This document shows, one piece after another, positions 1-64,000 of a stretch of DNA of 64,000 bases. A program made the position numbers and the translations under genes. The stretch comes from an uncultured Bacteroidales bacterium (GTDB lineage Bacteria > Bacteroidota > Bacteroidia > Bacteroidales > UBA932), in assembly GCA_900321715.1 (NCBI GenBank), contig ONXC01000006.1:62001-126000 (forward strand), read 5' to 3'. The notes beneath the pieces are model-generated. The model was not told where the DNA came from. It made no database searches and saw only the letters and a program-made list of their open reading frames with translations. How positions within the stretch are numbered: the stretch's first letter is position 1; the number at the start of each line of letters is the position of its first letter.

Positions 1-367
1 CATCGGCCTTCCTGTTTCCTTCCGCATCCATACGGAAATACTCCGGATGGGTAGCGAAAAGGTTGCGAGGCAGCAGGAAAGACATGGCATGTTCTTCGTA
101 CTCGAAGTCAAATCCCTCGTCAATCCAATGCTGCTTCATCTGCGCGTATTCCTCGTCAAGGTAATCGTGACCGCAGATACTGATGGTGTTCATGCCGGTG
201 GCCTTCATCTTGGCCATCCAGTCAAGCACTTCCGGATTGGTGATGTCGTCCCAGGCAAGGACGACACCACGCATCTGGAAGAAGGGCTCCTTCTCCCTGG
301 CCGTGCTGCAGGAGAGCAGCACGGTCATGAAGAGAAGAACCAGATTAAAAAGCTTCCTACTCGGCAT
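1..367 (-). CDS. Lipoprotein, DUF4838/glycoside-hydrolase-like, 5' part only
   Basis: The N-terminal 122 codons are inside the window and the gene runs off the left edge. The start is the ATG at 367-365, which lies 11 nt inside the end of the preceding gene and implies translational coupling as the last visible PUL1 gene. The protein opens with a short signal peptide and a lipobox (VLLSCS, Cys about residue 20), so it is a lipoprotein. The following residues (MRGVVLAWDDI, then DWMAKMKATGMNTISI, later HPEYFRMD) read like the start of a TIM-barrel glycosidase of the DUF4838 or alpha-glucuronidase-like type, in which a phrase like HPEWFAL precedes the active-site region. That assignment is by resemblance only. 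A substrate cannot be given from the fragment. Confidence 0.7.
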   Translation of the reverse strand, partial: MPSRKLFNLVLLFMTVLLSCSTAREKEPFFQMRGVVLAWDDITNPEVLDWMAKMKATGMNTISICGHDYLDEEYAQMKQHWIDEGFDFEYEEHAMSFLLPRNLFATHPEYFRMDAEGNRKAD

Positions 368-1796
368 AGGCAGGCAGATAAACTTCGCAGAGGCCCTCTG
401 CAGCCGTGAATACAGGAGCACCGGGAGAAGCAACCTGAGGGAATAATCCAAGGGCATTCCAATCGTGAGGTCCATCCATGAGTTTGAAGCCGATAGCAGC
501 CTTGCTGCCGGTCATCTCATAGAATTTACGGCTAAGCTGGAGCTCGATGCGGCCCACGCCATTCTCAAGCGTTCCCTGGAGGAAGTGGTCCTGAGGATCT
601 GCGCTGGGAGTATTTGAGAAGCTTGTCCAGAAGTTGTCACCATCTGCACCGGTATACCTCAGATAGTAGGAGAGGTTGGTGAAGTCGGTAAAGCCATCTG
701 CACTCTGAAGGGCACCTTCTATGTACCATTCAACACCAGGGTTGTTCCAAGGTTTGATGAAGGCATAGTCGCCGGCATTGTCAATGGTGTGGAGGTAGCA
801 TCCGGTAGCGGGATCACCATCGGCATTGATGAACAGGTCCATAGGACGGCCGATATCGTATGAAGGATCGTCAAACTCCATGTACATGTATACATACTTG
901 GCGTTGGCGGCAAGTTTCATGGTCTTGATGGCGGTGAAGAGTGCGCCTTCGGGCAGAGTGTAAGTTACGATTGAAGGATCCTCCCAGTCGTCAAAGACAC
1001 CGTCGATGGTCATATCCAGAGCAAAAGGATAGGAGAGGTTGATGGTTGCTTCTGCAGACTTTCCGGGAACACCGTTCTCAATTGAAGCAAATTCAAGGAT
1101 GAGGGGATAGATACCGGGAGCGATGTCTGAAGGGATATCGGCAGTTACGGTGATCTCTTTCTCTGTCTGACCGGCAGGGATGGTCACATTCTCATCGAAA
1201 GCGGCATTTACCTTTGAATCGGCCTTGGCGGCAAGTTTTACCACAACATCGGCAGAGGTGGCCTTGGCCAGCACAAGCTGGACCTTTGCAGTGCCGTCTG
1301 AGGCAAACTGTGCGTCTGAGTAGATGCTTACCTCGGGCTTGAAGATGAATGTGTAGTTGATGTATACAACGGCGTTCTCTGCCACTGTAGCACCTTCTGC
1401 AGACTCAATCTTGATGGCGTGCTGGTATTCGCCGCCTTCCAGACCCATTACATCGGCCTCTGCTACGAATGTGGCAGAGGTCTCACCAGCCTTGATGGTT
1501 ACATTCTTGCCGTAGTCTGCTGCAAGTTCCTGCTTTCCTTCCTGGATAGCGGCCTTTGCAAGCTTGACTTTCACGTCTTTGTCGGACTTTGAAGAAAGGG
1601 TGAGTTTCACATTCGCCTCCTGCTCCTCGTTGAATGTAGCGTCGGCGCTGATGGAAACCACGGGAGTTACAGTCTGCTCCTGACCGGGATCCGGTTTGTC
1701 AGAAGGAGTTTCCTGAGGTGCGGGTTTGGCGCAGGAACCTGCCAGGAATCCTGCCGCGATGAGCAAAATGCTCATAATAAAACGTGTTCTTTTCAT
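357..1796 (-). CDS. Surface glycan-binding lipoprotein (Ig-like repeats plus CBM9-like domain)
   Basis: This is a 479-residue lipoprotein with a signal peptide and lipobox LAGSC (Cys22). A Pro/Asp/Gln-rich linker follows. Two similar beta-sandwich repeats come next (about 47-145 and 152-250), both with the pattern VSI..DA.F..., an ENVTIPAG or KNVTIKAG turn and a closing acidic strand, like the Calx-beta or Ig-type modules of Bacteroidota surface proteins. From about residue 258 the phrase IDGVFDDWEDP starts a CBM9-like carbohydrate-binding domain of about 220 residues. The gene follows the SusC/SusD pair directly and occupies the place of SusE/SusF, so it probably presents a glycan to SusD at the cell surface. 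No catalytic motif is visible. Confidence 0.8.
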   Translation of the reverse strand: MKRTRFIMSILLIAAGFLAGSCAKPAPQETPSDKPDPGQEQTVTPVVSISADATFNEEQEANVKLTLSSKSDKDVKVKLAKAAIQEGKQELAADYGKNVTIKAGETSATFVAEADVMGLEGGEYQHAIKIESAEGATVAENAVVYINYTFIFKPEVSIYSDAQFASDGTAKVQLVLAKATSADVVVKLAAKADSKVNAAFDENVTIPAGQTEKEITVTADIPSDIAPGIYPLILEFASIENGVPGKSAEATINLSYPFALDMTIDGVFDDWEDPSIVTYTLPEGALFTAIKTMKLAANAKYVYMYMEFDDPSYDIGRPMDLFINADGDPATGCYLHTIDNAGDYAFIKPWNNPGVEWYIEGALQSADGFTDFTNLSYYLRYTGADGDNFWTSFSNTPSADPQDHFLQGTLENGVGRIELQLSRKFYEMTGSKAAIGFKLMDGPHDWNALGLFPQVASPGAPVFTAAEGLCEVYLPAYAE

Positions 1797-1822
1797 AATA
1801 AAAAGGTTTTGTTAAAGTGTTA

Positions 1823-3526
1823 TTACCATTCAGGATTTTGTTCTAATTCACGATTCTTATCTATTTCGCTCTGAGGGATGGGGAACAGATAGTGCTTGGG
1901 CGCAACAAAGACGCGGTGCTGGAATACGGGGTAATGGATTACACCATCTGCATCTACGGTTACGCGGTGCACGGTCTTGTTATCTACCACCTCTGCAATC
2001 TTCCAGCGGCGGACATCCCAGAAGCGGTGGTTCTCGAAGCAAAGCTCAATACGGCGCTCATGGCGGATACGCTCACGCATCTGGTCCTTTGTCAGGCCAT
2101 CCGGAATCTCCTTTACCTTGGCACGGCGACGGATCACATTCACAAGTTCACGGACACGTGCGGTAGGGCCCTCGACCTCGTTCAGGGCCTCTGCGTAATT
2201 CAGATACAGCTCACCTGTACGCATGATGGCGAAGCGGCGGTAAGTCCAACTGGCGTGGGTTACCAGATTGTGGTTCTGGTCCAGATACTTGTTGGTAAAG
2301 TAGTTTGTACGTATGATGGAGCCGATATTGATATCATCCTTACCATTTGCAGAGATATCAATCTGACGGCCCTGAAGGGTGGCGCCATTATAGAGGATAC
2401 AGCTGTAGAAGCGTTCTTCACGACCGTCCCAGGGGTGGGTGGGGTCATAGTCGGTGGCCAGCGGATTGAGAATTTGCTGGTTGTCTTCCGTATATCCAAG
2501 GACAGGAATCTCTCCGGAAGTCTGCATCTCAAAATCATCCACCATCTCCTGAATAGGACCATCCACATTGAAGGCGCCGTAACCAAGAGGCATGGCATAT
2601 ACATCCCACCAGTAGCACTCATAGTGCTCGGAGTTCTTGGTCCATATGACCTCGTTGTCAATGCCGGGTTTATTGAAAAGGTCGCTGTATTTGAGAGCAA
2701 GCACGTGGCCGTTTGCTTCGGCCATCTTCAGGGCTTCGCGGCAGGCATCTGCAGCTTCCTCCCAACGTTCCGCGTCGTGGTCGGGGTTCCAGAACTCACT
2801 CGCCCAGTAGAGCTTGACCTGGGATTTGACAACGGTTGCGACCAGCGAAGTGAATCGGCCGAAATTGGCATCGTCGTGCTTGGCAGGCAAATGTTCAATG
2901 GCCGAATCCATATCGTCCAGGACCTGCTGAAGCGTTTCTTCCGCAGTGGCTCTCTTTATACCTTTAAGAGACTCCACATTACCCGGATCCAGTACATCTG
3001 TGATGATTGGAACGCCGCCCCACTGCTTGAACAGCAGAAAATAATAATAACCGCGCAGGCCGTATGCCTCGCCAAGGAGACGCTCCTTTCTGTTTGTGGC
3101 GGCACCGGCGCTAAGTTCATCAGGAATAAGGTCGAAATCCTTGATAAACATATTGCAGCGGCGGATGCAGCTGTAATAGTCACTCCAGTTACGTTCCATG
3201 GGCATACGGTTGGGGTTCCAGTTGCCAAGGTTGATGTCAAAGGGACTGGCAGGATAGCCGGAGCCCTGCTGGAAGCCTATTTCGTCGGTTGCTCCACCAA
3301 GTTTGTATCGGCCAGTAAGGTCTTCCGTATTGTACTGGAAGTCCGGGAGGTAGACATAGGCGTTGTCAAGATACTGCTCTGCCGTTTCTATCTTGGAGAA
3401 CATCTCTTCCTCTGTCAGGTTGTCACCGGGCGCACGGTCCAGAAAGTCTTTCTTGCAAGAGATAGCCAGCAAGCTCACCAGGATGGCGGCTGCAATGAAG
3501 GTATAACGTAATTTCATCTTTTCCAT
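1823..3526 (-). CDS. SusD/RagB family outer-membrane nutrient-binding lipoprotein
   Basis: A 567-residue SusD homologue, the lipoprotein lid that works with a SusC transporter to capture oligosaccharide. The signal peptide ends at a lipobox LLAISC (Cys24), followed by KKDFLDRAP, the classic start of mature SusD proteins. The first part is alpha-helical (TPR-like, with GEAYGLRGYYYFLL). The C-terminal part has the family ending (RRFAIMRTGELYLNYAEALNE, then ERRIELCFENHRFWDVRRWK). An in-frame Met at residue 4 is an alternative start. The gene lies 12 nt after the SusC gene. It belongs to PUL1, whose substrate cannot be read from this protein. Confidence 0.95.
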   Translation of the reverse strand: MEKMKLRYTFIAAAILVSLLAISCKKDFLDRAPGDNLTEEEMFSKIETAEQYLDNAYVYLPDFQYNTEDLTGRYKLGGATDEIGFQQGSGYPASPFDINLGNWNPNRMPMERNWSDYYSCIRRCNMFIKDFDLIPDELSAGAATNRKERLLGEAYGLRGYYYFLLFKQWGGVPIITDVLDPGNVESLKGIKRATAEETLQQVLDDMDSAIEHLPAKHDDANFGRFTSLVATVVKSQVKLYWASEFWNPDHDAERWEEAADACREALKMAEANGHVLALKYSDLFNKPGIDNEVIWTKNSEHYECYWWDVYAMPLGYGAFNVDGPIQEMVDDFEMQTSGEIPVLGYTEDNQQILNPLATDYDPTHPWDGREERFYSCILYNGATLQGRQIDISANGKDDINIGSIIRTNYFTNKYLDQNHNLVTHASWTYRRFAIMRTGELYLNYAEALNEVEGPTARVRELVNVIRRRAKVKEIPDGLTKDQMRERIRHERRIELCFENHRFWDVRRWKIAEVVDNKTVHRVTVDADGVIHYPVFQHRVFVAPKHYLFPIPQSEIDKNRELEQNPEW

Positions 3527-3538
3527 AGCATAACTCTT

Positions 3539-6500
3539 TTAAATGTCAAAACGAAGGCCCAGGTTGATGATACGCTGGAGAGGATAAGGCAGGGTACCGG
3601 AGCCTGCAGCTTCAGGATCACGGTCTTTCAGCCAGAGCTTATCCCAAACAGCCACATTCTGGGCGTTGACAAAGACACGGGCATTTGCAATGCGGATGCG
3701 CTGCAGAAGCTGACGCGGGATGGTATAACCAAACTCTATGTTACGGAGTTTTATATAGTCCGTACGCATGAGGTTGTAGTCACTCACCTCCGTATTGTTA
3801 GCCGTTGTATGGGCAACAGGCAGGAGGGCATTGGGGTTACTTTCAGTCCAGCGCTGCAGGTTGATTATGCTGGAAGGATAGGCAAAAAAGCGAGCCGTTC
3901 CGCCAAGAGCACCACTAAACATCATTGAGAAGTCGAATCCTCTCCAATTAATTCCGAAGGAAAGGCCTGCGGTAAATGTGGGGACAGAAGAGCACTTGAG
4001 AGGGACACGGTCGTCAGGGTCGATTTTTCCGTCCTTGTTTACATCTTCATATTTAATATCACCGGGAATCACGGGGCCGAATGCCTGCTTGGGACTGTTG
4101 TCAATCTCGTCCTGGCTCTGGAACAGGCCAAGGGAATGATATCCCAGGGCGTAGCCAATCTCATAACCGCGAAGGTCCTGATAATCAAACTTGGGGGTAG
4201 GCTGATCATTCTCCAACACCTTGTTCTTGGCCCATGTACCCTGAAGGTTCGCGAATACGGAGAAATCCTTGTTGATACGCTTATTGAATCGGATTTCGGC
4301 CTCAACACCCTGATTGAACACCTTACCGGAGTTTCTGGGCGCCACATTGGGAATACCCACATAATCAGGCACGCTTCCGGCTTCCGTGAGGATGTTGTCA
4401 CGCATTTCTCGGAAGTAATCCACGGTGAAGTTCAGGGAGTTGTCCTTGAACAGTGACATATCGAAGCCAACGTTCAGCTTGCGGGCCTTTTCCCATGTCA
4501 CGAATGAGTTTCCGAACCTGGTCTGATTGTAACCTCCCGCTGCCATAGTACCACCGTTGGTGGTTCCAAAATAGTAACCGGAAGGGAAAATGGATCCAAG
4601 GCCGCCGCCAGGGCCGAATTCAGTGATGAACAGGAAGCGGGAGCCGCCAATCTGGTCATTACCCACAACTCCGTATGACCCTCTGATCTTGAATATTTTC
4701 ATCCATTCAGGAGCATGCAACCAAGGCTCTTCACTCAGAACCCAACCTGCCGATACTGACGGGAATACACCGTAACGGCGTCCGGGAGGGAAGTTTTCAG
4801 ATCCGTTATAACCGATATTACCCTCCAGGAAGTAACGGCGGGCATAGTTGTAGGTGAATCGACCGCTCAGGCCCTGATAGGCATACGTGTATTCAGAGCT
4901 CTGCAGGTCCTTGATGGTACGGTTTACCATCAGCTGCGCGGTCACTGAATGGCGGCCGAATTCGCGATCGTAATTGAGCCTGGCGTCCATATAGACATAG
5001 CGCTCCGTGTACGTACCAGTACTTGCGGTAAGACGTCCGTTTGAGGTGAAGTCCTGATAGACATCCTCGCCATCGGCATTCTTGCCGCGGTACCAGTATG
5101 ACTCGAAGGTCTGGCTCCAGGAACGGTTGAGGTTACTGGTATTCTCAAAACTGAAATATGCCTGGATGCTGAGGCCCTTGGTAATGAAGTCCAGCAGATG
5201 TTTGGCCGATATGGTACCATTCATCACGTTGGATCCGTTGTTATAGTAACCGCTCCTTGTAATGAGGCCGTAGGGGTTACCGGGCTGGAAAGGAATTTCC
5301 AGGGCCGATCCTGCAGCCAGCGTTCCGTCCGGGTTGAAGATAGCCTGGGTTCCGGGGAGACGGCTTGTTATCTGGCCAAATACATAAGGGAAGCTGATAC
5401 TGGGTCCCACGCGTGTTTCCAGACGTCCTGCAAGGTCAATGCGGATATCCAACATCTTGGTTGCACGGAAATCAATGTTGGAACGGAAGTTATAGCGGTC
5501 GTACTTTGACTTCACGCCGTAGTTGGCCTCAAACTCGTCCTCATGATTAAGCAGTGTTCCCTGACGGATATAGCTACCGGACACGAAGTAATTGATCCTG
5601 TGATTCTTACCGGCACTGCCGGAGATATTCACATTATACTGCTGCTGCCAGGAGTGGTCCTTCAGCACCACATCAAACCAGTCTGTGTTAGGGAACTGGT
5701 AAGGGTCTGAACCATTCTTGATTATCTCCAGCACTTCCTCTGTATATCTGAGCGGCTGGCCGTCATTATAGTCAACCGCCCTGTTATACAGAGCCTGCTC
5801 ATAAGAACTCATGGTCTTTGGAAGACGGATGGGCTGCTGAAGGGCGTGCTGAAGGGTAAATGAAATCTTGGGGCGCTCGTCTCCGGAGCCTCGGCGCGTA
5901 CTTACGACCACGACGCCGTTAGCACCCTGTATACCATACAGAGAAGATGAGGATGCGTCCTTCAGGATAGTGATGGACTCAATCTCATTGGGATCCAGCA
6001 TATCAAAATCGGCCTTGTTGCGGGGCAGACCGTCAATTACCACAAGCGGGGCGCTGGTTCCATAGGTGCCAAGGCCACGGATGTACAGGCTGGAAGCATC
6101 GGCACCGGGCTCACCGGAATACTGGACGGTGAAAAGACCCGGGAGCTTTCCGGCCAGGGCATTTGATATGTTGGCCACGGGGCTCTGGACCAGTTCCCTT
6201 GTCTGGATGGTAGAGATTGCACCGGTAATTGAGCGGCGGGTCTGGCGGTTATTCATACCTACCACCACAACCTCTTCCAGAAGGTTCTGCTCATCACGGA
6301 GCACGATGTTCAGGCTCTGGTCACCACCCGGAAGGGGCAGCTCCCACGCCTGATACCCAAGTGACGACACGCACAGGACATCGTCCTTCTTGATGTTTTT
6401 CAGAATGAACCGGCCATCCAAGTCTGTAATAGTGGCATTCTGGCTGCCCTTAATCCAGACGGCAGCCCCAATGACGGAGTCGCCACGCATATCTGTCACA

Positions 6501-6862
6501 GTTCCGCTGATTTGAGGTTTTTTCTTGTCCCGGCCGGCCGTTCCCGGTTTATCGGCCTGGACTTCCTCCTTGGAAATGATGACAATTGTTCCCTTTATCT
6601 CAAATTTGAGAGGAGAACGCAGAACTTTTTCCAACACAGATTCCAGTTTCTCATCCTCAAATACCGCACTCACACCAGGAGCATTCTCAAGGTCTGAGGG
6701 TTCATAGATAAATGAGTACCCGGTCTGGTTGCCAATTTCTTTCAAGACCGTGGACAAGGCTTCATTACGGAAGGTCTTTGTAACGGTCTGGGCCGCGGCT
6801 CCCATGCTGAAGGCAGCAAACAAGAACGCCAGCATTAAAATCTTACACAGGGCTTTTCTCAT
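3539..6862 (-). CDS. SusC/RagA TonB-dependent transporter with STN signalling domain
   Basis: A 1107-residue outer-membrane transporter. After a signal peptide ending in AAAQ come an STN (secretin/TonB short N-terminal) domain at about 27-97, a carboxypeptidase-regulatory-like beta domain (about 117-195, QISGTVTDMRGDSVIGAAVW), the plug (LLEEVVVVGMNN onward, TonB box region) and the 22-strand barrel ending NLGLRFDI. An STN domain normally contacts a FecR-type anti-sigma factor in the periplasm, and one is encoded immediately upstream, with the matching ECF sigma factor before that. The transporter therefore probably senses its own substrate and switches on the operon. SusD follows after 12 nt. 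Confidence 0.95.
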   Translation of the reverse strand: MRKALCKILMLAFLFAAFSMGAAAQTVTKTFRNEALSTVLKEIGNQTGYSFIYEPSDLENAPGVSAVFEDEKLESVLEKVLRSPLKFEIKGTIVIISKEEVQADKPGTAGRDKKKPQISGTVTDMRGDSVIGAAVWIKGSQNATITDLDGRFILKNIKKDDVLCVSSLGYQAWELPLPGGDQSLNIVLRDEQNLLEEVVVVGMNNRQTRRSITGAISTIQTRELVQSPVANISNALAGKLPGLFTVQYSGEPGADASSLYIRGLGTYGTSAPLVVIDGLPRNKADFDMLDPNEIESITILKDASSSSLYGIQGANGVVVVSTRRGSGDERPKISFTLQHALQQPIRLPKTMSSYEQALYNRAVDYNDGQPLRYTEEVLEIIKNGSDPYQFPNTDWFDVVLKDHSWQQQYNVNISGSAGKNHRINYFVSGSYIRQGTLLNHEDEFEANYGVKSKYDRYNFRSNIDFRATKMLDIRIDLAGRLETRVGPSISFPYVFGQITSRLPGTQAIFNPDGTLAAGSALEIPFQPGNPYGLITRSGYYNNGSNVMNGTISAKHLLDFITKGLSIQAYFSFENTSNLNRSWSQTFESYWYRGKNADGEDVYQDFTSNGRLTASTGTYTERYVYMDARLNYDREFGRHSVTAQLMVNRTIKDLQSSEYTYAYQGLSGRFTYNYARRYFLEGNIGYNGSENFPPGRRYGVFPSVSAGWVLSEEPWLHAPEWMKIFKIRGSYGVVGNDQIGGSRFLFITEFGPGGGLGSIFPSGYYFGTTNGGTMAAGGYNQTRFGNSFVTWEKARKLNVGFDMSLFKDNSLNFTVDYFREMRDNILTEAGSVPDYVGIPNVAPRNSGKVFNQGVEAEIRFNKRINKDFSVFANLQGTWAKNKVLENDQPTPKFDYQDLRGYEIGYALGYHSLGLFQSQDEIDNSPKQAFGPVIPGDIKYEDVNKDGKIDPDDRVPLKCSSVPTFTAGLSFGINWRGFDFSMMFSGALGGTARFFAYPSSIINLQRWTESNPNALLPVAHTTANNTEVSDYNLMRTDYIKLRNIEFGYTIPRQLLQRIRIANARVFVNAQNVAVWDKLWLKDRDPEAAGSGTLPYPLQRIINLGLRFDI

Positions 6863-6877
6863 AAGTATGTTAATAGG

Positions 6878-7840
6878 TTAACGTGTCTGAACGTAGTAGA
6901 TACCGTCTTCCTGCTTCCAGGTTATGGGCCTGATACATGAGAGGGCATCAAGTATATTGGGAAGGCTTTCCTTAAGATTGAGGATGAAGCCAAATTCCTG
7001 AGTGTTTTCCCCGCTATAACGGATATCCACGCCGTATATGGAAGAAATGCGGGCGAGAAGGCGGTCAAGGCTGATTGACGTGCATTCCAATGTACCACGC
7101 AACCAACTTGTACGGCTGCGGACATCACCGCTGTATTTTTTCAAATTATCATCTGACAGCCTGTATGAGAGGATTTCTCCCGGTTGCATATCAACCTGCA
7201 CAGAAGCATTGCAGAAGGCGATACATCCCTCCAAAAGCGCTGCCTCAACTTCCCCCTCCCCGGGGTAGGCACAAGCATTGAACTTTGTACCGGAAACCGT
7301 GATGCGGTTTTCACCCATCTCCACGGTAAAAGGAGCACTGGGATTGTGACGTACATCAAAATAGCCTTCACCGCTGAGTTTAACCCTGCGGTCTGTCATA
7401 TACTCATCGGTATAACTGAGACGGGAAGCCGCGTTAAGCCATACCAGGGTGCTGTCGGGAAGGATGACCTTGGTCTGTTCACAGTAACGGGTTTCTACGG
7501 TGAAAACGTTGGGAATTGAGGGAATGACCTGGGGGGCCTCCTTGCCTTTTCCGGGGAGCAGCATGAGGATGAGTCCTATGGCGGCGGCGGCGGCGGCGCC
7601 CACAGCCCATGACAGAGTACGCAGATTGTGCCGGCGGATTATGCGCCTGCGTAACTTTTTATAGGAGTCTATCTGATAGAGCGTGGGGATATGACCGGTT
7701 TTCCATTCGGCCTCCCATTCCCGGAAAAGTGCCCTATTGGCCTCAGATTCTGCCAGGAAGGCACGTATCTGCGTTGCCGCCTTACGTGATATCTCACCAG
7801 CAAAGTAGCTGTAACAGAGCGTTTTAGTGTTATCGTTCAT
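6878..7840 (-). CDS. FecR-family anti-sigma factor
   Basis: A 320-residue inner-membrane protein that would hold the adjacent ECF sigma factor inactive. The cytoplasmic part is residues 1 to about 75. One membrane segment follows (about 77-98, including a run of six alanines encoded by a GGC repeat near 7578-7596). The periplasmic FecR domain is at about 115-220 (VETRYCEQTKVILPDSTLVWLNA is its typical start), and the C-terminal DUF4974/STN-like domain at about 245-318 mirrors the STN domain of SusC. It lies 15 nt before the SusC gene and 75 nt after the sigma gene. That 75-nt gap contains a short inverted repeat (AGGG..CCCT) but no convincing promoter. Confidence 0.93.
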   Translation of the reverse strand: MNDNTKTLCYSYFAGEISRKAATQIRAFLAESEANRALFREWEAEWKTGHIPTLYQIDSYKKLRRRIIRRHNLRTLSWAVGAAAAAAIGLILMLLPGKGKEAPQVIPSIPNVFTVETRYCEQTKVILPDSTLVWLNAASRLSYTDEYMTDRRVKLSGEGYFDVRHNPSAPFTVEMGENRITVSGTKFNACAYPGEGEVEAALLEGCIAFCNASVQVDMQPGEILSYRLSDDNLKKYSGDVRSRTSWLRGTLECTSISLDRLLARISSIYGVDIRYSGENTQEFGFILNLKESLPNILDALSCIRPITWKQEDGIYYVQTR

Positions 7841-7915
7841 AAAATAGGGATTAGATATCCTCTATTATAAGAACGATTGACAGGGCTTTAACCCTACCTC
7901 TTGACAAAGGATTAT

Positions 7916-8506
7916 TTAAAGGCCGAGGATAATAAGGAGGATGGGCAGAAGCTTTTCATTGACATTGAGGAATTCTCCGCTGGAGAGCTTAGCGCGAAGC
8001 TCCTTGAGGGCGCGGGTCATTTGCTTCTCCACCGCTTTTACCGTTATTCCAAGACGCTGGGCGATCTCCTCATTATGGAGCCCCTCTTTCCGGCTCAAAG
8101 AGAAGACTTCCTTGCAACGGGGAGGAAGGGAGTCTATTATCCTGTCCAATTCACGGTTAAGGTCTGACAGCAGGAGCTTGTCATCCGTGGACTCTCCATC
8201 TCCTACAAGGTCTTCAATGAACAGGAACTCTTCTTCCGGGGAAATACCTATATTAGTATCTATAATATTGCGCTTTACGCTGAGATGACGGAGTATGTCC
8301 AGGCAGCGGTTCCTTGTCATGGTGAAAATCACAGGATGCCAGTGATCGGACTCTTTTCCTTTATAACGCTCCCAGAAACGGATAAAGACATCCTGCACCA
8401 GGTCTTCGGCCTGGCGTGGGTCCTGCAGGATGCGCCGCGCAAAAGCAGTCATTCTGGGCGCATACTCATAATATAACTGTTCAAGTGATGTCTTGTCCAG
8501 CAACAT
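7916..8506 (-). CDS. ECF-type RNA polymerase sigma-70 factor
   Basis: A 196-residue extracytoplasmic-function sigma factor. Region 2 is at about 8-75 (QLYYEYAPRMTAFARRIL, then AEDLVQDVFIRFWERY, which binds the -10 region and core polymerase). Region 4 is at about 125-182 (LPPRCKEVFSLSRKEGLHNEEIAQRLG followed by the recognition helix VKAVEKQMTRALKELR). It is the partner of the FecR protein encoded next and of the STN-bearing SusC. It begins 4 nt after the stop of the preceding CBM9-like lipoprotein gene, so the sigma gene is not the first gene of the transcript. A second, internal promoter cannot be excluded. Confidence 0.95.
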   Translation of the reverse strand: MLLDKTSLEQLYYEYAPRMTAFARRILQDPRQAEDLVQDVFIRFWERYKGKESDHWHPVIFTMTRNRCLDILRHLSVKRNIIDTNIGISPEEEFLFIEDLVGDGESTDDKLLLSDLNRELDRIIDSLPPRCKEVFSLSRKEGLHNEEIAQRLGITVKAVEKQMTRALKELRAKLSSGEFLNVNEKLLPILLIILGL

Positions 8507-8510
8507 AGTC

Positions 8511-9128
8511 TTATCTCATAATGGCCGGGAACAGCATGTCGGGCTTGTGGAAATCAGGAGACTTATCATCTGACGGTACGGCCGAGTACCAGTTAACATT
8601 GCCTTCAGGTGTGAAATCGGCACGGAAAACACCCATACGGAAACCTTTTTCAAGGTTCATTCCCATTTCCAGCAGTTCTGATTTCCTTACCCTTCCGGAA
8701 ACGACATAAGAGTTTTCCTTGACTTTTGCCATAGTCTCAAGGGTCTTGAAATCCCAGCCGTAATCAATCTTACGGTAATACTCTCCCCTGTAGTCCAGTA
8801 CTCTGCCGGCGGGATCTATTTCTGCCGCGTAATAGACATCCATCTCCGGCTTTTCGACAAAGAAAATCTCTATCCTGTCTTCTGGTTCAACATCAGATTC
8901 CGTCTTAAAATCTTCTTTGAGGGTTATGGTATTATCCGGGACTTCATACAGGAAATAGAACCAGTCGGCATCTGAGAAGCAACGGAAAGAAGTATTGTCC
9001 TCAAGGCCGTCCCATGGGGCATGCAGTCCGTCTATTGAGGCGGATTCGTTTATAATGAAGGTGTTATTATTCCCACATCCCACAGTTAGCGGAAGAAGCA
9101 ATGATATCCAGACAAAAAAACGATTCAT
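8511..9128 (-). CDS. CBM9-like carbohydrate-binding lipoprotein heading PUL1
   Basis: The likely start is the ATG at 9128, preceded by AGGAA and giving a standard signal peptide with lipobox LTVGC. An open frame continues 16 codons upstream but has no leader character. The mature protein of about 190 residues is a single CBM9-like beta-sandwich: IDGLHAPWDGLEDNTSF, FSDADWFYFLYEVPD, then EDRIEIFFV and a C-terminal NWYSAVP. Proteins of this type bind sugars at the cell surface and have no catalytic site. It is the first gene of the PUL1 transcript, 4 nt before the sigma gene, which is an unusual position for a binding protein. Confidence 0.75.
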   Translation of the reverse strand: MNRFFVWISLLLPLTVGCGNNNTFIINESASIDGLHAPWDGLEDNTSFRCFSDADWFYFLYEVPDNTITLKEDFKTESDVEPEDRIEIFFVEKPEMDVYYAAEIDPAGRVLDYRGEYYRKIDYGWDFKTLETMAKVKENSYVVSGRVRKSELLEMGMNLEKGFRMGVFRADFTPEGNVNWYSAVPSDDKSPDFHKPDMLFPAIMR

Positions 9129-9147
9129 ATTCCTGTTATTGCTAACA

Positions 9148-9155
9148 CAAAGTTC
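9148..9155 (-). promoter_or_regulatory. Possible -7 element for PUL1 operon
   Basis: On the minus strand the sequence reads GAACTTTG, one mismatch from the Bacteroidota -7 consensus TAnnTTTG. A TTTTG lies about 20 nt upstream, as expected for the -33 element. It sits 20 nt before the ATG of the first PUL1 gene. The call rests on motif match and spacing only. Confidence 0.4.
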
Positions 9156-9189
9156 GTAATATTTTTTCTTAATCAAAATAAAAATACCA

Positions 9190-10866
9190 CTAAAGCGTCT
9201 GTCCGCCGATGAATTCCCTCATGATTGAAGTGGGCGGTATGGCCTCTATTTCCTGAGGCTGCAGTGCCACTATGAAGTCCAGGAACTTCAGAAGGCGGCG
9301 TGCCTCAGAGAATGCCGGCGAAGAAGGAAGGATGCGCCTCAGAAGCGGCTCTGCGTAGTACCGGAGCATAGGCAGTTCATAGAGGAGAGCCGTATTTAAC
9401 TGGGCATCGGCATTCTCCTGGAAGGGGAAGATATGCTTTCCTTCTCCGCGGCGCACGGACGGCCAGCGGAGGATGGTGTCCTCGGGGGTAATGCCGCGCA
9501 CGCGGTTGTCACGCACCATACGCCTCAGGAGCCTGTTGTCAGTGGTGGAAATGCAGCAGTTCTCGTCCAGCTTGAGGGACGTAAGGGCCGATGCATAAAT
9601 ACGGAAAATGCGGCTCTGGTCTACGCTGGGGACCATTTTGGGGTCAAGGGCGTGGATGCCTTCCATCACCAGGATGTCGTTCTCCTCAAGGTGCATCATA
9701 TTGCCCTCAAAGAAGGGACGGCCCTGTTTGAAGTCATAGCGGGGAATCTCAACCTCCTTGCCTTCAAGAAGGTCGTTGAGGTGCTGCCCCAGAAGTTCCA
9801 GGTCCATTGCCTCAAGGGCCTCGAAGTCAAGGTTTCCGTCAGAATCCAGAGGCGTACGCTCACGCTCCACAAAGTAATTGTCCAGTTCTATCACCTTGGG
9901 ATTCATTCCCAGCACTTTAAGCTGCTGGGCTACCCTAAGCGATGAAGAAGTCTTTCCGCTGGAGGAAGGCCCCGCTATGAAAACTATCTTCACGCGGTCC
10001 CTCTGGGCATAAATACGGTCGGCAAGCGCGCCGTAAGCCCTTTCCTGACGGGCTTCACAGAGGTTGATGAGTTCCACCGCGCCGCCGCCAAGGAGGCGCC
10101 TGTTGAGCGCTCCAACGCTCACAACGCCGGTTGTCTTGCACCAGTGGCCGTAATCCTTCAGGGTGGCGGTGAGCTTCATCTGTTTCTGGCGGGCGATGGT
10201 CTTTGTAATATCCTCATCGGAAGGATACATCAGGCAGAATCCGTGGTGGAACGGCATAAGGTCGAACACCTCAAGGTAGCCGGTGGAGGGCACCAGGGCG
10301 CCGTAAAAGTTATCGGCCACACCGTCAAGATAGTTCACCTTGCAGTAGAACTGGCCCACCGTGCGTATAAGATCGGCCTTAAGTTCCTGATTCTGGGACT
10401 CGAAGAGTTCTATCGCTTCATAGGCGGGAAGCACCTTCATTGTAAAAGGAAGGTCCTGGGCCACCAGGCGGCGCATCTCCTCACGGAGAGCCATAATCTG
10501 CTCGTCCGTTATACGCTCACCGCGGAGCTTGCAGTAAAGGCCGCTGGGAAGGGAGTGGTTAATCTTGAACTTCCTGTCTGGGAAAAGCGTACGGGCCGCC
10601 CTCTGGGCCAGGAAGCTCAGCGAACGGAGATACGTGCGGCGGCCGTCCGGGTGGTTGAAGCCCACAAACTCTACTGAATGAGGGCCGAAGACCTCGTAGT
10701 CCAGGGACTTGAGCTTATGGTCACACAGGGCTGCCAGCACCGGATATTCCTTTCCGGTCTTGGGGTCCTTTACAGTCTTTGGGGCTATGGAGGCCAGGGT
10801 GCTCCCAACCTCCATGCTTATCTTCTCTCCGCTTGAGGCAAGCGTAATGGTAATCTGCTTCATCAT
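9190..10866 (-). CDS. Nucleoside (uridine) kinase with TGS and synthetase-like N-terminal domains
   Basis: A 558-residue protein with the architecture of the large nucleoside kinases of Bacteroidota. Residues 1-65 resemble a TGS ubiquitin-like domain (TITLASSGEKISMEVGSTLASIA). The middle region resembles the second additional domain of threonyl-tRNA synthetase. From about 290 comes a phosphoribulokinase/uridine-kinase P-loop NTPase with Walker A GPSSSGKTS at 299-307. It should phosphorylate uridine or cytidine with NTP in the salvage pathway. The start codon overlaps the stop of the GH97 gene (ATGA), so it is translated from the starch-enzyme mRNA. Why a salvage kinase sits there is unclear. 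Confidence 0.88.
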   Translation of the reverse strand: MMKQITITLASSGEKISMEVGSTLASIAPKTVKDPKTGKEYPVLAALCDHKLKSLDYEVFGPHSVEFVGFNHPDGRRTYLRSLSFLAQRAARTLFPDRKFKINHSLPSGLYCKLRGERITDEQIMALREEMRRLVAQDLPFTMKVLPAYEAIELFESQNQELKADLIRTVGQFYCKVNYLDGVADNFYGALVPSTGYLEVFDLMPFHHGFCLMYPSDEDITKTIARQKQMKLTATLKDYGHWCKTTGVVSVGALNRRLLGGGAVELINLCEARQERAYGALADRIYAQRDRVKIVFIAGPSSSGKTSSSLRVAQQLKVLGMNPKVIELDNYFVERERTPLDSDGNLDFEALEAMDLELLGQHLNDLLEGKEVEIPRYDFKQGRPFFEGNMMHLEENDILVMEGIHALDPKMVPSVDQSRIFRIYASALTSLKLDENCCISTTDNRLLRRMVRDNRVRGITPEDTILRWPSVRRGEGKHIFPFQENADAQLNTALLYELPMLRYYAEPLLRRILPSSPAFSEARRLLKFLDFIVALQPQEIEAIPPTSIMREFIGGQTL

Positions 10867-13052
10867 TTTTCTCTTAGGCTAAGGCCGAATCCGCCGCTGC
10901 GGGCCATCCACACCTTGAGGGTGCTGTCGGCCGATAATTCATGACGGCTAATCTCGTAAGCCTGGGGATTTGTCTCATAATCTGCGTCAGGGGCATCGGC
11001 ATAAAGGGTTGCCTCATACACCACGCCCTTTTTCAGGAAGTCCAGAGGAATCTCAACTTCCTTGGCGTTCTCTCCGGTTACGCCGCCCACAAACCACACG
11101 TCCTTCTCCACGCCGCCCGGGTGGGCAAAGTCATATGCGCCGGAAGTGCCTTTCAGTCTGCCGGAATTCAGCGTCTTGTAATTTGGATGACGGGCTGTCA
11201 CAATATACTCTCCGGGCTCTGCCATGAGGTAGATGCTCCTGTCCCAGTCCACGGCCACATCCTTTATGAACTGGAAGGCGTCCATGAAGCGGGCATAGTT
11301 CTGGGGAAGGTCTGCGGCCATCTGGAGAGGGCTGTAGAAGGTTACGTAAAGGCCCAGCTGATTGCCGATAGTATGGCGCATCTTGCCGGTTTCACCGGGC
11401 GCGGTGATGGACATATCCTGCTCGAAGATACCGGGAGTGTAGTCCATGGGGCCGCCCTGCAGGCGCGTGAACGGGAGGATTGAACTGTGGCCGGGATTGA
11501 TGTCCATACGGAACTCCGTGCCCATGGCGCTCTCGTTGCCTATCATGTTGGGCCAGGTGCGGCAGAGGCCGGTAGGACGCACTGCCTCATGGGCATTCAC
11601 CATGATGTGGTGCTTTGCGGCCTCGACAACAGCGTAGTGATAGTGGTTGATGAGAGGCTGGCTGTAATGGTGCTCCCCGTAAGGGATGATGTTCCCCACA
11701 TATCCGCTCTTGACGGCGTCGTAGCCGTATTTGTTCATAAGGTTATATGCAGCCTCCATGTGGCGCTCGTAATTCACAGTGGATGAAGAGCTTTCATGGT
11801 GCATGATGAGGCGGATTCCCTTTGAGTGTGCATACTCGTTGAGGGCGGGAAGGTCAAAGTCCGGGTAGGGCGTAACAAAGTCAAATACATAGTCCTTCTG
11901 ACAGCCGAACCAGTCTTCCCAGCCTTCGTTCCAACCTTCAATCAGAAGGGCGTCAAAGCCGTTTTCGGCCGCAAAGTCTATGTACATGCGCACGTTCTCG
12001 TTGGTGGCGCCATGACGGCCGTGGGGCTTGGCCTTGGAGTAATCCGTAACGCCAAGTTGCACAGAGGGGAAGTCGGAGGTATATGACCAGTGGGTTCGGC
12101 CTGTGATCATCTCCCACCATACACCCATGTACTTCACGGGGTGAATCCAGCTCACGTCCTCAATGGCGCAGGGCTCGTTGAGGTTGAGGATGAGGCGGGA
12201 AGCCAGCACGTCCGTGGCCTTCTCACACACCTGCACCGTGCGCCAGGGGCTCTTGCAGGGGGCCTGCAGACGGCCTTTCACGCCCTCTGCATCAGGGGTG
12301 AGAAGGGTGGAGAAAGTGAAAGTCTTATCGTCCAGTTCAAGGTTTGTGGTGGGATAATCCAGGACCTCCGCCTCATGGATGTTGATATACAGGCCTTCGT
12401 CGGTTTTCATCTGGAGGGCCGTCTGGACAGACATGGCCGATGCAACCGTCTGGGAGGCGTTGTACGGGCGTTCCTGGGCATTGTACTTTCTTATCTCTGA
12501 CAGCTTTGAGTGGGTGTAGTTATACTCCTGCGTGTCATAATCTCCGGCAATCCACCATGCGGTGTGGTTTCCGGTGAGGGCGAACTGAGTGATTTCATCG
12601 GCCACCTTGAAATAGGTGAGCCTGTTCTCCATGGGGAACTCATAGCGGAAGCCAAGGCCGTCGTTGTAAAGGCGGAAGCGCACATTCATTGCAACACCGT
12701 CTTCCCTTTTGAGCTTCACCAGCATCTCATTGCAGTTATTGCGGATCTGCCGCTCCTCCCCCCATACGGGCTCCCAGGTTTCATCTATGACGCCATGCTC
12801 CGAGCCTTCAAAGGTAAAGCCCTTGGTAAGGTCCATCCCGCCAATGAGCTTGTATCCAAGCTTGGAAGGCTTGATAACGTCCTTCCCGTCAAAGGTAAGG
12901 GTGTAGGCGGGACTTCCGTCCGGATAAATGAGGAACTGAGCCTCAAGCCTTCCGTCAGGACTTTGGAGTTCTTCCTTAACAGTCCAAGAAGGAGCATTTG
13001 TCCCGCATGCAGCCAGCAGCGCAACACATAGCGTGAAAGCTAACCTTTTCAT
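10863..13052 (-). CDS. GH97 alpha-glucosidase, SusB-like (inverting type)
   Basis: The start is taken at the ATG at 13052, which gives a lipoprotein signal peptide with lipobox LLAAC. The 11 codons upstream in frame are not needed. The protein is about 729 residues: an N-terminal beta-sandwich (SPDGRLEAQFLIYPDG...), the catalytic barrel and a C-terminal sheet. The barrel has the features of the SusB (inverting) branch. AVKSGYVG carries Gly where retaining GH97 enzymes carry an Asp nucleophile, and the Glu residues in [14 protein letters not shown] and GTEF are all present. Predicted role is release of glucose from malto-oligosaccharides in the periplasm. It follows the SusA-like gene after 67 nt and overlaps the kinase gene by 4 nt. 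Confidence 0.92.
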   Translation of the reverse strand: MKRLAFTLCVALLAACGTNAPSWTVKEELQSPDGRLEAQFLIYPDGSPAYTLTFDGKDVIKPSKLGYKLIGGMDLTKGFTFEGSEHGVIDETWEPVWGEERQIRNNCNEMLVKLKREDGVAMNVRFRLYNDGLGFRYEFPMENRLTYFKVADEITQFALTGNHTAWWIAGDYDTQEYNYTHSKLSEIRKYNAQERPYNASQTVASAMSVQTALQMKTDEGLYINIHEAEVLDYPTTNLELDDKTFTFSTLLTPDAEGVKGRLQAPCKSPWRTVQVCEKATDVLASRLILNLNEPCAIEDVSWIHPVKYMGVWWEMITGRTHWSYTSDFPSVQLGVTDYSKAKPHGRHGATNENVRMYIDFAAENGFDALLIEGWNEGWEDWFGCQKDYVFDFVTPYPDFDLPALNEYAHSKGIRLIMHHESSSSTVNYERHMEAAYNLMNKYGYDAVKSGYVGNIIPYGEHHYSQPLINHYHYAVVEAAKHHIMVNAHEAVRPTGLCRTWPNMIGNESAMGTEFRMDINPGHSSILPFTRLQGGPMDYTPGIFEQDMSITAPGETGKMRHTIGNQLGLYVTFYSPLQMAADLPQNYARFMDAFQFIKDVAVDWDRSIYLMAEPGEYIVTARHPNYKTLNSGRLKGTSGAYDFAHPGGVEKDVWFVGGVTGENAKEVEIPLDFLKKGVVYEATLYADAPDADYETNPQAYEISRHELSADSTLKVWMARSGGFGLSLREK

Positions 13053-13119
13053 AATCAATAATTTACTAAAAGTACTCCAGGTCAAAACGCCGGGAGTAAA
13101 AGTTATAAATAACTAGTAA

Positions 13120-15090
13120 TCAACGTTTTAACAAAAACGGGAACTCTACTATAAGGGCCGATTTTGGAGCCACGCTGAAGCCGTTACAAAGAGTAACGGT
13201 TTCCCCGCTCAGAACTTCCGTTCCGGTGACGGGGCCGCTCACGAACTCTGCGTAATGGTCCCAGTCAAGGGTGCGGGGCTCAAGGCCGTTATTGATAAAC
13301 ACAAACACGGCATCATCATCCGTATAGCGGAAGAAGGAGTAGGTGTTGTCAGTGATATTCACGGGGCCAACGTTCTTCCTGGACAGGAAATGCAGCGTCT
13401 CCCCCTCCTGGACGGCCTTGCAGGTGCGTCTCCAGCGGAATAGCGTGCGGGCGTAGTCGTGAAGCTCTGCAGCATGGGAATACATTTCCGGGGCCGATGC
13501 CCTGCCTGCCGCCGAGAACAGCGTAAAGGGATCATCGGGCCAGCCTCCGGGGAAGTCTATACGCTTTGCTCCGTCGGAGCCGGGCTTATCCTTCCTCTCC
13601 AGGAACATCATCTCATCTCCGTAGTAAAGCTGGGGGATGCCGCGCACAGTTGCAAGGAGCGCCAGGGCAAGTTTCATGCGCTCAGGATCCTCCTTGAAGG
13701 TGTCTCCGGTACGGGGATGGTCGTGGTTGGCAAAAAAGGTGAGCATATGGCTAAGGTCCTTATACACGAAGTCCTGGGCCAGAACCGTATAGATGCGGGT
13801 CATACCCTCATTCCAGAACACTTCATCCTCCATGAGCGCCGTATGGATGGCCTGCTCCAGCGGGAAATCCATAACGGACGGAAGGAAAGAGTTGAAGCCG
13901 TTCCTGTTGGGATTGTCCTTTTGCCAGTATGCTACCTGCGGGATGGAGTAATCCCAGCATTCTCCCACAATGTTCATGGCCGGATACTCATCCGTGACCG
14001 CCTTGCACCACTTGGACATGGGCTCAGGCTCATTGTAGGGATAGGTGTCTACGCGGAGTCCGTCAAGGCCCGCATATTCTATCCACCACACTGCCCACTG
14101 CTGGAAGTACTTCAGGACAAAGGGATTGTCCAGGTTCATATCCGGCATAGACGGCACAAACCAGCCGCTCTCCTGACGTTCACGGTCCACTTTTGCAACG
14201 TGAGGGTCCATGTACACGGAGAACAGGGCGTTCATCTGCATGTAGGGATCATTCACGTGGTACCAGTCATCAAAGGGAGGGTTGTCCATCCACCAGTGGC
14301 CTGTGCCGCAGTGGTTGGTTACAACGTCCATTATCACCTTGAGACCGCGGGCGTGGCAGGCGTCCACGAATGCCTTATACCCGGCATTGTCTCCAAAGCG
14401 TGGATCAATGTGATAATAGTCAGTTATGGCATATCCGTGGTAACTGCCGCGAGGCTGGTTGTTGATAAGGAGAGGAGTGCACCAAACGGCCGTAGCGCCA
14501 AGGTCCTGAACGTAATCCAGGTGGTCTATCATGCCCTGGATATTGCCTCCGTGGCGGGCGTTGGGGTCTTTCCTGTCCACCTTGTCCAGCATGAACGGGA
14601 CCTGCCAGGGGTGGCCGGAGCCATCCTCATATGCGTCCTCCGGGGCTTTTCCCTGAGCAAAGCGGTCCGGCATGATGAGATAGATCATATCGGCCGTAGT
14701 GAAGCTCTCACGGGCCGCACTGCCGGAGCGGCGTTCCTGAATCAGGTAAGGGTATTTGAAACTTTCATCTCCCCTTGTGAACACAAGGTCATAGGTGCCG
14801 GGCCTGGCACTGGCCGAAACCTCTACGTCCACAAAGATGAAATCCGGGTTATCGGCCTTATGCACGGCCTTCACCTTGAGACCGGTGCCGGAAACGGCAA
14901 CGTCAAATGCCGATATCTGAGGCCCCTGCACCATAAGCTGGAGACTGGTTTTCATACCGGTCCACCAGCTCAGGGGCTCTACGCGCGTTATCTCCGCGGG
15001 GCCGGCCTCCGGGACGGAGGAAGAATCTACCCTACCGGAACAGGCGGCCATAATCAGTAACGCGGCTGCAAGGACATACTTCCTGATCAT
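13120..15090 (-). CDS. GH13 neopullulanase/cyclomaltodextrinase, SusA-like lipoprotein
   Basis: A 656-residue GH13 enzyme with lipobox IMAAC (Cys17). Residues 35-120 form the N-terminal beta domain found in cyclomaltodextrinase-like enzymes. The (beta/alpha)8 barrel begins near 134 (MIYLIMPDRFAQG). The conserved regions are intact: DVVTNH at 255-260, nucleophile Asp348 in GLRVDTY, acid/base Glu377 in VGECWD and Asp457 in FFANHDHPR. A C-terminal beta domain closes the protein. The expected reaction is hydrolysis of alpha-1,4 bonds in imported maltodextrin, as for SusA. It starts 3 nt after the stop of the next upstream GH13 gene. Confidence 0.93.
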   Translation of the reverse strand: MIRKYVLAAALLIMAACSGRVDSSSVPEAGPAEITRVEPLSWWTGMKTSLQLMVQGPQISAFDVAVSGTGLKVKAVHKADNPDFIFVDVEVSASARPGTYDLVFTRGDESFKYPYLIQERRSGSAARESFTTADMIYLIMPDRFAQGKAPEDAYEDGSGHPWQVPFMLDKVDRKDPNARHGGNIQGMIDHLDYVQDLGATAVWCTPLLINNQPRGSYHGYAITDYYHIDPRFGDNAGYKAFVDACHARGLKVIMDVVTNHCGTGHWWMDNPPFDDWYHVNDPYMQMNALFSVYMDPHVAKVDRERQESGWFVPSMPDMNLDNPFVLKYFQQWAVWWIEYAGLDGLRVDTYPYNEPEPMSKWCKAVTDEYPAMNIVGECWDYSIPQVAYWQKDNPNRNGFNSFLPSVMDFPLEQAIHTALMEDEVFWNEGMTRIYTVLAQDFVYKDLSHMLTFFANHDHPRTGDTFKEDPERMKLALALLATVRGIPQLYYGDEMMFLERKDKPGSDGAKRIDFPGGWPDDPFTLFSAAGRASAPEMYSHAAELHDYARTLFRWRRTCKAVQEGETLHFLSRKNVGPVNITDNTYSFFRYTDDDAVFVFINNGLEPRTLDWDHYAEFVSGPVTGTEVLSGETVTLCNGFSVAPKSALIVEFPFLLKR

Positions 15091-15093
15091 CCC

Positions 15094-16509
15094 TTATTTG
15101 GTGAGGACAATAAACTCACCGGGAGCAAGGGTGATGTCATAGGGAGTCTTGATCACATTGCCGGTGAATACATCCTTGTATTCTCCCTTCAGGTTAAGCG
15201 TCATGGTAACAGGAGCTGCCTCAAGATTCTTGAAAGGCTCTGCCACAACGTCTCCCTGAGGACGGTTGTCGTTGGCATCGGCCTTAGCCTCGGGAGCCTC
15301 TGCGGGCACGGGAACGCCGAAATTAGCTATCACGATGACCATATTACCCTTCACTTCCCTGTGGAAGGCCACCCAGCCTTCAGGGGCATCCCACCAGACA
15401 ATGTCTCCGCCTTTCTCGCCGGCCTTAAGGGCAGGATTGTTGTGCTTGAGGTCACAGAGGGTCTTCCAGAAAGTGGTGTATTCATTGGCACTCCAGTCCG
15501 TGATGGGATCCTTCTCAAAGAATTCAAGACGGCGGCTCAGGCCGATCTCCTGGCCGGTGTAGATGAGCGGCTGGCTGCCCGGAAGGGTGAAGCAGAGCAC
15601 TGCGCAGGCATTTGCGGCAGCGCCCTCACGCTCGAACTCAGTGCCGCTCCAGGAGTTTTCGTCGTGGTTGGAGGTGAAGGTAAGGCGGAAAGCCTCCTTG
15701 GGGAAGCGGGCGGCATCACGGGCCACATAGTCCTTCAGGTCCTGGACGGTCTTGGCGCCCTTTGCAAGGGAGTTCAGAAGGTGATGGAGCTCCCAGGCGT
15801 AGTTGGCGTCGAAGGTGGTGATAGGATCGGCCAGATTGTCTCTCTCTGCCTCGGCAAGGAGATAAATGTCGGGGTAATCCTTATTCATCTTGGGGAGGAT
15901 TCCGTACCAGAATTCTGCGGGGACCTCGCCGGCTGCGTCGCAGCGGAAGCCGTCCACGCCCTTTTCAAGCCAGAAGCGCATGGCATCGTCCTGGGCCCAC
16001 CAGACTTCCTCGTTCTCATAGTTGAGGCTGCGGGTATCGGTCCAGTCGTACTCCCAGATGGCGTTGCCTTCTGCGTCCCTCTCATAGAAATCGGCCGGCT
16101 TCTCAGTCATCCAGATGTGGTCCGGGGCGGTTTGGTTGGCTACCCAGTCAAGGATTACCTTGAATCCGCTTGCATGGGCGGCGTTCAGAAGATGCTGGAA
16201 GTCTTCCATGGTGCCGAATTCAGGGTTCACCTTCTTGTAGTCGGAGATTGCGTAGTAGGAGCCAAGGGTTCCTTTTCGGCCCTCGGTGCCAATCTCATAC
16301 ATTGGCATAAGCCAAAGGACATCCACGCCAAGGTCCTTCAGGCGGGGGAGCTGGGCCTCAACGCCTGCGAAGGTTCCCTCAGGGGAGAACTGGCGGATGT
16401 TGACCTCATAGACAACTGAATCATAGGTCCATTCAGGGTGATACTGGACCTCTTTGGGTGCGCAGGCCGCAATGGCAAGCGCTGCAAGTGCGACGATAAA
16501 CTTTTTCAT
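15094..16509 (-). CDS. GH13 alpha-amylase family lipoprotein
   Basis: A 471-residue alpha-amylase-type enzyme with a short signal peptide and lipobox AIAAC (Cys16). The barrel starts almost at once (SVVYEVNIRQFSPEGTF) and carries the GH13 signatures DWVANQT at 121-127, nucleophile Asp191 in GFRCDAAG, acid/base Glu220 in LLAEAE and Asp283 in FTSNHDENS. There is no extra binding domain, so it is a compact amylase. It would act on starch fragments alongside the SusG- and SusA-like enzymes. It lies 8 nt after the SusG-like gene. The classical Bacteroides sus locus has only two GH13 genes, so this third one is an addition. Confidence 0.92.
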   Translation of the reverse strand: MKKFIVALAALAIAACAPKEVQYHPEWTYDSVVYEVNIRQFSPEGTFAGVEAQLPRLKDLGVDVLWLMPMYEIGTEGRKGTLGSYYAISDYKKVNPEFGTMEDFQHLLNAAHASGFKVILDWVANQTAPDHIWMTEKPADFYERDAEGNAIWEYDWTDTRSLNYENEEVWWAQDDAMRFWLEKGVDGFRCDAAGEVPAEFWYGILPKMNKDYPDIYLLAEAERDNLADPITTFDANYAWELHHLLNSLAKGAKTVQDLKDYVARDAARFPKEAFRLTFTSNHDENSWSGTEFEREGAAANACAVLCFTLPGSQPLIYTGQEIGLSRRLEFFEKDPITDWSANEYTTFWKTLCDLKHNNPALKAGEKGGDIVWWDAPEGWVAFHREVKGNMVIVIANFGVPVPAEAPEAKADANDNRPQGDVVAEPFKNLEAAPVTMTLNLKGEYKDVFTGNVIKTPYDITLAPGEFIVLTK

Positions 16510-16517
16510 ATGCGGTT

Positions 16518-18854
16518 TTACTGTTGAAATACTACTGATCCGTAGGCGGGAATGGTGACGGAACTGCCGCTCACCTCAACCTTGTGGTTGGAAACTATTA
16601 CCTTGTCAAGTTTGTCGGAGCTGCGGGTTACCGTAACTGCGGAGCCGGAGAGGTTATGCATTACAAGGACTCTCTCGGAGGCCGATTTCATATACCACGC
16701 AGCAACGGCGTTGTTGCCGGAGGACGTTGTCTCGATCTCACCTTCGGCAAGGGCCGGATGGGTGTTGCGGGCATAGGCAAAGTGGCGGTAGAGCTGAAGG
16801 AGGGAGCGGTTATCGGCGGCCTGGGCCTCTACGGAAGAATCGGCCGTAATGACGCTCTTGTCAAAGCTGCACCATGATGTGGGCACCTTGCAGTCCTTGT
16901 TCCAGTTGATGGGCTGACGCACGTTCTGGTCTCCGCTGGACTTCACACCCCAGTAACCAAGCTCCTCACCCTGGTAAATGTAAGGTTTGCCGGGGCTGGT
17001 GAGAAGGATGGCCGCAATGACGCGTTTCTTCTGGGGATGATTGCCAAGGTCCGAGGCCACGCGGTCTTCGTCGTGGTTGGAGAGCTTGATGGCATCCTCA
17101 AAACCGGTCCTGTGGGTGTGGAGGGCCTGGCTGTATGCATTCTTATTCTTATCCTGGAAACTCTTGATAGTGGATCCAAGGTCTGAGCCGGAGCCCTTGT
17201 TCACCCTGTCCTTGACGGTGCCATAATAGGCAAAGTCAAACAGGGAAGGAAGGCCCTTGTAGTAGGGTGCCACTACATCTGCGTTCCAGTCATATGCCTC
17301 ACCAACCATGTAAAGGTCTCCCTTGCCGCCGCGGGCCTTGTAGGTGGCGTTGCAGTGGTTGTACCACTCAGAGAGGAACTTCACGTTGGCTTCAGTGTGA
17401 CACTGGTATATCCACATCACGGCATCAAGGCGCAGGCCGTTCACGCCAAGGTTGATCCACTTATCCGCGCTTGCAGCCAGGTCCTTGAATGCGGCAGATG
17501 TCTCGCAGGACTGCCAGGGGCCATAGTTGAGGTCTGGCATTGAGCCGTCGAAACTGCCAAAAAACGCATCGGCAAGAGTAAGATTGCCTCCGCCGCCTGC
17601 ATTAAGTTCAAATTCCTTTCCAAACATAAGTTGCGCGCCAGTGCTTCCCCACTTTGTTCCATTATCCCAACTTGTAGTGGATGTACGTACAAGGAAGCCC
17701 CAGTCTGTATTAACATTCAGAGTGAGTTCGAAAGTATTTGTTGAAGTCTCATTCATCCCATAGTTTGTGTCTGTGAAAATCCACACTTTGGGATCTTTTG
17801 TATTGGGTTTTCTGTTATCTTCCGTTGTAGGCGTTACAGTACATCTGTACCGGGCTTCCTGCTTGCCGTTAATTGTAGTAAAATATTTTACCACCTTGAA
17901 ATGCAGGAGGCCGGAATAAGTGGCTATCTGATTCCATGAGCCCATGTTGGGATAGGTTTGACCGGCAAAATTGTCCACGGCAACAGGATTTGCAGGATCT
18001 GCAAACACATAATAGCTGCGGTATTTGCTGTTCTTATTGGCCTTTGCTTCTTTAAACCAGGCGCATTGGTCTCCGGAGTGATTCAGGACATAGTCAATGT
18101 AAATGTCAATATTCTTTTCTGCGGCTTTCTGGATGAGCTCCTGAAGTTTAGCCTCCGTGCCATATTTGGGATTAATCGTATAATAATCCTTGATGTCATA
18201 TGCATGGTATGACTGGGAATCGTTGACCGGAGACAGCCACAAGGCGGTAGCGCCGATGGCATCCAGATAATCCAGATGGTCAATTATGCCCTGGAAGTCG
18301 CCCCAGCCGTCTCCGTCAGAATCGGCAAAGCTGTAAACATTTAACTGATATGTGATTCCGGACTTTTTATCGGCAGGTGTGAGAGATGCGCTGTAATCAC
18401 CAAGGAGTTCTCCGCCTTCTTCCACTTTGGCGTCATCGGCATGAGTAAAAGCGCTGCCGGCCTTGAGGAAATAGCCTATCTGGGTGGTCTCCGCAATGTA
18501 GAGGTCATAGGTGCCGGCCGGGAGCTTGATGTTGCCTCCTCCCTGGGAGAGGTTTACCTTCTCACCTACTTTGGGAGATGCGGCGCCGAAATTCACATCC
18601 CAGCTCTTGTTCTTGCGGAATTTGAATTCATCCGACGCCGTCACGGTCACGTTGAACGCCGCATGCCATGATCCGTCGGTCTTCATGGCCAAATCTTTGC
18701 TCCAATCACCGCCAAGGCCCACTACGGACCATTCGCTGGCTTTGTTAAAAGAACTAGGAGAGACTGTAGAATTATTATCCCCGGCATCAGGTTTAGTGCA
18801 GGAGAATACCGCCGCGGCTGCAGCCAGGACAAGAAGTAAATGGAAACGTTTCAT
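16518..18854 (-). CDS. SusG-like GH13 alpha-amylase with N-terminal starch-binding domain and inserted domain
   Basis: A 778-residue lipoprotein (lipobox VFSC, Cys19). Residues about 40-132 form a SusE/F-type beta domain (EWSVVGLGGDW...GTYDLYIAETTQIGYFL), which would bind starch. The catalytic barrel runs from about 168 with DYVLNH at 254-259, nucleophile Asp477 in GLRLDAV, acid/base Glu519 in MVGEAYDW and Asp595 in LSNHDED. A segment of about 120 residues (roughly 312-435) interrupts the barrel after the third strand. That is where SusG of Bacteroides thetaiotaomicron carries the CBM58 module, so it is probably a second starch-binding module. Likely exposed at the cell surface. It is the first gene of the starch-enzyme operon. 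Confidence 0.92.
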   Translation of the reverse strand: MKRFHLLLVLAAAAAVFSCTKPDAGDNNSTVSPSSFNKASEWSVVGLGGDWSKDLAMKTDGSWHAAFNVTVTASDEFKFRKNKSWDVNFGAASPKVGEKVNLSQGGGNIKLPAGTYDLYIAETTQIGYFLKAGSAFTHADDAKVEEGGELLGDYSASLTPADKKSGITYQLNVYSFADSDGDGWGDFQGIIDHLDYLDAIGATALWLSPVNDSQSYHAYDIKDYYTINPKYGTEAKLQELIQKAAEKNIDIYIDYVLNHSGDQCAWFKEAKANKNSKYRSYYVFADPANPVAVDNFAGQTYPNMGSWNQIATYSGLLHFKVVKYFTTINGKQEARYRCTVTPTTEDNRKPNTKDPKVWIFTDTNYGMNETSTNTFELTLNVNTDWGFLVRTSTTSWDNGTKWGSTGAQLMFGKEFELNAGGGGNLTLADAFFGSFDGSMPDLNYGPWQSCETSAAFKDLAASADKWINLGVNGLRLDAVMWIYQCHTEANVKFLSEWYNHCNATYKARGGKGDLYMVGEAYDWNADVVAPYYKGLPSLFDFAYYGTVKDRVNKGSGSDLGSTIKSFQDKNKNAYSQALHTHRTGFEDAIKLSNHDEDRVASDLGNHPQKKRVIAAILLTSPGKPYIYQGEELGYWGVKSSGDQNVRQPINWNKDCKVPTSWCSFDKSVITADSSVEAQAADNRSLLQLYRHFAYARNTHPALAEGEIETTSSGNNAVAAWYMKSASERVLVMHNLSGSAVTVTRSSDKLDKVIVSNHKVEVSGSSVTIPAYGSVVFQQ

Positions 18855-18889
18855 ATCTTGTGCGTTTAATTATCGGTTTAGCATACAAT

Positions 18890-18919
18890 TATAATAAAAA
18901 AGCGTTGGAAATCCAACGC
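18890..18919 (-). terminator. Rho-independent terminator after the trmH-like gene
   Basis: On the minus strand an 8-bp stem (GCGTTGGA/TCCAACGC, positions 18902-18919) is followed directly by six U residues and an AU-rich tail. It ends the lysS/trmH transcript before the starch-enzyme operon on the same strand. Confidence 0.85.
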
Positions 18920-18955
18920 CTTGATTCTGTCCTGCCGAGTTTTTTGGATGGGCGG

Positions 18956-19805
18956 TCAAATCTGCCTCTGACGCACGGCCTCAAAGAGGAGGATTGCGGC
19001 GCTCACAGAGACGTTCAGGCTGTCCAGACGGCCAAGCATGGGAATACGGATATGGGCCGATGCAGCCCTCCGCCAGACATCCGTAAGGCCGGTGGACTCA
19101 GTGCCCATCACAAGGGCGGTTCCGCGGCGCATGTCTATGTCATAGTAAAGTGAAGAGTCCTGAAGCTGCGCTGTAAGTATCTGGATATCATGGCTTTGAA
19201 GGAATGCAATTGCTTCCTCCGAACTGCAGGCCACCGTGGGCACGGTGAACACCGCCCCTATGGAAGCCCTGATGAGGTTGGGGTTGTATAGGTCAGTGAG
19301 GGGGTCGCATATGAGAACGGCATCGGCCCCGGCGGCATCTGCGCTGCGGAGCACCGCGCCAAGGTTCCCCGGCTTTTCCACGGACTCCAGAACCATCACA
19401 AGCGGATTATCCGGAAGCTGCAAGTCACTGAGCGTGCGATCCTTATACTCCACCTCCGCTATTATTCCCTCCGTACTCTCCCTACATTCCTGCGGAGGGT
19501 ATTGTATCGCAAATCGCCTCCGCTTCGCTTCGGCCCCTCCCACTGGCTGCGCCAGCGGGCCCCTCCCTCTTATCCGGCCGAGGGTGGCCAGAGATTTGCG
19601 ATACAACACCCTCCGCAGTTAATTCACCACATATCTCCGGGCACACGAAGACAGTCTTTACGGAGAACCCAGCCTCAAGGCAGTGTTCAAGTTCACGTCG
19701 GCCCTCCACCACAAAAAGGCCCTGCTCCCGCCGCGCCCTGGATTTCTCCTGCAGCAGAAGCAGATTCTTGATCTTGGGATTCTGGGCCGATGTAATGGTC
19801 TCCAT
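18956..19805 (-). pseudogene. TrmH/SpoU-family RNA 2'-O-methyltransferase, interrupted
   Basis: Two out-of-frame pieces make one TrmH-family protein. The first (ATG at 19805, immediately after the lysS stop) encodes the substrate-binding domain (TSAQNPKIKNLLLL, FVVEGRRELEHCLEAG). The second (ending at 18956) encodes the SPOUT methyltransferase domain, with ESTEGIIAEV, the SAM-site motif EKPGNLGAVLRSADAAG, MGTESTGL and the C-terminal SLNVSVSAAILLFE. Between them lies the inverted-repeat element at 19490-19618. Removing one copy of a flanking 4-bp repeat plus the element (136 bp) brings the pieces into one frame. The restored protein would still be about 20 residues shorter in the linker than family members I know. 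It may be inactive, or the downstream part may be translated separately. Confidence 0.8.
19486..19625. mobile_element. Small inverted-repeat (MITE-like) element inside the trmH-like gene
   Basis: Two 26-bp arms, 19490-19515 and 19593-19618, are inverted copies with one mismatch; each starts CTGCGGAGGGT at its outer end and finishes with CGCAAATC. The 77-bp core is GC-rich and contains a smaller hairpin (CTGGC TGC GCCAG) and CCCTCC runs. ATTC occurs at both borders (19486-19489 and 19622-19625), as expected for a 4-bp target-site duplication. It contains no gene. It could alternatively be a REP-type palindrome. Confidence 0.7.
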
Positions 19806-21320
19806 CTAGAATTTTTCCGGGCGCATCATAGGGAAGAACAGGACATCCTGGATGCTGTCCTTTCCTGTCATGAACATTGTAAGACGGTCTATGCCGATAC
19901 CGATACCGGAGGTGGGAGGCATGCCGTACTCAAGGGCGCGGACGAAGTCGTAGTCAATGTACATGGCTTCGTCGTCTCCCTTTGACTTGAGGGCGGCCTG
20001 CTCCTCAAAGCGGTCAAGCTGATCGATGGGGTCATTGAGCTCAGAGTAGGCGTTGGCAAGTTCCTTACCGTTCACGAAGAGTTCAAAACGCTCAGTGAGG
20101 GTGTCGTCGTGGCGGCAGCGCTTTGTGAGGGGGCTCATCTCCACGGGATAGTCAATCACAAACGTGGGCTGGATGAGTTTTTCCTCGCAGTACTGGCCGA
20201 AGATGGCGTCTATGAGCTTTCCTACGCCCATCTCCGGGCTTACCTCAACGTTAAGTTTCTTGCAGGTTTCACGCAGTGCGGCCTCATCCATACCCTTCAC
20301 GTCCACGCCGGCAAATTCCTTGATGGCATCCAGGATGGGGAGCCTGCGGAAAGGACCCTCGAAGGATATCTCGTTGCCGCCGATCACCTTTTTCACCCCG
20401 CCGGTAGCCTCTGCCACCTTCTGAAGCATCTTCTCCGTGAATTCCATCATCCAGAGGTAATCCTTGTAGGCGATGTACATTTCCACGCAGGTGAACTCCG
20501 GGTTATGGGTCTTGTCCATGCCCTCGTTGCGGAAGTTCTTTGCAAACTCATACACGCCTGCAAAGCCGCCCACGATGAGCCTCTTGAGGTACAGCTCATT
20601 GGCTATACGCATGTACATGTCCACGTCCAGGGCATTGTGGTGGGTGATGAAAGGACGGGCAGTTGCGCCGCCGGGAATGGCCTGGAGGATGGGGGTTTCC
20701 ACCTCAAGGCAGCCGGCCTCGTTGAAGCACTGCCTCATGGTGTTGATGATGAGGGTGCGCTTCACGAAGGTTTCCTTCACCTGGGGGTTCACCACAAGGT
20801 CCACATACCTCTGACGGTAGCGGAGTTCAGGGTCCTCGAAGCTGTCATGGACGGTTCCGTCGGCATCAGTCTTCACTATCGGAAGTACGCGGAGGGATTT
20901 ACTGAGCACCGTCAGTTCCTTAGCGTGGACGGAAAGCTGGCCTGTCTGGGTAAAAAAGGCAAAGCCCTTTATGCCGATAATATCGCCAATGTCAAGCAGT
21001 TTCTTGAAGACGGTGTTGTACATGGTCTTGTCCTCACCGGGGCAGATCTCGTCACGTTTTACATACACCTGGATGCGGCCTGCGCTGTCCTGCAGTTCCA
21101 TGAAGGAAGCAGCGCCCATGATGCGGCGGCTCATGATGCGGCCTGCGATGCACACGTCCTGGAAATTGCCTTCCTCCGGCTTGAAGCCTTCTGCAATTTC
21201 AACAGTTGTGGTGTTTATGGGGTACAGGGGTGCCGGATAGGGATTTATCCCAAGTTCACGTAGTTTTGCAAGTGATTCTCTTCTTCCGAGCTCCTGCTCA
21301 TTGAGTTCATAGTATGCCAT
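19806..21320 (-). CDS. lysS: Lysyl-tRNA synthetase, class II
   Basis: A 504-residue class II lysyl-tRNA synthetase that charges tRNA-Lys in the cytoplasm. The N-terminal OB-fold anticodon-binding domain spans about 55-150 ([23 protein letters not shown]). The catalytic core carries motif 2 ([22 protein letters not shown], about 263-285) and motif 3 ([20 protein letters not shown] near the C terminus). The protein ends MMRPEKF, typical of bacterial LysS, without the long C-terminal extension seen in some Bacteroides homologues. The stop codon is directly followed by the ATG of the trmH-like gene, so the two form one transcript. Confidence 0.97.
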
Positions 21321-21338
21321 AAGTCATTATTTAATTTG

Positions 21339-21346
21339 CAAAGATA
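21339..21346 (-). promoter_or_regulatory. Promoter -7 element for lysS
   Basis: The minus strand reads TATCTTTG, a perfect match to the Bacteroidota -7 consensus TAnnTTTG, 18 nt before the lysS ATG. This predicts a very short 5' leader. Confidence 0.75.
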
Positions 21347-21410
21347 GCAAAAAAGCGGGACTTTTCCTCGCTGGTAGTCATATTGTTGATTTCCAACCCT
21401 TTACTGATTT

Positions 21411-21435
21411 CTGATTGTACAATTTGCCCAAGCAG
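21411..21435 (+). repeat. REP-like palindrome, copy 1
   Basis: CTGATTG, then 11 nt (TACAATTTGCC), then CAAGCAG. Seven-base arms pair with one mismatch. The geometry (7-11-7) is identical to the other three copies around the transposase gene. This copy and copy 2 share the loop core AATTTGC. Confidence 0.7.
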
Positions 21436-21574
21436 TTTTACATAAAACACTGATAATCACCGTATTGTCCACCAGGGAGCTCCCGGCATCTGTATTTTAA
21501 ATTATATGGGGGAAATGACCGGCCCACAATCGGCCTGGCAGTTATCGGCCTGAAAATCAACTCCTTACGCAAAT

Positions 21575-21599
21575 CTGATTGGCTAATTTGCACAACCAG
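21575..21599 (+). repeat. REP-like palindrome, copy 2
   Basis: CTGATTG, 11 nt (GCTAATTTGCA), then CAACCAG. The left flank (cggcctgaaaatca, then TTACGCAA) closely matches the left flank of copy 3, so the shared unit is about 60 bp. The copy lies downstream of the transposase gene's stop. The rest of the 335-bp space 21321-21655 holds the lysS promoter and copy 1, and I see no gene in it. Confidence 0.75.
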
Positions 21600-21655
21600 A
21601 TTAATCTAAAGCACAGAGTATCAGCCATTTAGCCGCCAGGAGAATACCAGCCGAT

Positions 21656-22582
21656 TCAGAGCTTCTTTATCGGCATATGAAGATATTTGCCAATTTGCTC
21701 AGACGGGGCGCGTGTCAGCCTTCTGAGAAGGAGAAACAGTTCATATTTGCGATCCATATCATACGACAGGATAGCGTGAATATCCTTTACCCCGCACTCC
21801 CTCAGAATGATACCGGTCATCTGGTTATAATATGCATCAGACTTTCCCACAAAGGGTTCGTTCAGGTCATATTCACTGCCCGTGGTTGAGTGGATTGCCG
21901 TGAGCATAGCCCTGTAGTTGCCGTCAAAAAAACTCAAGGCCGCGTCATAGTCAATGACGTTGTATTTTGAAATGATGTAATCTGTGAGTTGAAGAGACTC
22001 CCGCCTGTCCAGTTTTTTGAAAAATCGCTTAAGCATGGCATAATTGAGAGGCCGATCTGCATTCCTTAGTCCATCAACCTCATCCAGGACCCGCCTCAGG
22101 GACTGGCTGGCCTTGTCCCGAACCAACTTTTCCGAGAATGGATGGTCGCTTTCGGCATAGGTCAGAAAAGTCCATCTGTACTCTTCGGCCTTCTCAACCA
22201 ACTGACGTTCAACGGGATTATTGGCAATATAAATGATGTTTGACCTTGCCTTTTTAGCACCAACCTTAGGAACACTGCCAAACGGATGCTGGAAAAAATC
22301 TCCTTTCCGGCAACACGCAACATTGTGCTCTACGGCAAAATCATGAGCATATTCTGACATAAATGCCGATAATGTTTTCTTCTGCGATGTAACAACTGAC
22401 AAGTGCACGTGATCCGGCATAGGGCACATCGCCAGAATGGTAACCTTATATTTCCTTGCTTTAGTACAGACAATGGTAAACCATACAAGATAATCACTTA
22501 CCGTGTAAAAAATTACACCGCCGTCCCCTGCCCGGTGGTAGCAGTGGTTTATGATGTCCTTATAATACTTACGCCGGCCCAT
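21656..22582 (-). CDS. REP-associated tyrosine transposase (RAYT, IS200-like Y1 family)
   Basis: The start is set at the ATG at 22582 (MGRRKYYKDI), because family members begin at this point. The 58 codons open upstream run through the REP-like repeat zone. The protein is about 308 residues. The N-terminal half is a Y1/TnpA-REP domain: NHCYHRAGDGGVIFYTV and the HUH motif in MPDHVHLSVV, where two His bind the metal, with a probable catalytic Tyr further on (NIIYIANNPVERQLV region). The C-terminal half (YIISKYNVIDYDAALSFF onward, helical) is an accessory region. RAYTs are single-copy domesticated relatives of IS200 transposases that act on REP hairpins, and four such hairpins flank this gene. 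Confidence 0.88.
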   Translation of the reverse strand: MGRRKYYKDIINHCYHRAGDGGVIFYTVSDYLVWFTIVCTKARKYKVTILAMCPMPDHVHLSVVTSQKKTLSAFMSEYAHDFAVEHNVACCRKGDFFQHPFGSVPKVGAKKARSNIIYIANNPVERQLVEKAEEYRWTFLTYAESDHPFSEKLVRDKASQSLRRVLDEVDGLRNADRPLNYAMLKRFFKKLDRRESLQLTDYIISKYNVIDYDAALSFFDGNYRAMLTAIHSTTGSEYDLNEPFVGKSDAYYNQMTGIILRECGVKDIHAILSYDMDRKYELFLLLRRLTRAPSEQIGKYLHMPIKKL

Positions 22583-22695
22583 AGCTTTTTTCACAAAGAT
22601 TGCAATTAAGGGCGGGTATTGAAAAAAACTGACGAATATAATAATCCGCCATAGCTTGGCGCTCATTGGCCTGAAAATCAGCAACTTACATAAGG

Positions 22696-22720
22696 CTGAT
22701 TGAGCACCGTGCATAAGCAG
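22696..22720 (+). repeat. REP-like palindrome, copy 3
   Basis: CTGATTG, 11 nt (AGCACCGTGCA), then TAAGCAG. The outer bases CTTAC and GTAAG extend the imperfect stem. It lies upstream of the transposase start. This copy and copy 4 share the loop core CCGTGCA. Confidence 0.7.
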
Positions 22721-22862
22721 ATTCGCGTAAGGCATTGAAATCCAGGACATTAACAAAGGACAAAAAGAATCACGTCACAAGACGGGTCCTTTAAACGACA
22801 GGCCGATACTCAAACACCAGGCCTGACGCCTAAGCCACACGCTATCAACACTTTACATAAAC

Positions 22863-22887
22863 CTGATTGGGCGCCGTGCACAATCAG
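22863..22887 (+). repeat. REP-like palindrome, copy 4
   Basis: CTGATTG, 11 nt (GGCGCCGTGCA), then CAATCAG. The arms are perfectly complementary, and the stem can extend outward with CC/GG and TTAC/GTAA. It completes the set of four in the same orientation. The 392-bp space 22583-22974 otherwise contains only the aminopeptidase promoter. Confidence 0.75.
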
Positions 22888-22949
22888 GATTTTGTAATTG
22901 CTTGATTGTGAGGCCGATGACCGCCAGTGTTACAATCCGCTTTTTTAAC

Positions 22950-22957
22950 TATCTTTG
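22950..22957 (+). promoter_or_regulatory. Promoter -7 element for aminopeptidase P
   Basis: TATCTTTG matches TAnnTTTG exactly and lies 17 nt before the chosen ATG at 22975, leaving room for only about 10 nt of leader. This supports the downstream Met over the in-frame ATG at 22927, which lies upstream of the promoter element. Confidence 0.75.
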
Positions 22958-22974
22958 TAGAAAATAGGTTCAAT

Positions 22975-24783
22975 ATGGCAGACAACATATTCAGGGAAAG
23001 GATAGAGGCCGCAAGGGCGCTCATGCGCTCAAACAATTGGGACATCCTTATCATCACCGGAACGGACCCTCATGGGAGCGAGTACATTGCGCCCCGCTGG
23101 CAGCAGGTGGCCTGGCTTTCAGGGTTCACCGGGGAGGCCGGGGACATTGTGATAACAATGGACCACGCGGGTCTTTGGACGGATACCCGCTACTTCATAC
23201 AGGCAAACCGGCAACTTGCCGGAACCGGCATTGAACTCCATAAGATGCGTGTTCCGGAGCAGGTTCCCATCCCCCAGTGGATAGCTTCCCTGGGCCTGGA
23301 CGAGCCCACAATTGCAGTTGACGCCCTGTGCCAGAGCGTGGCAGCCGTGAGGGAACTGCAGGAGGCGGTTCCATCGGCCATAATTGTGCCGGTTCCGGAC
23401 ATCATAGGGCCGCTTTGGCAGGACAGGCCAGGAGTCCCTTCCACGCCCATCATCACCCTTGGAGAGGACCTTGTGGGGGAGAGCCGTGAGGCAAAGATCG
23501 GCCGTCTTCGCAAATGGCTGGTCCTTCAGGGGGCCGATGCAATCCTCCTTAGCGCCCTTGATGAGATAGCCTGGATTCTCAACGTCCGTGGGCAGGACAT
23601 TGACTATAACCCGTTTGTGATATCGCATCTGCTTGTTTCCCTGGAGGAGGTCCAATGGTTCGTAAGAAAAGACGCCTTCGAGGACCCGGACCCTGAAACT
23701 CAGGCCAGTTTTGAGGAACTCGAGGCCGATGGAATAGCCATCAGGGACTATTCAGACGTGAATTTCGCCCTTGCATCCCTGCGGCTTGACGGGGTGGACA
23801 AGATATGCGTGAATCCTTCCGGAATAAACTACGCCTTAAGGGATGCCATTGATGACGGAGACCTTCTTCCGGAGGTCCTCGAAACAGGCTCTCCCATCCC
23901 GCTCTGGAAGGCCGTCAAGAATCAGGTGGAGATTGACGGCATGAGGGAGGCCCACATAGAAGACGGCCTTGCCGTGGAGCAGTTCCTCTACTGGCTAGAG
24001 CTGCATGCCGGCCGCGTAACGGAGTGGGAGGCAGCCTGTGAACTGGGCAGGCTGAGGGCTCAGATTCCAGGCTACCGCGGGGACAGTTTTGAGACTATAT
24101 CGGCCTATGGAGAAGGCGCGGCCCTGCCGCATTATATCACGCCGGTAGAAGGCTCGTCCCTTCTTGAAGCCCGCGGCCTGTACCTTGTGGATTCCGGCGG
24201 GCAGTACCTCTTTGGAACCACGGATATCACGCGTACAGTGCCCCTGGGGCCGTGCACGCCGCTTGAGATTGAGGATTATTCGTTGGTACTGAAAGGGCAT
24301 ATCGGCCTTGCCATGGCAGTATTCCCAGCTGGCACCGCCGGCTGCCAGATAGACGCCCTGGCGCGTGAGCCGCTTTGGCGGGCGCGCCGTAACTTCGGCC
24401 ACGGGACCGGCCACGGCGTGGGCTTTTTCCTTGGCGTCCACGAGGGCCCTCAGGACATCCGCCAGAACTTCAACTCCCAGCCACTTCTGCCCGGGATGAT
24501 CCTCTCCGACGAACCCGGCATCTACCGGGAGGGCATGCACGGCGTGCGCCATGAAAACCTTGTGCTGGTGCGTCGCCTTGGAGACAACGAGTTTGGCTCA
24601 TGGCTTGGGTTTGAGACGCTTACGCTGTGCCACTTTGACACATCCTGCCTTGATGTCTCCCTATTATCGGCCGATGAAATAGACTGGCTTAACGCCTACA
24701 ACCGGCATGTCTATGAAGTGCTGAGCCCCCGCCTCCCTGCAGAGGTTGCCGAATGGCTGCGTGAAAGGACAAAACCCGTTTAA
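22975..24783 (+). CDS. Xaa-Pro aminopeptidase (aminopeptidase P, M24B)
   Basis: A protein of 602 residues counted from the ATG at 22975 (MADNIFRERIEAARALM). Two creatinase-type N-terminal domains come first. The C-terminal M24 pita-bread domain has all five metal ligands: Asp in LVDSGGQYLFG, Asp in GTTDITRT, His in FGHGTGHGVG, Glu in LSDEPGIY and Glu in GVRHENLVLV. It removes the N-terminal residue from peptides with proline in second position and probably acts in the cytoplasm, since no signal peptide is visible. The length matches the long, two-N-domain form common in Bacteroidota and eukaryotes. It is monocistronic with its own promoter. Confidence 0.95.
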   Translation: MADNIFRERIEAARALMRSNNWDILIITGTDPHGSEYIAPRWQQVAWLSGFTGEAGDIVITMDHAGLWTDTRYFIQANRQLAGTGIELHKMRVPEQVPIPQWIASLGLDEPTIAVDALCQSVAAVRELQEAVPSAIIVPVPDIIGPLWQDRPGVPSTPIITLGEDLVGESREAKIGRLRKWLVLQGADAILLSALDEIAWILNVRGQDIDYNPFVISHLLVSLEEVQWFVRKDAFEDPDPETQASFEELEADGIAIRDYSDVNFALASLRLDGVDKICVNPSGINYALRDAIDDGDLLPEVLETGSPIPLWKAVKNQVEIDGMREAHIEDGLAVEQFLYWLELHAGRVTEWEAACELGRLRAQIPGYRGDSFETISAYGEGAALPHYITPVEGSSLLEARGLYLVDSGGQYLFGTTDITRTVPLGPCTPLEIEDYSLVLKGHIGLAMAVFPAGTAGCQIDALAREPLWRARRNFGHGTGHGVGFFLGVHEGPQDIRQNFNSQPLLPGMILSDEPGIYREGMHGVRHENLVLVRRLGDNEFGSWLGFETLTLCHFDTSCLDVSLLSADEIDWLNAYNRHVYEVLSPRLPAEVAEWLRERTKPV

Positions 24784-24855
24784 TCCGCCTGCCGGCTTGT
24801 AGGAGAGAATGGCACGAAATTAGCGGCTTTTCATAGATAATACCGTTTTTTTATG

Positions 24856-24863
24856 TAAGTTTG
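24856..24863 (+). promoter_or_regulatory. Promoter -7 element for the coiled-coil protein/hemW operon
   Basis: TAAGTTTG fits TAnnTTTG and lies 24 nt before the ATG at 24888. Confidence 0.7.
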
Positions 24864-24887
24864 TACAAATTAACATTGAATACTACT

Positions 24888-25802
24888 ATGGCAAACGAAG
24901 ATCCCCTTGAGAGAATTGAACGCGAAGAGCGTGAACGCAAAGAGAAGAAAGGCCCCCGCACCGTCATGACCATCCTGGCCTGCGTGGCTGCCGTCCTTGC
25001 CCTTGTACTGGGCTATATGCTCTATCAGAGAAGTACCCTTGTAAATGCACTTGAGAGCGAAAAGACTGAACTCGCCCAGCAGATGAAGGACCTCCAGAGC
25101 GATTTCTCACAGCTCAGCTCAGACTATGACTCCATCAACAGCCAGCTTGACACATCTCGTGAGCAGGTTGCAATGCTCATTGAAAAGCTGAACAAGACGG
25201 AAGCCACCAACCGCGCAAAGATCCGCCAGTATGAGAAGGAACTTGGTACCCTGCGTACCATCATGAAGGGCTACATCGTCCAGATCGACTCCCTCAACAC
25301 CCTGAACAAGAAACTCACCGCAGACGCGGCCGCAGCACGCCGTGAAGCAGAGGAGGCCAGAAGCGCCAACCAGGAACTCTCCCAGCAGGTGGAGCACCTC
25401 TCCACCCAGGTCAGCGCCGGAAAGATACTCAGGGCACGTGCCATCTCACTTACCGGCTACTACAGCAACAACAAAGCCGGAGACCGCCACAGCCGCGTAG
25501 ACTACATGGTTGCAGGCCTCACCCTGGTAGAGAATTCCCTGGCCGACCGCGGCCCCGTACGCGTCTATGTCCGCGTCAAGGACCCTGAGGGCATCCTCCT
25601 TATGAACAATGAATCCACGGAGTTCTCCGTAAAGGGTGAAGTCCTCCAGGCAACCGCTTCCCGTGAGGTAGACTATGAGGGCGCAGAGGTGGATCTCTCC
25701 ATCTATATCAATGACATAGAGGAATATGTGAAGGGCGTCTACACCCTGGAAGTTTATACGGAAAAGAGCCTTCTTGGCAAGGCCGAATGCATGCTCCGAT
25801 AG
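24888..25802 (+). CDS. Membrane-anchored coiled-coil protein of unknown function
   Basis: A protein of 304 residues from the ATG at 24888; the in-frame ATG at 24861 overlaps the promoter element and is rejected. A charged cytoplasmic N terminus (ERIEREERERKEKKG) precedes one membrane segment at about 25-43 (TILACVAAVLALVLGYML). A long heptad-rich coiled coil follows at about 50-185, rich in Leu, Gln and Glu. The C-terminal part (about 190-300, ARAISLTGYYSNNK...VRVYVRVKDPEG...YTLEVYTEKSLLG) looks like an Ig-type beta domain outside the membrane. I recognise the layout from Bacteroidota hypothetical proteins but know no function. It shares a transcript with hemW, which starts 1 nt after its stop. 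Confidence 0.85.
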   Translation: MANEDPLERIEREERERKEKKGPRTVMTILACVAAVLALVLGYMLYQRSTLVNALESEKTELAQQMKDLQSDFSQLSSDYDSINSQLDTSREQVAMLIEKLNKTEATNRAKIRQYEKELGTLRTIMKGYIVQIDSLNTLNKKLTADAAAARREAEEARSANQELSQQVEHLSTQVSAGKILRARAISLTGYYSNNKAGDRHSRVDYMVAGLTLVENSLADRGPVRVYVRVKDPEGILLMNNESTEFSVKGEVLQATASREVDYEGAEVDLSIYINDIEEYVKGVYTLEVYTEKSLLGKAECMLR

Positions 25803-25803
25803 T

Positions 25804-26880
25804 ATGATCTACATCCACGTTCCCTTCTGCAAAAGCTTTTGCACCTACTGCGATTTCTTCCGCGAAATCCCGCAGGAAGGAGCCTTTGACACATACACAA
25901 AGCTGGTTTGCCAGGAAATAAAAAGCCGCAGCAAGGAGATGGATGACTCTCTTCACACCTTGTATTTTGGCGGCGGAACACCATCCGTGCTTCCGCTGTC
26001 AAATCTTACAAAGATCCTCCTCACGCTGGAGGAATGCGGGCATGGCGGTCCCTACACGGAATTCACCATGGAGGTAAATCCTGAAGACATAGTGGAGAAG
26101 GGTCTCCCCTATCTCCAGAGTCTCAGGATGCTCGGGTGCAACCGCATAAGTATCGGCATTCAGTCCCTGGACGATGACCTCCTCCGCTGGATGAACCGCC
26201 GTCACAATGCAGAACATGCCATAAGGGCCGTCCAGATGGCAAGGGAGGCAGAATTCGAGAACATAAGCGTAGACCTTATCTTCGGCCTTTCAAACCTCAC
26301 GGATGAGTGCTGGGAGCGCACCATTGACCACACCCTTGAACTCAAGCCGGAGCACATCTCCTGCTACCAGCTCACCGTTGAAGGGGACAGCGTCCTTGCC
26401 CACAGGCTGGAGGCCGGAGAATACGAAGAGGCTTCGGAAGACCAATGTGCAAGGCAGTACAATATCCTCTGCCACAAGCTTCATGCGGCCGGGTACAACC
26501 ACTATGAGATCTCCAACTTCGCCAAACCAGGGTTCGAAGCCAAGCACAACGGCGGCTACTGGCAGCGAAGGCCCTATGTCGGGCTTGGTCCGTCGGCACA
26601 CTCCTTCAGCGGAAGGGGCCGCAGCTGGAACAGCCCTGACATCTCCGGCTATTCCCGCACGGAGGAATCCCTCAGCGTGGAAGACGAGATTGTGGAAACC
26701 CTCATGCTGAGCCTCAGGACGGCACGCGGAGCAGACGCAGAGTTCCTGGAAGCCAACTGCAAGGCGGCCGATATCCAGCGCCTCATAGGGGAAGGGGCCC
26801 TCACAAAGGTTGGCCGGCGTTACCGCATCCCGGAAAACAGATTCTTTGTAAGTGACCAGATAATCAGGGAACTAATATGA
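25804..26880 (+). CDS. hemW: HemW-like radical SAM protein
   Basis: The start is the ATG at 25804, one base after the previous stop (MIYIHVPFCKSFCTYCDFF). The cluster motif is C-x3-C-x2-C followed by x-F, which is the HemW form. HemN has a fourth Cys at that position. The barrel continues with TLYFGGGTPSVL, FTMEVNPEDI, RISIGIQSLDD and VDLIFGLSNLT. The C-terminal HemN-type domain includes FAKPGFEAKHN. HemW proteins bind heme and SAM and probably help insert heme into respiratory enzymes. True coproporphyrinogen oxidase activity is unlikely. About 358 residues, normal for the family. Confidence 0.92.
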   Translation: MIYIHVPFCKSFCTYCDFFREIPQEGAFDTYTKLVCQEIKSRSKEMDDSLHTLYFGGGTPSVLPLSNLTKILLTLEECGHGGPYTEFTMEVNPEDIVEKGLPYLQSLRMLGCNRISIGIQSLDDDLLRWMNRRHNAEHAIRAVQMAREAEFENISVDLIFGLSNLTDECWERTIDHTLELKPEHISCYQLTVEGDSVLAHRLEAGEYEEASEDQCARQYNILCHKLHAAGYNHYEISNFAKPGFEAKHNGGYWQRRPYVGLGPSAHSFSGRGRSWNSPDISGYSRTEESLSVEDEIVETLMLSLRTARGADAEFLEANCKAADIQRLIGEGALTKVGRRYRIPENRFFVSDQIIRELI

Positions 26881-27347
26881 CGTATTTGAGAAGAGCGGCA
26901 AAATACTTTGTCCAGATAACAATAATCTTTGTCCTGATAATTGGGATCCTGATGCTTTCCGGCATGGTTTCCAAGGACGTTGCCGTGGCATTCCGCAGCG
27001 GCTGGAAATCCATCTGGATGATCCTTGGGCTGTTTGCCGTAATGAGTCTGGCATACCCTTTCTTTGGCTACGGAAAACGTAAGGTCCACGCCAACGGAGA
27101 CCCCGCCCCCATGTGGGAGAAGATAGACCAGGCCATGGAAGAAAGGGGCTATGTCTTCTGCGGAAACACGGAGAACGGCGGCCGGAAATATCACCTTGCC
27201 AGCCCCGTGAACAGGGTTTCACGCCTGTGGGAAGACACCCTTACCATAGAATCCGTACTTGGCGGCTTTGAGATAGAGGGCCTTGTAAGGGACCTCTCCC
27301 GCGCCGTAATGACAATAGACCGTAAAATAAACAGCTATGAGTACTGA
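26877..27347 (+). CDS. Small inner-membrane protein, unknown function
   Basis: 156 residues. The ATG overlaps the hemW stop (ATGA). Two hydrophobic segments lie near residues 12-34 and 43-62 (YFVQITIIFVLIIGILMLSG and WMILGLFAVMSLAYPFFGYG). The remaining roughly 90 residues are soluble and mixed, ending with LSRAVMTIDRKINSYEY. I do not recognise a family. It sits in the coiled-coil/hemW/DUF2007 transcript, and its last 11 nt overlap the next gene. Confidence 0.75.
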   Translation: MTYLRRAAKYFVQITIIFVLIIGILMLSGMVSKDVAVAFRSGWKSIWMILGLFAVMSLAYPFFGYGKRKVHANGDPAPMWEKIDQAMEERGYVFCGNTENGGRKYHLASPVNRVSRLWEDTLTIESVLGGFEIEGLVRDLSRAVMTIDRKINSYEY

Positions 27348-27564
27348 TAAACAAAGCTTCAAGACAGTGGCCACCTTCACGGACAAGGTCATGGCCGATA
27401 TGTGCGTTGCCATGCTTGGAGACAACGGCATCCCTGCCGGAGTCTTCGGAGCAGACTCCTCATATCCGTCCCTGAGTTTTGCCAGGAATATTGAGGTGAA
27501 GGTGAATGAAAGCGACTACGATGCCGCAATGAGCATTTTGGCGGCCTCGGACAAGGCGGAGTAA
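27337..27564 (+). CDS. DUF2007-type small protein
   Basis: 75 residues resembling the DUF2007 (putative signal-transducing) family: FKTVATFTDKVMADMCVAMLGDNGIPAGVFGAD, then EVKVNESDYDAAMSIL. The pattern is a ferredoxin-like fold that tracks which copy of an element is changed. Its biochemical role is unknown. It overlaps the previous gene by 11 nt and converges with the DUF3109 gene, the two coding regions overlapping by 49 bp at their 3' ends. Confidence 0.8.
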   Translation: MSTDKQSFKTVATFTDKVMADMCVAMLGDNGIPAGVFGADSSYPSLSFARNIEVKVNESDYDAAMSILAASDKAE

Positions 27565-28118
27565 AACTCCTCCCCAAACGCATCTGTAAGCGGCCCGCGA
27601 AGGAACTGGTAGACACGGATTCCTTCGCGGCGCCCTTTTTCATAGGCGTCCTTGCATATATGCCAGCGGTGAAGGTTCAGGCCCACCCTTCCGCCGCCAA
27701 GGTCCACTACACGGATGGGATAGAGTGAGCAGGAGATGGGCTTCCGGAATGTTCCAAGGCCCTTGCAGAACTGGCGCTCGATGGCGCAGAAGCAGTTTCC
27801 ATCGGCCTCAAAATGGCAGTAGGCGCATTCCTCTGAGCCGGGAACCACCGGAGTCACAAGGTCCCCGTCACGGTCAATCTCAAAGAATCCCTTGGCATCT
27901 ATGGCCGCACGGCCCTTATCCGTCATGAGCGGGGAATAAATCTCATAATTGGCTTCCAGCGGCTCCAGTTCCTCTTCCTTAAGGGGAGCGCCGCTGTCTC
28001 CTATTATGCAGCAGCAGCCCTTGCACACGGGGTAGTCACAGGCAAAGAACTCCATGATGACTTCCTCGGACACAAGGACGTCACCTATCTCCACTATGGT
28101 TCCAAAGGCACTGCTCAT
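27516..28118 (-). CDS. DUF3109 family cysteine-rich protein
   Basis: 200 residues with the conserved cysteines of DUF3109: CDYPVCKGCCCIIGDSGAP near 28-46, ECAYC near 97-101, CFCAIERQFCKGLGTFRKPISCSLYPIRV near 109-137. The Cys pattern suggests bound metal or an iron-sulfur cluster, but I know of no experimental function. The start codon overlaps the stop of the M16-like gene (ATGA), so it is the second gene of that transcript. The 3' end overlaps the DUF2007 gene on the opposite strand. Confidence 0.88.
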   Translation of the reverse strand: MSSAFGTIVEIGDVLVSEEVIMEFFACDYPVCKGCCCIIGDSGAPLKEEELEPLEANYEIYSPLMTDKGRAAIDAKGFFEIDRDGDLVTPVVPGSEECAYCHFEADGNCFCAIERQFCKGLGTFRKPISCSLYPIRVVDLGGGRVGLNLHRWHICKDAYEKGRREGIRVYQFLRGPLTDAFGEEFYSALSEAAKMLIAAS

Positions 28119-30601
28119 TCAACAATGTATTCTACAGCCCCGCCGGCCGCAATGGAAGCAAGGAAACCTCTCACCTTTTCAGGGGTTATGGCCTGCAGAC
28201 TCTCTGCATAGCGGGAGTTTAAATCCTTATTCAGGGCATAACGCACCTGCTGGGCCATTGTAAATCCTTCCGGAGTTGAAAGAAGGGCCTTCACTCTCTC
28301 CGACAGGCCGTTTTTCCAGGCCTGGACATCGGCCTGCGCGGGAAGGCGTTTTCCGGACTTCACAATTGCCGCACGGACGGCCGTTATGGCTTTATCCACA
28401 TCCGGCTCCACAACATCTGCGGGAAGGCCTTCCACGGGAACAGGGAAACAGGAGATTTCCATATAGAAGCGCTCCTGAGGCTGGGTCATGGGGCCCACGG
28501 AGACGTTTGCCGTAAATCCATATGATGCGAGTTCCCAGATGAGAGCCTGCTGCATGGCCTGGGCCGCCACAAGGGAGAGATAGTAGTTGTCCGAGGTCAC
28601 GGCAACAGGAGCCTCCATCACTACATGGATGCCGCTGGGGCCCTTGTCTCCGTCAATGGTCACGGTACCGTTGCGCTGCCGGAACTCTACCTGGCGGCGT
28701 GGTGTGGAGCCTTTCTGGATACCCACTCCGCCAAGGTATCGGCCCAGGATGCGTTTCACCACCCCTGCATCAAGGTCTCCGGAAATGATGAGGACTCCGT
28801 CGTTGAAACGGGCAAAGCGGTCGGCAAAATAAGCCTCGGCCTTGATCTGGGTTTGAGTTGTCAGTGCGCCAGGACGCTCTGAATAACGATATCCGGGATG
28901 AAGCTGCGCATAGACTATATCCATGGCCGATGGCTCCCTTAGCTTCTGAGCCGCACTGTAGCGGAGGAATTCCTCCCTGTTCATCTCACGCTGATTGCAT
29001 ATCGCAAGGAGGGTTTTCATAAGGAAGGCGAGCTTCCCGGACGGAGCGCTGCCGCTCAGAACAAGGCTGTTAAGGTGGACATCGGCATTCATTGAAAGGC
29101 CGTTCACTTCAAGCATGTCCTGAAAAACGGGCGCCGGGATGCCTCCTACGTCGTAAAGCCTGAGCATAGGGCCGATATTCCCGCCTTCCCCTTCCTGAAG
29201 GTCAGGGATCTGGGACAGGCCGCCGTTAAGGACAAGGGCATAATTGAACATCCTGGAGCCTTTTATCTCCTTGTATACAACCTTGACACCGTTGGAGAAA
29301 GTCCATACCGTGCCGCCTGAGAAGGGCTCCGGCTTCTCTTTCTGGATGCGGACCCGGGGAGGAGTGAAATCTATGCCCGCCGAGTCTGCACCGTGCCAGG
29401 TGTAATCGGCCTCAAAAGGCGCTACCAGGCCATTTTTATAGGTGGCGTTGTAAACCATCAGGGCCTCTGCGGGATCAAGCGTATCCCTTGCAGAAAGCTC
29501 AAGGGTAAGGTTGTCTTCCCCGGCCAGGAGGGCCGATGCATACTTATTGAAAAGCCTTGTCTCCGTCTCTTCAGGGATGTTTTTACGGGCGAAAAGGCGG
29601 ACGCGCTCCGATGCGGGAGCAAGGTTGGCACCAAAAAGGAAATGGGCGATGCACGGGTTTATCTTGTCTTCCACCGCCGCAGCATCTCTCAAAAGCCCCG
29701 GCGTCAGGACTTCCTTTGCATCCGTGAATTCCGCCACGCTAACGCCTGCGGCGTCTATGGACGCTATGGAGCGGGCCATCACCCTCAGGGCGTGGTCTTC
29801 CTGACCGGGGGCGATACGGGCCGTAACGGTGTAACGTTCATCTCCCTTATAGTCACAGCTTCTCAGGGAATTGAATGAGATTGAGCCGCAGGTAACACCC
29901 TCACGGGCAAAATCCTTTTCCAGACGGTTTCTGAGTAGCACCAGGAATTCCAGGCCGAAGATATCCGTGACAAGGGCCTGGGCGGTATTCATGAAAACGT
30001 CCGGAATACGGTTTCCGGCATATGTGACGGCAATGGTTCCCGGGCCGATCTTAAAATCCAGAGCCACCGGCTGATGGGGGTTCCACTCGTACGCGGGCTC
30101 CGGCGCAGGTGCATTGAGTTTCTGGACAAGGAGGGAGAAGATATCCATCTTCTTCTTCAGTTCCACGGTGGGCTCCACGTCTCCCGACACAATGATGGCC
30201 TGCGGGGCGCTGCTCTCCGACATCTTGTAGAAAGTATACAGCAGCATTGAGTCCAGGACATCCTTCTTATAGAACGGAACATCCTTGAAAGTATACACGG
30301 TAGAACCTTCCCTTTCCGTGAGGAAACCTTCCCTGGTGGGCCCTATGCCCATCCTTGCAAGGAAGGCCGATGAAAGCCCGGCACGTTTTTCTGCGGTGAG
30401 GGAATCTCCTTTCTGAACCAGGGCGATTGAAGCGTAACCCTTTCTGACAGGAGCCTTTACCATATAGTAGGATGCGCCACAGCCAAGTTTTCCCATCTCT
30501 ATGGAAGGATCTACCGGGAGCGGCGGAAGCTGCTGGGCTGGCACAGTTATTGCGAAACAAAGCCCGGCAAGTACCGTAAATATGCTTTTGAGTATATTCA
30601 C
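28115..30601 (-). CDS. M16 (insulinase) family peptidase homologue without zinc motif
   Basis: 828 residues with a signal peptide cleaved near ITVPAQ, so periplasmic. Two M16-type halves are recognisable. The first starts at LGCGASYYMVKAPVRKGYASIALVQKGD, and the second at WTFSNGVKVVYKEIKGSRMFNYALVLNGG followed by the SGDLD turn common in M16 domains. The inverted zinc motif HxxEH is missing from both halves: the place after the first two strands reads AGLSSAFLARMG, with no His pair. The protein therefore probably lacks peptidase activity and may serve as a non-catalytic partner or binding protein. It is co-transcribed with the DUF3109 gene. Confidence 0.82.
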   Translation of the reverse strand: MNILKSIFTVLAGLCFAITVPAQQLPPLPVDPSIEMGKLGCGASYYMVKAPVRKGYASIALVQKGDSLTAEKRAGLSSAFLARMGIGPTREGFLTEREGSTVYTFKDVPFYKKDVLDSMLLYTFYKMSESSAPQAIIVSGDVEPTVELKKKMDIFSLLVQKLNAPAPEPAYEWNPHQPVALDFKIGPGTIAVTYAGNRIPDVFMNTAQALVTDIFGLEFLVLLRNRLEKDFAREGVTCGSISFNSLRSCDYKGDERYTVTARIAPGQEDHALRVMARSIASIDAAGVSVAEFTDAKEVLTPGLLRDAAAVEDKINPCIAHFLFGANLAPASERVRLFARKNIPEETETRLFNKYASALLAGEDNLTLELSARDTLDPAEALMVYNATYKNGLVAPFEADYTWHGADSAGIDFTPPRVRIQKEKPEPFSGGTVWTFSNGVKVVYKEIKGSRMFNYALVLNGGLSQIPDLQEGEGGNIGPMLRLYDVGGIPAPVFQDMLEVNGLSMNADVHLNSLVLSGSAPSGKLAFLMKTLLAICNQREMNREEFLRYSAAQKLREPSAMDIVYAQLHPGYRYSERPGALTTQTQIKAEAYFADRFARFNDGVLIISGDLDAGVVKRILGRYLGGVGIQKGSTPRRQVEFRQRNGTVTIDGDKGPSGIHVVMEAPVAVTSDNYYLSLVAAQAMQQALIWELASYGFTANVSVGPMTQPQERFYMEISCFPVPVEGLPADVVEPDVDKAITAVRAAIVKSGKRLPAQADVQAWKNGLSERVKALLSTPEGFTMAQQVRYALNKDLNSRYAESLQAITPEKVRGFLASIAAGGAVEYIVE

Positions 30602-30605
30602 ACTG

Positions 30606-30613
30606 CAAAGTTA
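30606..30613 (-). promoter_or_regulatory. Promoter -7 element for the M16-like gene
   Basis: The minus strand reads TAACTTTG (TAnnTTTG), only about 5 nt before the annotated ATG at 30601. Transcription would start very close to that ATG, so the mRNA is either nearly leaderless or the true start is a later codon. Confidence 0.6.
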
Positions 30614-30626
30614 AGATTAAAATTGC

Positions 30627-30634
30627 TATATTTG
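30627..30634 (+). promoter_or_regulatory. Promoter -7 element for the TPR protein gene
   Basis: TATATTTG matches TAnnTTTG, 41 nt before the ATG at 30676. It is divergent from, and 13 nt apart from, the minus-strand element at 30606-30613. Confidence 0.7.
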
Positions 30635-30675
30635 CAACTTGCACGCCAACAGAAAACAAATTAAACAATAAGGAT

Positions 30676-31608
30676 ATGAAAAAGTTTTTAGTAGTGTTTG
30701 CAGCTCTTGGCCTGGCATTCAGCGCTATGGCTCAAGACTTTAACGAGGCCGTCGAGACTTTCAACCAGGCAGCCCAGGCAGAATCCAAGGCAGAAGCCCT
30801 CAAACTTTTCAAGCAGGCTTACATTCAGTTTGTGTCCTGCGGTGAAATGGCCGAGGCCCAGGAAAAGGTAGATGAACTCAAGGACATCATCCCCGCATAC
30901 TCTGTAGCAGTTGCCAAGGAAAGCATCGCCTCCAAGGATTATGACGCCGCAATCGTGGCTCTGGGTGATGCCGCCGCAGACTGCGCAGAATTCAGCGCAG
31001 AGGAAAAGGCCGCAGAGGTCAACGACCTTTTCGGTCTCACCTATAAGGCATCGGCCAAGAAAGCCCTCGCTGCAAAGGATGCCCAGACCGCTTTCGCAAA
31101 CCTCAAGAAATGCGTTGAATACACTCCTGAGGACGGTGAGGCACAGTTCCTTCTTGGACGTATCCTCCTGAGCTCCGGTAAGATTGACGAGGCTAAGGCC
31201 GCATTCGAGGTAGCATCGGCCAACGGCAAGGACGCAGAAGTGAAGAAGCAGCTCTTCAACTACTATTACAACAACGGCCAGAAGGCCCAGCAGGCCAAGA
31301 AGTACGCCGAGGCAGTAGAGGATTACAAGGCAGCCCTTGAGATCAATCCTGAGCCCGAGAAAGCCGCCATCTTCTTCAAGATGGGCATCAGCTACGGTGC
31401 ACTTGGAAAGAAGGCCGAGCAAAACGAGGCCCTCAAGAAGTACTGCGCACTTGATGCCGCAGCTGCCGCCAACGACGACATCCTCCTCACCATCGCCCAG
31501 AACGCCGTGGCCCTGAAGGATGCAGAAACCGCCAAGGAATTCTACGGCAAGCTTGCTTCCAGCAAGAACGAAGCCTACGCCAAAGAGGCCAAGAACTACC
31601 TGAAATAG
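30676..31608 (+). CDS. Secreted TPR-repeat protein
   Basis: 310 residues. A signal peptide ends at FSAMAQ, so the protein is periplasmic or secreted. The remainder is almost entirely helical with tetratricopeptide repeats, clearest at about 135-175 (FANLKKCVEYTPEDGEAQFLLGRIL) and 205-250 (AQQAKKYAEAVEDYKAALEINPEPEKAAIFFKMGISYGALG). It is rich in Ala, Lys and Glu. Such repeats mediate protein contacts, and no enzyme signature is visible. It has its own promoter and a preceding AAGGA ribosome-binding site. Confidence 0.88.
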   Translation: MKKFLVVFAALGLAFSAMAQDFNEAVETFNQAAQAESKAEALKLFKQAYIQFVSCGEMAEAQEKVDELKDIIPAYSVAVAKESIASKDYDAAIVALGDAAADCAEFSAEEKAAEVNDLFGLTYKASAKKALAAKDAQTAFANLKKCVEYTPEDGEAQFLLGRILLSSGKIDEAKAAFEVASANGKDAEVKKQLFNYYYNNGQKAQQAKKYAEAVEDYKAALEINPEPEKAAIFFKMGISYGALGKKAEQNEALKKYCALDAAAAANDDILLTIAQNAVALKDAETAKEFYGKLASSKNEAYAKEAKNYLK

Positions 31609-31666
31609 GCAGCCCCTTTATGGTTCTCCCCTTGCGGTGGAACTCAATCACCTAAGAATGAGCAAC

Positions 31667-31712
31667 TTACCGGGTTCTTTGGGAAAAGATTTAACACCAA
31701 AGAATCCGGTAA
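31667..31712. terminator. Long hairpin between the TPR and lactonase genes
   Basis: The arms TTACCGGGTTCTTTGG (31667-31682) and CCAAAGAATCCGGTAA (31697-31712) pair over 16 bp with one G-U, closing a 14-nt loop. It follows the TPR gene, but the tract after it (ATCTTTAT) is a weak U-run. It may be a terminator or an mRNA 3'-end stabiliser. Confidence 0.6.
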
Positions 31713-31744
31713 ATCTTTATAAATCAACAGTTTAACCTCCACTT

Positions 31745-32866
31745 ATGCTCCGTGCCATCCTTGCGCTTATCGGCCTTACAGCCGCTATGACCCTTCACGC
31801 CCAGGAATACAGGCTTCTTATTGGAACCTACACGGAAAACACTTCCGCCGAAGGTGTGTACCTCTATTCCTTTGATTCAAAACAGGCCGATGCCACCCTT
31901 CTTGACATGGCCCCAAGCGGCAATCCGTCGTTTGTCATCAATAACCCGGAAAAGTCAAGGGTGTACTGCGTGAACGAGTTCAACGACGGACGTCAGGGGG
32001 TGAGCGCCTTTGCCCTTGAAGGGAATACACTGAAAGGCCTTGACAGCGCCGTTATTCCAAAGGACCAGGTAGACGGAGAAGACCCCTGCAACCTCCTGTA
32101 TGCCGGAGAAACAATTATCAGTTCCAACTACACCGGCGGATCCGTTACGGCCTTCGCCCTCAATGAAGACGGCGGCTTCATAGGAATGTCTCAGTACTTC
32201 TCCTGCAACGCCGAGTATACGCAGGTCATAACCGGACTCTCTTTAGGGGAAACCCCGGCCCATATGCATTGCGCGGTAACTTCTCCGGACGGCAAGTATA
32301 TTTTTGTGACAAACCTTGGGATGGACTGCATACACCGTTTTGTCCGCACGGAAGGCATACATCCCCTTGGGAATTCAACCGTTGCGTGGAAAAATGGAGG
32401 CCCACTGGTCAAGTTCGGCCCCAGGCATATGGTTTTCAGTGCCGATGGCCGCTACGCATATCTTCTCTGCGAACTGGGCGACAAACTGGTGGTTTTTGAG
32501 TATGACAACGGGGAACTATCTCCCATCCAGACTCTTACCGCCTATAAGGGCAAGGGACATGGGAGTGCCGATATCCACATCTCCCCTGACGGCCGTTTCC
32601 TCTATACCAGCCACAGGCTGAAGGAAGACGGTATTGCCATTTTCTCAATCGACGAGGCAACAGGAAAGGTAAAAAAAGCAGGTTATCAGCCCACCGGGCG
32701 CCACCCAAGGAATTTTGCCATCACCCCTGACGGGAACTGGCTCCTGTGCGCCTGCAGGGATGATAACCGTATAGAAATCTATTCAATAAATAAGGAAACC
32801 GGAGCACTCACCTCCACTGGCAGAGCCATAGAAGTTGGTGCTCCGGTATGCGTACAGATCCTTTAG
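31745..32866 (+). CDS. Secreted lactonase-family beta-propeller (6-phosphogluconolactonase-like)
   Basis: 373 residues with a signal peptide (LTAAMTLHAQ). It belongs to the seven-bladed propeller lactonase family: YRLLIGTYTENTSAEGVYLYSFD, PSFVINNPEKSRVYCVNE, HMHCAVTSPDGKYIFVTNLGMDCIHRF, HPRNFAITPDGNWLLCACRDDNRIEIY. Cytoplasmic relatives hydrolyse 6-phosphogluconolactone. This one is exported, so the natural substrate is probably another sugar lactone. The 3' end overlaps the Lrp-family gene on the opposite strand by 4 bp. Confidence 0.88.
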   Translation: MLRAILALIGLTAAMTLHAQEYRLLIGTYTENTSAEGVYLYSFDSKQADATLLDMAPSGNPSFVINNPEKSRVYCVNEFNDGRQGVSAFALEGNTLKGLDSAVIPKDQVDGEDPCNLLYAGETIISSNYTGGSVTAFALNEDGGFIGMSQYFSCNAEYTQVITGLSLGETPAHMHCAVTSPDGKYIFVTNLGMDCIHRFVRTEGIHPLGNSTVAWKNGGPLVKFGPRHMVFSADGRYAYLLCELGDKLVVFEYDNGELSPIQTLTAYKGKGHGSADIHISPDGRFLYTSHRLKEDGIAIFSIDEATGKVKKAGYQPTGRHPRNFAITPDGNWLLCACRDDNRIEIYSINKETGALTSTGRAIEVGAPVCVQIL

Positions 32867-33357
32867 TCCCTTCCGGAATAGGAAGTGGACTTGAAGTCCT
32901 TCACCCACACCTGGCGCTCGATTGGTTCGTCCAGGGAAATCATGGTGTCTGTGGACTGGATGTAGGGGATCTTCTGGATGGTGTTCAGAAGGATCTCCAT
33001 AAGGTGGTCATTATCCAGGCAGTAGAGCTTTGCAAGTATGGCAAAGCGGCCGGTGATGAAATGACACTCTACAATCTCAGGAATTTTCTTAAGATTTGAA
33101 ATCACCTCAGGATATTTGGTGGATTCGCTGAGAGAGATACTTACAAATGCGCAGATGTTGAGACCCAGGGCCTGGGGTTTGACCAGAAGGCGTGAGCCGG
33201 TGATTACGCCATTTGCTTCCAACCTCTTGACTCTCTGATGAATAGCCGCGCCGGAGACGCCGCATTCACGGGCAATCTCAAGGAAAGGCATACGGGCATT
33301 CTTTACCAGGAAGGAAAGTATTTTCTGGTCTATCTCATCAATGTGATACTTGGCCAT
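32863..33357 (-). CDS. Lrp/AsnC-family transcriptional regulator
   Basis: 164 residues. An N-terminal winged helix-turn-helix (IDEIDQKILSFLVKNARMPFLEIARECGVSGAAIHQRVKRLE) is followed by a C-terminal RAM/AsnC ligand-binding domain (about 70-150, with VISNLKKIPEIVECHFITGRFAILAKLYC). Such proteins form octamers that respond to amino acids. The target cannot be told from the context, because the neighbours are topA upstream on the same strand and a lactonase convergent with it. It has its own promoter. Confidence 0.95.
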   Translation of the reverse strand: MAKYHIDEIDQKILSFLVKNARMPFLEIARECGVSGAAIHQRVKRLEANGVITGSRLLVKPQALGLNICAFVSISLSESTKYPEVISNLKKIPEIVECHFITGRFAILAKLYCLDNDHLMEILLNTIQKIPYIQSTDTMISLDEPIERQVWVKDFKSTSYSGRD

Positions 33358-33384
33358 AACTTACACTTTTTAACTAACTGGAAG

Positions 33385-33392
33385 CAAATATA
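33385..33392 (-). promoter_or_regulatory. Promoter -7 element for the Lrp-family gene
   Basis: The minus strand reads TATATTTG (TAnnTTTG), 27 nt before the ATG at 33357. Confidence 0.7.
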
Positions 33393-33396
33393 CAAA

Positions 33397-35706
33397 TTAT
33401 TTTGTTTTTTTACCTCCCCTGACGAACTTTTTTGTTGGAGGGGCACTGGTTATAATTGCTTGACAGTCAGCCAGCGTAAGGGAAGCGGCATCTTTTCCGC
33501 GTGGAATCTTATAATTTGAATCTCCCTGTTTGATGTAGGGACCGTAACGTCCGTTGATGACTTTGATGTCTCCGAAATCGGCCATAATCTCCTGAGCGGG
33601 CTTCTCTGCGGGGGTCTCGTTGATGAGGGCCTCGCACTCCTCAAGGGTTATTGTGAGAGGGTCCTTGCCGCGGGGAAGTTTCACATTTCTTACGCCATAC
33701 TTGAGGTACGGCCCGAACTTGCCGCGAGTTGCAATGACGTCAAGGCCGGAAATCTTACCCACGGTGCGGGGAAGTTCAAGGAGCTTCAGGGCATCAGAGA
33801 GAGTTATGGTCTCAATGAGCTGGTCTTTCCCGAGGGATGCGCTCTGACGGTTTTCCCCGTCTCCCTTCTGGACATAGGCGCCGAATTTCCCGAATGTTGC
33901 CGTAACCATCTGGCCGTCAGGAGCCAGGCCAAGCTCACGGGTGACACGGCTGTAACCTTTCTCCTGCAGGACCTTCTCCACATTATTATGGAAAGGGCGG
34001 TAGAATGAGTCTATGGTTGAGCTCCAGTCCTTCTTGCCGTCGGCAATCTTATCGAAATCTTCCTCAACGTTGGCGGTGAAGTCGTAGTCCAGGACATCGG
34101 CAAAATTGTCCACCAGGAAATCCGTCACGATAAGGCCGATCTCCTGAGGGAGGAGCTTACCCTTTTCTGCACCCACAACCTCCTTCTTGGTGGTTTCCTT
34201 GATAGTGGAGCCCTTGAGCGTAAGATTCTTCACTTCATGAACGGTTCCGGGCTTGTCTCCCTTGACGGCGTATCCGCGGCCACGGGTAAGGGTATCAACG
34301 GTTGCCGCATAAGTTGACGGGCGGCCGATTCCAAGCTCTTCCAGCTTCTTGACCAGAGTTACCTCAGAGTAGCGCTGAGGCGGGGCGGTGAACTTGGACA
34401 TGGCATAGATTCCGTGATCTACCAGGGTGTCACCAACGTTAAGTGACGGGAGCATGACCTCTACGTCGTCCTGGGAATCGTCGTCACGGCCTTCCATATA
34501 TACCTTCATGAAACCGTCAAACAGGAGTTCCGCGCTCTGGAGGCCATAAAGTTCCGGCCGGTGGTCCTGCTCTATGGTGATGGAGGTATTCATGACCTTG
34601 CTAGCGGCCATCTGGGAGGCGATGGTACGCTTCCAGATAAGCTCATAAAGAGCTTTCTCCTGAGGGGTCCCTTCTATCCAGGCCGATCCCAGGTATGTGG
34701 GACGGATAGCCTCATGTGCTTCCTGGGCACCCTTTGACTTGGTATGGTACTGGCGGGTATTGAGATACTCCGGGCCGTAGCAGTCAAGTATATATTTCTT
34801 TGCGGCGCCAAGGGCAAGGGAAGAGAGGTTGGTGGAGTCTGTTCTCATATAGGTAATGAGACCTCTCTCATAGAGGGCCTGCGCGATGCGCATTGTGGTA
34901 GCCACAGGGAAACGGAGCTTACGGCCGGCCTCCTGCTGAAGCGTGGAGGTGGTAAAAGGCGGAGCGGGATAGCGCTCCCCTTCCTTTTTCTCTATGGATG
35001 CAATCCTGTAATTTGCGCCGATACTCTGCTCCAGGAAAGCTCTGGCCTCAGACTCGGAGGCAAATTTAGTGTCAAGGGTAGCCTTAAGGCCGATCTTTGA
35101 GCCCACCGGGCGGAATTCGGCCTCTACGCGATAGAAGGGCTCAGGCCTGAAAGCCATGATCTCCTTCTCACGGTCTACGATAAGGCGGAGCGCAACGCTC
35201 TGGACACGGCCTGCGGAGAGCTTGGGCTGGATCTTCTTCCAGAGGATGGGAGAAAGCTCGAAGCCAACCAGACGGTCCAGCACGCGGCGGGCCTGCTGGG
35301 CGTCCACAAGGTTCATGTCAATATCCCTGGGATGCTCTATGGCCTCCAGGATGGCGGGCTTTGTAATCTCATGGAAAACAATGCGGCGGGTCTTGTCCTT
35401 GGGGAGTTCAAGAGTCTGGGTAAGGTGCCAGGATATGGCTTCTCCCTCGCGGTCTTCATCGGAGGCAAGCCATATGGTGGACGCTGCATCTGCAAGCTTC
35501 CTCAGGTCTGCCACCACCTTCTTTTTATCGGCGGGGATGACATACTCCGGCTTGAAGCCGTTCTGAACGTCTACACCAAGCTTATGTTCTTCAAGGTCCC
35601 GGACATGGCCGATTGATGCCTTTACCAGGAAATCCGTTCCAAGATACTTCTGAATGGTCTTCACCTTTCCGGGTGACTCCACGATAACTAGATTTTTGCC
35701 GCTCAT
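33397..35706 (-). CDS. topA: DNA topoisomerase I
   Basis: 769 residues from the ATG at 35706 (MSGKNLVIVESPGKVKTIQKYL, preceded by GAAGGAT); the in-frame Met ten codons earlier has no such signal. The Toprim domain holds IVESPGK and the acidic DEDREGEAISWHL. The type IA core contains the active-site Tyr in GLITYMRTDSTNLS. The C terminus has repeats of the form GKFGPYLKYG and GRYGPYIKQGD and ends in a Lys-rich tail. The four-Cys zinc fingers of the E. coli enzyme are absent, which is usual for many bacterial TopA proteins. It relaxes negative supercoils. Confidence 0.97.
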   Translation of the reverse strand: MSGKNLVIVESPGKVKTIQKYLGTDFLVKASIGHVRDLEEHKLGVDVQNGFKPEYVIPADKKKVVADLRKLADAASTIWLASDEDREGEAISWHLTQTLELPKDKTRRIVFHEITKPAILEAIEHPRDIDMNLVDAQQARRVLDRLVGFELSPILWKKIQPKLSAGRVQSVALRLIVDREKEIMAFRPEPFYRVEAEFRPVGSKIGLKATLDTKFASESEARAFLEQSIGANYRIASIEKKEGERYPAPPFTTSTLQQEAGRKLRFPVATTMRIAQALYERGLITYMRTDSTNLSSLALGAAKKYILDCYGPEYLNTRQYHTKSKGAQEAHEAIRPTYLGSAWIEGTPQEKALYELIWKRTIASQMAASKVMNTSITIEQDHRPELYGLQSAELLFDGFMKVYMEGRDDDSQDDVEVMLPSLNVGDTLVDHGIYAMSKFTAPPQRYSEVTLVKKLEELGIGRPSTYAATVDTLTRGRGYAVKGDKPGTVHEVKNLTLKGSTIKETTKKEVVGAEKGKLLPQEIGLIVTDFLVDNFADVLDYDFTANVEEDFDKIADGKKDWSSTIDSFYRPFHNNVEKVLQEKGYSRVTRELGLAPDGQMVTATFGKFGAYVQKGDGENRQSASLGKDQLIETITLSDALKLLELPRTVGKISGLDVIATRGKFGPYLKYGVRNVKLPRGKDPLTITLEECEALINETPAEKPAQEIMADFGDIKVINGRYGPYIKQGDSNYKIPRGKDAASLTLADCQAIITSAPPTKKFVRGGKKTK

Positions 35707-35765
35707 ATCCTTCAATTTTTCTGCAAAGTAAAGCACAATCTGGGCAATTTTCCAAATTTTCTGAT

Positions 35766-35773
35766 TATTTTTG
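35766..35773 (+). promoter_or_regulatory. Promoter -7 element for the PBP1A-ddl-prmC operon
   Basis: TATTTTTG fits TAnnTTTG, 60 nt before the ATG at 35834. The leader contains the perfect palindrome CAAGACC TAA GGTCTTG (35790-35806). Confidence 0.6.
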
Positions 35774-35833
35774 TAATTCCATATTTAGGCAAGACCTAAG
35801 GTCTTGTTGCGCACAATTTTTTTTTGCTTGAAT

Positions 35834-38155
35834 ATGACAGATCAAAATAAGAAGAAAGTCACCAAATGGTTCTGGATCCTCATCACCGCTCCGGTAGTGG
35901 CGGTTATCGGCCTGCTGTGCCTGGTGTGGGCCTTTGCCGATATCCCTTCCCTGGAAGAACTTGAGAACCCGGATTCCAAACTTGCCACCCAGGTAATTGC
36001 GGAAGAAGGGGAAATCCTTACCACTTATCATATAGAGAACCGTACCTTCGTGAGCTACGACGAACTTGCGCCCTCGCTGGTCCAGGCCGCCGTGGCAACT
36101 GAAGACAAACGCTTCTACAAGCATTCCGGAATAGACCTCCAGTCCCTTGGCCGCGTGCTTTTCAAGACCCTCCTCTCAAGGGATTCCTCCCAGGGCGGCG
36201 GCTCCACCATCACCCAGCAGCTTGCCAAGACCCTCTACCCCCGCGGAGAGCGCGTAGGAAAGTTGAAGATGATCTGGATAAAGCTCAAGGAATGGATCAC
36301 CGCCATAAAGCTTGAACGCAACTACACCAAGGAAGAGATAGTTGACATGTACCTCAACGCCATCTTCTTCGGGTCCAACTCCTACGGCATATCATCGGCC
36401 GCAAACCAGTTCTTCGGGAAAAAGCCTTCGGAGCTCCTCACCCAGGAAAGCGCCGTGCTGGTGGGTATGGTGAACAAGCCCACCCGCTACAACCCCGCCA
36501 TCAACCCTGACAACGCCCTCAAGCGCCGTAACCTTGTGCTGGAGCGCATGAGGGAGATGAAATACCTCACCAAGGCGGAATGTGATTCCCTCCAGGCACT
36601 CCCCATTGAGCTTCACGCCCGTCAGGGAGACCGCACCACCGGAGTAGGCCCCTATTTCAGGGACATGCTGCGCCGCACGCTCAGCGCTTCCCAGCCCAAG
36701 CGCTCCTCCTATTATATGATAGAGGATTACAGGGCCGATTCCCTCCTCTGGGCCGATGACCCCCTGTACGGCTGGCTGAACAAGAACTCCAAGAGCGACG
36801 GTACCCCCTATGACCTTGACCGTGACGGCCTGAGGATATACACAACCGTCAACTACAAGATGCAGCGCTACGCTGAGGAAGCAATTGCAGAGCATCTTGG
36901 AAAGGATCTCCAGAAGGCCTTTGACAGGGAGCTTAAGTACAGAAGGAATCCTCCTTTCATGGCCGATACCGAAAAATCAGTCATAGAGACCACCATGAAG
37001 CAGGCCCGCCGCTGGAGTGACAGAACCCGCATGATGAAGGCTTCCGGCGCCACTGACGCAGAGATTGAGGCCTCCTTCAACGAGCCCGTAAAGATGAGGG
37101 TGTTCACATGGGACAAACCCGGTTACAGGGACACCGTCATGACCCCCAACGACTCTATCCGTTACTATAAGTCCTTCTTCCGTGCCGCGTTCATGGCCAT
37201 AGAGCCCGGAACCGGCTATGTCAAGGCATATGTGGGCGGCCCGGATTACCGCTACTTCAAGTACGACAACGTCCGTCAGGGCAAGCGTCAGGTTGGTTCA
37301 ACCGTGAAGCCCTTCATCTATACCCAGGCCATGGAGTCTGGCATGACTCCCTGTGACCAGGTCCTCAACTCCCCCGTTGTGATTGTAATCAACAAGGACG
37401 GAGACACCTGGTCTCCCCAGGACCCTCACGCAGACGGAACCATGGTAGACCTTACCTGGGGCCTGGCTCACAGCTCCAATTCTGTATCGGCCTATCTTAT
37501 GAAGCAGCTGGGCGCAGAATCCATGGTTTCCATGATGAGAAAGATGGGAATCACCGGATTCATAGATCCCGTGGTGTCTCTGTGCGTAGGTGCCGCAGAT
37601 CTTTCAGTATATGATATGGTCACAGCGTACAACACTTTCCCTTCAGGCGGCGTCTACACCAACCCCATGTTCGTCACGCGTATTGAAGACAGCGAAGGCA
37701 ATATCCTTGCGCAGTTCTCTACACGTAAGCATGAGGCCCTTTCACAGCGCGCCACAGGAGAGATGCTCACCATGATGAGGGCCGTGGTAGACCACGGCAC
37801 CGGCGTAAGGCTGCGTCTCAAATACGGCCTCAAGGGAGAGATTGCAGGCAAGACCGGAACCACCAACGACAACTCCGACGGCTGGTTCATAGGCTACACG
37901 CCCCGAATCACCGCAGGCATATGGGTTGGCTGCGAAGACCGCTATGTGCGCTTTGCAAACAACAGCCTTGGCCAGGGCGCCAACATGGCCCTGCCCATCT
38001 GGGGACTCTGGATGAAGAAAGTGCTTAAGGACGGCACCCTTGGCATATCAGAGTCAGATGTCTTCCCGGAGGAACTGAAGGGTTACTGGTGTTCTCCTGC
38101 AACTGAAGAGCAGGCGCCGGAAAAAGAAGATCTTGAAAATTATTATTTCGAATAA
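35834..38155 (+). CDS. mrcA: Class A penicillin-binding protein (PBP1A)
   Basis: 773 residues from the ATG at 35834 (MTDQNKKKVTKWF). One N-terminal membrane anchor (about 14-36). The GT51 glycosyltransferase domain has catalytic Glu90 in ATEDKRFYKHSGID, plus GGSTITQQLAKTL and the following RKXXE-type region. The transpeptidase domain carries the serine motif STVK (in VGSTVKPFIYTQAM), SSN (in AHSSNSVSAYLM) and KTGTT. It polymerises and cross-links peptidoglycan in the periplasm. The stop overlaps the ddl start by one base (TAATG), so the cell-wall genes are coupled. Confidence 0.96.
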   Translation: MTDQNKKKVTKWFWILITAPVVAVIGLLCLVWAFADIPSLEELENPDSKLATQVIAEEGEILTTYHIENRTFVSYDELAPSLVQAAVATEDKRFYKHSGIDLQSLGRVLFKTLLSRDSSQGGGSTITQQLAKTLYPRGERVGKLKMIWIKLKEWITAIKLERNYTKEEIVDMYLNAIFFGSNSYGISSAANQFFGKKPSELLTQESAVLVGMVNKPTRYNPAINPDNALKRRNLVLERMREMKYLTKAECDSLQALPIELHARQGDRTTGVGPYFRDMLRRTLSASQPKRSSYYMIEDYRADSLLWADDPLYGWLNKNSKSDGTPYDLDRDGLRIYTTVNYKMQRYAEEAIAEHLGKDLQKAFDRELKYRRNPPFMADTEKSVIETTMKQARRWSDRTRMMKASGATDAEIEASFNEPVKMRVFTWDKPGYRDTVMTPNDSIRYYKSFFRAAFMAIEPGTGYVKAYVGGPDYRYFKYDNVRQGKRQVGSTVKPFIYTQAMESGMTPCDQVLNSPVVIVINKDGDTWSPQDPHADGTMVDLTWGLAHSSNSVSAYLMKQLGAESMVSMMRKMGITGFIDPVVSLCVGAADLSVYDMVTAYNTFPSGGVYTNPMFVTRIEDSEGNILAQFSTRKHEALSQRATGEMLTMMRAVVDHGTGVRLRLKYGLKGEIAGKTGTTNDNSDGWFIGYTPRITAGIWVGCEDRYVRFANNSLGQGANMALPIWGLWMKKVLKDGTLGISESDVFPEELKGYWCSPATEEQAPEKEDLENYYFE

Positions 38156-39174
38156 TGGCAAATTATAAGTCAATTGCAGTCATTTACGGTTCAGACTCCT
38201 CAGAATGGGAGGTATCCTGCCGCAGTGGAGAATTCATCGCATCCCGTATAGACGAGTTCAAGTACGACGTCTATGAAATCTTTGCCCGCTTTGGAAAGTG
38301 GAAGCTGGTTGCCATGCGCAAGGCCAATTCCATGCGCATGCCGTTCCCGGAAGGCGCCCAGCCGGAGGTGGACAAGACGGATTTCTCCGTGATGGTACTT
38401 GGAGAGAAGGTACAGCTGGATTTTGCATACATAATGCAGCACGGTGCGCCCGGTGAAACAGGCCTCCTGCAGGGTTACCTTGAAATGCTTGGTATTCCCC
38501 ACTCCACCTGCAGCGCATTTGTAACCAGCGTGGCCTTTGACAAGTATTCCTGCAAGAGATATATCCAGGACGCAGATTACGTGAAGTTTGCCCCGGACTG
38601 CGTAATCCGCCGCGGGGAGGATGTCCACAATTTCTGCAAGATGGTTACGGAAAGGCTCCGTTTCCCCGTGTTTGTGAAGCCCACGGACAACGGTTCCAGT
38701 TTTGGCATCTCCAAGGTGACAAAGCCCGAAGACCTTCCTTCGGCCATAGGTTTTGCCTTCTCCGAGGGCCGCACCGTTATGGTGGAGCAGGGCATCCCCT
38801 GCCAGCATGAGCTCACCTGCGCCGTTTACGCAGACGGCCAGGAGGTAAAGGCCCTTCCAGTCATAGAGATAATCTCCCAGACCGGCTGGTTCGACTACGA
38901 CGCCAAGTATAACGGCCTCAGCTCAGAAGTCTGCCCCGCAGAGATTCCGGAAGAGCTTTCAGTCCACATCCAGGAAATCTCCAAGCGCATCTATCGCCAC
39001 CTTGGCTGCAAGGGACTTGTCAGGATAGACTATATATCGGCCCCGGACGGAATCTACTTCCTTGAGGTGAACATCATTCCCGGCATGACCAACGCATCCC
39101 TGGTGCCCAAGATGGTGCGTGCCGCCGGAATGGACATGACCTACTTCCTGTCAAAGATTATCGACAACGCCTGA
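38155..39174 (+). CDS. ddl: D-alanine--D-alanine ligase
   Basis: 339-residue ATP-grasp ligase that makes D-Ala-D-Ala for peptidoglycan precursors in the cytoplasm. The N-terminal domain is YKSIAVIYGSDSSEWEVSCRSG. The ATP-binding part has FVKPTDNGSSFGISKV and VEQGI. The C-terminal catalytic part has GLVRIDYISAPDGIYFLEVNIIPGMTNASLVPKM, which includes the metal-binding Glu/Asn and the terminal PGMT loop. It overlaps the genes on both sides by one base, between PBP1A and prmC. Confidence 0.95.
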   Translation: MANYKSIAVIYGSDSSEWEVSCRSGEFIASRIDEFKYDVYEIFARFGKWKLVAMRKANSMRMPFPEGAQPEVDKTDFSVMVLGEKVQLDFAYIMQHGAPGETGLLQGYLEMLGIPHSTCSAFVTSVAFDKYSCKRYIQDADYVKFAPDCVIRRGEDVHNFCKMVTERLRFPVFVKPTDNGSSFGISKVTKPEDLPSAIGFAFSEGRTVMVEQGIPCQHELTCAVYADGQEVKALPVIEIISQTGWFDYDAKYNGLSSEVCPAEIPEELSVHIQEISKRIYRHLGCKGLVRIDYISAPDGIYFLEVNIIPGMTNASLVPKMVRAAGMDMTYFLSKIIDNA

Positions 39175-40076
39175 TGCTCCTTGCCGATTTCATCAAGAAG
39201 GGCGTAGCTGCCCTTGAGCCCCTGTATCCCACCGCCGAAGCCCACAGCATCGTCCTGATGCTGTGCGAAAGCCTTATCGGCACAAAGAGTTACACGCACA
39301 TAGTTGAGCCCCGGTACGACATAGACAAAAAGGCCGAACAACCGCTTGCAGAGGCAATGCTGCGCCTTCAGGCCGGGGAGCCCATCCAGTACGTGATTGG
39401 CCGGACGGATTTCTGCGGGCACTCATTCAAGGTAAACAGGAACGTCCTCATCCCCCGCCCGGAGACAGAACTCCTGGTGAGGGAGGCCATCAAGATTGCC
39501 GGACGCATCCAGCGTATGAGAATCCCCTACGGCAAAAGCGCAGAGCCCGTGCGCGTTCTGGACCTGTGCACCGGTTCCGGCAACATAGCATGGTCCGTGG
39601 CGCTGGGAGTTCCCGGTGCCCGAGTAGTTGGCGTGGACATCTCTGAAGCCGCCCTGGACGTAGCCAGAAGCCAGAATTTCTCTGCCGACCTAAAGGCCAC
39701 GGGCGCTCTTGCCCCAACCTTTGTGGCGGCCGATGTCCTGGACACTGAGCAGGAATTCAACTACGGTTCCTTTGACCTTATCCTGTCAAATCCTCCCTAC
39801 ATCATGGAGAAGGAGCGCGCGCTCCTCAGAAAGAACGTGGTGGACTATGAGCCGGCATCGGCCCTGTTTGTCCCTGACGACGACCCTCTCCTTTTCTACC
39901 GTGCCGTAGCTCGGTGGTCGGAGCGCTTTCTATCTCCTGAAGGAAAGGGCCTTACTGAGATCAACGAGGTCCTTCCAAAAGAGACCGTGGCGGTTTTCCG
40001 GGATTCCGGATTCGGGGAAATTGACGTAGTTAAGGATTTTTTTGACAAAAACAGGTTCGTTTTCTATATGAAATAG
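39174..40076 (+). CDS. prmC: Release factor glutamine methyltransferase
   Basis: 300 residues. PrmC methylates the Gln of the GGQ motif in peptide-chain release factors. The N-terminal helical domain ends at GRTDFCGHSFKVNRNVLIPRPETELL. The SAM-binding motif is VLDLCTGSGNIAWSVAL, and the catalytic NPPY is present in LILSNPPYIMEKE. The start overlaps the ddl stop (TGATG). A normal-length member ending with KNRFVFYMK. Confidence 0.95.
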   Translation: MLLADFIKKGVAALEPLYPTAEAHSIVLMLCESLIGTKSYTHIVEPRYDIDKKAEQPLAEAMLRLQAGEPIQYVIGRTDFCGHSFKVNRNVLIPRPETELLVREAIKIAGRIQRMRIPYGKSAEPVRVLDLCTGSGNIAWSVALGVPGARVVGVDISEAALDVARSQNFSADLKATGALAPTFVAADVLDTEQEFNYGSFDLILSNPPYIMEKERALLRKNVVDYEPASALFVPDDDPLLFYRAVARWSERFLSPEGKGLTEINEVLPKETVAVFRDSGFGEIDVVKDFFDKNRFVFYMK

Positions 40077-40112
40077 GCATCTGAAACCACTCAGATACCT
40101 TTTTTCCGTTTC

Positions 40113-40139
40113 ATCCGTTTCACTATTTTTGAAACGGAT
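40113..40139. promoter_or_regulatory. Hairpin/operator-like inverted repeat before the lipoprotein gene
   Basis: ATCCGTTTC (40113-40121) and GAAACGGAT (40131-40139) are perfect inverted copies around 9 nt. A possible -7 element CAACTTTG follows at 40149-40156, and a second 7-bp inverted repeat (TATCCGG/CCGGATA, 40157-40163 and 40178-40184) ends just before the ATG. It could be an operator or the end of the prmC transcript. Confidence 0.45.
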
Positions 40140-40193
40140 AACTCTCCTCAACTTTGTATCCGGAGCCGGGCTTTAATCCGGATATGAAATGCT

Positions 40194-41342
40194 ATGAAAA
40201 AGTGTCTGCTTATTGTGACCATGGCAGCCGCCGTCTTCTGCGGCTGCAGTAAAACCGATTATGTACCTGAAACCGCCCGCGAGGAAGCGCCGCGGTTCGT
40301 TGCGCTTGAAGATGTGGCAAAGATCTTTGCAGGATTGCCTATTGGCGTGGATCAGATGACCGAGGTTCACGACGCCGCATCCGGGAGCGCCGTCAACGGC
40401 TACGACGAAGAATACCTGATGAAAGATCTCTTTGAGGCCCCCGGAACCGGCGTAGGAGACGTCCAGTCAAAAGCCAGGGAGTATTCAAGGCCGCTGAGGG
40501 ACCTCCTGAGGGAAGCTCTTTCCACAAAGGCCCATACAGAGGGCGCGCAGTGGCTGGACTCCCTGATGGTATCCGACGTCCAGATATACTGGCCGTTCAG
40601 CGATTCCTGGAACGGCAGCGCCCTGCCGGTCATAACCTTTGACCCGGGGGATTTTGCAACAAGTAACGTAGGCTATGCCCTTAAGGCCGATGGCAGTTAT
40701 GACAAAGTGCTTGTGGACGAGCAGATGGCCCGTGAAAGGCCCGTGTGGGTAATGAACCGGAACTCTGACGCAGATTACAAGTCCCTTGAGATGAGGCGCC
40801 GGGAAGACCCTTCCTGGGGAAACGGCGGCGGGGACATCATCGTAAGGCCTGAGACCAAGGCCCAGGCCGATATAAAGACCCTGATTCTGCGCTCTTTCAC
40901 CGCAAACCGGCAGTACGACAGCTGGTTTGCCGGCGCTTCGGAATTCTTTGTGAAAGTGGGAAGCGTGGAGAGCTTCAAGGCCTCAACAGAGGCCGAACTA
41001 AGGCTCTATAACCCCACCATCACGGACTTCATGATTGTTGTGAGAAGAAAGCAGGTGGGGCAGGAGATCCCCTTCAATGCCGTTCTGGTGTCAGAGTGGA
41101 CAAAATCCCTTACCAACTGTGCCCTCATGCTCATTGAGGACGACGGCGGCTCCCGCACCACATGGAAAGCCAATGCGATGGTGAAGGTCAATTCCAAAAG
41201 TTACGGCATTGAGCTGGAACTGCCCCTGAACTCCCGCGACGACGTTGTTTGGCGCGGTTCCCTTACCCGTTCCTACATAGAGAAGTACAGCGGAGAACTG
41301 GGTCACTTCGGAGACATTGACATGGTCCTGGAACTGATATGA
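40194..41342 (+). CDS. Lipoprotein of unknown function
   Basis: 382 residues with a signal peptide and lipobox FCGC (Cys18). I do not recognise a domain. The mature protein has an N-terminal helical stretch (about 40-115), a segment with LMVSDVQIYWPFSDSWNGSALPVITFDP, a basic/acidic middle part and a C-terminal part rich in beta strands (about 250-382, FFVKVGSVESFKASTEAELRLYNP, FMIVVRRKQVGQ, SYGIELELPLNSR). It was probably kept on its own promoter after the PBP1A-ddl-prmC operon. It ends 59 nt before the promoter of the toxin-antitoxin pair. Confidence 0.8.
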   Translation: MKKCLLIVTMAAAVFCGCSKTDYVPETAREEAPRFVALEDVAKIFAGLPIGVDQMTEVHDAASGSAVNGYDEEYLMKDLFEAPGTGVGDVQSKAREYSRPLRDLLREALSTKAHTEGAQWLDSLMVSDVQIYWPFSDSWNGSALPVITFDPGDFATSNVGYALKADGSYDKVLVDEQMARERPVWVMNRNSDADYKSLEMRRREDPSWGNGGGDIIVRPETKAQADIKTLILRSFTANRQYDSWFAGASEFFVKVGSVESFKASTEAELRLYNPTITDFMIVVRRKQVGQEIPFNAVLVSEWTKSLTNCALMLIEDDGGSRTTWKANAMVKVNSKSYGIELELPLNSRDDVVWRGSLTRSYIEKYSGELGHFGDIDMVLELI

Positions 41343-41400
41343 GCAGCGTAGCCATACCCTTAACCGTTATTACAAATTTGGATATTCGTAATAACTTTTC

Positions 41401-41408
41401 TATCTTTG
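41401..41408 (+). promoter_or_regulatory. Promoter -7 element for the toxin-antitoxin pair
   Basis: TATCTTTG is a perfect TAnnTTTG match, 20 nt before the antitoxin ATG at 41429. It supports that start over the in-frame ATG at 41339, which lies inside the previous gene. Confidence 0.75.
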
Positions 41409-41428
41409 CCATAGCAAATGAATACGCT

Positions 41429-41740
41429 ATGACAACCAAACTCATCAATATCGGAAACAGCAGAGGTATTGTGATTCCCGCAAAACTGCTCAAGAAGTAT
41501 AAGGTGGACGACAATGCTTCCGTATCACTTGAAGAAGAAAACGGCAGGCTTTATCTTAAGTTTTCTCCAGCAGAGGAAGAGCCCTACACCGGTCCGTTCA
41601 CCGGTCCGTTCAAGGCTCTCAAGGACCTCGTTGATGAAGACGCCTGGGGCGGAAAAGACATGGATCCCGTGGAATATGTGAGGCAGCTAAGGGATGACAG
41701 CAAAGCCGAGAAACGTGTAATAGACTGGGGAGATTTCTAA
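41429..41740 (+). CDS. AbrB/MazE-type antitoxin
   Basis: 103 residues. The N-terminal swapped-hairpin DNA-binding domain is visible: MTTKLINIGNSRGIVIPAKLLKKY, then VSLEEENGRLYLKF. The C-terminal half would bind the toxin. It holds a 12-bp exact tandem repeat coding GPFTGPF (near residues 54-60), which could change copy number. The stop is 1 nt before the toxin ATG. Antitoxins of this type neutralise their toxin and repress their own promoter. Confidence 0.85.
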   Translation: MTTKLINIGNSRGIVIPAKLLKKYKVDDNASVSLEEENGRLYLKFSPAEEEPYTGPFTGPFKALKDLVDEDAWGGKDMDPVEYVRQLRDDSKAEKRVIDWGDF

Positions 41741-41741
41741 T

Positions 41742-42134
41742 ATGTATTTAATTGATTCCGACACTCTTATTGCCCTCGGACGCGGGAAAACCTTTATTCA
41801 AGATAGAATAAACCGATGTGGCATAAATAATTGCGTCCTATCTGAAATAAGCCTGGCTGAACTGTATGTTGGTGTTTATAAAATCCGGAGCAGCAAGGAG
41901 GAACTATTTCTACAGTTTTTAGAAAACTGCTTCAAAATAATCCCGATTTCGCCTGCAATAAAAACTTTTGCCAGACTCCGGGCGCAACTGGAAAGCTCAG
42001 GTTTTATTCTTGATAAAATGGACCTTTTTATTGCAGCAACGGCGCTGGTCAATGACTATACTTTGGTATCACATAATACCAGTCATTTCTCCCGAATCCC
42101 AGGATTGAAACTAGAAGACTGGATAGAAGAATGA
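41742..42134 (+). CDS. PIN-domain toxin (VapC-like ribonuclease)
   Basis: 130 residues with the PIN-domain acidic residues in order: Asp5 in MYLIDSDTLIAL, Glu40 in SEISLAELYVG, Asp94 in KMDLFIAATAL and a polar pair in LVSHNTSHF. VapC proteins cut tRNA or rRNA with Mg2+. The gene is clearly richer in A and T than its neighbours, which suggests transfer. The last 4 nt overlap the start of the U32 peptidase gene (ATGA), so the toxin and that gene are translated from the same mRNA. Confidence 0.87.
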   Translation: MYLIDSDTLIALGRGKTFIQDRINRCGINNCVLSEISLAELYVGVYKIRSSKEELFLQFLENCFKIIPISPAIKTFARLRAQLESSGFILDKMDLFIAATALVNDYTLVSHNTSHFSRIPGLKLEDWIEE

Positions 42135-43939
42135 CTTACCTTGAACTACTTGCTCCGGCACGTACGGCCGATATTGGAAAAGCCGCAATAGACTGCGGCG
42201 CCGATGCCGTGTACATTGCCGGGCCGGCTTTCGGGGCCCGCGCCGCTGCAGGAAACTCCGTTGAAGACATAAGGGACCTGTGCGCCTATGCCCACCGCTA
42301 TGGAGCAAGGATATTTGTTACGGTAAACACCATTATTTATGAGGATGAACTGGAGGACGCCAGAAAACTTGTCCTGGACCTTGCCGGGGCCGGAGTTGAC
42401 GCCCTCATAGTACAGGATCCTGCTGTCATAGAGATGGCCCGCGGCACCGGAATGGCCCTTCATGCATCCACGCAATGCGCCATCAGAACGCCTGAAAAGG
42501 CCAAGTTTATTGAAAGCCTGGGATATGGGAGGATTGTCCTTGAACGCCAATTATCCCTTGATCAGGTCCGCGCAATAAGGGAGGCGGTATCGGCCGAAAT
42601 TGAATTCTTTGTTCACGGGGCCCTCTGCGTATGCTACAGCGGGCAGTGCTACCTTTCTGAATATCTTACCGGCCGAAGCGCCAACCGTGGAGAATGCGCC
42701 CAGGCCTGCCGCAGCCGTTATGACCTCCTTGACGGAAACGGCAAAGTCCTTATGAGGGACAAAGCCATCCTCTCCCTCAAGGATTACAACCTTCTTCACC
42801 GCCTGGAGGATCTGGCCGATGCCGGCGTATGCTCTTTCAAGATTGAAGGCCGCCTCAAGAGCGAATCATATGTCAGAAACGTAGTCACGGCATACAACCA
42901 GGCGCTGAACGCATTGATTGAGAAGTGCCCCGGGAAATACTCCAGGGCATCGTTCGGCCATGTGAACGGCGGTGTGGCTCCGGACCTTGAAAAGACTTTC
43001 AACCGCGGATATACGGAACTCTTCATTGACGGCAACCGTGGAAAATGGTCCTCCATGGACGTCCCCACCCATCTTGGAGAGTATGCGGGAGAGGTTTCCA
43101 GCATCACCAGGGACGGGATAGTCTTAAGGTCATCGGCCCTGGACCTCTCAAACGGAGACGGCTTTGCCTTCCTCAGCGGCAATGAGATTGTGGGCTTCCG
43201 GGCCGATGTAGCAGATGGCCTCACCCTCCGCTGCCGCGTTCCGGAAGGGCTCCGGGTTGGGACAAAACTCTACCGCAACATAAGCGCAAAGTTCCAGAAA
43301 CGCCTGGAGGCATCGGCTCCGGTAAGGGAGATGACGGTATTCACTACAGTCCGTCTGAGCGGTAACACCATTGGCGTCACGGCCAGGGCGGAGGATGGAC
43401 GGGAAGCGGCCGTGTCACTCACTGCAGACAACGGACCCGCACGTGACCGGGAAAGAATGCTGTCCGTGATTGCCGGTCAGATAGCAAAGCGCAGCGGGCA
43501 TTATTCCTTCCTTGAGCCGGAAATACACGCTGAAGGTGAAGTTCCGTTCATGACATCGGCCTTCCTCAACGGAATAAGGCGTGAAATAGCTCAGGAACTT
43601 GACGGGATGCAGGTGCATGCAGTTCCGCTCAAGTTGGGCGCCGTTTCGGAAGAATCGGCCCCCAGGGAACTATCCTACAAGGCTAATGTGGCAAATTCCG
43701 TAGACCGGGCCATCTACGCCAAAAGGGGCGCGGAAAAGATGGAAGATGCCTATGAGATCTCTCACAGGGACGGCGCAGAAATTATGAGGAGCAAATACTG
43801 CGTCCGTCACGAACTTGGCCTGTGTCCCAAACAGGGCAAAAACAAACCGGAGCCCCTGTACCTTCTCAATGCAGGCAAGAGACTCCGTCTTGATTTCCAC
43901 TGTGCAGAGTGCGAGATGACCGTTACAGCAGAGCGTTAG
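42131..43939 (+). CDS. U32 peptidase-family protein (RlhA/TrhP-type RNA hydroxylation)
   Basis: 602 residues. N-terminal (beta/alpha)8-type domain (LELLAPARTADIGKAAIDCGADAVYIAG), then the U32 signature with its conserved cysteines (EFFVHGALCVCYSGQCYLSE, RGECAQACRSRYDL), which in characterised members hold an iron-sulfur cluster. A C-terminal extension of about 250 residues has further cysteines near the end (LDFHCAECEMTV). E. coli relatives are RlhA (23S rRNA C2501 hydroxylation, about 650 residues) and TrhP (tRNA U34). The extension favours RlhA, but I cannot separate them. The gene overlaps the toxin gene at its 5' end and ispD (convergent) by 17 bp at its 3' end. Confidence 0.88.
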   Translation: MTYLELLAPARTADIGKAAIDCGADAVYIAGPAFGARAAAGNSVEDIRDLCAYAHRYGARIFVTVNTIIYEDELEDARKLVLDLAGAGVDALIVQDPAVIEMARGTGMALHASTQCAIRTPEKAKFIESLGYGRIVLERQLSLDQVRAIREAVSAEIEFFVHGALCVCYSGQCYLSEYLTGRSANRGECAQACRSRYDLLDGNGKVLMRDKAILSLKDYNLLHRLEDLADAGVCSFKIEGRLKSESYVRNVVTAYNQALNALIEKCPGKYSRASFGHVNGGVAPDLEKTFNRGYTELFIDGNRGKWSSMDVPTHLGEYAGEVSSITRDGIVLRSSALDLSNGDGFAFLSGNEIVGFRADVADGLTLRCRVPEGLRVGTKLYRNISAKFQKRLEASAPVREMTVFTTVRLSGNTIGVTARAEDGREAAVSLTADNGPARDRERMLSVIAGQIAKRSGHYSFLEPEIHAEGEVPFMTSAFLNGIRREIAQELDGMQVHAVPLKLGAVSEESAPRELSYKANVANSVDRAIYAKRGAEKMEDAYEISHRDGAEIMRSKYCVRHELGLCPKQGKNKPEPLYLLNAGKRLRLDFHCAECEMTVTAER

Positions 43940-44609
43940 CCAGCGTAAGGTCTTCAGGGGTGGTGATCTTTATGTTGTAGCGCTCCCCTTCCGTGAAACT
44001 GAGAGGTATGCCGAAGCGCTCCGCCACTGAGGCGTCATCGGTAAAAAGGGTGTCGTACCCCTGCGTATAGGCCTCTTTCAGGCGCTCGCTCCAGAAAATC
44101 TGAGGGGTCTGGGCTCCGAAAAAGCGGCTGCGATCGGCCTTCTCTCCGGAAGAGACCAACTTCCCGGAAGCGTCCTTGTCCAGAACCTTCAGGGTATCCG
44201 TCACCGGCATTACGGGAATAAGTGCCTCTACGGAAGCGGCCTCATCAAAAAGTCTCCTGATACAACCGGCCGATATAAGCGGCCTCACGCCGTCATGCAC
44301 TGCCACCAACGCGCCGTCAGGGACATACGCAAGGGCGTTTTTCACGGAATGGAAGCGGGTGAAGCCGCCTTTCACCAGACGCTGCGGGCAGGTGAAGTTT
44401 TCCTTTATGCAGTACTGCCGCCATGAAGCCACATTTGCCTCCGGAAGCACCGTGATTATATGGAGGTCAGGGACGGCCGCCATGAATCTTTCAAGCGTCA
44501 CGCGCAGTATGGGCTTACCCCCCAGTTCAAGGAACTGTTTGGGAACGGCGGCCCCCATTCTGGTGCCCACGCCGCCTGCCGTAACGATGAGGTACTTTTT
44601 TCTCTCCAT
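43923..44609 (-). CDS. ispD: 2-C-methyl-D-erythritol 4-phosphate cytidylyltransferase
   Basis: 228 residues. IspD joins CTP and MEP in the non-mevalonate isoprenoid pathway. The nucleotide-binding start is YLIVTAGGVGTRMGAAVPKQFLELGGKPILRVTLE. DALVAVHDGVRPL-type residues are present (GALVAVHDGVRPLIS) and the C-terminal TDDASVAERFGIPLSFTEGERYNIKITTPEDL is intact. It stands alone on the minus strand, divergent from mreB, and overlaps the U32 gene at the 3' end. Confidence 0.95.
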   Translation of the reverse strand: MERKKYLIVTAGGVGTRMGAAVPKQFLELGGKPILRVTLERFMAAVPDLHIITVLPEANVASWRQYCIKENFTCPQRLVKGGFTRFHSVKNALAYVPDGALVAVHDGVRPLISAGCIRRLFDEAASVEALIPVMPVTDTLKVLDKDASGKLVSSGEKADRSRFFGAQTPQIFWSERLKEAYTQGYDTLFTDDASVAERFGIPLSFTEGERYNIKITTPEDLTLANALL

Positions 44610-44646
44610 AGAGTAAATACTTTACGCAAATCTAAACAATTTTTAG

Positions 44647-44654
44647 TAACTTTG
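44647..44654 (+). promoter_or_regulatory. Promoter -7 element for the mreBCD-mrdA-rodA operon
   Basis: TAACTTTG (TAnnTTTG) lies 33 nt before the mreB ATG. Confidence 0.7.
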
Positions 44655-44687
44655 AAAGTTAATCGCAAATAGACCTATACATAGCAT

Positions 44688-45713
44688 ATGGCTTTCAGTT
44701 TTTTAAATCAGGAACTGGCAATTGACCTTGGAACCGCCAACACCGTCATCTTCCAGAATGACCAGATAGTGCTGGACGAACCCTCCATCGTCGCCATTGA
44801 CAACCAAACCGGAAAATGCATCGCACTTGGCCAGAAAGCCAAGCTCATGCATGAGAAGACAAACCCCGGAATCAAAACCGTACGCCCTCTCCGTGACGGC
44901 GTTATCGCAGACTTCAACGCAGCGGAAATGATGATCCGCGGCTTCATAAAGCAGGTGAACTCCCGTCACCGCAGCCTCTTCGCCCCCAACATCAAACTGG
45001 TTGTGGGCATCCCTTCAGGCTCCACTGAGGTTGAGATCAGGGCCGTCCGTGACTCCTCCGAGCACGCCGGTGGCCGTGACGTATACCTCATCTATGAGCC
45101 CATGGCCGCTGCCCTTGGTATCGGCCTTGACGTAGAAGCCCCTAAGGGAAACATGGTTGTAGATATCGGAGGCGGCACCACTGAGATTGCCGTCATCTCC
45201 CTTGGCGGCATCGTCCAGCAGGAATCCATCCGCGTTGCCGGTGACGTCTTTACTGCCGATATCCAGAATTACCTGAGGCAGCAGCACGTGATAAAGGTTG
45301 GTGAAACCACCGCCGAAAGAATCAAGATTGCCGTTGGCGCAGTCATTCCCCAGCTCCCCGGTGAGGAACCGGAACCTTTCGTGGTACGCGGTCCCAACCT
45401 CATGACCGGCCACCCCGCAGAGGCCGTCATCCCCTACCAGGAAATTGCCCACTGCCTGGACAAATCCATCGCCCGTCTTGAGGCCGCCATCCAGCAGGTC
45501 CTGGAGCAGACTCCTCCGGAGCTCTACTCGGACATAGTGGAAAACGGCATCTTCCTCAGCGGCGGCGGCGCCCTTCTCCGAGGCCTGGACAAGAGACTCT
45601 CCGACAAAGTGAACATTCCGTTCCATGTGGCGGAGGATCCCCTCAAGGCCGTTGCCCGCGGCACCTGTATTGCCCTCAAGAACACAGACAACTACTCATT
45701 CCTCATGAGATAA
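44688..45713 (+). CDS. mreB: Rod shape-determining protein MreB
   Basis: 341-residue bacterial actin that positions the elongation machinery along the inner membrane. Conserved nucleotide-binding parts are intact: ELAIDLGTANTVIF (phosphate 1), GNMVVDIGGGTTEIAVISLGG (phosphate 2) and the GIFLSGGGALLRGLD adenosine loop. EPMAAALGIGLDV is also present. It is the first gene of a five-gene operon in the usual order mreB, mreC, mreD, mrdA, rodA. Confidence 0.98.
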   Translation: MAFSFLNQELAIDLGTANTVIFQNDQIVLDEPSIVAIDNQTGKCIALGQKAKLMHEKTNPGIKTVRPLRDGVIADFNAAEMMIRGFIKQVNSRHRSLFAPNIKLVVGIPSGSTEVEIRAVRDSSEHAGGRDVYLIYEPMAAALGIGLDVEAPKGNMVVDIGGGTTEIAVISLGGIVQQESIRVAGDVFTADIQNYLRQQHVIKVGETTAERIKIAVGAVIPQLPGEEPEPFVVRGPNLMTGHPAEAVIPYQEIAHCLDKSIARLEAAIQQVLEQTPPELYSDIVENGIFLSGGGALLRGLDKRLSDKVNIPFHVAEDPLKAVARGTCIALKNTDNYSFLMR

Positions 45714-45716
45714 AGG

Positions 45717-46526
45717 ATGCCAAGACGCAGTGCCCTTCCCGGAATAGTGAACTTCGCGGTCTTCATTTTACTGGAGATCGCGTCGCTGTATCTCATAACC
45801 CACAGCTCAGAGCTTCAGAAAACCTGGGTTGCGGGCGCTGGGAACGCCGTAAAGGGTGCAGTCTGGGGCAGTTCTGAAAAGGTGAGAAACTTCTTCACCC
45901 TCCGCGGAACAAATGAGCAGCTCTCCAAGGAGAACTACCTTCTTGAGAAGGAGGTAATCCGCCTCAGGGAGCAGCTGAGGCTTGCCAAGGCCGATACAGT
46001 GAAGCTTGGGAAACTCCCCGGCTACACCACCCTCCCCGCAGAGGTTGTGAAGATGAGCCGCTCAAAGCAGCACAACTACATCATTGTGAACAAGGGTTAT
46101 GAAGACGGCGTGCAGGAGAAATCCGGCATAGTGACCCGTGAGGGCGTTGTGGGCATAATAGACGCCGTAAGCGCCCATTTCTCCTATGCCCTCTCCTTCC
46201 AGAATGCCGATATCTCCATCAGCGCCCGCCTTGGCTCCGAGGGCGGCAGCGGCCTCCTTGTATGGGACGGGAAAAGCACAAACGGCGCCATCCTGAAGGA
46301 GATTCCCCTGCAGTATAAGTACAGCCCCGGAGACACCATCTACACCAGCGGTCATTCCCTGGTGTTCCCCCCGGACATCCCGCTTGGAACGGCCGGCAAG
46401 GCAAAGATCGTGAACGGCTCCACTAACGAGATCCAGGTTACCCTGTTCCAGGAGTTCAAGGCCATACGATACGTGACCATAGTGCACAATGATTCATTTA
46501 ACGAAGTGGAGGAGTTCCTGAAATGA
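45717..46526 (+). CDS. mreC: Rod shape-determining protein MreC
   Basis: 269 residues. One N-terminal membrane anchor (about 8-28), then a coiled coil at about 55-95 (NEQLSKENYLLEKEVIRLREQL) and two beta-barrel subdomains (AEVVKMSRSKQHNYIIVNKGYEDGVQ, GSGLLVWDGKSTNGAILKEI). MreC links MreB to PBP2 in the periplasm. It starts 3 nt after the mreB stop and overlaps mreD by 4 nt. Confidence 0.95.
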   Translation: MPRRSALPGIVNFAVFILLEIASLYLITHSSELQKTWVAGAGNAVKGAVWGSSEKVRNFFTLRGTNEQLSKENYLLEKEVIRLREQLRLAKADTVKLGKLPGYTTLPAEVVKMSRSKQHNYIIVNKGYEDGVQEKSGIVTREGVVGIIDAVSAHFSYALSFQNADISISARLGSEGGSGLLVWDGKSTNGAILKEIPLQYKYSPGDTIYTSGHSLVFPPDIPLGTAGKAKIVNGSTNEIQVTLFQEFKAIRYVTIVHNDSFNEVEEFLK

Positions 46527-47032
46527 AAAAAGGTTTCTGGATAGCATACGTGCTTCTTTTCATTGCCCAGCTTCTCCTGTGCAACTACTTTGTGTTCACT
46601 CCCTGGATGATGGCAACCCTCCTTCCGGCAATGGTCCTGTGCATACCCCTTAGCATAGGCACCACCGGAGCAATGGTCATAGCCTGCATCACCGGCCTTG
46701 GGGTGGATTTCCTGGCCGAGGGTATCATCGGCCTCAACGCCCTTGCGCTTGTGCCCGTTGCCTTTGCACGCAAAAAGATCATTCCCATGGTGTTCGGGCA
46801 GGATCTCATTACCCGTGAAAAGCCTTTCACTATCCGCCGTAACGGCCTCACGGCAGTGCTTATGGCCCTTTTCATAAGCCTTGCCATCTTCCTTGTCATC
46901 TATATCTGGGCCGATGCAGCCGGCACCCGCAGCTTTGGTTTCAACGCCGCACGCTTTGGCGCTTCGCTGGCCGTGAGCATGCTATTCTGCGTGCTGTCCG
47001 TGAGGGTTCTCACTCCTTCGGATTCCAGGTAA
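46523..47032 (+). CDS. mreD: Rod shape-determining protein MreD
   Basis: 169 residues, almost wholly hydrophobic with five or six membrane segments, as usual for MreD. Recognisable text includes LLLCNYFVFTPWMMATLLPAMVLCIP and GLGVDFLAEGIIGLNALALV. It overlaps mreC (ATGA) and its stop is directly followed by the mrdA ATG. MreD is poorly conserved in sequence, so the call leans on topology and operon order. Confidence 0.9.
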   Translation: MKKGFWIAYVLLFIAQLLLCNYFVFTPWMMATLLPAMVLCIPLSIGTTGAMVIACITGLGVDFLAEGIIGLNALALVPVAFARKKIIPMVFGQDLITREKPFTIRRNGLTAVLMALFISLAIFLVIYIWADAAGTRSFGFNAARFGASLAVSMLFCVLSVRVLTPSDSR

Positions 47033-48871
47033 ATGGAGCCGGGAAAGCGTCATATCCCGCTGCTCATCGGCCTTACGATAGCCGCCCTGGTACTGCTGGG
47101 AAAGATCTTTTCCCTGCAGGTGATTGACCGCTACAAGGAGGATGCAGACCGTAACTCCACCGTCTATGAGACCATCTACCCCACCCGCGGCATCATCTAT
47201 GACCGCAACGGGAATATCCTGGTTGGTAATAAGGTGGCCTACGACATCCTTGTGAGCCCCCGTGAGGTCCAGGCCTTTGATACCGTGGCCCTGGCGGCGG
47301 TTCTGGATGTAACGCCGGAATTCATCCGCGGAAAACTGAAGGAGTACCGCAGAAGGCGCAGCGCCATCGGCTTCCAGAGCGTTACCATGATGCGCATGGT
47401 TCCGGCCGAAACCTACATGCGTTTTGACGAGGTAAAATACCGTTTTCCGGGCTTCAAGGGCCAGGTGAGAGGCGTGAGGGACTACCCCTTCAACGCCGGC
47501 GGAAACCTCCTTGGATATGTCTCCGAGGTAAACCAGGCCTACATTGACAGGCATCCGGACGAATACCGCAGCGGAGACTACGCCGGCATGACCGGCATAG
47601 AGGCCGCCCGGGAAAAGGAACTCCGCGGGGAGAAGGGTTACCACATCTACCTCCGCAATTCCCGTAACCAGATTGAGCAGCCCTACAAGGACGGGGCGGA
47701 GGACAAGGAGGCCATCCCGGGGCACGACATAGTGACCACAATTGACGCCGTGCTCCAACAATACGGGCAGGAGCTCATGCAGAACAAAGTGGGTTCCATT
47801 GTAGCCATAGAGCCCTCTACGGGGGAAATCCTGGCGCTGGTGTCATCTCCCGGCATAGATGTTTCACAGCTGGCCGATATAGGCCGTCACTGGGAGGAAA
47901 TCTCCACCAACCCCTACAAGCCCATGTACAACAGGGCGGTGCAGGCGTCGTATCCTCCGGGCTCAGTGTTCAAGCTGGTGAACGGGCTTATCGGCCTTCA
48001 GGAAGGTGTCCTGAGGCCGGAAATGACCTATCCCTGCCACCAGGGCTATCATTTTGGTGCAGGGCACAAGCTTGGCTGCCACGCCCACAAGAGCCCCCTC
48101 AACATGGAGGAATCCATCATGATGAGCTGCAACGCCTACTACTGCTACGTGCTAAAGAACATCCTTGACAACCGCAAGTACGACAACGTCGCCGACGGAA
48201 TGGACCACTGGCGTGAGATGGTGATGAGCTTTGGCTTTGGAAGAAAACTTGGCAGCGACTTCCCCGCAGAACTTTCCGGCAGCATCCCGTCCTCAAAGAC
48301 TTACAACCGGGCATACGGTAAGGGCCGATGGAACTCCACCACGGTGATTTCCCTGTCTATCGGCCAGGGAGAGATACTTGCTACGCCCATGCATCTTGCA
48401 AACCTCTGCGCAACAATTGCGAACAGGGGCTACTACTATATCCCGCACATCGTGAAGGAGTCGGAGGGCGTGCCGCTGGACCAGAGGTTCAAGGAAAGGC
48501 AGTACACCATGGTGGACACAACCCAGTTCCCCAAGGTGATAAAGGGCATGTGGCGGGCCGTGAATTCCGGCCCTGGAATGGGCGGCACGGCGTGGATAGC
48601 GCACGTGGATTCGCTTGAGATATGCGGAAAGACCGGCACTGCGCAGAATCCGCGCGGCGCCGATAACTCCGTTTTCATATGTTTTGCGCCCATGGACAAT
48701 CCAAAGATTGCCATTGCGGCGTATGTGGAGAACGGCGGCTTCGGGGCCACTTACGCAGCTCCCATGGCCTCCCTCATGGCAGAAAAGTATCTTACAGGTT
48801 CGGTTTCCAGGCCCGCGCTTGAAAAGCGCATGAAGGAGGCGGATCTAATGGCAAGGGTTAAACATGATTGA
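47033..48871 (+). CDS. mrdA: Penicillin-binding protein 2 (elongation transpeptidase)
   Basis: 612 residues. Membrane anchor at about 8-29. The PBP dimerisation domain (TIYPTRGIIYDRNGNILVGN, GFKGQVRGVRDYPF) precedes a transpeptidase domain with SVFK at 311-314 (YPPGSVFKLVNGL), SCN in EESIMMSCNAYYCY and KTGT in CGKTGTAQNPRG. Several cysteines in HQGYHFGAGHKLGCHAHKS are typical of Bacteroidota PBP2. It cross-links new peptidoglycan during elongation with RodA, whose gene overlaps it by 8 nt. Confidence 0.97.
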   Translation: MEPGKRHIPLLIGLTIAALVLLGKIFSLQVIDRYKEDADRNSTVYETIYPTRGIIYDRNGNILVGNKVAYDILVSPREVQAFDTVALAAVLDVTPEFIRGKLKEYRRRRSAIGFQSVTMMRMVPAETYMRFDEVKYRFPGFKGQVRGVRDYPFNAGGNLLGYVSEVNQAYIDRHPDEYRSGDYAGMTGIEAAREKELRGEKGYHIYLRNSRNQIEQPYKDGAEDKEAIPGHDIVTTIDAVLQQYGQELMQNKVGSIVAIEPSTGEILALVSSPGIDVSQLADIGRHWEEISTNPYKPMYNRAVQASYPPGSVFKLVNGLIGLQEGVLRPEMTYPCHQGYHFGAGHKLGCHAHKSPLNMEESIMMSCNAYYCYVLKNILDNRKYDNVADGMDHWREMVMSFGFGRKLGSDFPAELSGSIPSSKTYNRAYGKGRWNSTTVISLSIGQGEILATPMHLANLCATIANRGYYYIPHIVKESEGVPLDQRFKERQYTMVDTTQFPKVIKGMWRAVNSGPGMGGTAWIAHVDSLEICGKTGTAQNPRGADNSVFICFAPMDNPKIAIAAYVENGGFGATYAAPMASLMAEKYLTGSVSRPALEKRMKEADLMARVKHD

Positions 48872-50393
48872 CGGCAGTTCATCACGCAGAGGTCTCCGTC
48901 AAACCGTTGACTGGTGGATCATTGTAGTTTACCTGGCCCTGGTAATCATAGGCTGGGTGAACATCTATGCCGCCACGCATACCGCAGAGGCCGGTTCCAT
49001 GCTGGACTGGGGCTCCCGCGCAGGGAAGCAGTTTGTGTGGATACTCACATCCTTCGGCCTTGCGGCTCTTATCCTGTGGGTGCTGCCGCCGCAACTCTGG
49101 GAGGGCGGCGCGCCGGTGTTCTACGCCTTTGTGCTGGGGCTTCTGGTGCTGGTGATCTTCGTTTCATCAGATGTGAAGGGATCACATTCCTGGTTTGACC
49201 TTGGGCCCATACGCTTCCAGCCGGCAGAGATTTCAAAGATAACTACGTCGCTGCTTCTGTCGCTTGTAATGAGCCAGCAGTGGTTCAGGATGAGCCGGCC
49301 AAGGGACTTCCTCATTGCGGCGGCTATAATCGGCCTTCCCATGCTTGTGATTGTGGCGGAGAGCGAGACCGGCAGCGCCCTGGTGTATGCCGGATTCATC
49401 TTCGTGCTTTACAGGGAAGGGCTTTCCGGGTGGTGGCTGGCGGCTATCGGCCTTATTATCCTGCTGTTTGTGGGGACGCTTACCGCCGGGGCCTATACCA
49501 CCCTTCTCATAATGATTGGGATACTGCTCCTCAGCTGCTCCCTCAGCGAGCCTTCGCGCATGAAAAAGAGACTCCTTCTTGGCGGCGGCTTTGTGCTTTT
49601 GATGGCGCTGTTTCCCCTCCTTCTTGGGTGGATTGGAGACCTTGTGCAGGGAGAGATGGATAAGCTGGCGCTCCGCCCCTGGGTTCCTCAGGCCGATGAA
49701 ACGGAAGACTATTTCTGGGGGTTTATCCTCAAGATCAAGCCGGTGTGGGTGCTCATAGGCCTCACGTTTGCCGCACTGCCGTTCCTTCTTTGGCAGGCAT
49801 ATAAGATCAAGGACAAGTTCCTGGCGCTCTGCTGCGGGGTTTTCATTGCCGGAACCATTATGGTGTTCTCTACTGACTTTGTGTTCCAGAACGTGCTGCA
49901 GCCGCACCAGAGGGGAAGGATAGAGGTTCTGCTGGGACTTAAGGAGGACCTCGCGGGAGTTGGGTATAACGTCAACCAGAGCAAGATTGCCATAGGCTCC
50001 GGCGGGCTCCTTGGAAAGGGCTTCCTGAAGGGCACCCAGACCACCTTCGGCTTTGTTCCGGAGCAGTCCACGGACTTTATCTTCTGCACTGTTGGCGAGG
50101 AATGGGGCTTCCTGGGATGCCTCATAGTGATTAGCCTTTACGTATGGCTAATCGCAAGGCTCATAATGGATGCCGAGCGCTGCAGGGGCAAGTTCACCCG
50201 CATATACGGGTACTGCGTTGCGGCGTGCATCTTCATGCACCTTTTCATCAATGTGGGTATGACCGTGGGACTTATGCCGGTTATCGGCATCCCGCTGCCG
50301 CTCCTCAGTTACGGCGGGTCATCCCTATGGGCATTTACAATACTGATTTTCATCTTTTTGGCACTTTACAGAAATGAGAAAAAATACTTCTAA
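48864..50393 (+). CDS. rodA: RodA (SEDS peptidoglycan glycosyltransferase)
   Basis: 509-residue SEDS-family membrane protein with about ten membrane segments, partner of PBP2. Conserved pieces: WINIYAAT-like first segment (GWVNIYAATHT), WFDLGPIRFQPAEISKI (the loop before the catalytic region), AESETGSALVYAGF, and NVGMTVGLMPVIGIPLPLLSYGGSS at the C-terminal end. A long middle loop (about 260-340, QADETEDYFW region) is typical of Bacteroidota RodA. It overlaps the SDR gene by 20 nt. Confidence 0.96.
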   Translation: MIDGSSSRRGLRQTVDWWIIVVYLALVIIGWVNIYAATHTAEAGSMLDWGSRAGKQFVWILTSFGLAALILWVLPPQLWEGGAPVFYAFVLGLLVLVIFVSSDVKGSHSWFDLGPIRFQPAEISKITTSLLLSLVMSQQWFRMSRPRDFLIAAAIIGLPMLVIVAESETGSALVYAGFIFVLYREGLSGWWLAAIGLIILLFVGTLTAGAYTTLLIMIGILLLSCSLSEPSRMKKRLLLGGGFVLLMALFPLLLGWIGDLVQGEMDKLALRPWVPQADETEDYFWGFILKIKPVWVLIGLTFAALPFLLWQAYKIKDKFLALCCGVFIAGTIMVFSTDFVFQNVLQPHQRGRIEVLLGLKEDLAGVGYNVNQSKIAIGSGGLLGKGFLKGTQTTFGFVPEQSTDFIFCTVGEEWGFLGCLIVISLYVWLIARLIMDAERCRGKFTRIYGYCVAACIFMHLFINVGMTVGLMPVIGIPLPLLSYGGSSLWAFTILIFIFLALYRNEKKYF

Positions 50394-51228
50394 ACCGCTC
50401 AGGATCCTTGTTACCGGAGCCAGCAGCGGAATTGGCTATGACGCCGCCGCGGAGCTTGCCCGCATGGGGCACACCGTGTTTGCCGCCGCCCGCCGCGTGG
50501 CCCTGATGGAGCCGCTGAAGGAGTTTGGCGTTACACCCGTAGCACTGGATGTCACCTCCGAAGAATCCCTGAAAGCCTGCCTGGAGATGGTTGGAGACCT
50601 GGATGTTCTTGTGAACAATGCCGGGTACGGATACTTCGGCCCCATTGAGACGGTCCCTATGGAAGACGCCCGCCGGCAGGTTGAGGTGAATCTTTTCGGC
50701 CTTGCGCGTCTTTGCCAGATGGTCCTTCCCGGAATGCGCGCCAAGGGTTCCGGGCGCATTGTGAACATTGGCTCCGTAGCCGGCAAGGCCGCAATGCATT
50801 TTGGAGGCTGGTACAATGTGTCAAAGTTTGCCGTGGAGGCTTTCTCGGATGCCCTCAGGATGGAAATGAAGCCTTTCGGGGTGAAGGTGGTTCTCATCGA
50901 GCCCGGCCCCATCAAGACCAGTTGGGGAGATATTGCTGCCGATCACCTGGCGGCGTGCACGGCCGGCACGGCCTACGAGGCAGCCGGCGCCCTTGAGGCC
51001 GCCACCATGCACAAGGCGTACTCCCTGCGGGTACTGTCGGCCCCGTCTGTTGTCACCCGCTGCATAGTGAAGGCCGCCGTGGCCCGCCGCCCCCGCACGC
51101 GCTACCGCCCGGGCATCGGCGCCTCCCATATCGTGTTCTGGCACGCCCTGCTGCCAGACCGCTGGTGGGACGCCATGAACAGGCAGCTCGCCAGCCCCGG
51201 CCTTGCCAAGTTCGCGGAGAAGCTGTAG
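50374..51228 (+). CDS. Short-chain dehydrogenase/reductase
   Basis: 284 residues, classical SDR: NAD(P)-binding TGASSGIGYDAAAELARMGHTVFAAARRV, NNAGYGYFGPIE, catalytic Ser in NIGSVAGKA and the YNVSK motif (GGWYNVSKFAVEAFSDAL). The Arg residues after the second strand suggest NADP. The substrate is unknown. The start ATG lies inside the end of rodA (20-nt overlap), making this the last gene of the rod-shape transcript. The stop codon is followed directly by a run of ten G (51228-51237). Confidence 0.9.
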   Translation: MRKNTSKPLRILVTGASSGIGYDAAAELARMGHTVFAAARRVALMEPLKEFGVTPVALDVTSEESLKACLEMVGDLDVLVNNAGYGYFGPIETVPMEDARRQVEVNLFGLARLCQMVLPGMRAKGSGRIVNIGSVAGKAAMHFGGWYNVSKFAVEAFSDALRMEMKPFGVKVVLIEPGPIKTSWGDIAADHLAACTAGTAYEAAGALEAATMHKAYSLRVLSAPSVVTRCIVKAAVARRPRTRYRPGIGASHIVFWHALLPDRWWDAMNRQLASPGLAKFAEKL

Positions 51229-51265
51229 GGGGGGGGGCGCTGCGGAGGCAGGGTAGCGGCTCTCC

Positions 51266-51448
51266 GTCGCAGGTCAAAGAGCGAAGCGTCGCAGGTTAAG
51301 TGAGAAAACGTCGCAGGTCTGCAAATATCGCCGGACCTGCGACGCTTTTTGCCTTCCTGGGCCGATTTCCGTCGCAGGTGGAGCCAAAAACACAGACCTG
51401 CGACACTTTCCTTCTCCACCTGCGACACTTTCCCCCCTGACCCGCGAC
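51266..51448. repeat. Cluster of eight GTCGCAGGT repeats in both orientations
   Basis: The 9-mer GTCGCAGGT occurs at 51266, 51288, 51310 and 51371 on the plus strand, and as ACCTGCGAC at 51335, 51396, 51418 and, with one mismatch, 51440. The first three are spaced by exactly 22 bp. The copies at 51310 and 51335 form a 10-bp hairpin (with flanking C/G). The three inverted copies at 51335-51426 are each followed by an ACTTT or GCTTT tail. The cluster fills the space between the SDR gene and the tRNA-Leu promoter. Function unknown. Confidence 0.8.
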
Positions 51449-51468
51449 GATAATTCCATTTTATTTAC

Positions 51469-51476
51469 TATCTTTG
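51469..51476 (+). promoter_or_regulatory. Promoter -7 element for tRNA-Leu
   Basis: TATCTTTG (perfect TAnnTTTG) lies 14 nt before the first base of the tRNA, the normal distance for a tRNA with a short 5' leader. Confidence 0.75.
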
Positions 51477-51490
51477 CAGTCCCACATCCT

Positions 51491-51789
51491 GCCTTGGTGG
51501 TGGAATGGTAGACACGAGGGACTTAGAGAAAATTGAGTGCACTCTCTGAAAAGAGAGATGTAGAATGCCGTAAATTCAAGGAAACCATAACGGGTAACGC
51601 CGATGGCAATCTTGAGCCAAGCCTTTGAGAGAAGGAAGGTGCAGAGACTAGACACGGCACACCTAAAGAGCATAGCTCCAAGGTGAAGGAATAGTCCAGA
51701 CCACAAACAGAAATGGTGGCGAAAGCCATAGTGGTAAGAAAATCCCTTGGCCCGAAACGGCCGTGCGGGTTCGATTCCCGCCCGAGGCA
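51491..51789 (+). tRNA. tRNA-Leu(UAA), split by a group I intron
   Basis: The two exons are 51491-51524 (34 nt) and 51739-51789 (51 nt), 85 nt in total. The acceptor arms GCCTTGG and CCGAGGC pair over 7 bp with one G-U. The D arm resembles other Leu tRNAs (GTGG..GGTAGAC). The anticodon stem is AGGGA/TCCCT with loop CTT/AAAA, giving anticodon UAA. A long class II variable arm (GGCC..GGCC) and the T arm GCGGG TTCGATT CCCGC follow. The discriminator is A73; after CC the next base is T, so the full CCA tail is not encoded. The intron separates U34 from A35. Confidence 0.95.
51525..51738 (+). ncRNA. Group I intron (subgroup IC3-like) in tRNA-Leu(UAA), 214 nt
   Basis: The 5' exon ends in U and the intron ends in G, as required. 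P1: exon ACUU pairs with GAGU near 51535-51538, including the U-G at the splice site. P2 is CTCTC..GAGAG. P3 is TGCCGT (51566-51571) with ACGGCA (51654-51659). P4 is CAAG/CTTG with J4/5 GAAA. P6 is GCCAAGCC. P7 contains GACTA/TAGTC, which binds guanosine. P8 is CACCT/AGGTG. P9 has TGGC GAAA GCCA. The core strings GGTGCAGAGACTAGAC and AATAGTCCAG match the Anabaena tRNA-Leu and Azoarcus tRNA-Ile introns as I remember them. There is no endonuclease reading frame. Confidence 0.93.
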
Positions 51790-51793
51790 CCTT

Positions 51794-51830
51794 AATAGCC
51801 CCTAGACGATGCTCTAAGGGCTATTTTTAT
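51794..51830 (+). terminator. Terminator after tRNA-Leu
   Basis: AATAGCCC (51794-51801) pairs with GGGCTATT (51818-51825) and is followed by TTTATT, a Rho-independent terminator 5 nt after the tRNA. Confidence 0.85.
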
Positions 51831-51832
51831 TG

Positions 51833-51854
51833 ATTTGGTAAACATTTGGTAAAC
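51833..51854 (+). repeat. Tandem 11-bp repeat after tRNA-Leu
   Basis: ATTTGGTAAAC occurs twice in direct tandem right after the tRNA terminator. Such repeats next to tRNA 3' ends can be recombinase arm sites or remnants of an integrated element, but no integrase is in the window. Confidence 0.5.
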
Positions 51855-52005
51855 ATCGCATCCATAATCATTATTCGCAATCCCCACCAGGAGGTCTTAC
51901 TTCGATGATTTGTTTTCCATTTCTATATACCAAACCAGAGTCTAATCTTTACCGCCTGTTCTTCCTATAAGTTCAAAGCATAAAAACGGAACACTTGATC
52001 CATTT

Positions 52006-52071
52006 GTCCGTTGGATACATCGCTCCAAAGAACCACTGGTCCGTTGGGTACATAGTTCCAAAGAACCGCTG
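52006..52071 (+). repeat. Two tandem 33-bp repeats
   Basis: Two 33-bp units (52006-52038 and 52039-52071) differ at only a few positions; each contains GTCCGTTGG and TCCAAAGAACC. The unit is a multiple of three and is open in two frames; one frame reads SVGYIAPKNHW then SVGYIVPKNRW. No start codon precedes either frame, so this looks like a remnant rather than a gene. Confidence 0.65.
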
Positions 52072-52211
52072 GTTCGAAATGCACCTTTTTCACATAGCAG
52101 TTATTCAAAAAAGCGCATAAAAGCGAGCCTTCAGATTAAATGAAAATAGCCGACATATCCAGGCTTTTTCGCAGCAAAAAAGGGTCATACTCGGAGTATC
52201 AAAAATGGGAG

Positions 52212-52278
52212 GTGCAAGGAGTGCAGTTGTGGGACAAAAACGCGCAACTGCCACCTTCCAATCGGAAGGTCCTTGCAC
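52212..52278 (+). other. Predicted three-way-junction RNA or DNA structure
   Basis: Three stems nest without overlap. P1 is GTGCAAGG (52212-52219) with CCTTGCAC (52271-52278). P2 is GCAGTTG (52223-52229) with CAACTGC (52245-52251), extendable by two pairs. P3 is ACCTTCC (52253-52259), a 4-nt loop, and GGAAGGT (52264-52270). A 98-codon reading frame (52140-52436) crosses it but has no recognisable domain. The space 51790-52489 (about 700 bp) otherwise holds the tRNA terminator, the tandem repeats and the hairpin at 52401. Confidence 0.55.
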
Positions 52279-52400
52279 GGCCTATCGTCCGAACAATAAT
52301 GCCGCCGGAGTTGCACGTTTTTAAGACTCTCTTTCGGGGGAATATAATCACCGCAAAAAAGATGCATTTTAACGATTATTTTTTGATCATTTTGGACGAG

Positions 52401-52434
52401 ATTTGGGAAAGTGCAAGCTCGCACTTTCCCAAAT
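52401..52434. terminator. Perfect 14-bp hairpin before PUL2
   Basis: ATTTGGGAAAGTGC (52401-52414), loop AAGCTC, GCACTTTCCCAAAT (52421-52434): a perfect inverted repeat. It lies 55 bp beyond the end of the minus-strand GH97 gene, so it may end the PUL2 transcript, although there is no U-run on that side. Confidence 0.55.
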
Positions 52435-52489
52435 AATGATTTCGGTACTACTTTTCGCCTTTAGTTTGTGTTAACCCACAGCGTTACAA

Positions 52490-54658
<2,169 letters not shown>

Positions 54659-54672
54659 TTAGTAATATTCAT

Positions 54673-56067
54673 TTATAGCGCAGACAAAACGCCGCATTTG
54701 ATTCTGAACCAATTGCTCGAGCCGTCCTCCATTATCCTGTACCAGCGGTTATTTGACCACGAGGCAGGCAGATCCTGGATTGTTAGGTCTTCTCCCGTAG
54801 CATTGGCCAGATAGGGACGTATGAGGTTTTGCCATTCTTTTATCCTGACGATACTTTTTTCATATGCAAACTCGCTTCCAGGGGCGGCGATAGCTTTCAG
54901 ATACTCCCTATACTTAGAACGATATTCTTCAATACTGAGAATCTTGGAAATGAAGATACATTCATCCAGCCCCCAGTTGAAAGGGTCATGCCTGCCAGCA
55001 TCAGTCTGGACGCCACAAATATGCGTCGTTCCCAGCGTGTTATCCATATCATATGGAATCATGAACATCCGATAATTGTCCAGATCATCACTGTTAAAAT
55101 ACAAGTAGAAATTGTTCATGTCATTCCAGTAATCATCCCAGTGGCCGACAGCGATGAATACCGCATAGGTACGGAGGAGCAAGTCCACATCACAGTGTTT
55201 CTCTATCCAGTCTCGGAAAGCTGTTCCGGAGAGGCTCCTGACTGCCCGAATGAACCTGCACAGTTGTTCCTTTCCCTTAGCAAACTGCTTTTTATGCGTT
55301 TTTAGCTCATAAGCATATGCCGTTCCCAGGTTCTCATCTACTCCAAATCTCCAATCATCCGTATCTCTGAGATTCGCGCCCCACCCGCACTTCCATAAGA
55401 AGCCGTCGTCACCTTGGAACTGTTGTCTCTCTTCTATGAATTCGTCCTCAATGGCCTCCATCATCAAGTAGACACCCATATAAACAGGAAGGGCATCACC
55501 TTCAACATGGATGAAAAGCCGGCACCAGGACGCTCTCTCAGCGGTCCAAATACCCATCCGTTGAAGCAGGTCAAAACAATACTTTTCCCGGATATAGGAA
55601 GGATCTTCTTTGGCGTACTTCAGATTGATACGGTGGACTCCGTCCAAATCATAGTTATCATCGCCTTTGTGAAATTTTCTGAAGTTCAGACCGTAGTGGC
55701 ATCTACGCCAGTTTCCAGTACCATGCATCTGGCCTTCATCTCCTTCAGGACGGCGCCTAGAGGTTTGACCTCGGAGTCTGAGACCAGCATCGGGCACCGC
55801 ATACTGTTTGCCATGTTTTTCGAAAACCACATCACAATGGACGTATTCCCGGGTATTATGGTCAGTATCATAAGCCTCCAGAAGTCGGTTCCATTCGTTC
55901 AGAGATACTTTGAGAGACAGTACTGGAACATCTTCTTCATCGAAGACCATATCATACCCGGTCTTAGTCGTATTATCATCATCGTCAGGGATAATATCCT
56001 TCTTACAGCCGGCAAACACCAGCAGCATGAACAAGGCCATATAGATATGATGTGGTTTCATGTTCAT
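54673..56067 (-). CDS. CotH kinase-family lipoprotein
   Basis: 464 residues with lipobox LVFAGC (Cys21). A spore-coat CotH-like protein kinase fold: LRLRGQTSRRR, GVHRINLKYAKEDPSYIREKYCFDLLQRMG, VYMGVYLMMEAIEDEFIEE, and the metal-binding MIPYDMDNTLG. CotH proteins phosphorylate Ser on secreted proteins in spore formers. In Bacteroidota they occur as lipoproteins in glycan loci, where the role is unknown. The gene begins one base after the stop of the CBM lipoprotein gene in PUL2. Confidence 0.9.
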   Translation of the reverse strand: MNMKPHHIYMALFMLLVFAGCKKDIIPDDDDNTTKTGYDMVFDEEDVPVLSLKVSLNEWNRLLEAYDTDHNTREYVHCDVVFEKHGKQYAVPDAGLRLRGQTSRRRPEGDEGQMHGTGNWRRCHYGLNFRKFHKGDDNYDLDGVHRINLKYAKEDPSYIREKYCFDLLQRMGIWTAERASWCRLFIHVEGDALPVYMGVYLMMEAIEDEFIEERQQFQGDDGFLWKCGWGANLRDTDDWRFGVDENLGTAYAYELKTHKKQFAKGKEQLCRFIRAVRSLSGTAFRDWIEKHCDVDLLLRTYAVFIAVGHWDDYWNDMNNFYLYFNSDDLDNYRMFMIPYDMDNTLGTTHICGVQTDAGRHDPFNWGLDECIFISKILSIEEYRSKYREYLKAIAAPGSEFAYEKSIVRIKEWQNLIRPYLANATGEDLTIQDLPASWSNNRWYRIMEDGSSNWFRIKCGVLSAL

Positions 56068-56484
56068 TTACATATTCTGAATTTCAATGTAATCCACCAT
56101 TAACGGTGATACAGCAGTGTTTGTCTGTTTGATGGTTATCAGGTTCTCTCCGGCTTGAAGTCGGACAGACACTGACACTTCCTGCCACTTCTCGCTGTCT
56201 TCAAATGAGAAGGCGGCTTTTTGTCCGTTCACGACAATCTGTGCTTCTGCTTTGCCACACCCACGAACTGTCAAGTAGACTGTGGAGGCAGAAGGGCTGG
56301 AGACATTGAAAACAAGTTCACCTTCTTGGGAGTCAAATCCCTGGGCATATCCAGCTCCGCTGAACTGCTCCTCGGTTAATACTTCCGGCACATAAGACAT
56401 CCCGCAGCTTTTTTTGCAGGAGCAGAAAAAAGCTGCGGAACACCCAACCAAAATAACCATTAACCCTTTTAACCAACTACTCAT
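56068..56484 (-). CDS. Small lipoprotein with CBM6/35-like domain
   Basis: 138 residues. Signal peptide with lipobox FFCSC (Cys23), then one beta-sandwich of about 110 residues with the shape of CBM6/CBM35 modules: FSGAGYAQGFDSQEGELVFNV, VYLTVRGCGKAEAQIVVNGQ, WQEVSVSVRLQAGENLITIKQ, and the closing VDYIEIQ. It has only this binding module and no enzyme. The start overlaps the GH27-like gene by 8 nt. It probably helps hold a glycan at the cell surface. Confidence 0.8.
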   Translation of the reverse strand: MSSWLKGLMVILVGCSAAFFCSCKKSCGMSYVPEVLTEEQFSGAGYAQGFDSQEGELVFNVSSPSASTVYLTVRGCGKAEAQIVVNGQKAAFSFEDSEKWQEVSVSVRLQAGENLITIKQTNTAVSPLMVDYIEIQNM

Positions 56485-57871
56485 TTGCTATGTTTGTGGT
56501 GACGCCGCCTTTGGGTGAAGCAAACTCCGCTTGGTAGCGTTTACTTCCTTTAGGACGAATCCTCAAGATTTTGCAACTGTGGGGAGCAAGTGCGGTAGTG
56601 TATTTCTCACACATTTCCCCAAGGTCTTGATGTTGCCATAAATCTCTCACATTCTCTACGGCGCCCTCTTTGATTCCTAGTTCTTTGAAGAAGTCTATTC
56701 CGCTTTGAATCGTATCTTCTTCTCGATTAAACAGGCCGACTATATAGTCGCCATCGGGAAGCTGCCCAACCCAGCGGGAACTGTTCCCACTAGAGAGCCT
56801 GCGGCTCAAAGGACGGCCGACAAAGCCCAGGTCATTCAGCTCAATCATTTCCCGATTCTGATAGATTTCCACGGCATCGCCGATGGTGTCATACTGGTCG
56901 GCTATCGTCAGTGCAGAGCCGCCCATGACCATTAATGAGTATAGGAACTGCTTTTCTTCTTTGGTGGCCATCGTATTCAAACGCATGAAGTCACCATCGA
57001 GAATCATCTGTCCTTTGGCCGCCACATCAGAGAAGGCAACCATGCCGTCGAAAGCATTTCCGTACTGCGGCCAGGAAGATTTATGCTGCCCGCGACGACG
57101 TGAGCTGGCAAAGTCCCAGCCACCCTTGAAGCAGTCGTCGTCCACACGGATCATATCGCCGTACTTCAGTTCTGTCTTGCCATGGTGGTAGCAGTTCGGC
57201 ATCACCAGGCTGAGGAAAAGATCGTCACCGGCTTCCTCGGCAATCCATTGTAACGCTTTGTCATAAGCGGCAGTTCCATAGTTGCGTTCATAGTTCTCAA
57301 GGAAGTCAATCCTAAGATAACTCACGCCAAGACTCTTGAAATAGCGGACATATCCTTTAATCCACTGTTCAGCGCCTTCTTTGTTGACATCGACCCAGAA
57401 GAGCATATCGTTGAAATTCTTCTTACCTGCGATGTCCATGGTAGTTTTACCATTCGTTCCCTCAACGGGGCAGTTTGCAAAGTAAGCGGCACGGGTCATC
57501 CACATGGGATTATAGTACACGCCAACCTTCATTCCTTTGTCGGCGATATACTTGTTCCAGTATTCAAACCCGTTTTGCCACTCACTGTTATACTTGGTAA
57601 TATACCCATTCTCGCCAATGGTCTGAGCGGCCTCAATCCACCCGTCATTACAGATCATGTCATACCCGTAATCCCGGAAATTCTCGGCCATCCAGTCAAT
57701 GTTGTTTTTCCATCGAGCCTCCGGAATGGGTTTGTCATAATCAAAGCACCATTCGTACGCAATCCAATACTTTGGACCCGTTCCGTGACGAGTGTATTTA
57801 CTGTCCCTGGCAAGCAGGCTTGTGCTTGCCAGAGACAGAATAATAACAAGTGATAATGCTTTGATTCTCAT
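56477..57871 (-). CDS. GH27/GH-D clan glycosidase (alpha-galactosidase/dextranase-like)
   Basis: 464 residues from the ATG at 57871 (MRIKALSLVIILSLASTSLLA, a signal peptide). The 16 codons upstream overlap the end of the SusE-like gene and lack a leader. The barrel shows clan GH-D features: WIAYEWCFDYDKPIPEARWKNNIDWMAENFRDYGYDMICNDGW, KVGVYYNPMWM, nucleophile Asp189 in LRIDFLENY and the acid/base region IRVDDDCFKGGWD. A C-terminal beta domain follows (SRWVGQLPDGDYIVGLFNRE). GH27 includes alpha-galactosidases and isomaltodextranase. With GH97 in the same locus an alpha-glucan such as dextran is plausible, but unproven. Confidence 0.85.
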   Translation of the reverse strand: MRIKALSLVIILSLASTSLLARDSKYTRHGTGPKYWIAYEWCFDYDKPIPEARWKNNIDWMAENFRDYGYDMICNDGWIEAAQTIGENGYITKYNSEWQNGFEYWNKYIADKGMKVGVYYNPMWMTRAAYFANCPVEGTNGKTTMDIAGKKNFNDMLFWVDVNKEGAEQWIKGYVRYFKSLGVSYLRIDFLENYERNYGTAAYDKALQWIAEEAGDDLFLSLVMPNCYHHGKTELKYGDMIRVDDDCFKGGWDFASSRRRGQHKSSWPQYGNAFDGMVAFSDVAAKGQMILDGDFMRLNTMATKEEKQFLYSLMVMGGSALTIADQYDTIGDAVEIYQNREMIELNDLGFVGRPLSRRLSSGNSSRWVGQLPDGDYIVGLFNREEDTIQSGIDFFKELGIKEGAVENVRDLWQHQDLGEMCEKYTTALAPHSCKILRIRPKGSKRYQAEFASPKGGVTTNIANE

Positions 57872-57878
57872 CGCAGAA

Positions 57879-58724
57879 TTACTTAACCTCGACTTTGAGT
57901 TTGAGGGCCTTGGTATCAAGCGTGAGCTTGTAGTTACCAGCAGCGGTCACCTTGAACTTGTTGTCAGGATCACCATTCGGAGAAAGGACAGTGGTAAATT
58001 CACCACCAGCGGTGATGTCAGTACCGGCCTCTTCTGCCATATAGGTAGGACCATCCCATCTGAACTCAACAGGGAACTTCATCTCACCTACAGCGAGAGG
58101 ACCCTCATAAGTGAAGATGTCGCCATTCTTAACCATAGCGGTAGGGGAATTGATATCCCAGCCTGCGGGAGTGGCATCACCGACCATATAGACCATACCT
58201 TCTTCCCAAACGGCCTCGGCCTTGTCGGGGAGGGAGCTGAGCTTTTCAGCCTTAACGGTGAGCTCGTAAGGGTTTACAGTCAGGCGATAGTGGCCGCTCT
58301 TGCCAGCCTCGAGACCAAAGAACCAGTCTTTCAGATTGCCGACACCGTCAGCCTTTTCGCTGGAGTGCTGGAGCTTGTTACCGTCACCTTCTTTCAGGAA
58401 ACCATAGGGCTTGTCAGCCTCAACAGTTGCGGGCACGAGATAGTCAGTCTGGCTCCAGTCAAGACCCTTGGTGGTGCAGAACTTGATAAGCTTGTTCTCG
58501 TTGCTCTTGATGAGGTCAACCTCAATTTCAAAGAGGTTCTTGCCGACTTTCTTCATCGGTTCCGGATCCATGGAATCCCATTTGTTCACAGAAGCGCCCA
58601 GGGCATAGAGCTCAGTGTACTCTTTTTCAATGTCAATAGGATCCTGTTTGTTGTCGTCCGGCTTTTTGCAGGAGACAATGGCCAGTGCTCCGCAGAGGAT
58701 AGCCAGGAATGCAGTTTTTTTCAT
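57879..58724 (-). CDS. SusE/SusF-like outer-membrane lipoprotein
   Basis: 281 residues with lipobox AIVSC (Cys19). Two SusE/F-type carbohydrate-binding domains: about 40-135 (ELYALGASVNKWDSMDPEPMKKVGKNLFEIEVDL) and about 175-281 (VYMVGDATPAGWDINSPTAMVKNGDIFTYEGPL, closing with GNYKLTLDTKALKLKVEV). These lipoproteins bind polysaccharide at the surface. The gene follows SusD after 41 nt. Confidence 0.9.
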   Translation of the reverse strand: MKKTAFLAILCGALAIVSCKKPDDNKQDPIDIEKEYTELYALGASVNKWDSMDPEPMKKVGKNLFEIEVDLIKSNENKLIKFCTTKGLDWSQTDYLVPATVEADKPYGFLKEGDGNKLQHSSEKADGVGNLKDWFFGLEAGKSGHYRLTVNPYELTVKAEKLSSLPDKAEAVWEEGMVYMVGDATPAGWDINSPTAMVKNGDIFTYEGPLAVGEMKFPVEFRWDGPTYMAEEAGTDITAGGEFTTVLSPNGDPDNKFKVTAAGNYKLTLDTKALKLKVEVK

Positions 58725-58765
58725 AATAACTGATTGTTTTAAATTGTTGATAAAAAAGTGTTTAC

Positions 58766-60505
58766 TTATTCAGGTCTTGAGTAACCGTCATTTTGGTTTA
58801 GTTTCGGATTGGCATTCAGCACATCTCTGTGCAACGGGAAGATAATCGTATGATTGTCAGGATCGGCATTCTTGTCCCACCAAACGCCATTGCAGAATAC
58901 TCCAAAGCGGATGAGGTCGGTCCTTCTCCTGCTTTCAGAGAGGAATTCACGTCCCCATTCATCCAGCAGTTCGTTTTCATCCAGGACTACGGGGCCATCA
59001 GGCTGGTAGAGATAATCATTCACGGCCGATGCAGGATAATTACGCTTTCTAACAGTGTTAAGCAGCTTCCCGGCTTCACTCACATTACCGTTACGGAATT
59101 CGCATTCGGCCAGGGAATAATAGATTTCCGGCAGGCGGATTTCCACCCAGTCAGCCTCCAGCTGACCTTCATCATTGTCGGCATAGAAGGGATACTTGAT
59201 ATAACCCCAGCCACTATTATGGTCACCATGAGTCATGTCAGATGTAAGGTCGGAAGGATAATCTCCGGGAGCTGTGCCTTTGAACTGGGCTACGGCATCT
59301 CTGAGGTAGAGGTCATAACCGCCTTCAGGGCTGGTAACTCTCTTTGTAGAGCCTCCATTCTCATACTCAAGGTAACCGAAGAGCATCATACCTTCTCGGG
59401 TGCTGTTTCCAAGATTCTTGTACATCTTCAGGCGGTAGTCCTCAGGATATTTCTTGAATTTGGCAACGGTACGTCCAAGCTGAGTTGTATAGGGCTTGTC
59501 ATCGGGCGTAAAGCTTGGAGCCAGGCGATACTTGCAGTTATGGTCTCCATTGATGGACATCGACTCCACATCGCCGAAATAATAACTCACCTGGCGTGCA
59601 GGAACGGTCCACCAGAAAGTGTCACCTGCATACACATAATGGATGTAGCCCTTGGAAGAAGGGAAGCCGAAGAGGATTTCCGGAGAGTTCTCATTATTCC
59701 AGTCAAAGACCTTATCCCAGGTGGGCTCCAGAGAGTAGGCTCCATATTCGCCGCCGATGATTTTCTTTGCCACTTCGGCGCATTCCGTGTATTTCTTTGT
59801 GCCGATATAGACATCGGCATTCAAATACAGACGCACTAGCAAAGCCGCAGCAGAGGCTTTGTTCCATTGACCCTGATTGATGCCATTACCGGCAGCGCCG
59901 GCTTTGACAGGGAGAAGATTCACGCATTCTTTCAGCTCGGTTTCAATGAACTCAAAGAGTTTATCCGGGCTCACATTCGTCTCGGTATTCTTGGTGACAT
60001 CAGAACTGATGGCCAGCGGCACATTCCTGAACTCGTCAAGAAGGCGAAGATAGAACCAGGCCCTGAGCGCACGACATTGTGAAGCAAGTGCATCAAATGC
60101 TTCCTGTGACATCCCAAGACTCTTGCAGTCCAATTTTGCAAGGTCGTCCATTATGTAGTTACACTGCATAATGCCTTGGAAGCAAGACTCCCACTCGCTC
60201 TTGAAATACTCTTCCTCAATGGTCCAGGTATGATAGTGGAGTCGGCTCCATTTACCACCGTCTTCCCACCAGTCATCTTTCTTCCAGGTGGCAATCTGGT
60301 CCGACGTCAGTTCCTGGAGAACCTGTCTGGGCTGAACACTCCAGTAAGCGTGCTCGAAAGGACGATTGACAGCCCTTATGACATCCATTTCCGTATTGTA
60401 ATAGTTGTCCGAACCCACCTGATCATACAGGTTCTCGGACAGATCCGTACAAGAGGCGAATATGCCGATAGCAATGATGGCTAAATAAAATCTATATGCT
60501 TTCAT
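58766..60505 (-). CDS. SusD/RagB family outer-membrane lipoprotein
   Basis: 579 residues. Signal peptide with lipobox IFASC (Cys19), then TDLSENLYDQVGSDNYYN, typical of the SusD start. Helical N-terminal part (LASQCRALRAWFYLRLLDEFRNVPLA). C-terminal family ending with EIYYSLAECEFRNGNVSEA, LNTVRKRNYPAS and EWGREFLSESRRRTDLIRFG. It is partner to the SusC gene, 14 nt upstream. Confidence 0.95.
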   Translation of the reverse strand: MKAYRFYLAIIAIGIFASCTDLSENLYDQVGSDNYYNTEMDVIRAVNRPFEHAYWSVQPRQVLQELTSDQIATWKKDDWWEDGGKWSRLHYHTWTIEEEYFKSEWESCFQGIMQCNYIMDDLAKLDCKSLGMSQEAFDALASQCRALRAWFYLRLLDEFRNVPLAISSDVTKNTETNVSPDKLFEFIETELKECVNLLPVKAGAAGNGINQGQWNKASAAALLVRLYLNADVYIGTKKYTECAEVAKKIIGGEYGAYSLEPTWDKVFDWNNENSPEILFGFPSSKGYIHYVYAGDTFWWTVPARQVSYYFGDVESMSINGDHNCKYRLAPSFTPDDKPYTTQLGRTVAKFKKYPEDYRLKMYKNLGNSTREGMMLFGYLEYENGGSTKRVTSPEGGYDLYLRDAVAQFKGTAPGDYPSDLTSDMTHGDHNSGWGYIKYPFYADNDEGQLEADWVEIRLPEIYYSLAECEFRNGNVSEAGKLLNTVRKRNYPASAVNDYLYQPDGPVVLDENELLDEWGREFLSESRRRTDLIRFGVFCNGVWWDKNADPDNHTIIFPLHRDVLNANPKLNQNDGYSRPE

Positions 60506-60519
60506 ACTTGCTTATTCTT

Positions 60520-63465
60520 TTAGAAACCAATCTGGAGGCCCACCAGGAACTGCCTGCACGTGGGATAGTAGTTGCGTGAACCGGTAGCTCCCGGAGTCAG
60601 TCCATTGGTGCTGTAGGTAGACGGATCCACACCAGTAAATGACGTGAAAGTAAACAGGTTCTTAGCGGTAACACTAAGCCTCAAGTTGTCGATATATTTA
60701 TTGTTAAGGTTGAAGGTGTAGCCTAAAGTAACCAGGTCAAGCTTCACATAATCACCCTTCTCCAGATAGTAGTCACAAACAAGCGGGTTCTCCTTGATGT
60801 TTGCATTCTTGGTATAGGCAAGCTTCATTACATTACTGGTCATACCAGGAATGCCATAGTAGAACTCGTGGACATTGAAGATATTAAAACCAAAAGCACC
60901 TCTGAAGTACACATTCAAGTCGAAGTTCTTGTAACGGAAATAGTTGGACAAACTGGCAGTAAACTTAGGAAGGCCGTTACCCACTGTCTGCATATCCTCA
61001 TCCGTTGCGTCCATTCCGATCTTGTAATCTCCATTCTTGTCATATATAATCCATTCTCCGGACGAGTTGAATCCTGCGAACTTCCACATATAGAAGTTAC
61101 CCACCCGCTCTCCTTCTTCGATTCGCTGTAGATAGTGGAACGGGAAAGGATCTTCGGTTGGCGCAACATAGTAGAACTTCTGCCCCTTGTAATCCGAATT
61201 GGAGAAGGAGACGAAGCGGTTATCCATAGTGGAACCAACTAGAGTAACATTATATGTGAAATCCTTAGTGTTGACTATGGTGCCACGGAGCTCAATCTCG
61301 ACGCCGCTGTTCTTCATCGTACCCACATTGGCAAATGTGGTCGAGAAAAGATATGGAGGAATAGAGACGTTGTAGTCGCCAAGCAAATCCTGCTGGGTGC
61401 GGTTAAAGTAGTTGACGGATCCGCTCAGCCTGTTATTCAACACTGCGAAATCAAGACCGATATTCCAGTTGATGCCTTTCTCCCAGCGTAAGTCAGGATT
61501 GACGTTCTTGGAAGCGCCCCAGACAGTGAACCATTTGCCCTGATAGTAGTACTGCCCGTAACCGGTCATCGTACTAAGGGATTTATAACTGTCAAAGTCC
61601 TGGTTGCCGGTTACGCCGAAGTCGGCACGGAGTTTCAGGTCATTAAGCCAACTGGAACATCCTTTCATAAAATCTTCCTGAGATATACGCCATCCAGCAG
61701 AAACGGCAGGGAAATAGCCCCATTTATTGTTGGCGCCGAACTTGGAGGAGCCCTCATAGCGGAGAGATGCCGTGAACAGATACTTGCCCTTATAGTCATA
61801 ATTGACGCGGCCAAAGAAGGCAATCAGTTTGGAGTCATTTCTATAAGATGATGATCCGTCATGACCTTCCTCAATACCCCACTCACCCTGGCTTAGTGCA
61901 TCATAAGTGGTTCCATCGTTGGCGAAGTCCTTATTGGCCGCACTGAAGCCGCTGTTCATAATAGTCTGCCAGGAATAACCGGCCATTGCCTTCAGATTAT
62001 GACTACCAAAAGATTTCTGGAAGTTGGTTACCCATTCAATTGCGTGCTTCTCCGTCTGGTCATAGGATCGGCTTGCCTCGGACCTGTTGGTCTTGTTGTT
62101 AGTAGAAGGGATGAAGTACCCTCCGACACTGCCGATATACTGATCAGAATAAGTTACCTGGGTGGACAGGCCGGGTAGGATATTAAGTCTGGCCGTTGCA
62201 TCCCAGTCCAGGAGCTTGTACTCATGGTCATTCAGTTCCGTATTGATAATCTCCACAGGGTTCTTGTCAGCACGCTGACCAAGAAAACTGAAGTATCTGG
62301 ACGGATCCTGAGGGTCATAAATGGGGGAAGTAGGGTTAGCCTCGATGGCATAATGAAACACATTCCAATCGGCCGATTTGCTTTTAACAAGCCTAGGGGC
62401 AAGATTAACCATGAAAGTAAACAGGCCATTCTTTGAATTATGGTTGAAGCTGGCACGGGCGCCATACTCCTCTCTCTCTGACCTCTTGTCAACGCCATTC
62501 GCTTTCCTGTAATCTGCGCTTACACGGAAATTGTTATCCATATTGCCTCCGGAAAGGGTGATGGTGTGCTGATGTGAGAAACCTACACGGCTAACCTCCT
62601 TGAGCCAGTCTATATTGCCGCCAAAGTCTTCAGCGGAACCGCTGGCTACTTTCTTTTCACGGAACTCCTGAGCCGAGAGCATGTCAAGATCTTTCACCAT
62701 AACATTAGCTCCGGCCACCACTTCATAAGAAGTGTGGAACGCACCATCCTTGGCGCCTTTCTTGGTATTAATGAGGACGACACCATTACTACCGCGCGTG
62801 CCATATATAGCAGAGGCGGCGCCGTCTTTCAGGATATCGATGGACTCTATATCGTTCGGGTTAATATTGGTCAGATTTCCGCCGGGGATACCGTCAATGA
62901 CGATAAGCGGTCCAAGACCGGCATTTCTGGAAGAAATACCTCTGACCTGAATGCTGGCATTGTTATTCGGGTCTGCAGCACCGGTATTCTCGATGGAAAC
63001 TCCGGCAACCTTACCCTGAATCATCATGGTCGGGTCTGATCCGGAGGTGGCAAGGAATTCTTTGCTGGAGACATGTGAAATTGCCGATGTCAGTTCTTTT
63101 TTATCCAAGGTACCATAACCGATGACAACCACCTCATCCAGGAATTCCATATCCGGAGAGAGTGATACGTCGATATTAGTACGGCCATTCACGGCAATTT
63201 CCTGGGTTGAATAGCCGATAGAGCGGAACACGATGACCGGGTTTTTCTGACCTTTCAGCGGAAGGACATAGTGACCGTCCAGATCAGTACTAACGCCATT
63301 GTTCGTTCCTTGAACCATGACAACGACACCGGGTACAGGCTCTCCGTTTGCCGCATCGGAAACAACGCCCTGGACTGAGTCGTTTTGGGCCCATCCTCGC
63401 AGAGGGAATAAGCACAACACGCAGGTCAAAGCCAGGGCAGTAGCTCTTTTAAGGGGTAAAATCAT
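60520..63465 (-). CDS. SusC/RagA TonB-dependent transporter (no STN domain)
   Basis: 981 residues. A signal peptide ends near RGWAQ, followed by a carboxypeptidase-regulatory-like domain (VQGVVSDAANGEPVPGVVVMVQGTNNGVSTDLDGHYVL), the plug (DEVVVIGYGTLDKKELTSAISHV, ending with GGNLTNINPNDIESIDILKDGAA) and the barrel ending FLVGLQIGF. It lacks the STN domain of the PUL1 transporter, so it is not expected to signal through FecR. Its regulator is more probably the DUF6377 protein encoded upstream. Confidence 0.95.
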   Translation of the reverse strand: MILPLKRATALALTCVLCLFPLRGWAQNDSVQGVVSDAANGEPVPGVVVMVQGTNNGVSTDLDGHYVLPLKGQKNPVIVFRSIGYSTQEIAVNGRTNIDVSLSPDMEFLDEVVVIGYGTLDKKELTSAISHVSSKEFLATSGSDPTMMIQGKVAGVSIENTGAADPNNNASIQVRGISSRNAGLGPLIVIDGIPGGNLTNINPNDIESIDILKDGAASAIYGTRGSNGVVLINTKKGAKDGAFHTSYEVVAGANVMVKDLDMLSAQEFREKKVASGSAEDFGGNIDWLKEVSRVGFSHQHTITLSGGNMDNNFRVSADYRKANGVDKRSEREEYGARASFNHNSKNGLFTFMVNLAPRLVKSKSADWNVFHYAIEANPTSPIYDPQDPSRYFSFLGQRADKNPVEIINTELNDHEYKLLDWDATARLNILPGLSTQVTYSDQYIGSVGGYFIPSTNNKTNRSEASRSYDQTEKHAIEWVTNFQKSFGSHNLKAMAGYSWQTIMNSGFSAANKDFANDGTTYDALSQGEWGIEEGHDGSSSYRNDSKLIAFFGRVNYDYKGKYLFTASLRYEGSSKFGANNKWGYFPAVSAGWRISQEDFMKGCSSWLNDLKLRADFGVTGNQDFDSYKSLSTMTGYGQYYYQGKWFTVWGASKNVNPDLRWEKGINWNIGLDFAVLNNRLSGSVNYFNRTQQDLLGDYNVSIPPYLFSTTFANVGTMKNSGVEIELRGTIVNTKDFTYNVTLVGSTMDNRFVSFSNSDYKGQKFYYVAPTEDPFPFHYLQRIEEGERVGNFYMWKFAGFNSSGEWIIYDKNGDYKIGMDATDEDMQTVGNGLPKFTASLSNYFRYKNFDLNVYFRGAFGFNIFNVHEFYYGIPGMTSNVMKLAYTKNANIKENPLVCDYYLEKGDYVKLDLVTLGYTFNLNNKYIDNLRLSVTAKNLFTFTSFTGVDPSTYSTNGLTPGATGSRNYYPTCRQFLVGLQIGF

Positions 63466-63506
63466 ACGTATTAATTATTGGTTAAAACTTTGCAATTTGC
63501 TCAGCC

Positions 63507-63514
63507 CAAAGTTA
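63507..63514 (-). promoter_or_regulatory. Promoter -7 element for PUL2
   Basis: The minus strand reads TAACTTTG (TAnnTTTG), 41 nt before the SusC ATG at 63465. The 166-bp gap to the DUF6377 gene contains nothing else obvious. Confidence 0.65.
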
Positions 63515-63631
63515 CCCTTCTATATATGGGAAAAGAAGGAATTAAGCCGACAAATAAGGCGCAAGCTTAACGCAAGTAATTAATACACAATAAGTTTGAA
63601 AACAATCCCCCTGTGAGGAATTAAGACGCCT

Positions 63632-64000
63632 TTAGGGCTTGGGAATAGCCATTATCCGGCTGTCAAATTCCTCTTTGTCTACAAGGGCTTTGCCTTTCAG
63701 CCGGGCCTTGTAAACATACACCGTATCGATGGAGAGATTCAGATACTCGGCCACTTCCGCCGCATTGTCAAAGCCAAGACGCATCAGAGCAAAGATGCGG
63801 ACATCCATCGGCATGGTTCCGTCTTCTGCAAGACGTATTTGTGACTCCTTCGGGAACAAGGAGTTGAACTCATCCAACCAGTTGGGGAATAGTTTCAAGA
63901 ATGCAGTATCAAAACTTGCCGCAATCCTGGCACGTTCTTTCTTGATGCCAATATGGTACAGGGTGGTTCTTGCTTCATCAGGGCGCTTGAGCGTGATGTC
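63632..64000 (-). CDS. DUF6377-type regulator, C-terminal part
   Basis: An open frame enters from the right edge and ends at 63632 (123 codons visible). The text reads KRPDEARTTLYHIGIKKERA, then FDTAFLKLFPNWLDEFNSLF, PMDVRIFALMRLGFDNAAEVAEYLNLSIDTVYVYKARLKGKA. This matches the C-terminal DUF6377 region of Bacteroidota TPR-membrane regulators, which ends in a winged/LuxR-like helix-turn-helix. Full proteins have N-terminal TPRs and a membrane segment, beyond the window here. By position it is the likely regulator of PUL2. Confidence 0.8.
   Translation of the reverse strand, partial: DITLKRPDEARTTLYHIGIKKERARIAASFDTAFLKLFPNWLDEFNSLFPKESQIRLAEDGTMPMDVRIFALMRLGFDNAAEVAEYLNLSIDTVYVYKARLKGKALVDKEEFDSRIMAIPKP

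Follow-up and report, generated by a model that had tools for sequence, protein, structure and literature searches.

The tRNA-Leu(UAA) gene of this uncultured Bacteroidales bacterium is split in its anticodon by a group I intron, and the question raised by the locus is how such an intron came to reside there: the preliminary description of the window (the whole stretch of 64,000 nucleotides analysed here) left the choice between an ancient intron and lateral transfer. In particular, a 214-nt intron at 51525-51738 (+) interrupts the gene at 51491-51789 between U34 and A35. An Rfam covariance search yielded a match to the group I intron family RF00028 at 51515-51720 (+), with 56 bits against a gathering score of 50 and an E-value of 1.6e-11, which is the only above-threshold Rfam match within the window. 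When run without introns, ARAGORN found no tRNA anywhere in the window; with introns allowed, it called tRNA-Leu(taa), i(35,214), that is, a 214-nt intron after nucleotide 34. The exons joined after taking out 51525-51738 fold as tRNA-Leu(taa) with the anticodon loop CUUAAAA (ARAGORN), and the predicted spliced junction is GGGACUU followed by AAAAUCCC. Because plain ARAGORN misses a gene split in this way, UUA decoding can look absent in such genomes. Thus, the group I assignment, the insertion site, the coordinates and the restorable tRNA of the preliminary description are all borne out. The features of the locus are as follows.

51491..51524 (+), tRNA-Leu(UAA) 5' exon, ending at U34 (ARAGORN with introns; spliced fold)
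51525..51738 (+), group I intron, 214 nt, with the final G at 51738 (RF00028, 56 bits; ARAGORN i(35,214))
51739..51789 (+), tRNA-Leu(UAA) 3' exon, from A35 to the discriminator A, CCA not encoded (ARAGORN; spliced fold)
51521..51538 (+), P1, exon ACUU 51521-51524 with GAGU 51535-51538, U.G at the splice site (MFE fold)
51542..51557 (+), P2 hairpin (MFE fold)
51566..51659 (+), P3, 51566-51571 with 51654-51659 (100% of cells paired; both-side changes in 2 of 6 pairs)
within 51576..51615 (+), P4, 51576-51581 with 51610-51615 (core pair count; MFE fold)
within 51576..51615 (+), P5, 51585-51593 with 51600-51606 (both-side changes in 3 of 7 pairs; 89.7% of cells paired)
51616..51640 (+), P6 (both-side changes in 4 of 4 distal pairs)
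51644..51697 (+), P7, the G-binding helix, 51644-51650 with 51692-51697 (paired, invariant in 32 sequences)
51660..51685 (+), P8 (81.9% of cells paired in the outer helix)
51700..51735 (+), P9 (MFE fold)

The free fold of 301 nt has an energy of -102.8 kcal/mol (z -4.26; none of 100 shuffles was equally good), and the MFE fold contains P1, P2, P3, P4, P5, P6, P8 and P9; P7 is a pseudoknot and so lies outside the reach of such a fold. The U.G pair at the 5' splice site, within the P1 of the MFE fold, and the terminal G both agree with a group I intron; the terminal G is present in all 21 introns of the genus with a visible 3' end, and TTGAGTGC, which is evidence for P1, in all 22 genus introns. 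Across 32 core sequences taken from the genus and the family, 95.3% of the cells of 39 named pairs are paired, in keeping with a P3-P8 core that includes P7. Changes on both sides affect 13 pairs and 66 cells, compared with 6.3 and 19.7 in shuffles, none of 500 of which reaches either value, and this covariation is seen in P3, P5, P6 and P8. The number of further pair types in the same 32 core sequences (20) is not above that in shuffles (19.3), and because P7 never varies and P4 hardly does, covariation is silent on these two helices. The core presumably resembles the IC3 introns of Anabaena and Azoarcus, and the architecture appears fit for self-splicing, as had been supposed from the start. 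Our core model (R1) matches the window intron by construction, having been built from this and related introns. The P1 loop of the window copy consists of 10 nt and harbors no HNH frame, in agreement with the earlier statement that the intron has no endonuclease; in relatives, the same loop houses an HNH ORF.

The genome to which the window belongs (2.04 Mb, 80.6% complete) contains a single RF00028 match and, with up to three mismatches allowed, no uninterrupted UAA anticodon arm in the assembly at that completeness. In eight nearby ORFs taken as real genes, TTA accounts for 12 of the 306 leucine codons, so tRNA-Leu(UAA) should be needed. G047 is the only one of the 10 high-quality intron-bearing genomes of the genus in which an uninterrupted UAA copy turned up, and tRNA-Leu(CAA), which is also able to read UUG, is present in some relatives. 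The dependence of decoding on splicing that had been proposed for both UUA and UUG is therefore plausible for UUA, given that no uninterrupted UAA gene is seen in this 80.6% complete genome, but need not extend to UUG, which tRNA-Leu(CAA) can read as well.

The surroundings of the gene have peculiarities of their own. A short distance upstream of the tRNA, GTCGCAGGT occurs seven times within 160 bases of the window (51266-51426), four times in direct and three times in reversed orientation, and the copies form nested inverted repeats; no other copies occur in the window, with 0.39 expected. On the minus strand at 51790-51886, a short frame reads MDAMFTKCLPNQ and then a stop, with a doubled TTTGGTAAACAT; we take this frame to resemble the start of Bacteroidota tyrosine integrases, so the 3' end of the tRNA may once have been an integration site. 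Farther downstream of the tRNA, two adjacent 33-nt direct repeats (82% alike) occupy the intergenic positions 51997-52062.

The distribution of the intron was surveyed mostly in MAGs, and the genome of the window is counted in every figure for the genus, family, order and phylum. Within the genus, 22 of 61 genomes have an RF00028 match at E 0.001, 12 of them above the gathering score, and 26 have an uninterrupted UAA gene (the empty-site pattern matched 29, three of which have only a CAA-type tRNA); 14 genomes show neither state, and one, G047, shows both, which may reflect mixed strains. At the family level, intron matches are found in 14 of 199 genomes and 4 of 25 genera. Two matches in genus g6 (L064 and L065; 27.7 and 24.1 bits), with neither the core motif nor a tRNA call, were assigned to other introns. 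The core model matches at least 3 of 393 genomes of the order and at least 27 of 395 genomes of the phylum, the latter in several different tRNAs, both counts being lower bounds with about eight candidates scored per genome; introns in tRNAs other than tRNA-Leu within the phylum were regarded as other introns and left out. Elsewhere in the phylum (L070-L072, L080, L083 and L088), tRNA-Arg(UCU) genes contain introns of 200-246 nt and adjoin tRNA-Pro and, with the exception of L088, tRNA-Cys. A 26-base core pattern recurs in at least 119 stretches of named genomes; among the 80 matches listed, the title refers to Bacteroidales, Bacteroidia or Porphyromonadaceae in 79 cases and just to 'Bacterium' in one, and many titles mention ruminants or the horse. 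In addition, an E. coli plasmid (L291, CP042600) has an unannotated 67% match to the intron-bearing tRNA query at 1501-1717, between IS26 and an ATPase gene, which may be another group I intron. That the window intron is a product of mis-assembly or contamination might be suspected because many of the relatives are MAGs and one genome shows both states. This is highly improbable: the intron sits within a 134,698-nt contig among ordinary chromosomal neighbours, and together with the recurrence of the core pattern in named genomes, this placement refutes the suspicion in substance.

Within the genus, occupancy is scattered. All 40 genomes with a match but one, represented by a short fragment, entered an rpoB tree, and 32 of the 39 were scored; the 14 with an intron and the 18 empty ones require 10 changes, compared with 10.7 with shuffled labels, and well supported branches force at least 8 of these 10. 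The neighbour of the window genome in this tree, G054, is empty, and the close relatives beside this pair comprise two with the intron, G038 and G005, the latter with HNH, and one that is empty, G037. Moreover, across 15 genomes the distance between introns shows no relation to that between the rpoB genes (Mantel r 0.09, p 0.23); for instance, the cores of G031 and G035 are 5.6% apart at an rpoB distance of 27%. This is not what would be expected if Bacteroidales had inherited an ancient tRNA-Leu(UAA) intron vertically and repeatedly lost it, with the HNH gene invading some copies later. Such a history would accord with the identity of the tRNA, which is the one interrupted by the known intron of cyanobacteria and plastids (PMC4476775), and with the several kinds of tRNA intron among the matches elsewhere in the phylum. 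Against it speak the few matches scored across the order, the lack of clustering on the rpoB tree, the failure of intron distance to track host distance, and the core of the Bacteroidales intron L011, which is 92.5% identical over 107 nt to that of a viral contig, L250. The L250 core is also 82.7% identical to the window core (107-110 nt); the best other member of the phylum, L078, reaches 84.7%, but over 98 nt and with a score of 62 versus 125. We consider vertical retention of an ancient intron improbable and do not adopt it as the main reading; on the combined evidence of trees and distances, the window intron is not an old static intron. The other option of the preliminary description, lateral transfer, is in line with the same scattered occupancy and the same independence from host distance.

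What the preliminary description missed is that the P1 loop of some introns of the same genus holds an HNH ORF, the frame of which continues into the ribozyme, and that the same kind of element is present on viral contigs; its interpretation as a whole thus holds in part. The 22 genus introns include 11 that are HEG-less, 6 with an HNH frame of at least 185 codons, 3 with a partial frame and 2 that are longer without an HNH frame. The corresponding numbers for the 80 named loci listed are 42, 18, 5 and 6, with 9 cut by the sequence end, and the 11 family loci comprise 8 HEG-less introns, 2 with the long HNH frame and 1 cut by the sequence end; the three sets overlap, with some contigs shared. 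Both HNH proteins tested match PF01844 or PF13392 above the Pfam cut-off, so the family, as distinct from the window copy, includes introns with a candidate homing endonuclease. HEG-less introns measure 210-249 nt (median 218; 61 loci), and the 25 long-frame introns with both ends present measure 722-752 nt (median 725). As read by eye, the P1 loops of L104 and L169 retain short fragments from the 3' end of the ORF and so document its decay; the 10-nt loop of the window copy contains no recognisable remnant, and we infer the loss of an ORF there from its relatives. Most pairs of the 23 distinct HNH genes compared, which do not include two further ORFs, are saturated for dS; the median dN/dS is 0.080 for the 25 unsaturated pairs out of 253 and 0.086 for the six pairs with dS <1, and by this measure, the HNH genes are under purifying selection.

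Introns in tRNA-Leu(UAA) genes were also found in viruses. A 735-kb phage record (LR756501) has a HEG-less one of 205 nt, a 595-kb phage record (LR756511) one of 700 nt with a relative of the HNH nuclease, and those of the viral contigs L249, L250, L252 and L253 measure 713-993 nt and contain members of the same HNH family; the L250 sequence recurs on two further viral contigs, and L254 harbors the same intron and HNH element in a tRNA that was not called by ARAGORN. In the region 2368-3154 of L248 (LR756511), the HNH ORF of the phage intron, apparently located in P6 and not in P1, is preceded by a second, partial core match (2452-2508, 16.9 bits). A wider core pattern is present in at least 120 stretches of viral contigs. 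Among the 80 matches listed (L376-L455), 30 fall within a core-spanning tRNA call, 14 of them Leu(taa), compared with none among 80 when the flanks are shuffled, and the HFTGQGW-type motif of the HNH family is absent from all of these 80 viral pieces, so viral tRNA introns are common and most need not carry the HNH nuclease. These introns depart from the picture given in a passage of a 2014 review, in which all phage introns observed by then are in protein-coding genes (PMC3984707). In a tree of 57 protein rows (23 from Bacteroidales, 33 from viruses, and L074; 6 of 38 viral rows were dropped for stops), obtained by a quick method with few starred branches, the 23 Bacteroidales HNH proteins are on one side of a branch with an SH-aLRT value of 100, beside viral ones, and intron-borne and free-standing viral proteins are intermixed (8 and 7 changes).

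The viral nucleases are linked to one tRNA in particular. The HNH family was found at 65 distinct viral loci, from 80 kept of 140. Inside an interrupted tRNA call lie 18 of these loci, 12 of them Leu and the rest Ser, Phe or Stop, labels that ARAGORN gave to some long-intron tRNAs and that in several cases are perhaps shifted Leu(UAA); six loci have no tRNA nearby, and 41, including L296 (the L254 element), lie outside a tRNA call with a tRNA on the same stretch. The tRNA closest to the free-standing HNH gene is Leu in 32 of these 41 cases and another in 9; from the Leu share of the tRNAs on each viral stretch, 15.2 would be expected, and none of 100,000 draws reached the observed number. Within 150 nt of the free-standing viral HNH genes, Leu accounts for 31 of 41 tRNAs, compared with 85 of 421 overall. 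The enzymes of this family most likely cut tRNA-Leu genes at or near the anticodon arm.

The chromosomal sites bear on whether the nuclease is needed at all. In G058 (occupied) and G008 (empty), the upstream flanks are 78.8% alike over 1353 nt, and the window (occupied) and G037 (empty) have 584 nt in common at 72%; each of these pairs therefore looks like one chromosomal location in two states, occupied and empty. The remaining five of the seven occupied/empty pairs have in common the exons plus at most short further stretches, and window/G054 and G037/G005 the exons alone. With exons nearly identical across the genus and long matching flanks in just two of seven pairs, transfer of the whole tRNA gene is conceivable too. 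If entire tRNA loci were exchanged by recombination or phage transduction, the intron would spread as a passenger, with no need for the HNH nuclease; recombination of entire tRNA loci is named in the title of Rudi et al. 2002 (cited in PMC3984707), and this course of events would suit both the five pairs with little in common beyond the exons and the 61 of 113 classified loci (in overlapping sets) that are HEG-less. We nevertheless deem it unlikely, in view of the two pairs with matching chromosomal surroundings (L020/L031 and L001/L050), the purifying selection on the HNH genes and the position of the viral HNH genes in or beside tRNA-Leu genes. The reading we prefer, with a probability of roughly 80%, is that the window intron descends from a homing intron with an endonuclease family specialised on tRNA-Leu and has decayed to the final stage, in which splicing alone is left.

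In the active form of such an element, the P1 loop would encode an HNH nuclease of a family that recognises tRNA-Leu genes; the enzyme would cut the uninterrupted gene, and repair of the break would copy the intron in. The intron would jump in this manner between phage and bacterial copies of tRNA-Leu, and phages with tRNA arrays that bear the same intron and nuclease are the likely shuttle. Once the intron is fixed, the ORF would decay, with the length falling from about 725 to about 218 nt, and the ribozyme would continue to be selected for, since the spliced tRNA is required for reading UUA. What the sequences themselves show is the intron with its site and the restorable tRNA, the HNH ORFs and their remnants in relatives, the empty sites, the scattered occupancy, the viral relatives and the linkage to tRNA-Leu; splicing, cutting, homing, the direction of transfer and an earlier ORF in the window copy are inferred from these.

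A further peculiarity of the viral elements is the course of the nuclease frame. In five distinct viral loci (L292, L294, L296, L300 and L301, the first four being the L250, L252, L254 and L249 elements, respectively), a single ORF of 278-283 codons from the match start crosses the whole ribozyme core and ends in the P8 loop, where its C-terminal segment contains paired cysteines and a motif resembling an HTH. In the four loci measured, the ORF frame contains the final stop alone over 379-394 nt, and the other two frames over the same length contain 21-24 and 5-12 stops. In L257, a free-standing viral relative, an ordinary linker connects the same N- and C-terminal parts, and the C-terminal motif recurs in 12 of 40 free-standing viral ORFs. 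In the AlphaFold model of the L250 protein (mean pLDDT 73.6, pTM 0.36), residues 151-197 have pLDDT <50, the ribozyme core encoding approximately residues 154-199; the flanking blocks are mostly at 80-93, with a second low stretch at 58-67. A comparison of the viral nuclease model with solved structures gave no fold match at E <0.001, and the Pfam matches of the C-terminal part to HTH_50 and zf-CGNR are below the cut-off; the label 'zinc-ribbon and helix-turn-helix' comes from the cysteine pattern, our own motif search and the model, and the segment probably binds DNA. Conceivably, and we put the chances slightly short of even, the core is coding sequence in the viral form, so that one polypeptide would run from the P1 loop through P2-P7 to the zinc-ribbon and helix-turn-helix in the P8 loop, the core being read as a disordered linker that joins the two DNA-binding parts of a tRNA-Leu-specific nuclease. 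Translation and folding of the core would then be mutually exclusive, amounting to a choice between nuclease and tRNA, and the Bacteroidales intron would be a descendant that lost the C-terminal part and then the gene. Overlaps of an endonuclease ORF with the intron are listed up to 81 nt in a source that warns that predicted overlaps may be wrong (PMC3073962), and the same caution applies to the viral ORFs described here. For Bacteroidales, dual coding was considered and rejected: the frame through the core is open to a stop in the P7 3' strand regardless of class, namely in 10 of the 24 introns with a HEG, in 25 of the 57 without one and in 11 of the 20 remaining ones (partial or longer), with class limits slightly different from those of the ORF-class counts. 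Because this frame is open about as often without a HEG, selection on the tail is not visible, and dual coding is kept for the viral form alone.

The tRNA-Leu(UAA) introns of cyanobacteria and plastids, which we take to have the same insertion site and a size and core similar to those of the window intron, contain, to our knowledge, no endonuclease ORFs; the present family differs in its HNH ORF in the P1 loop, its scatter within one genus and its viral relatives. Another organism with an interrupted tRNA-Leu gene is 'BOGUAY', presumably a Beggiatoa. In 'BOGUAY' and Thiomargarita, interrupted tRNA-Leu-TAA and tRNA-Arg-TCT genes with putative group I introns are described (PMC4853749), the former being, like ours, tRNA-Leu(UAA) introns outside cyanobacteria; unlike ours, they belong to another phylum and are given, in the accessible part of that paper, with no endonuclease or mobility. 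The group I intron of the Synechocystis tRNA-fMet gene has a PD-(D/E)XK endonuclease in P1, with a 61-nt overlap with the intron (P1/P2) (PMC3073962; Bonocora and Shub 2001), and is thus similarly a mobile tRNA intron with an overlapping ORF in P1, although in another tRNA and with a nuclease of another family. The frame described here reaches farther, to P6 or P7 in Bacteroidales and across the whole core in the five viral loci. PHROG 10822, a group of phage HNH endonucleases, matches the viral nuclease nearly over its full length (E 9.7e-54), covering both the N- and the C-terminal parts, and the Bacteroidales one with E 1.1e-46; it is annotated just as 'HNH endonuclease', and the link to tRNA-Leu and introns comes from the present analysis. 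SegB, a nuclease of the GIY-YIG family and hence different from the one described here, is not intron-borne. Known as a homing endonuclease of the tRNA region of T-even phage (PMC13096335), it resembles the present family in being free-standing beside phage tRNA genes. In the literature, judged by title and the start of the abstract and with subscription journals mostly outside the scope, we found no report of a tRNA-Leu(UAA) intron in Bacteroidota and none of the present HNH family at tRNA-Leu genes.

A type of tRNA intron that is usually thought of as old and quiet thus appears here in what seems to be a live homing cycle of gut bacteria, with the full, decaying, lost and empty states all within one genus. 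The cycle is tied here to a phage nuclease family located in or beside tRNA-Leu genes, so the choice of target can be tested directly. Translation of the viral ORFs would mean that a ribozyme core serves along its full length as protein-coding sequence as well.
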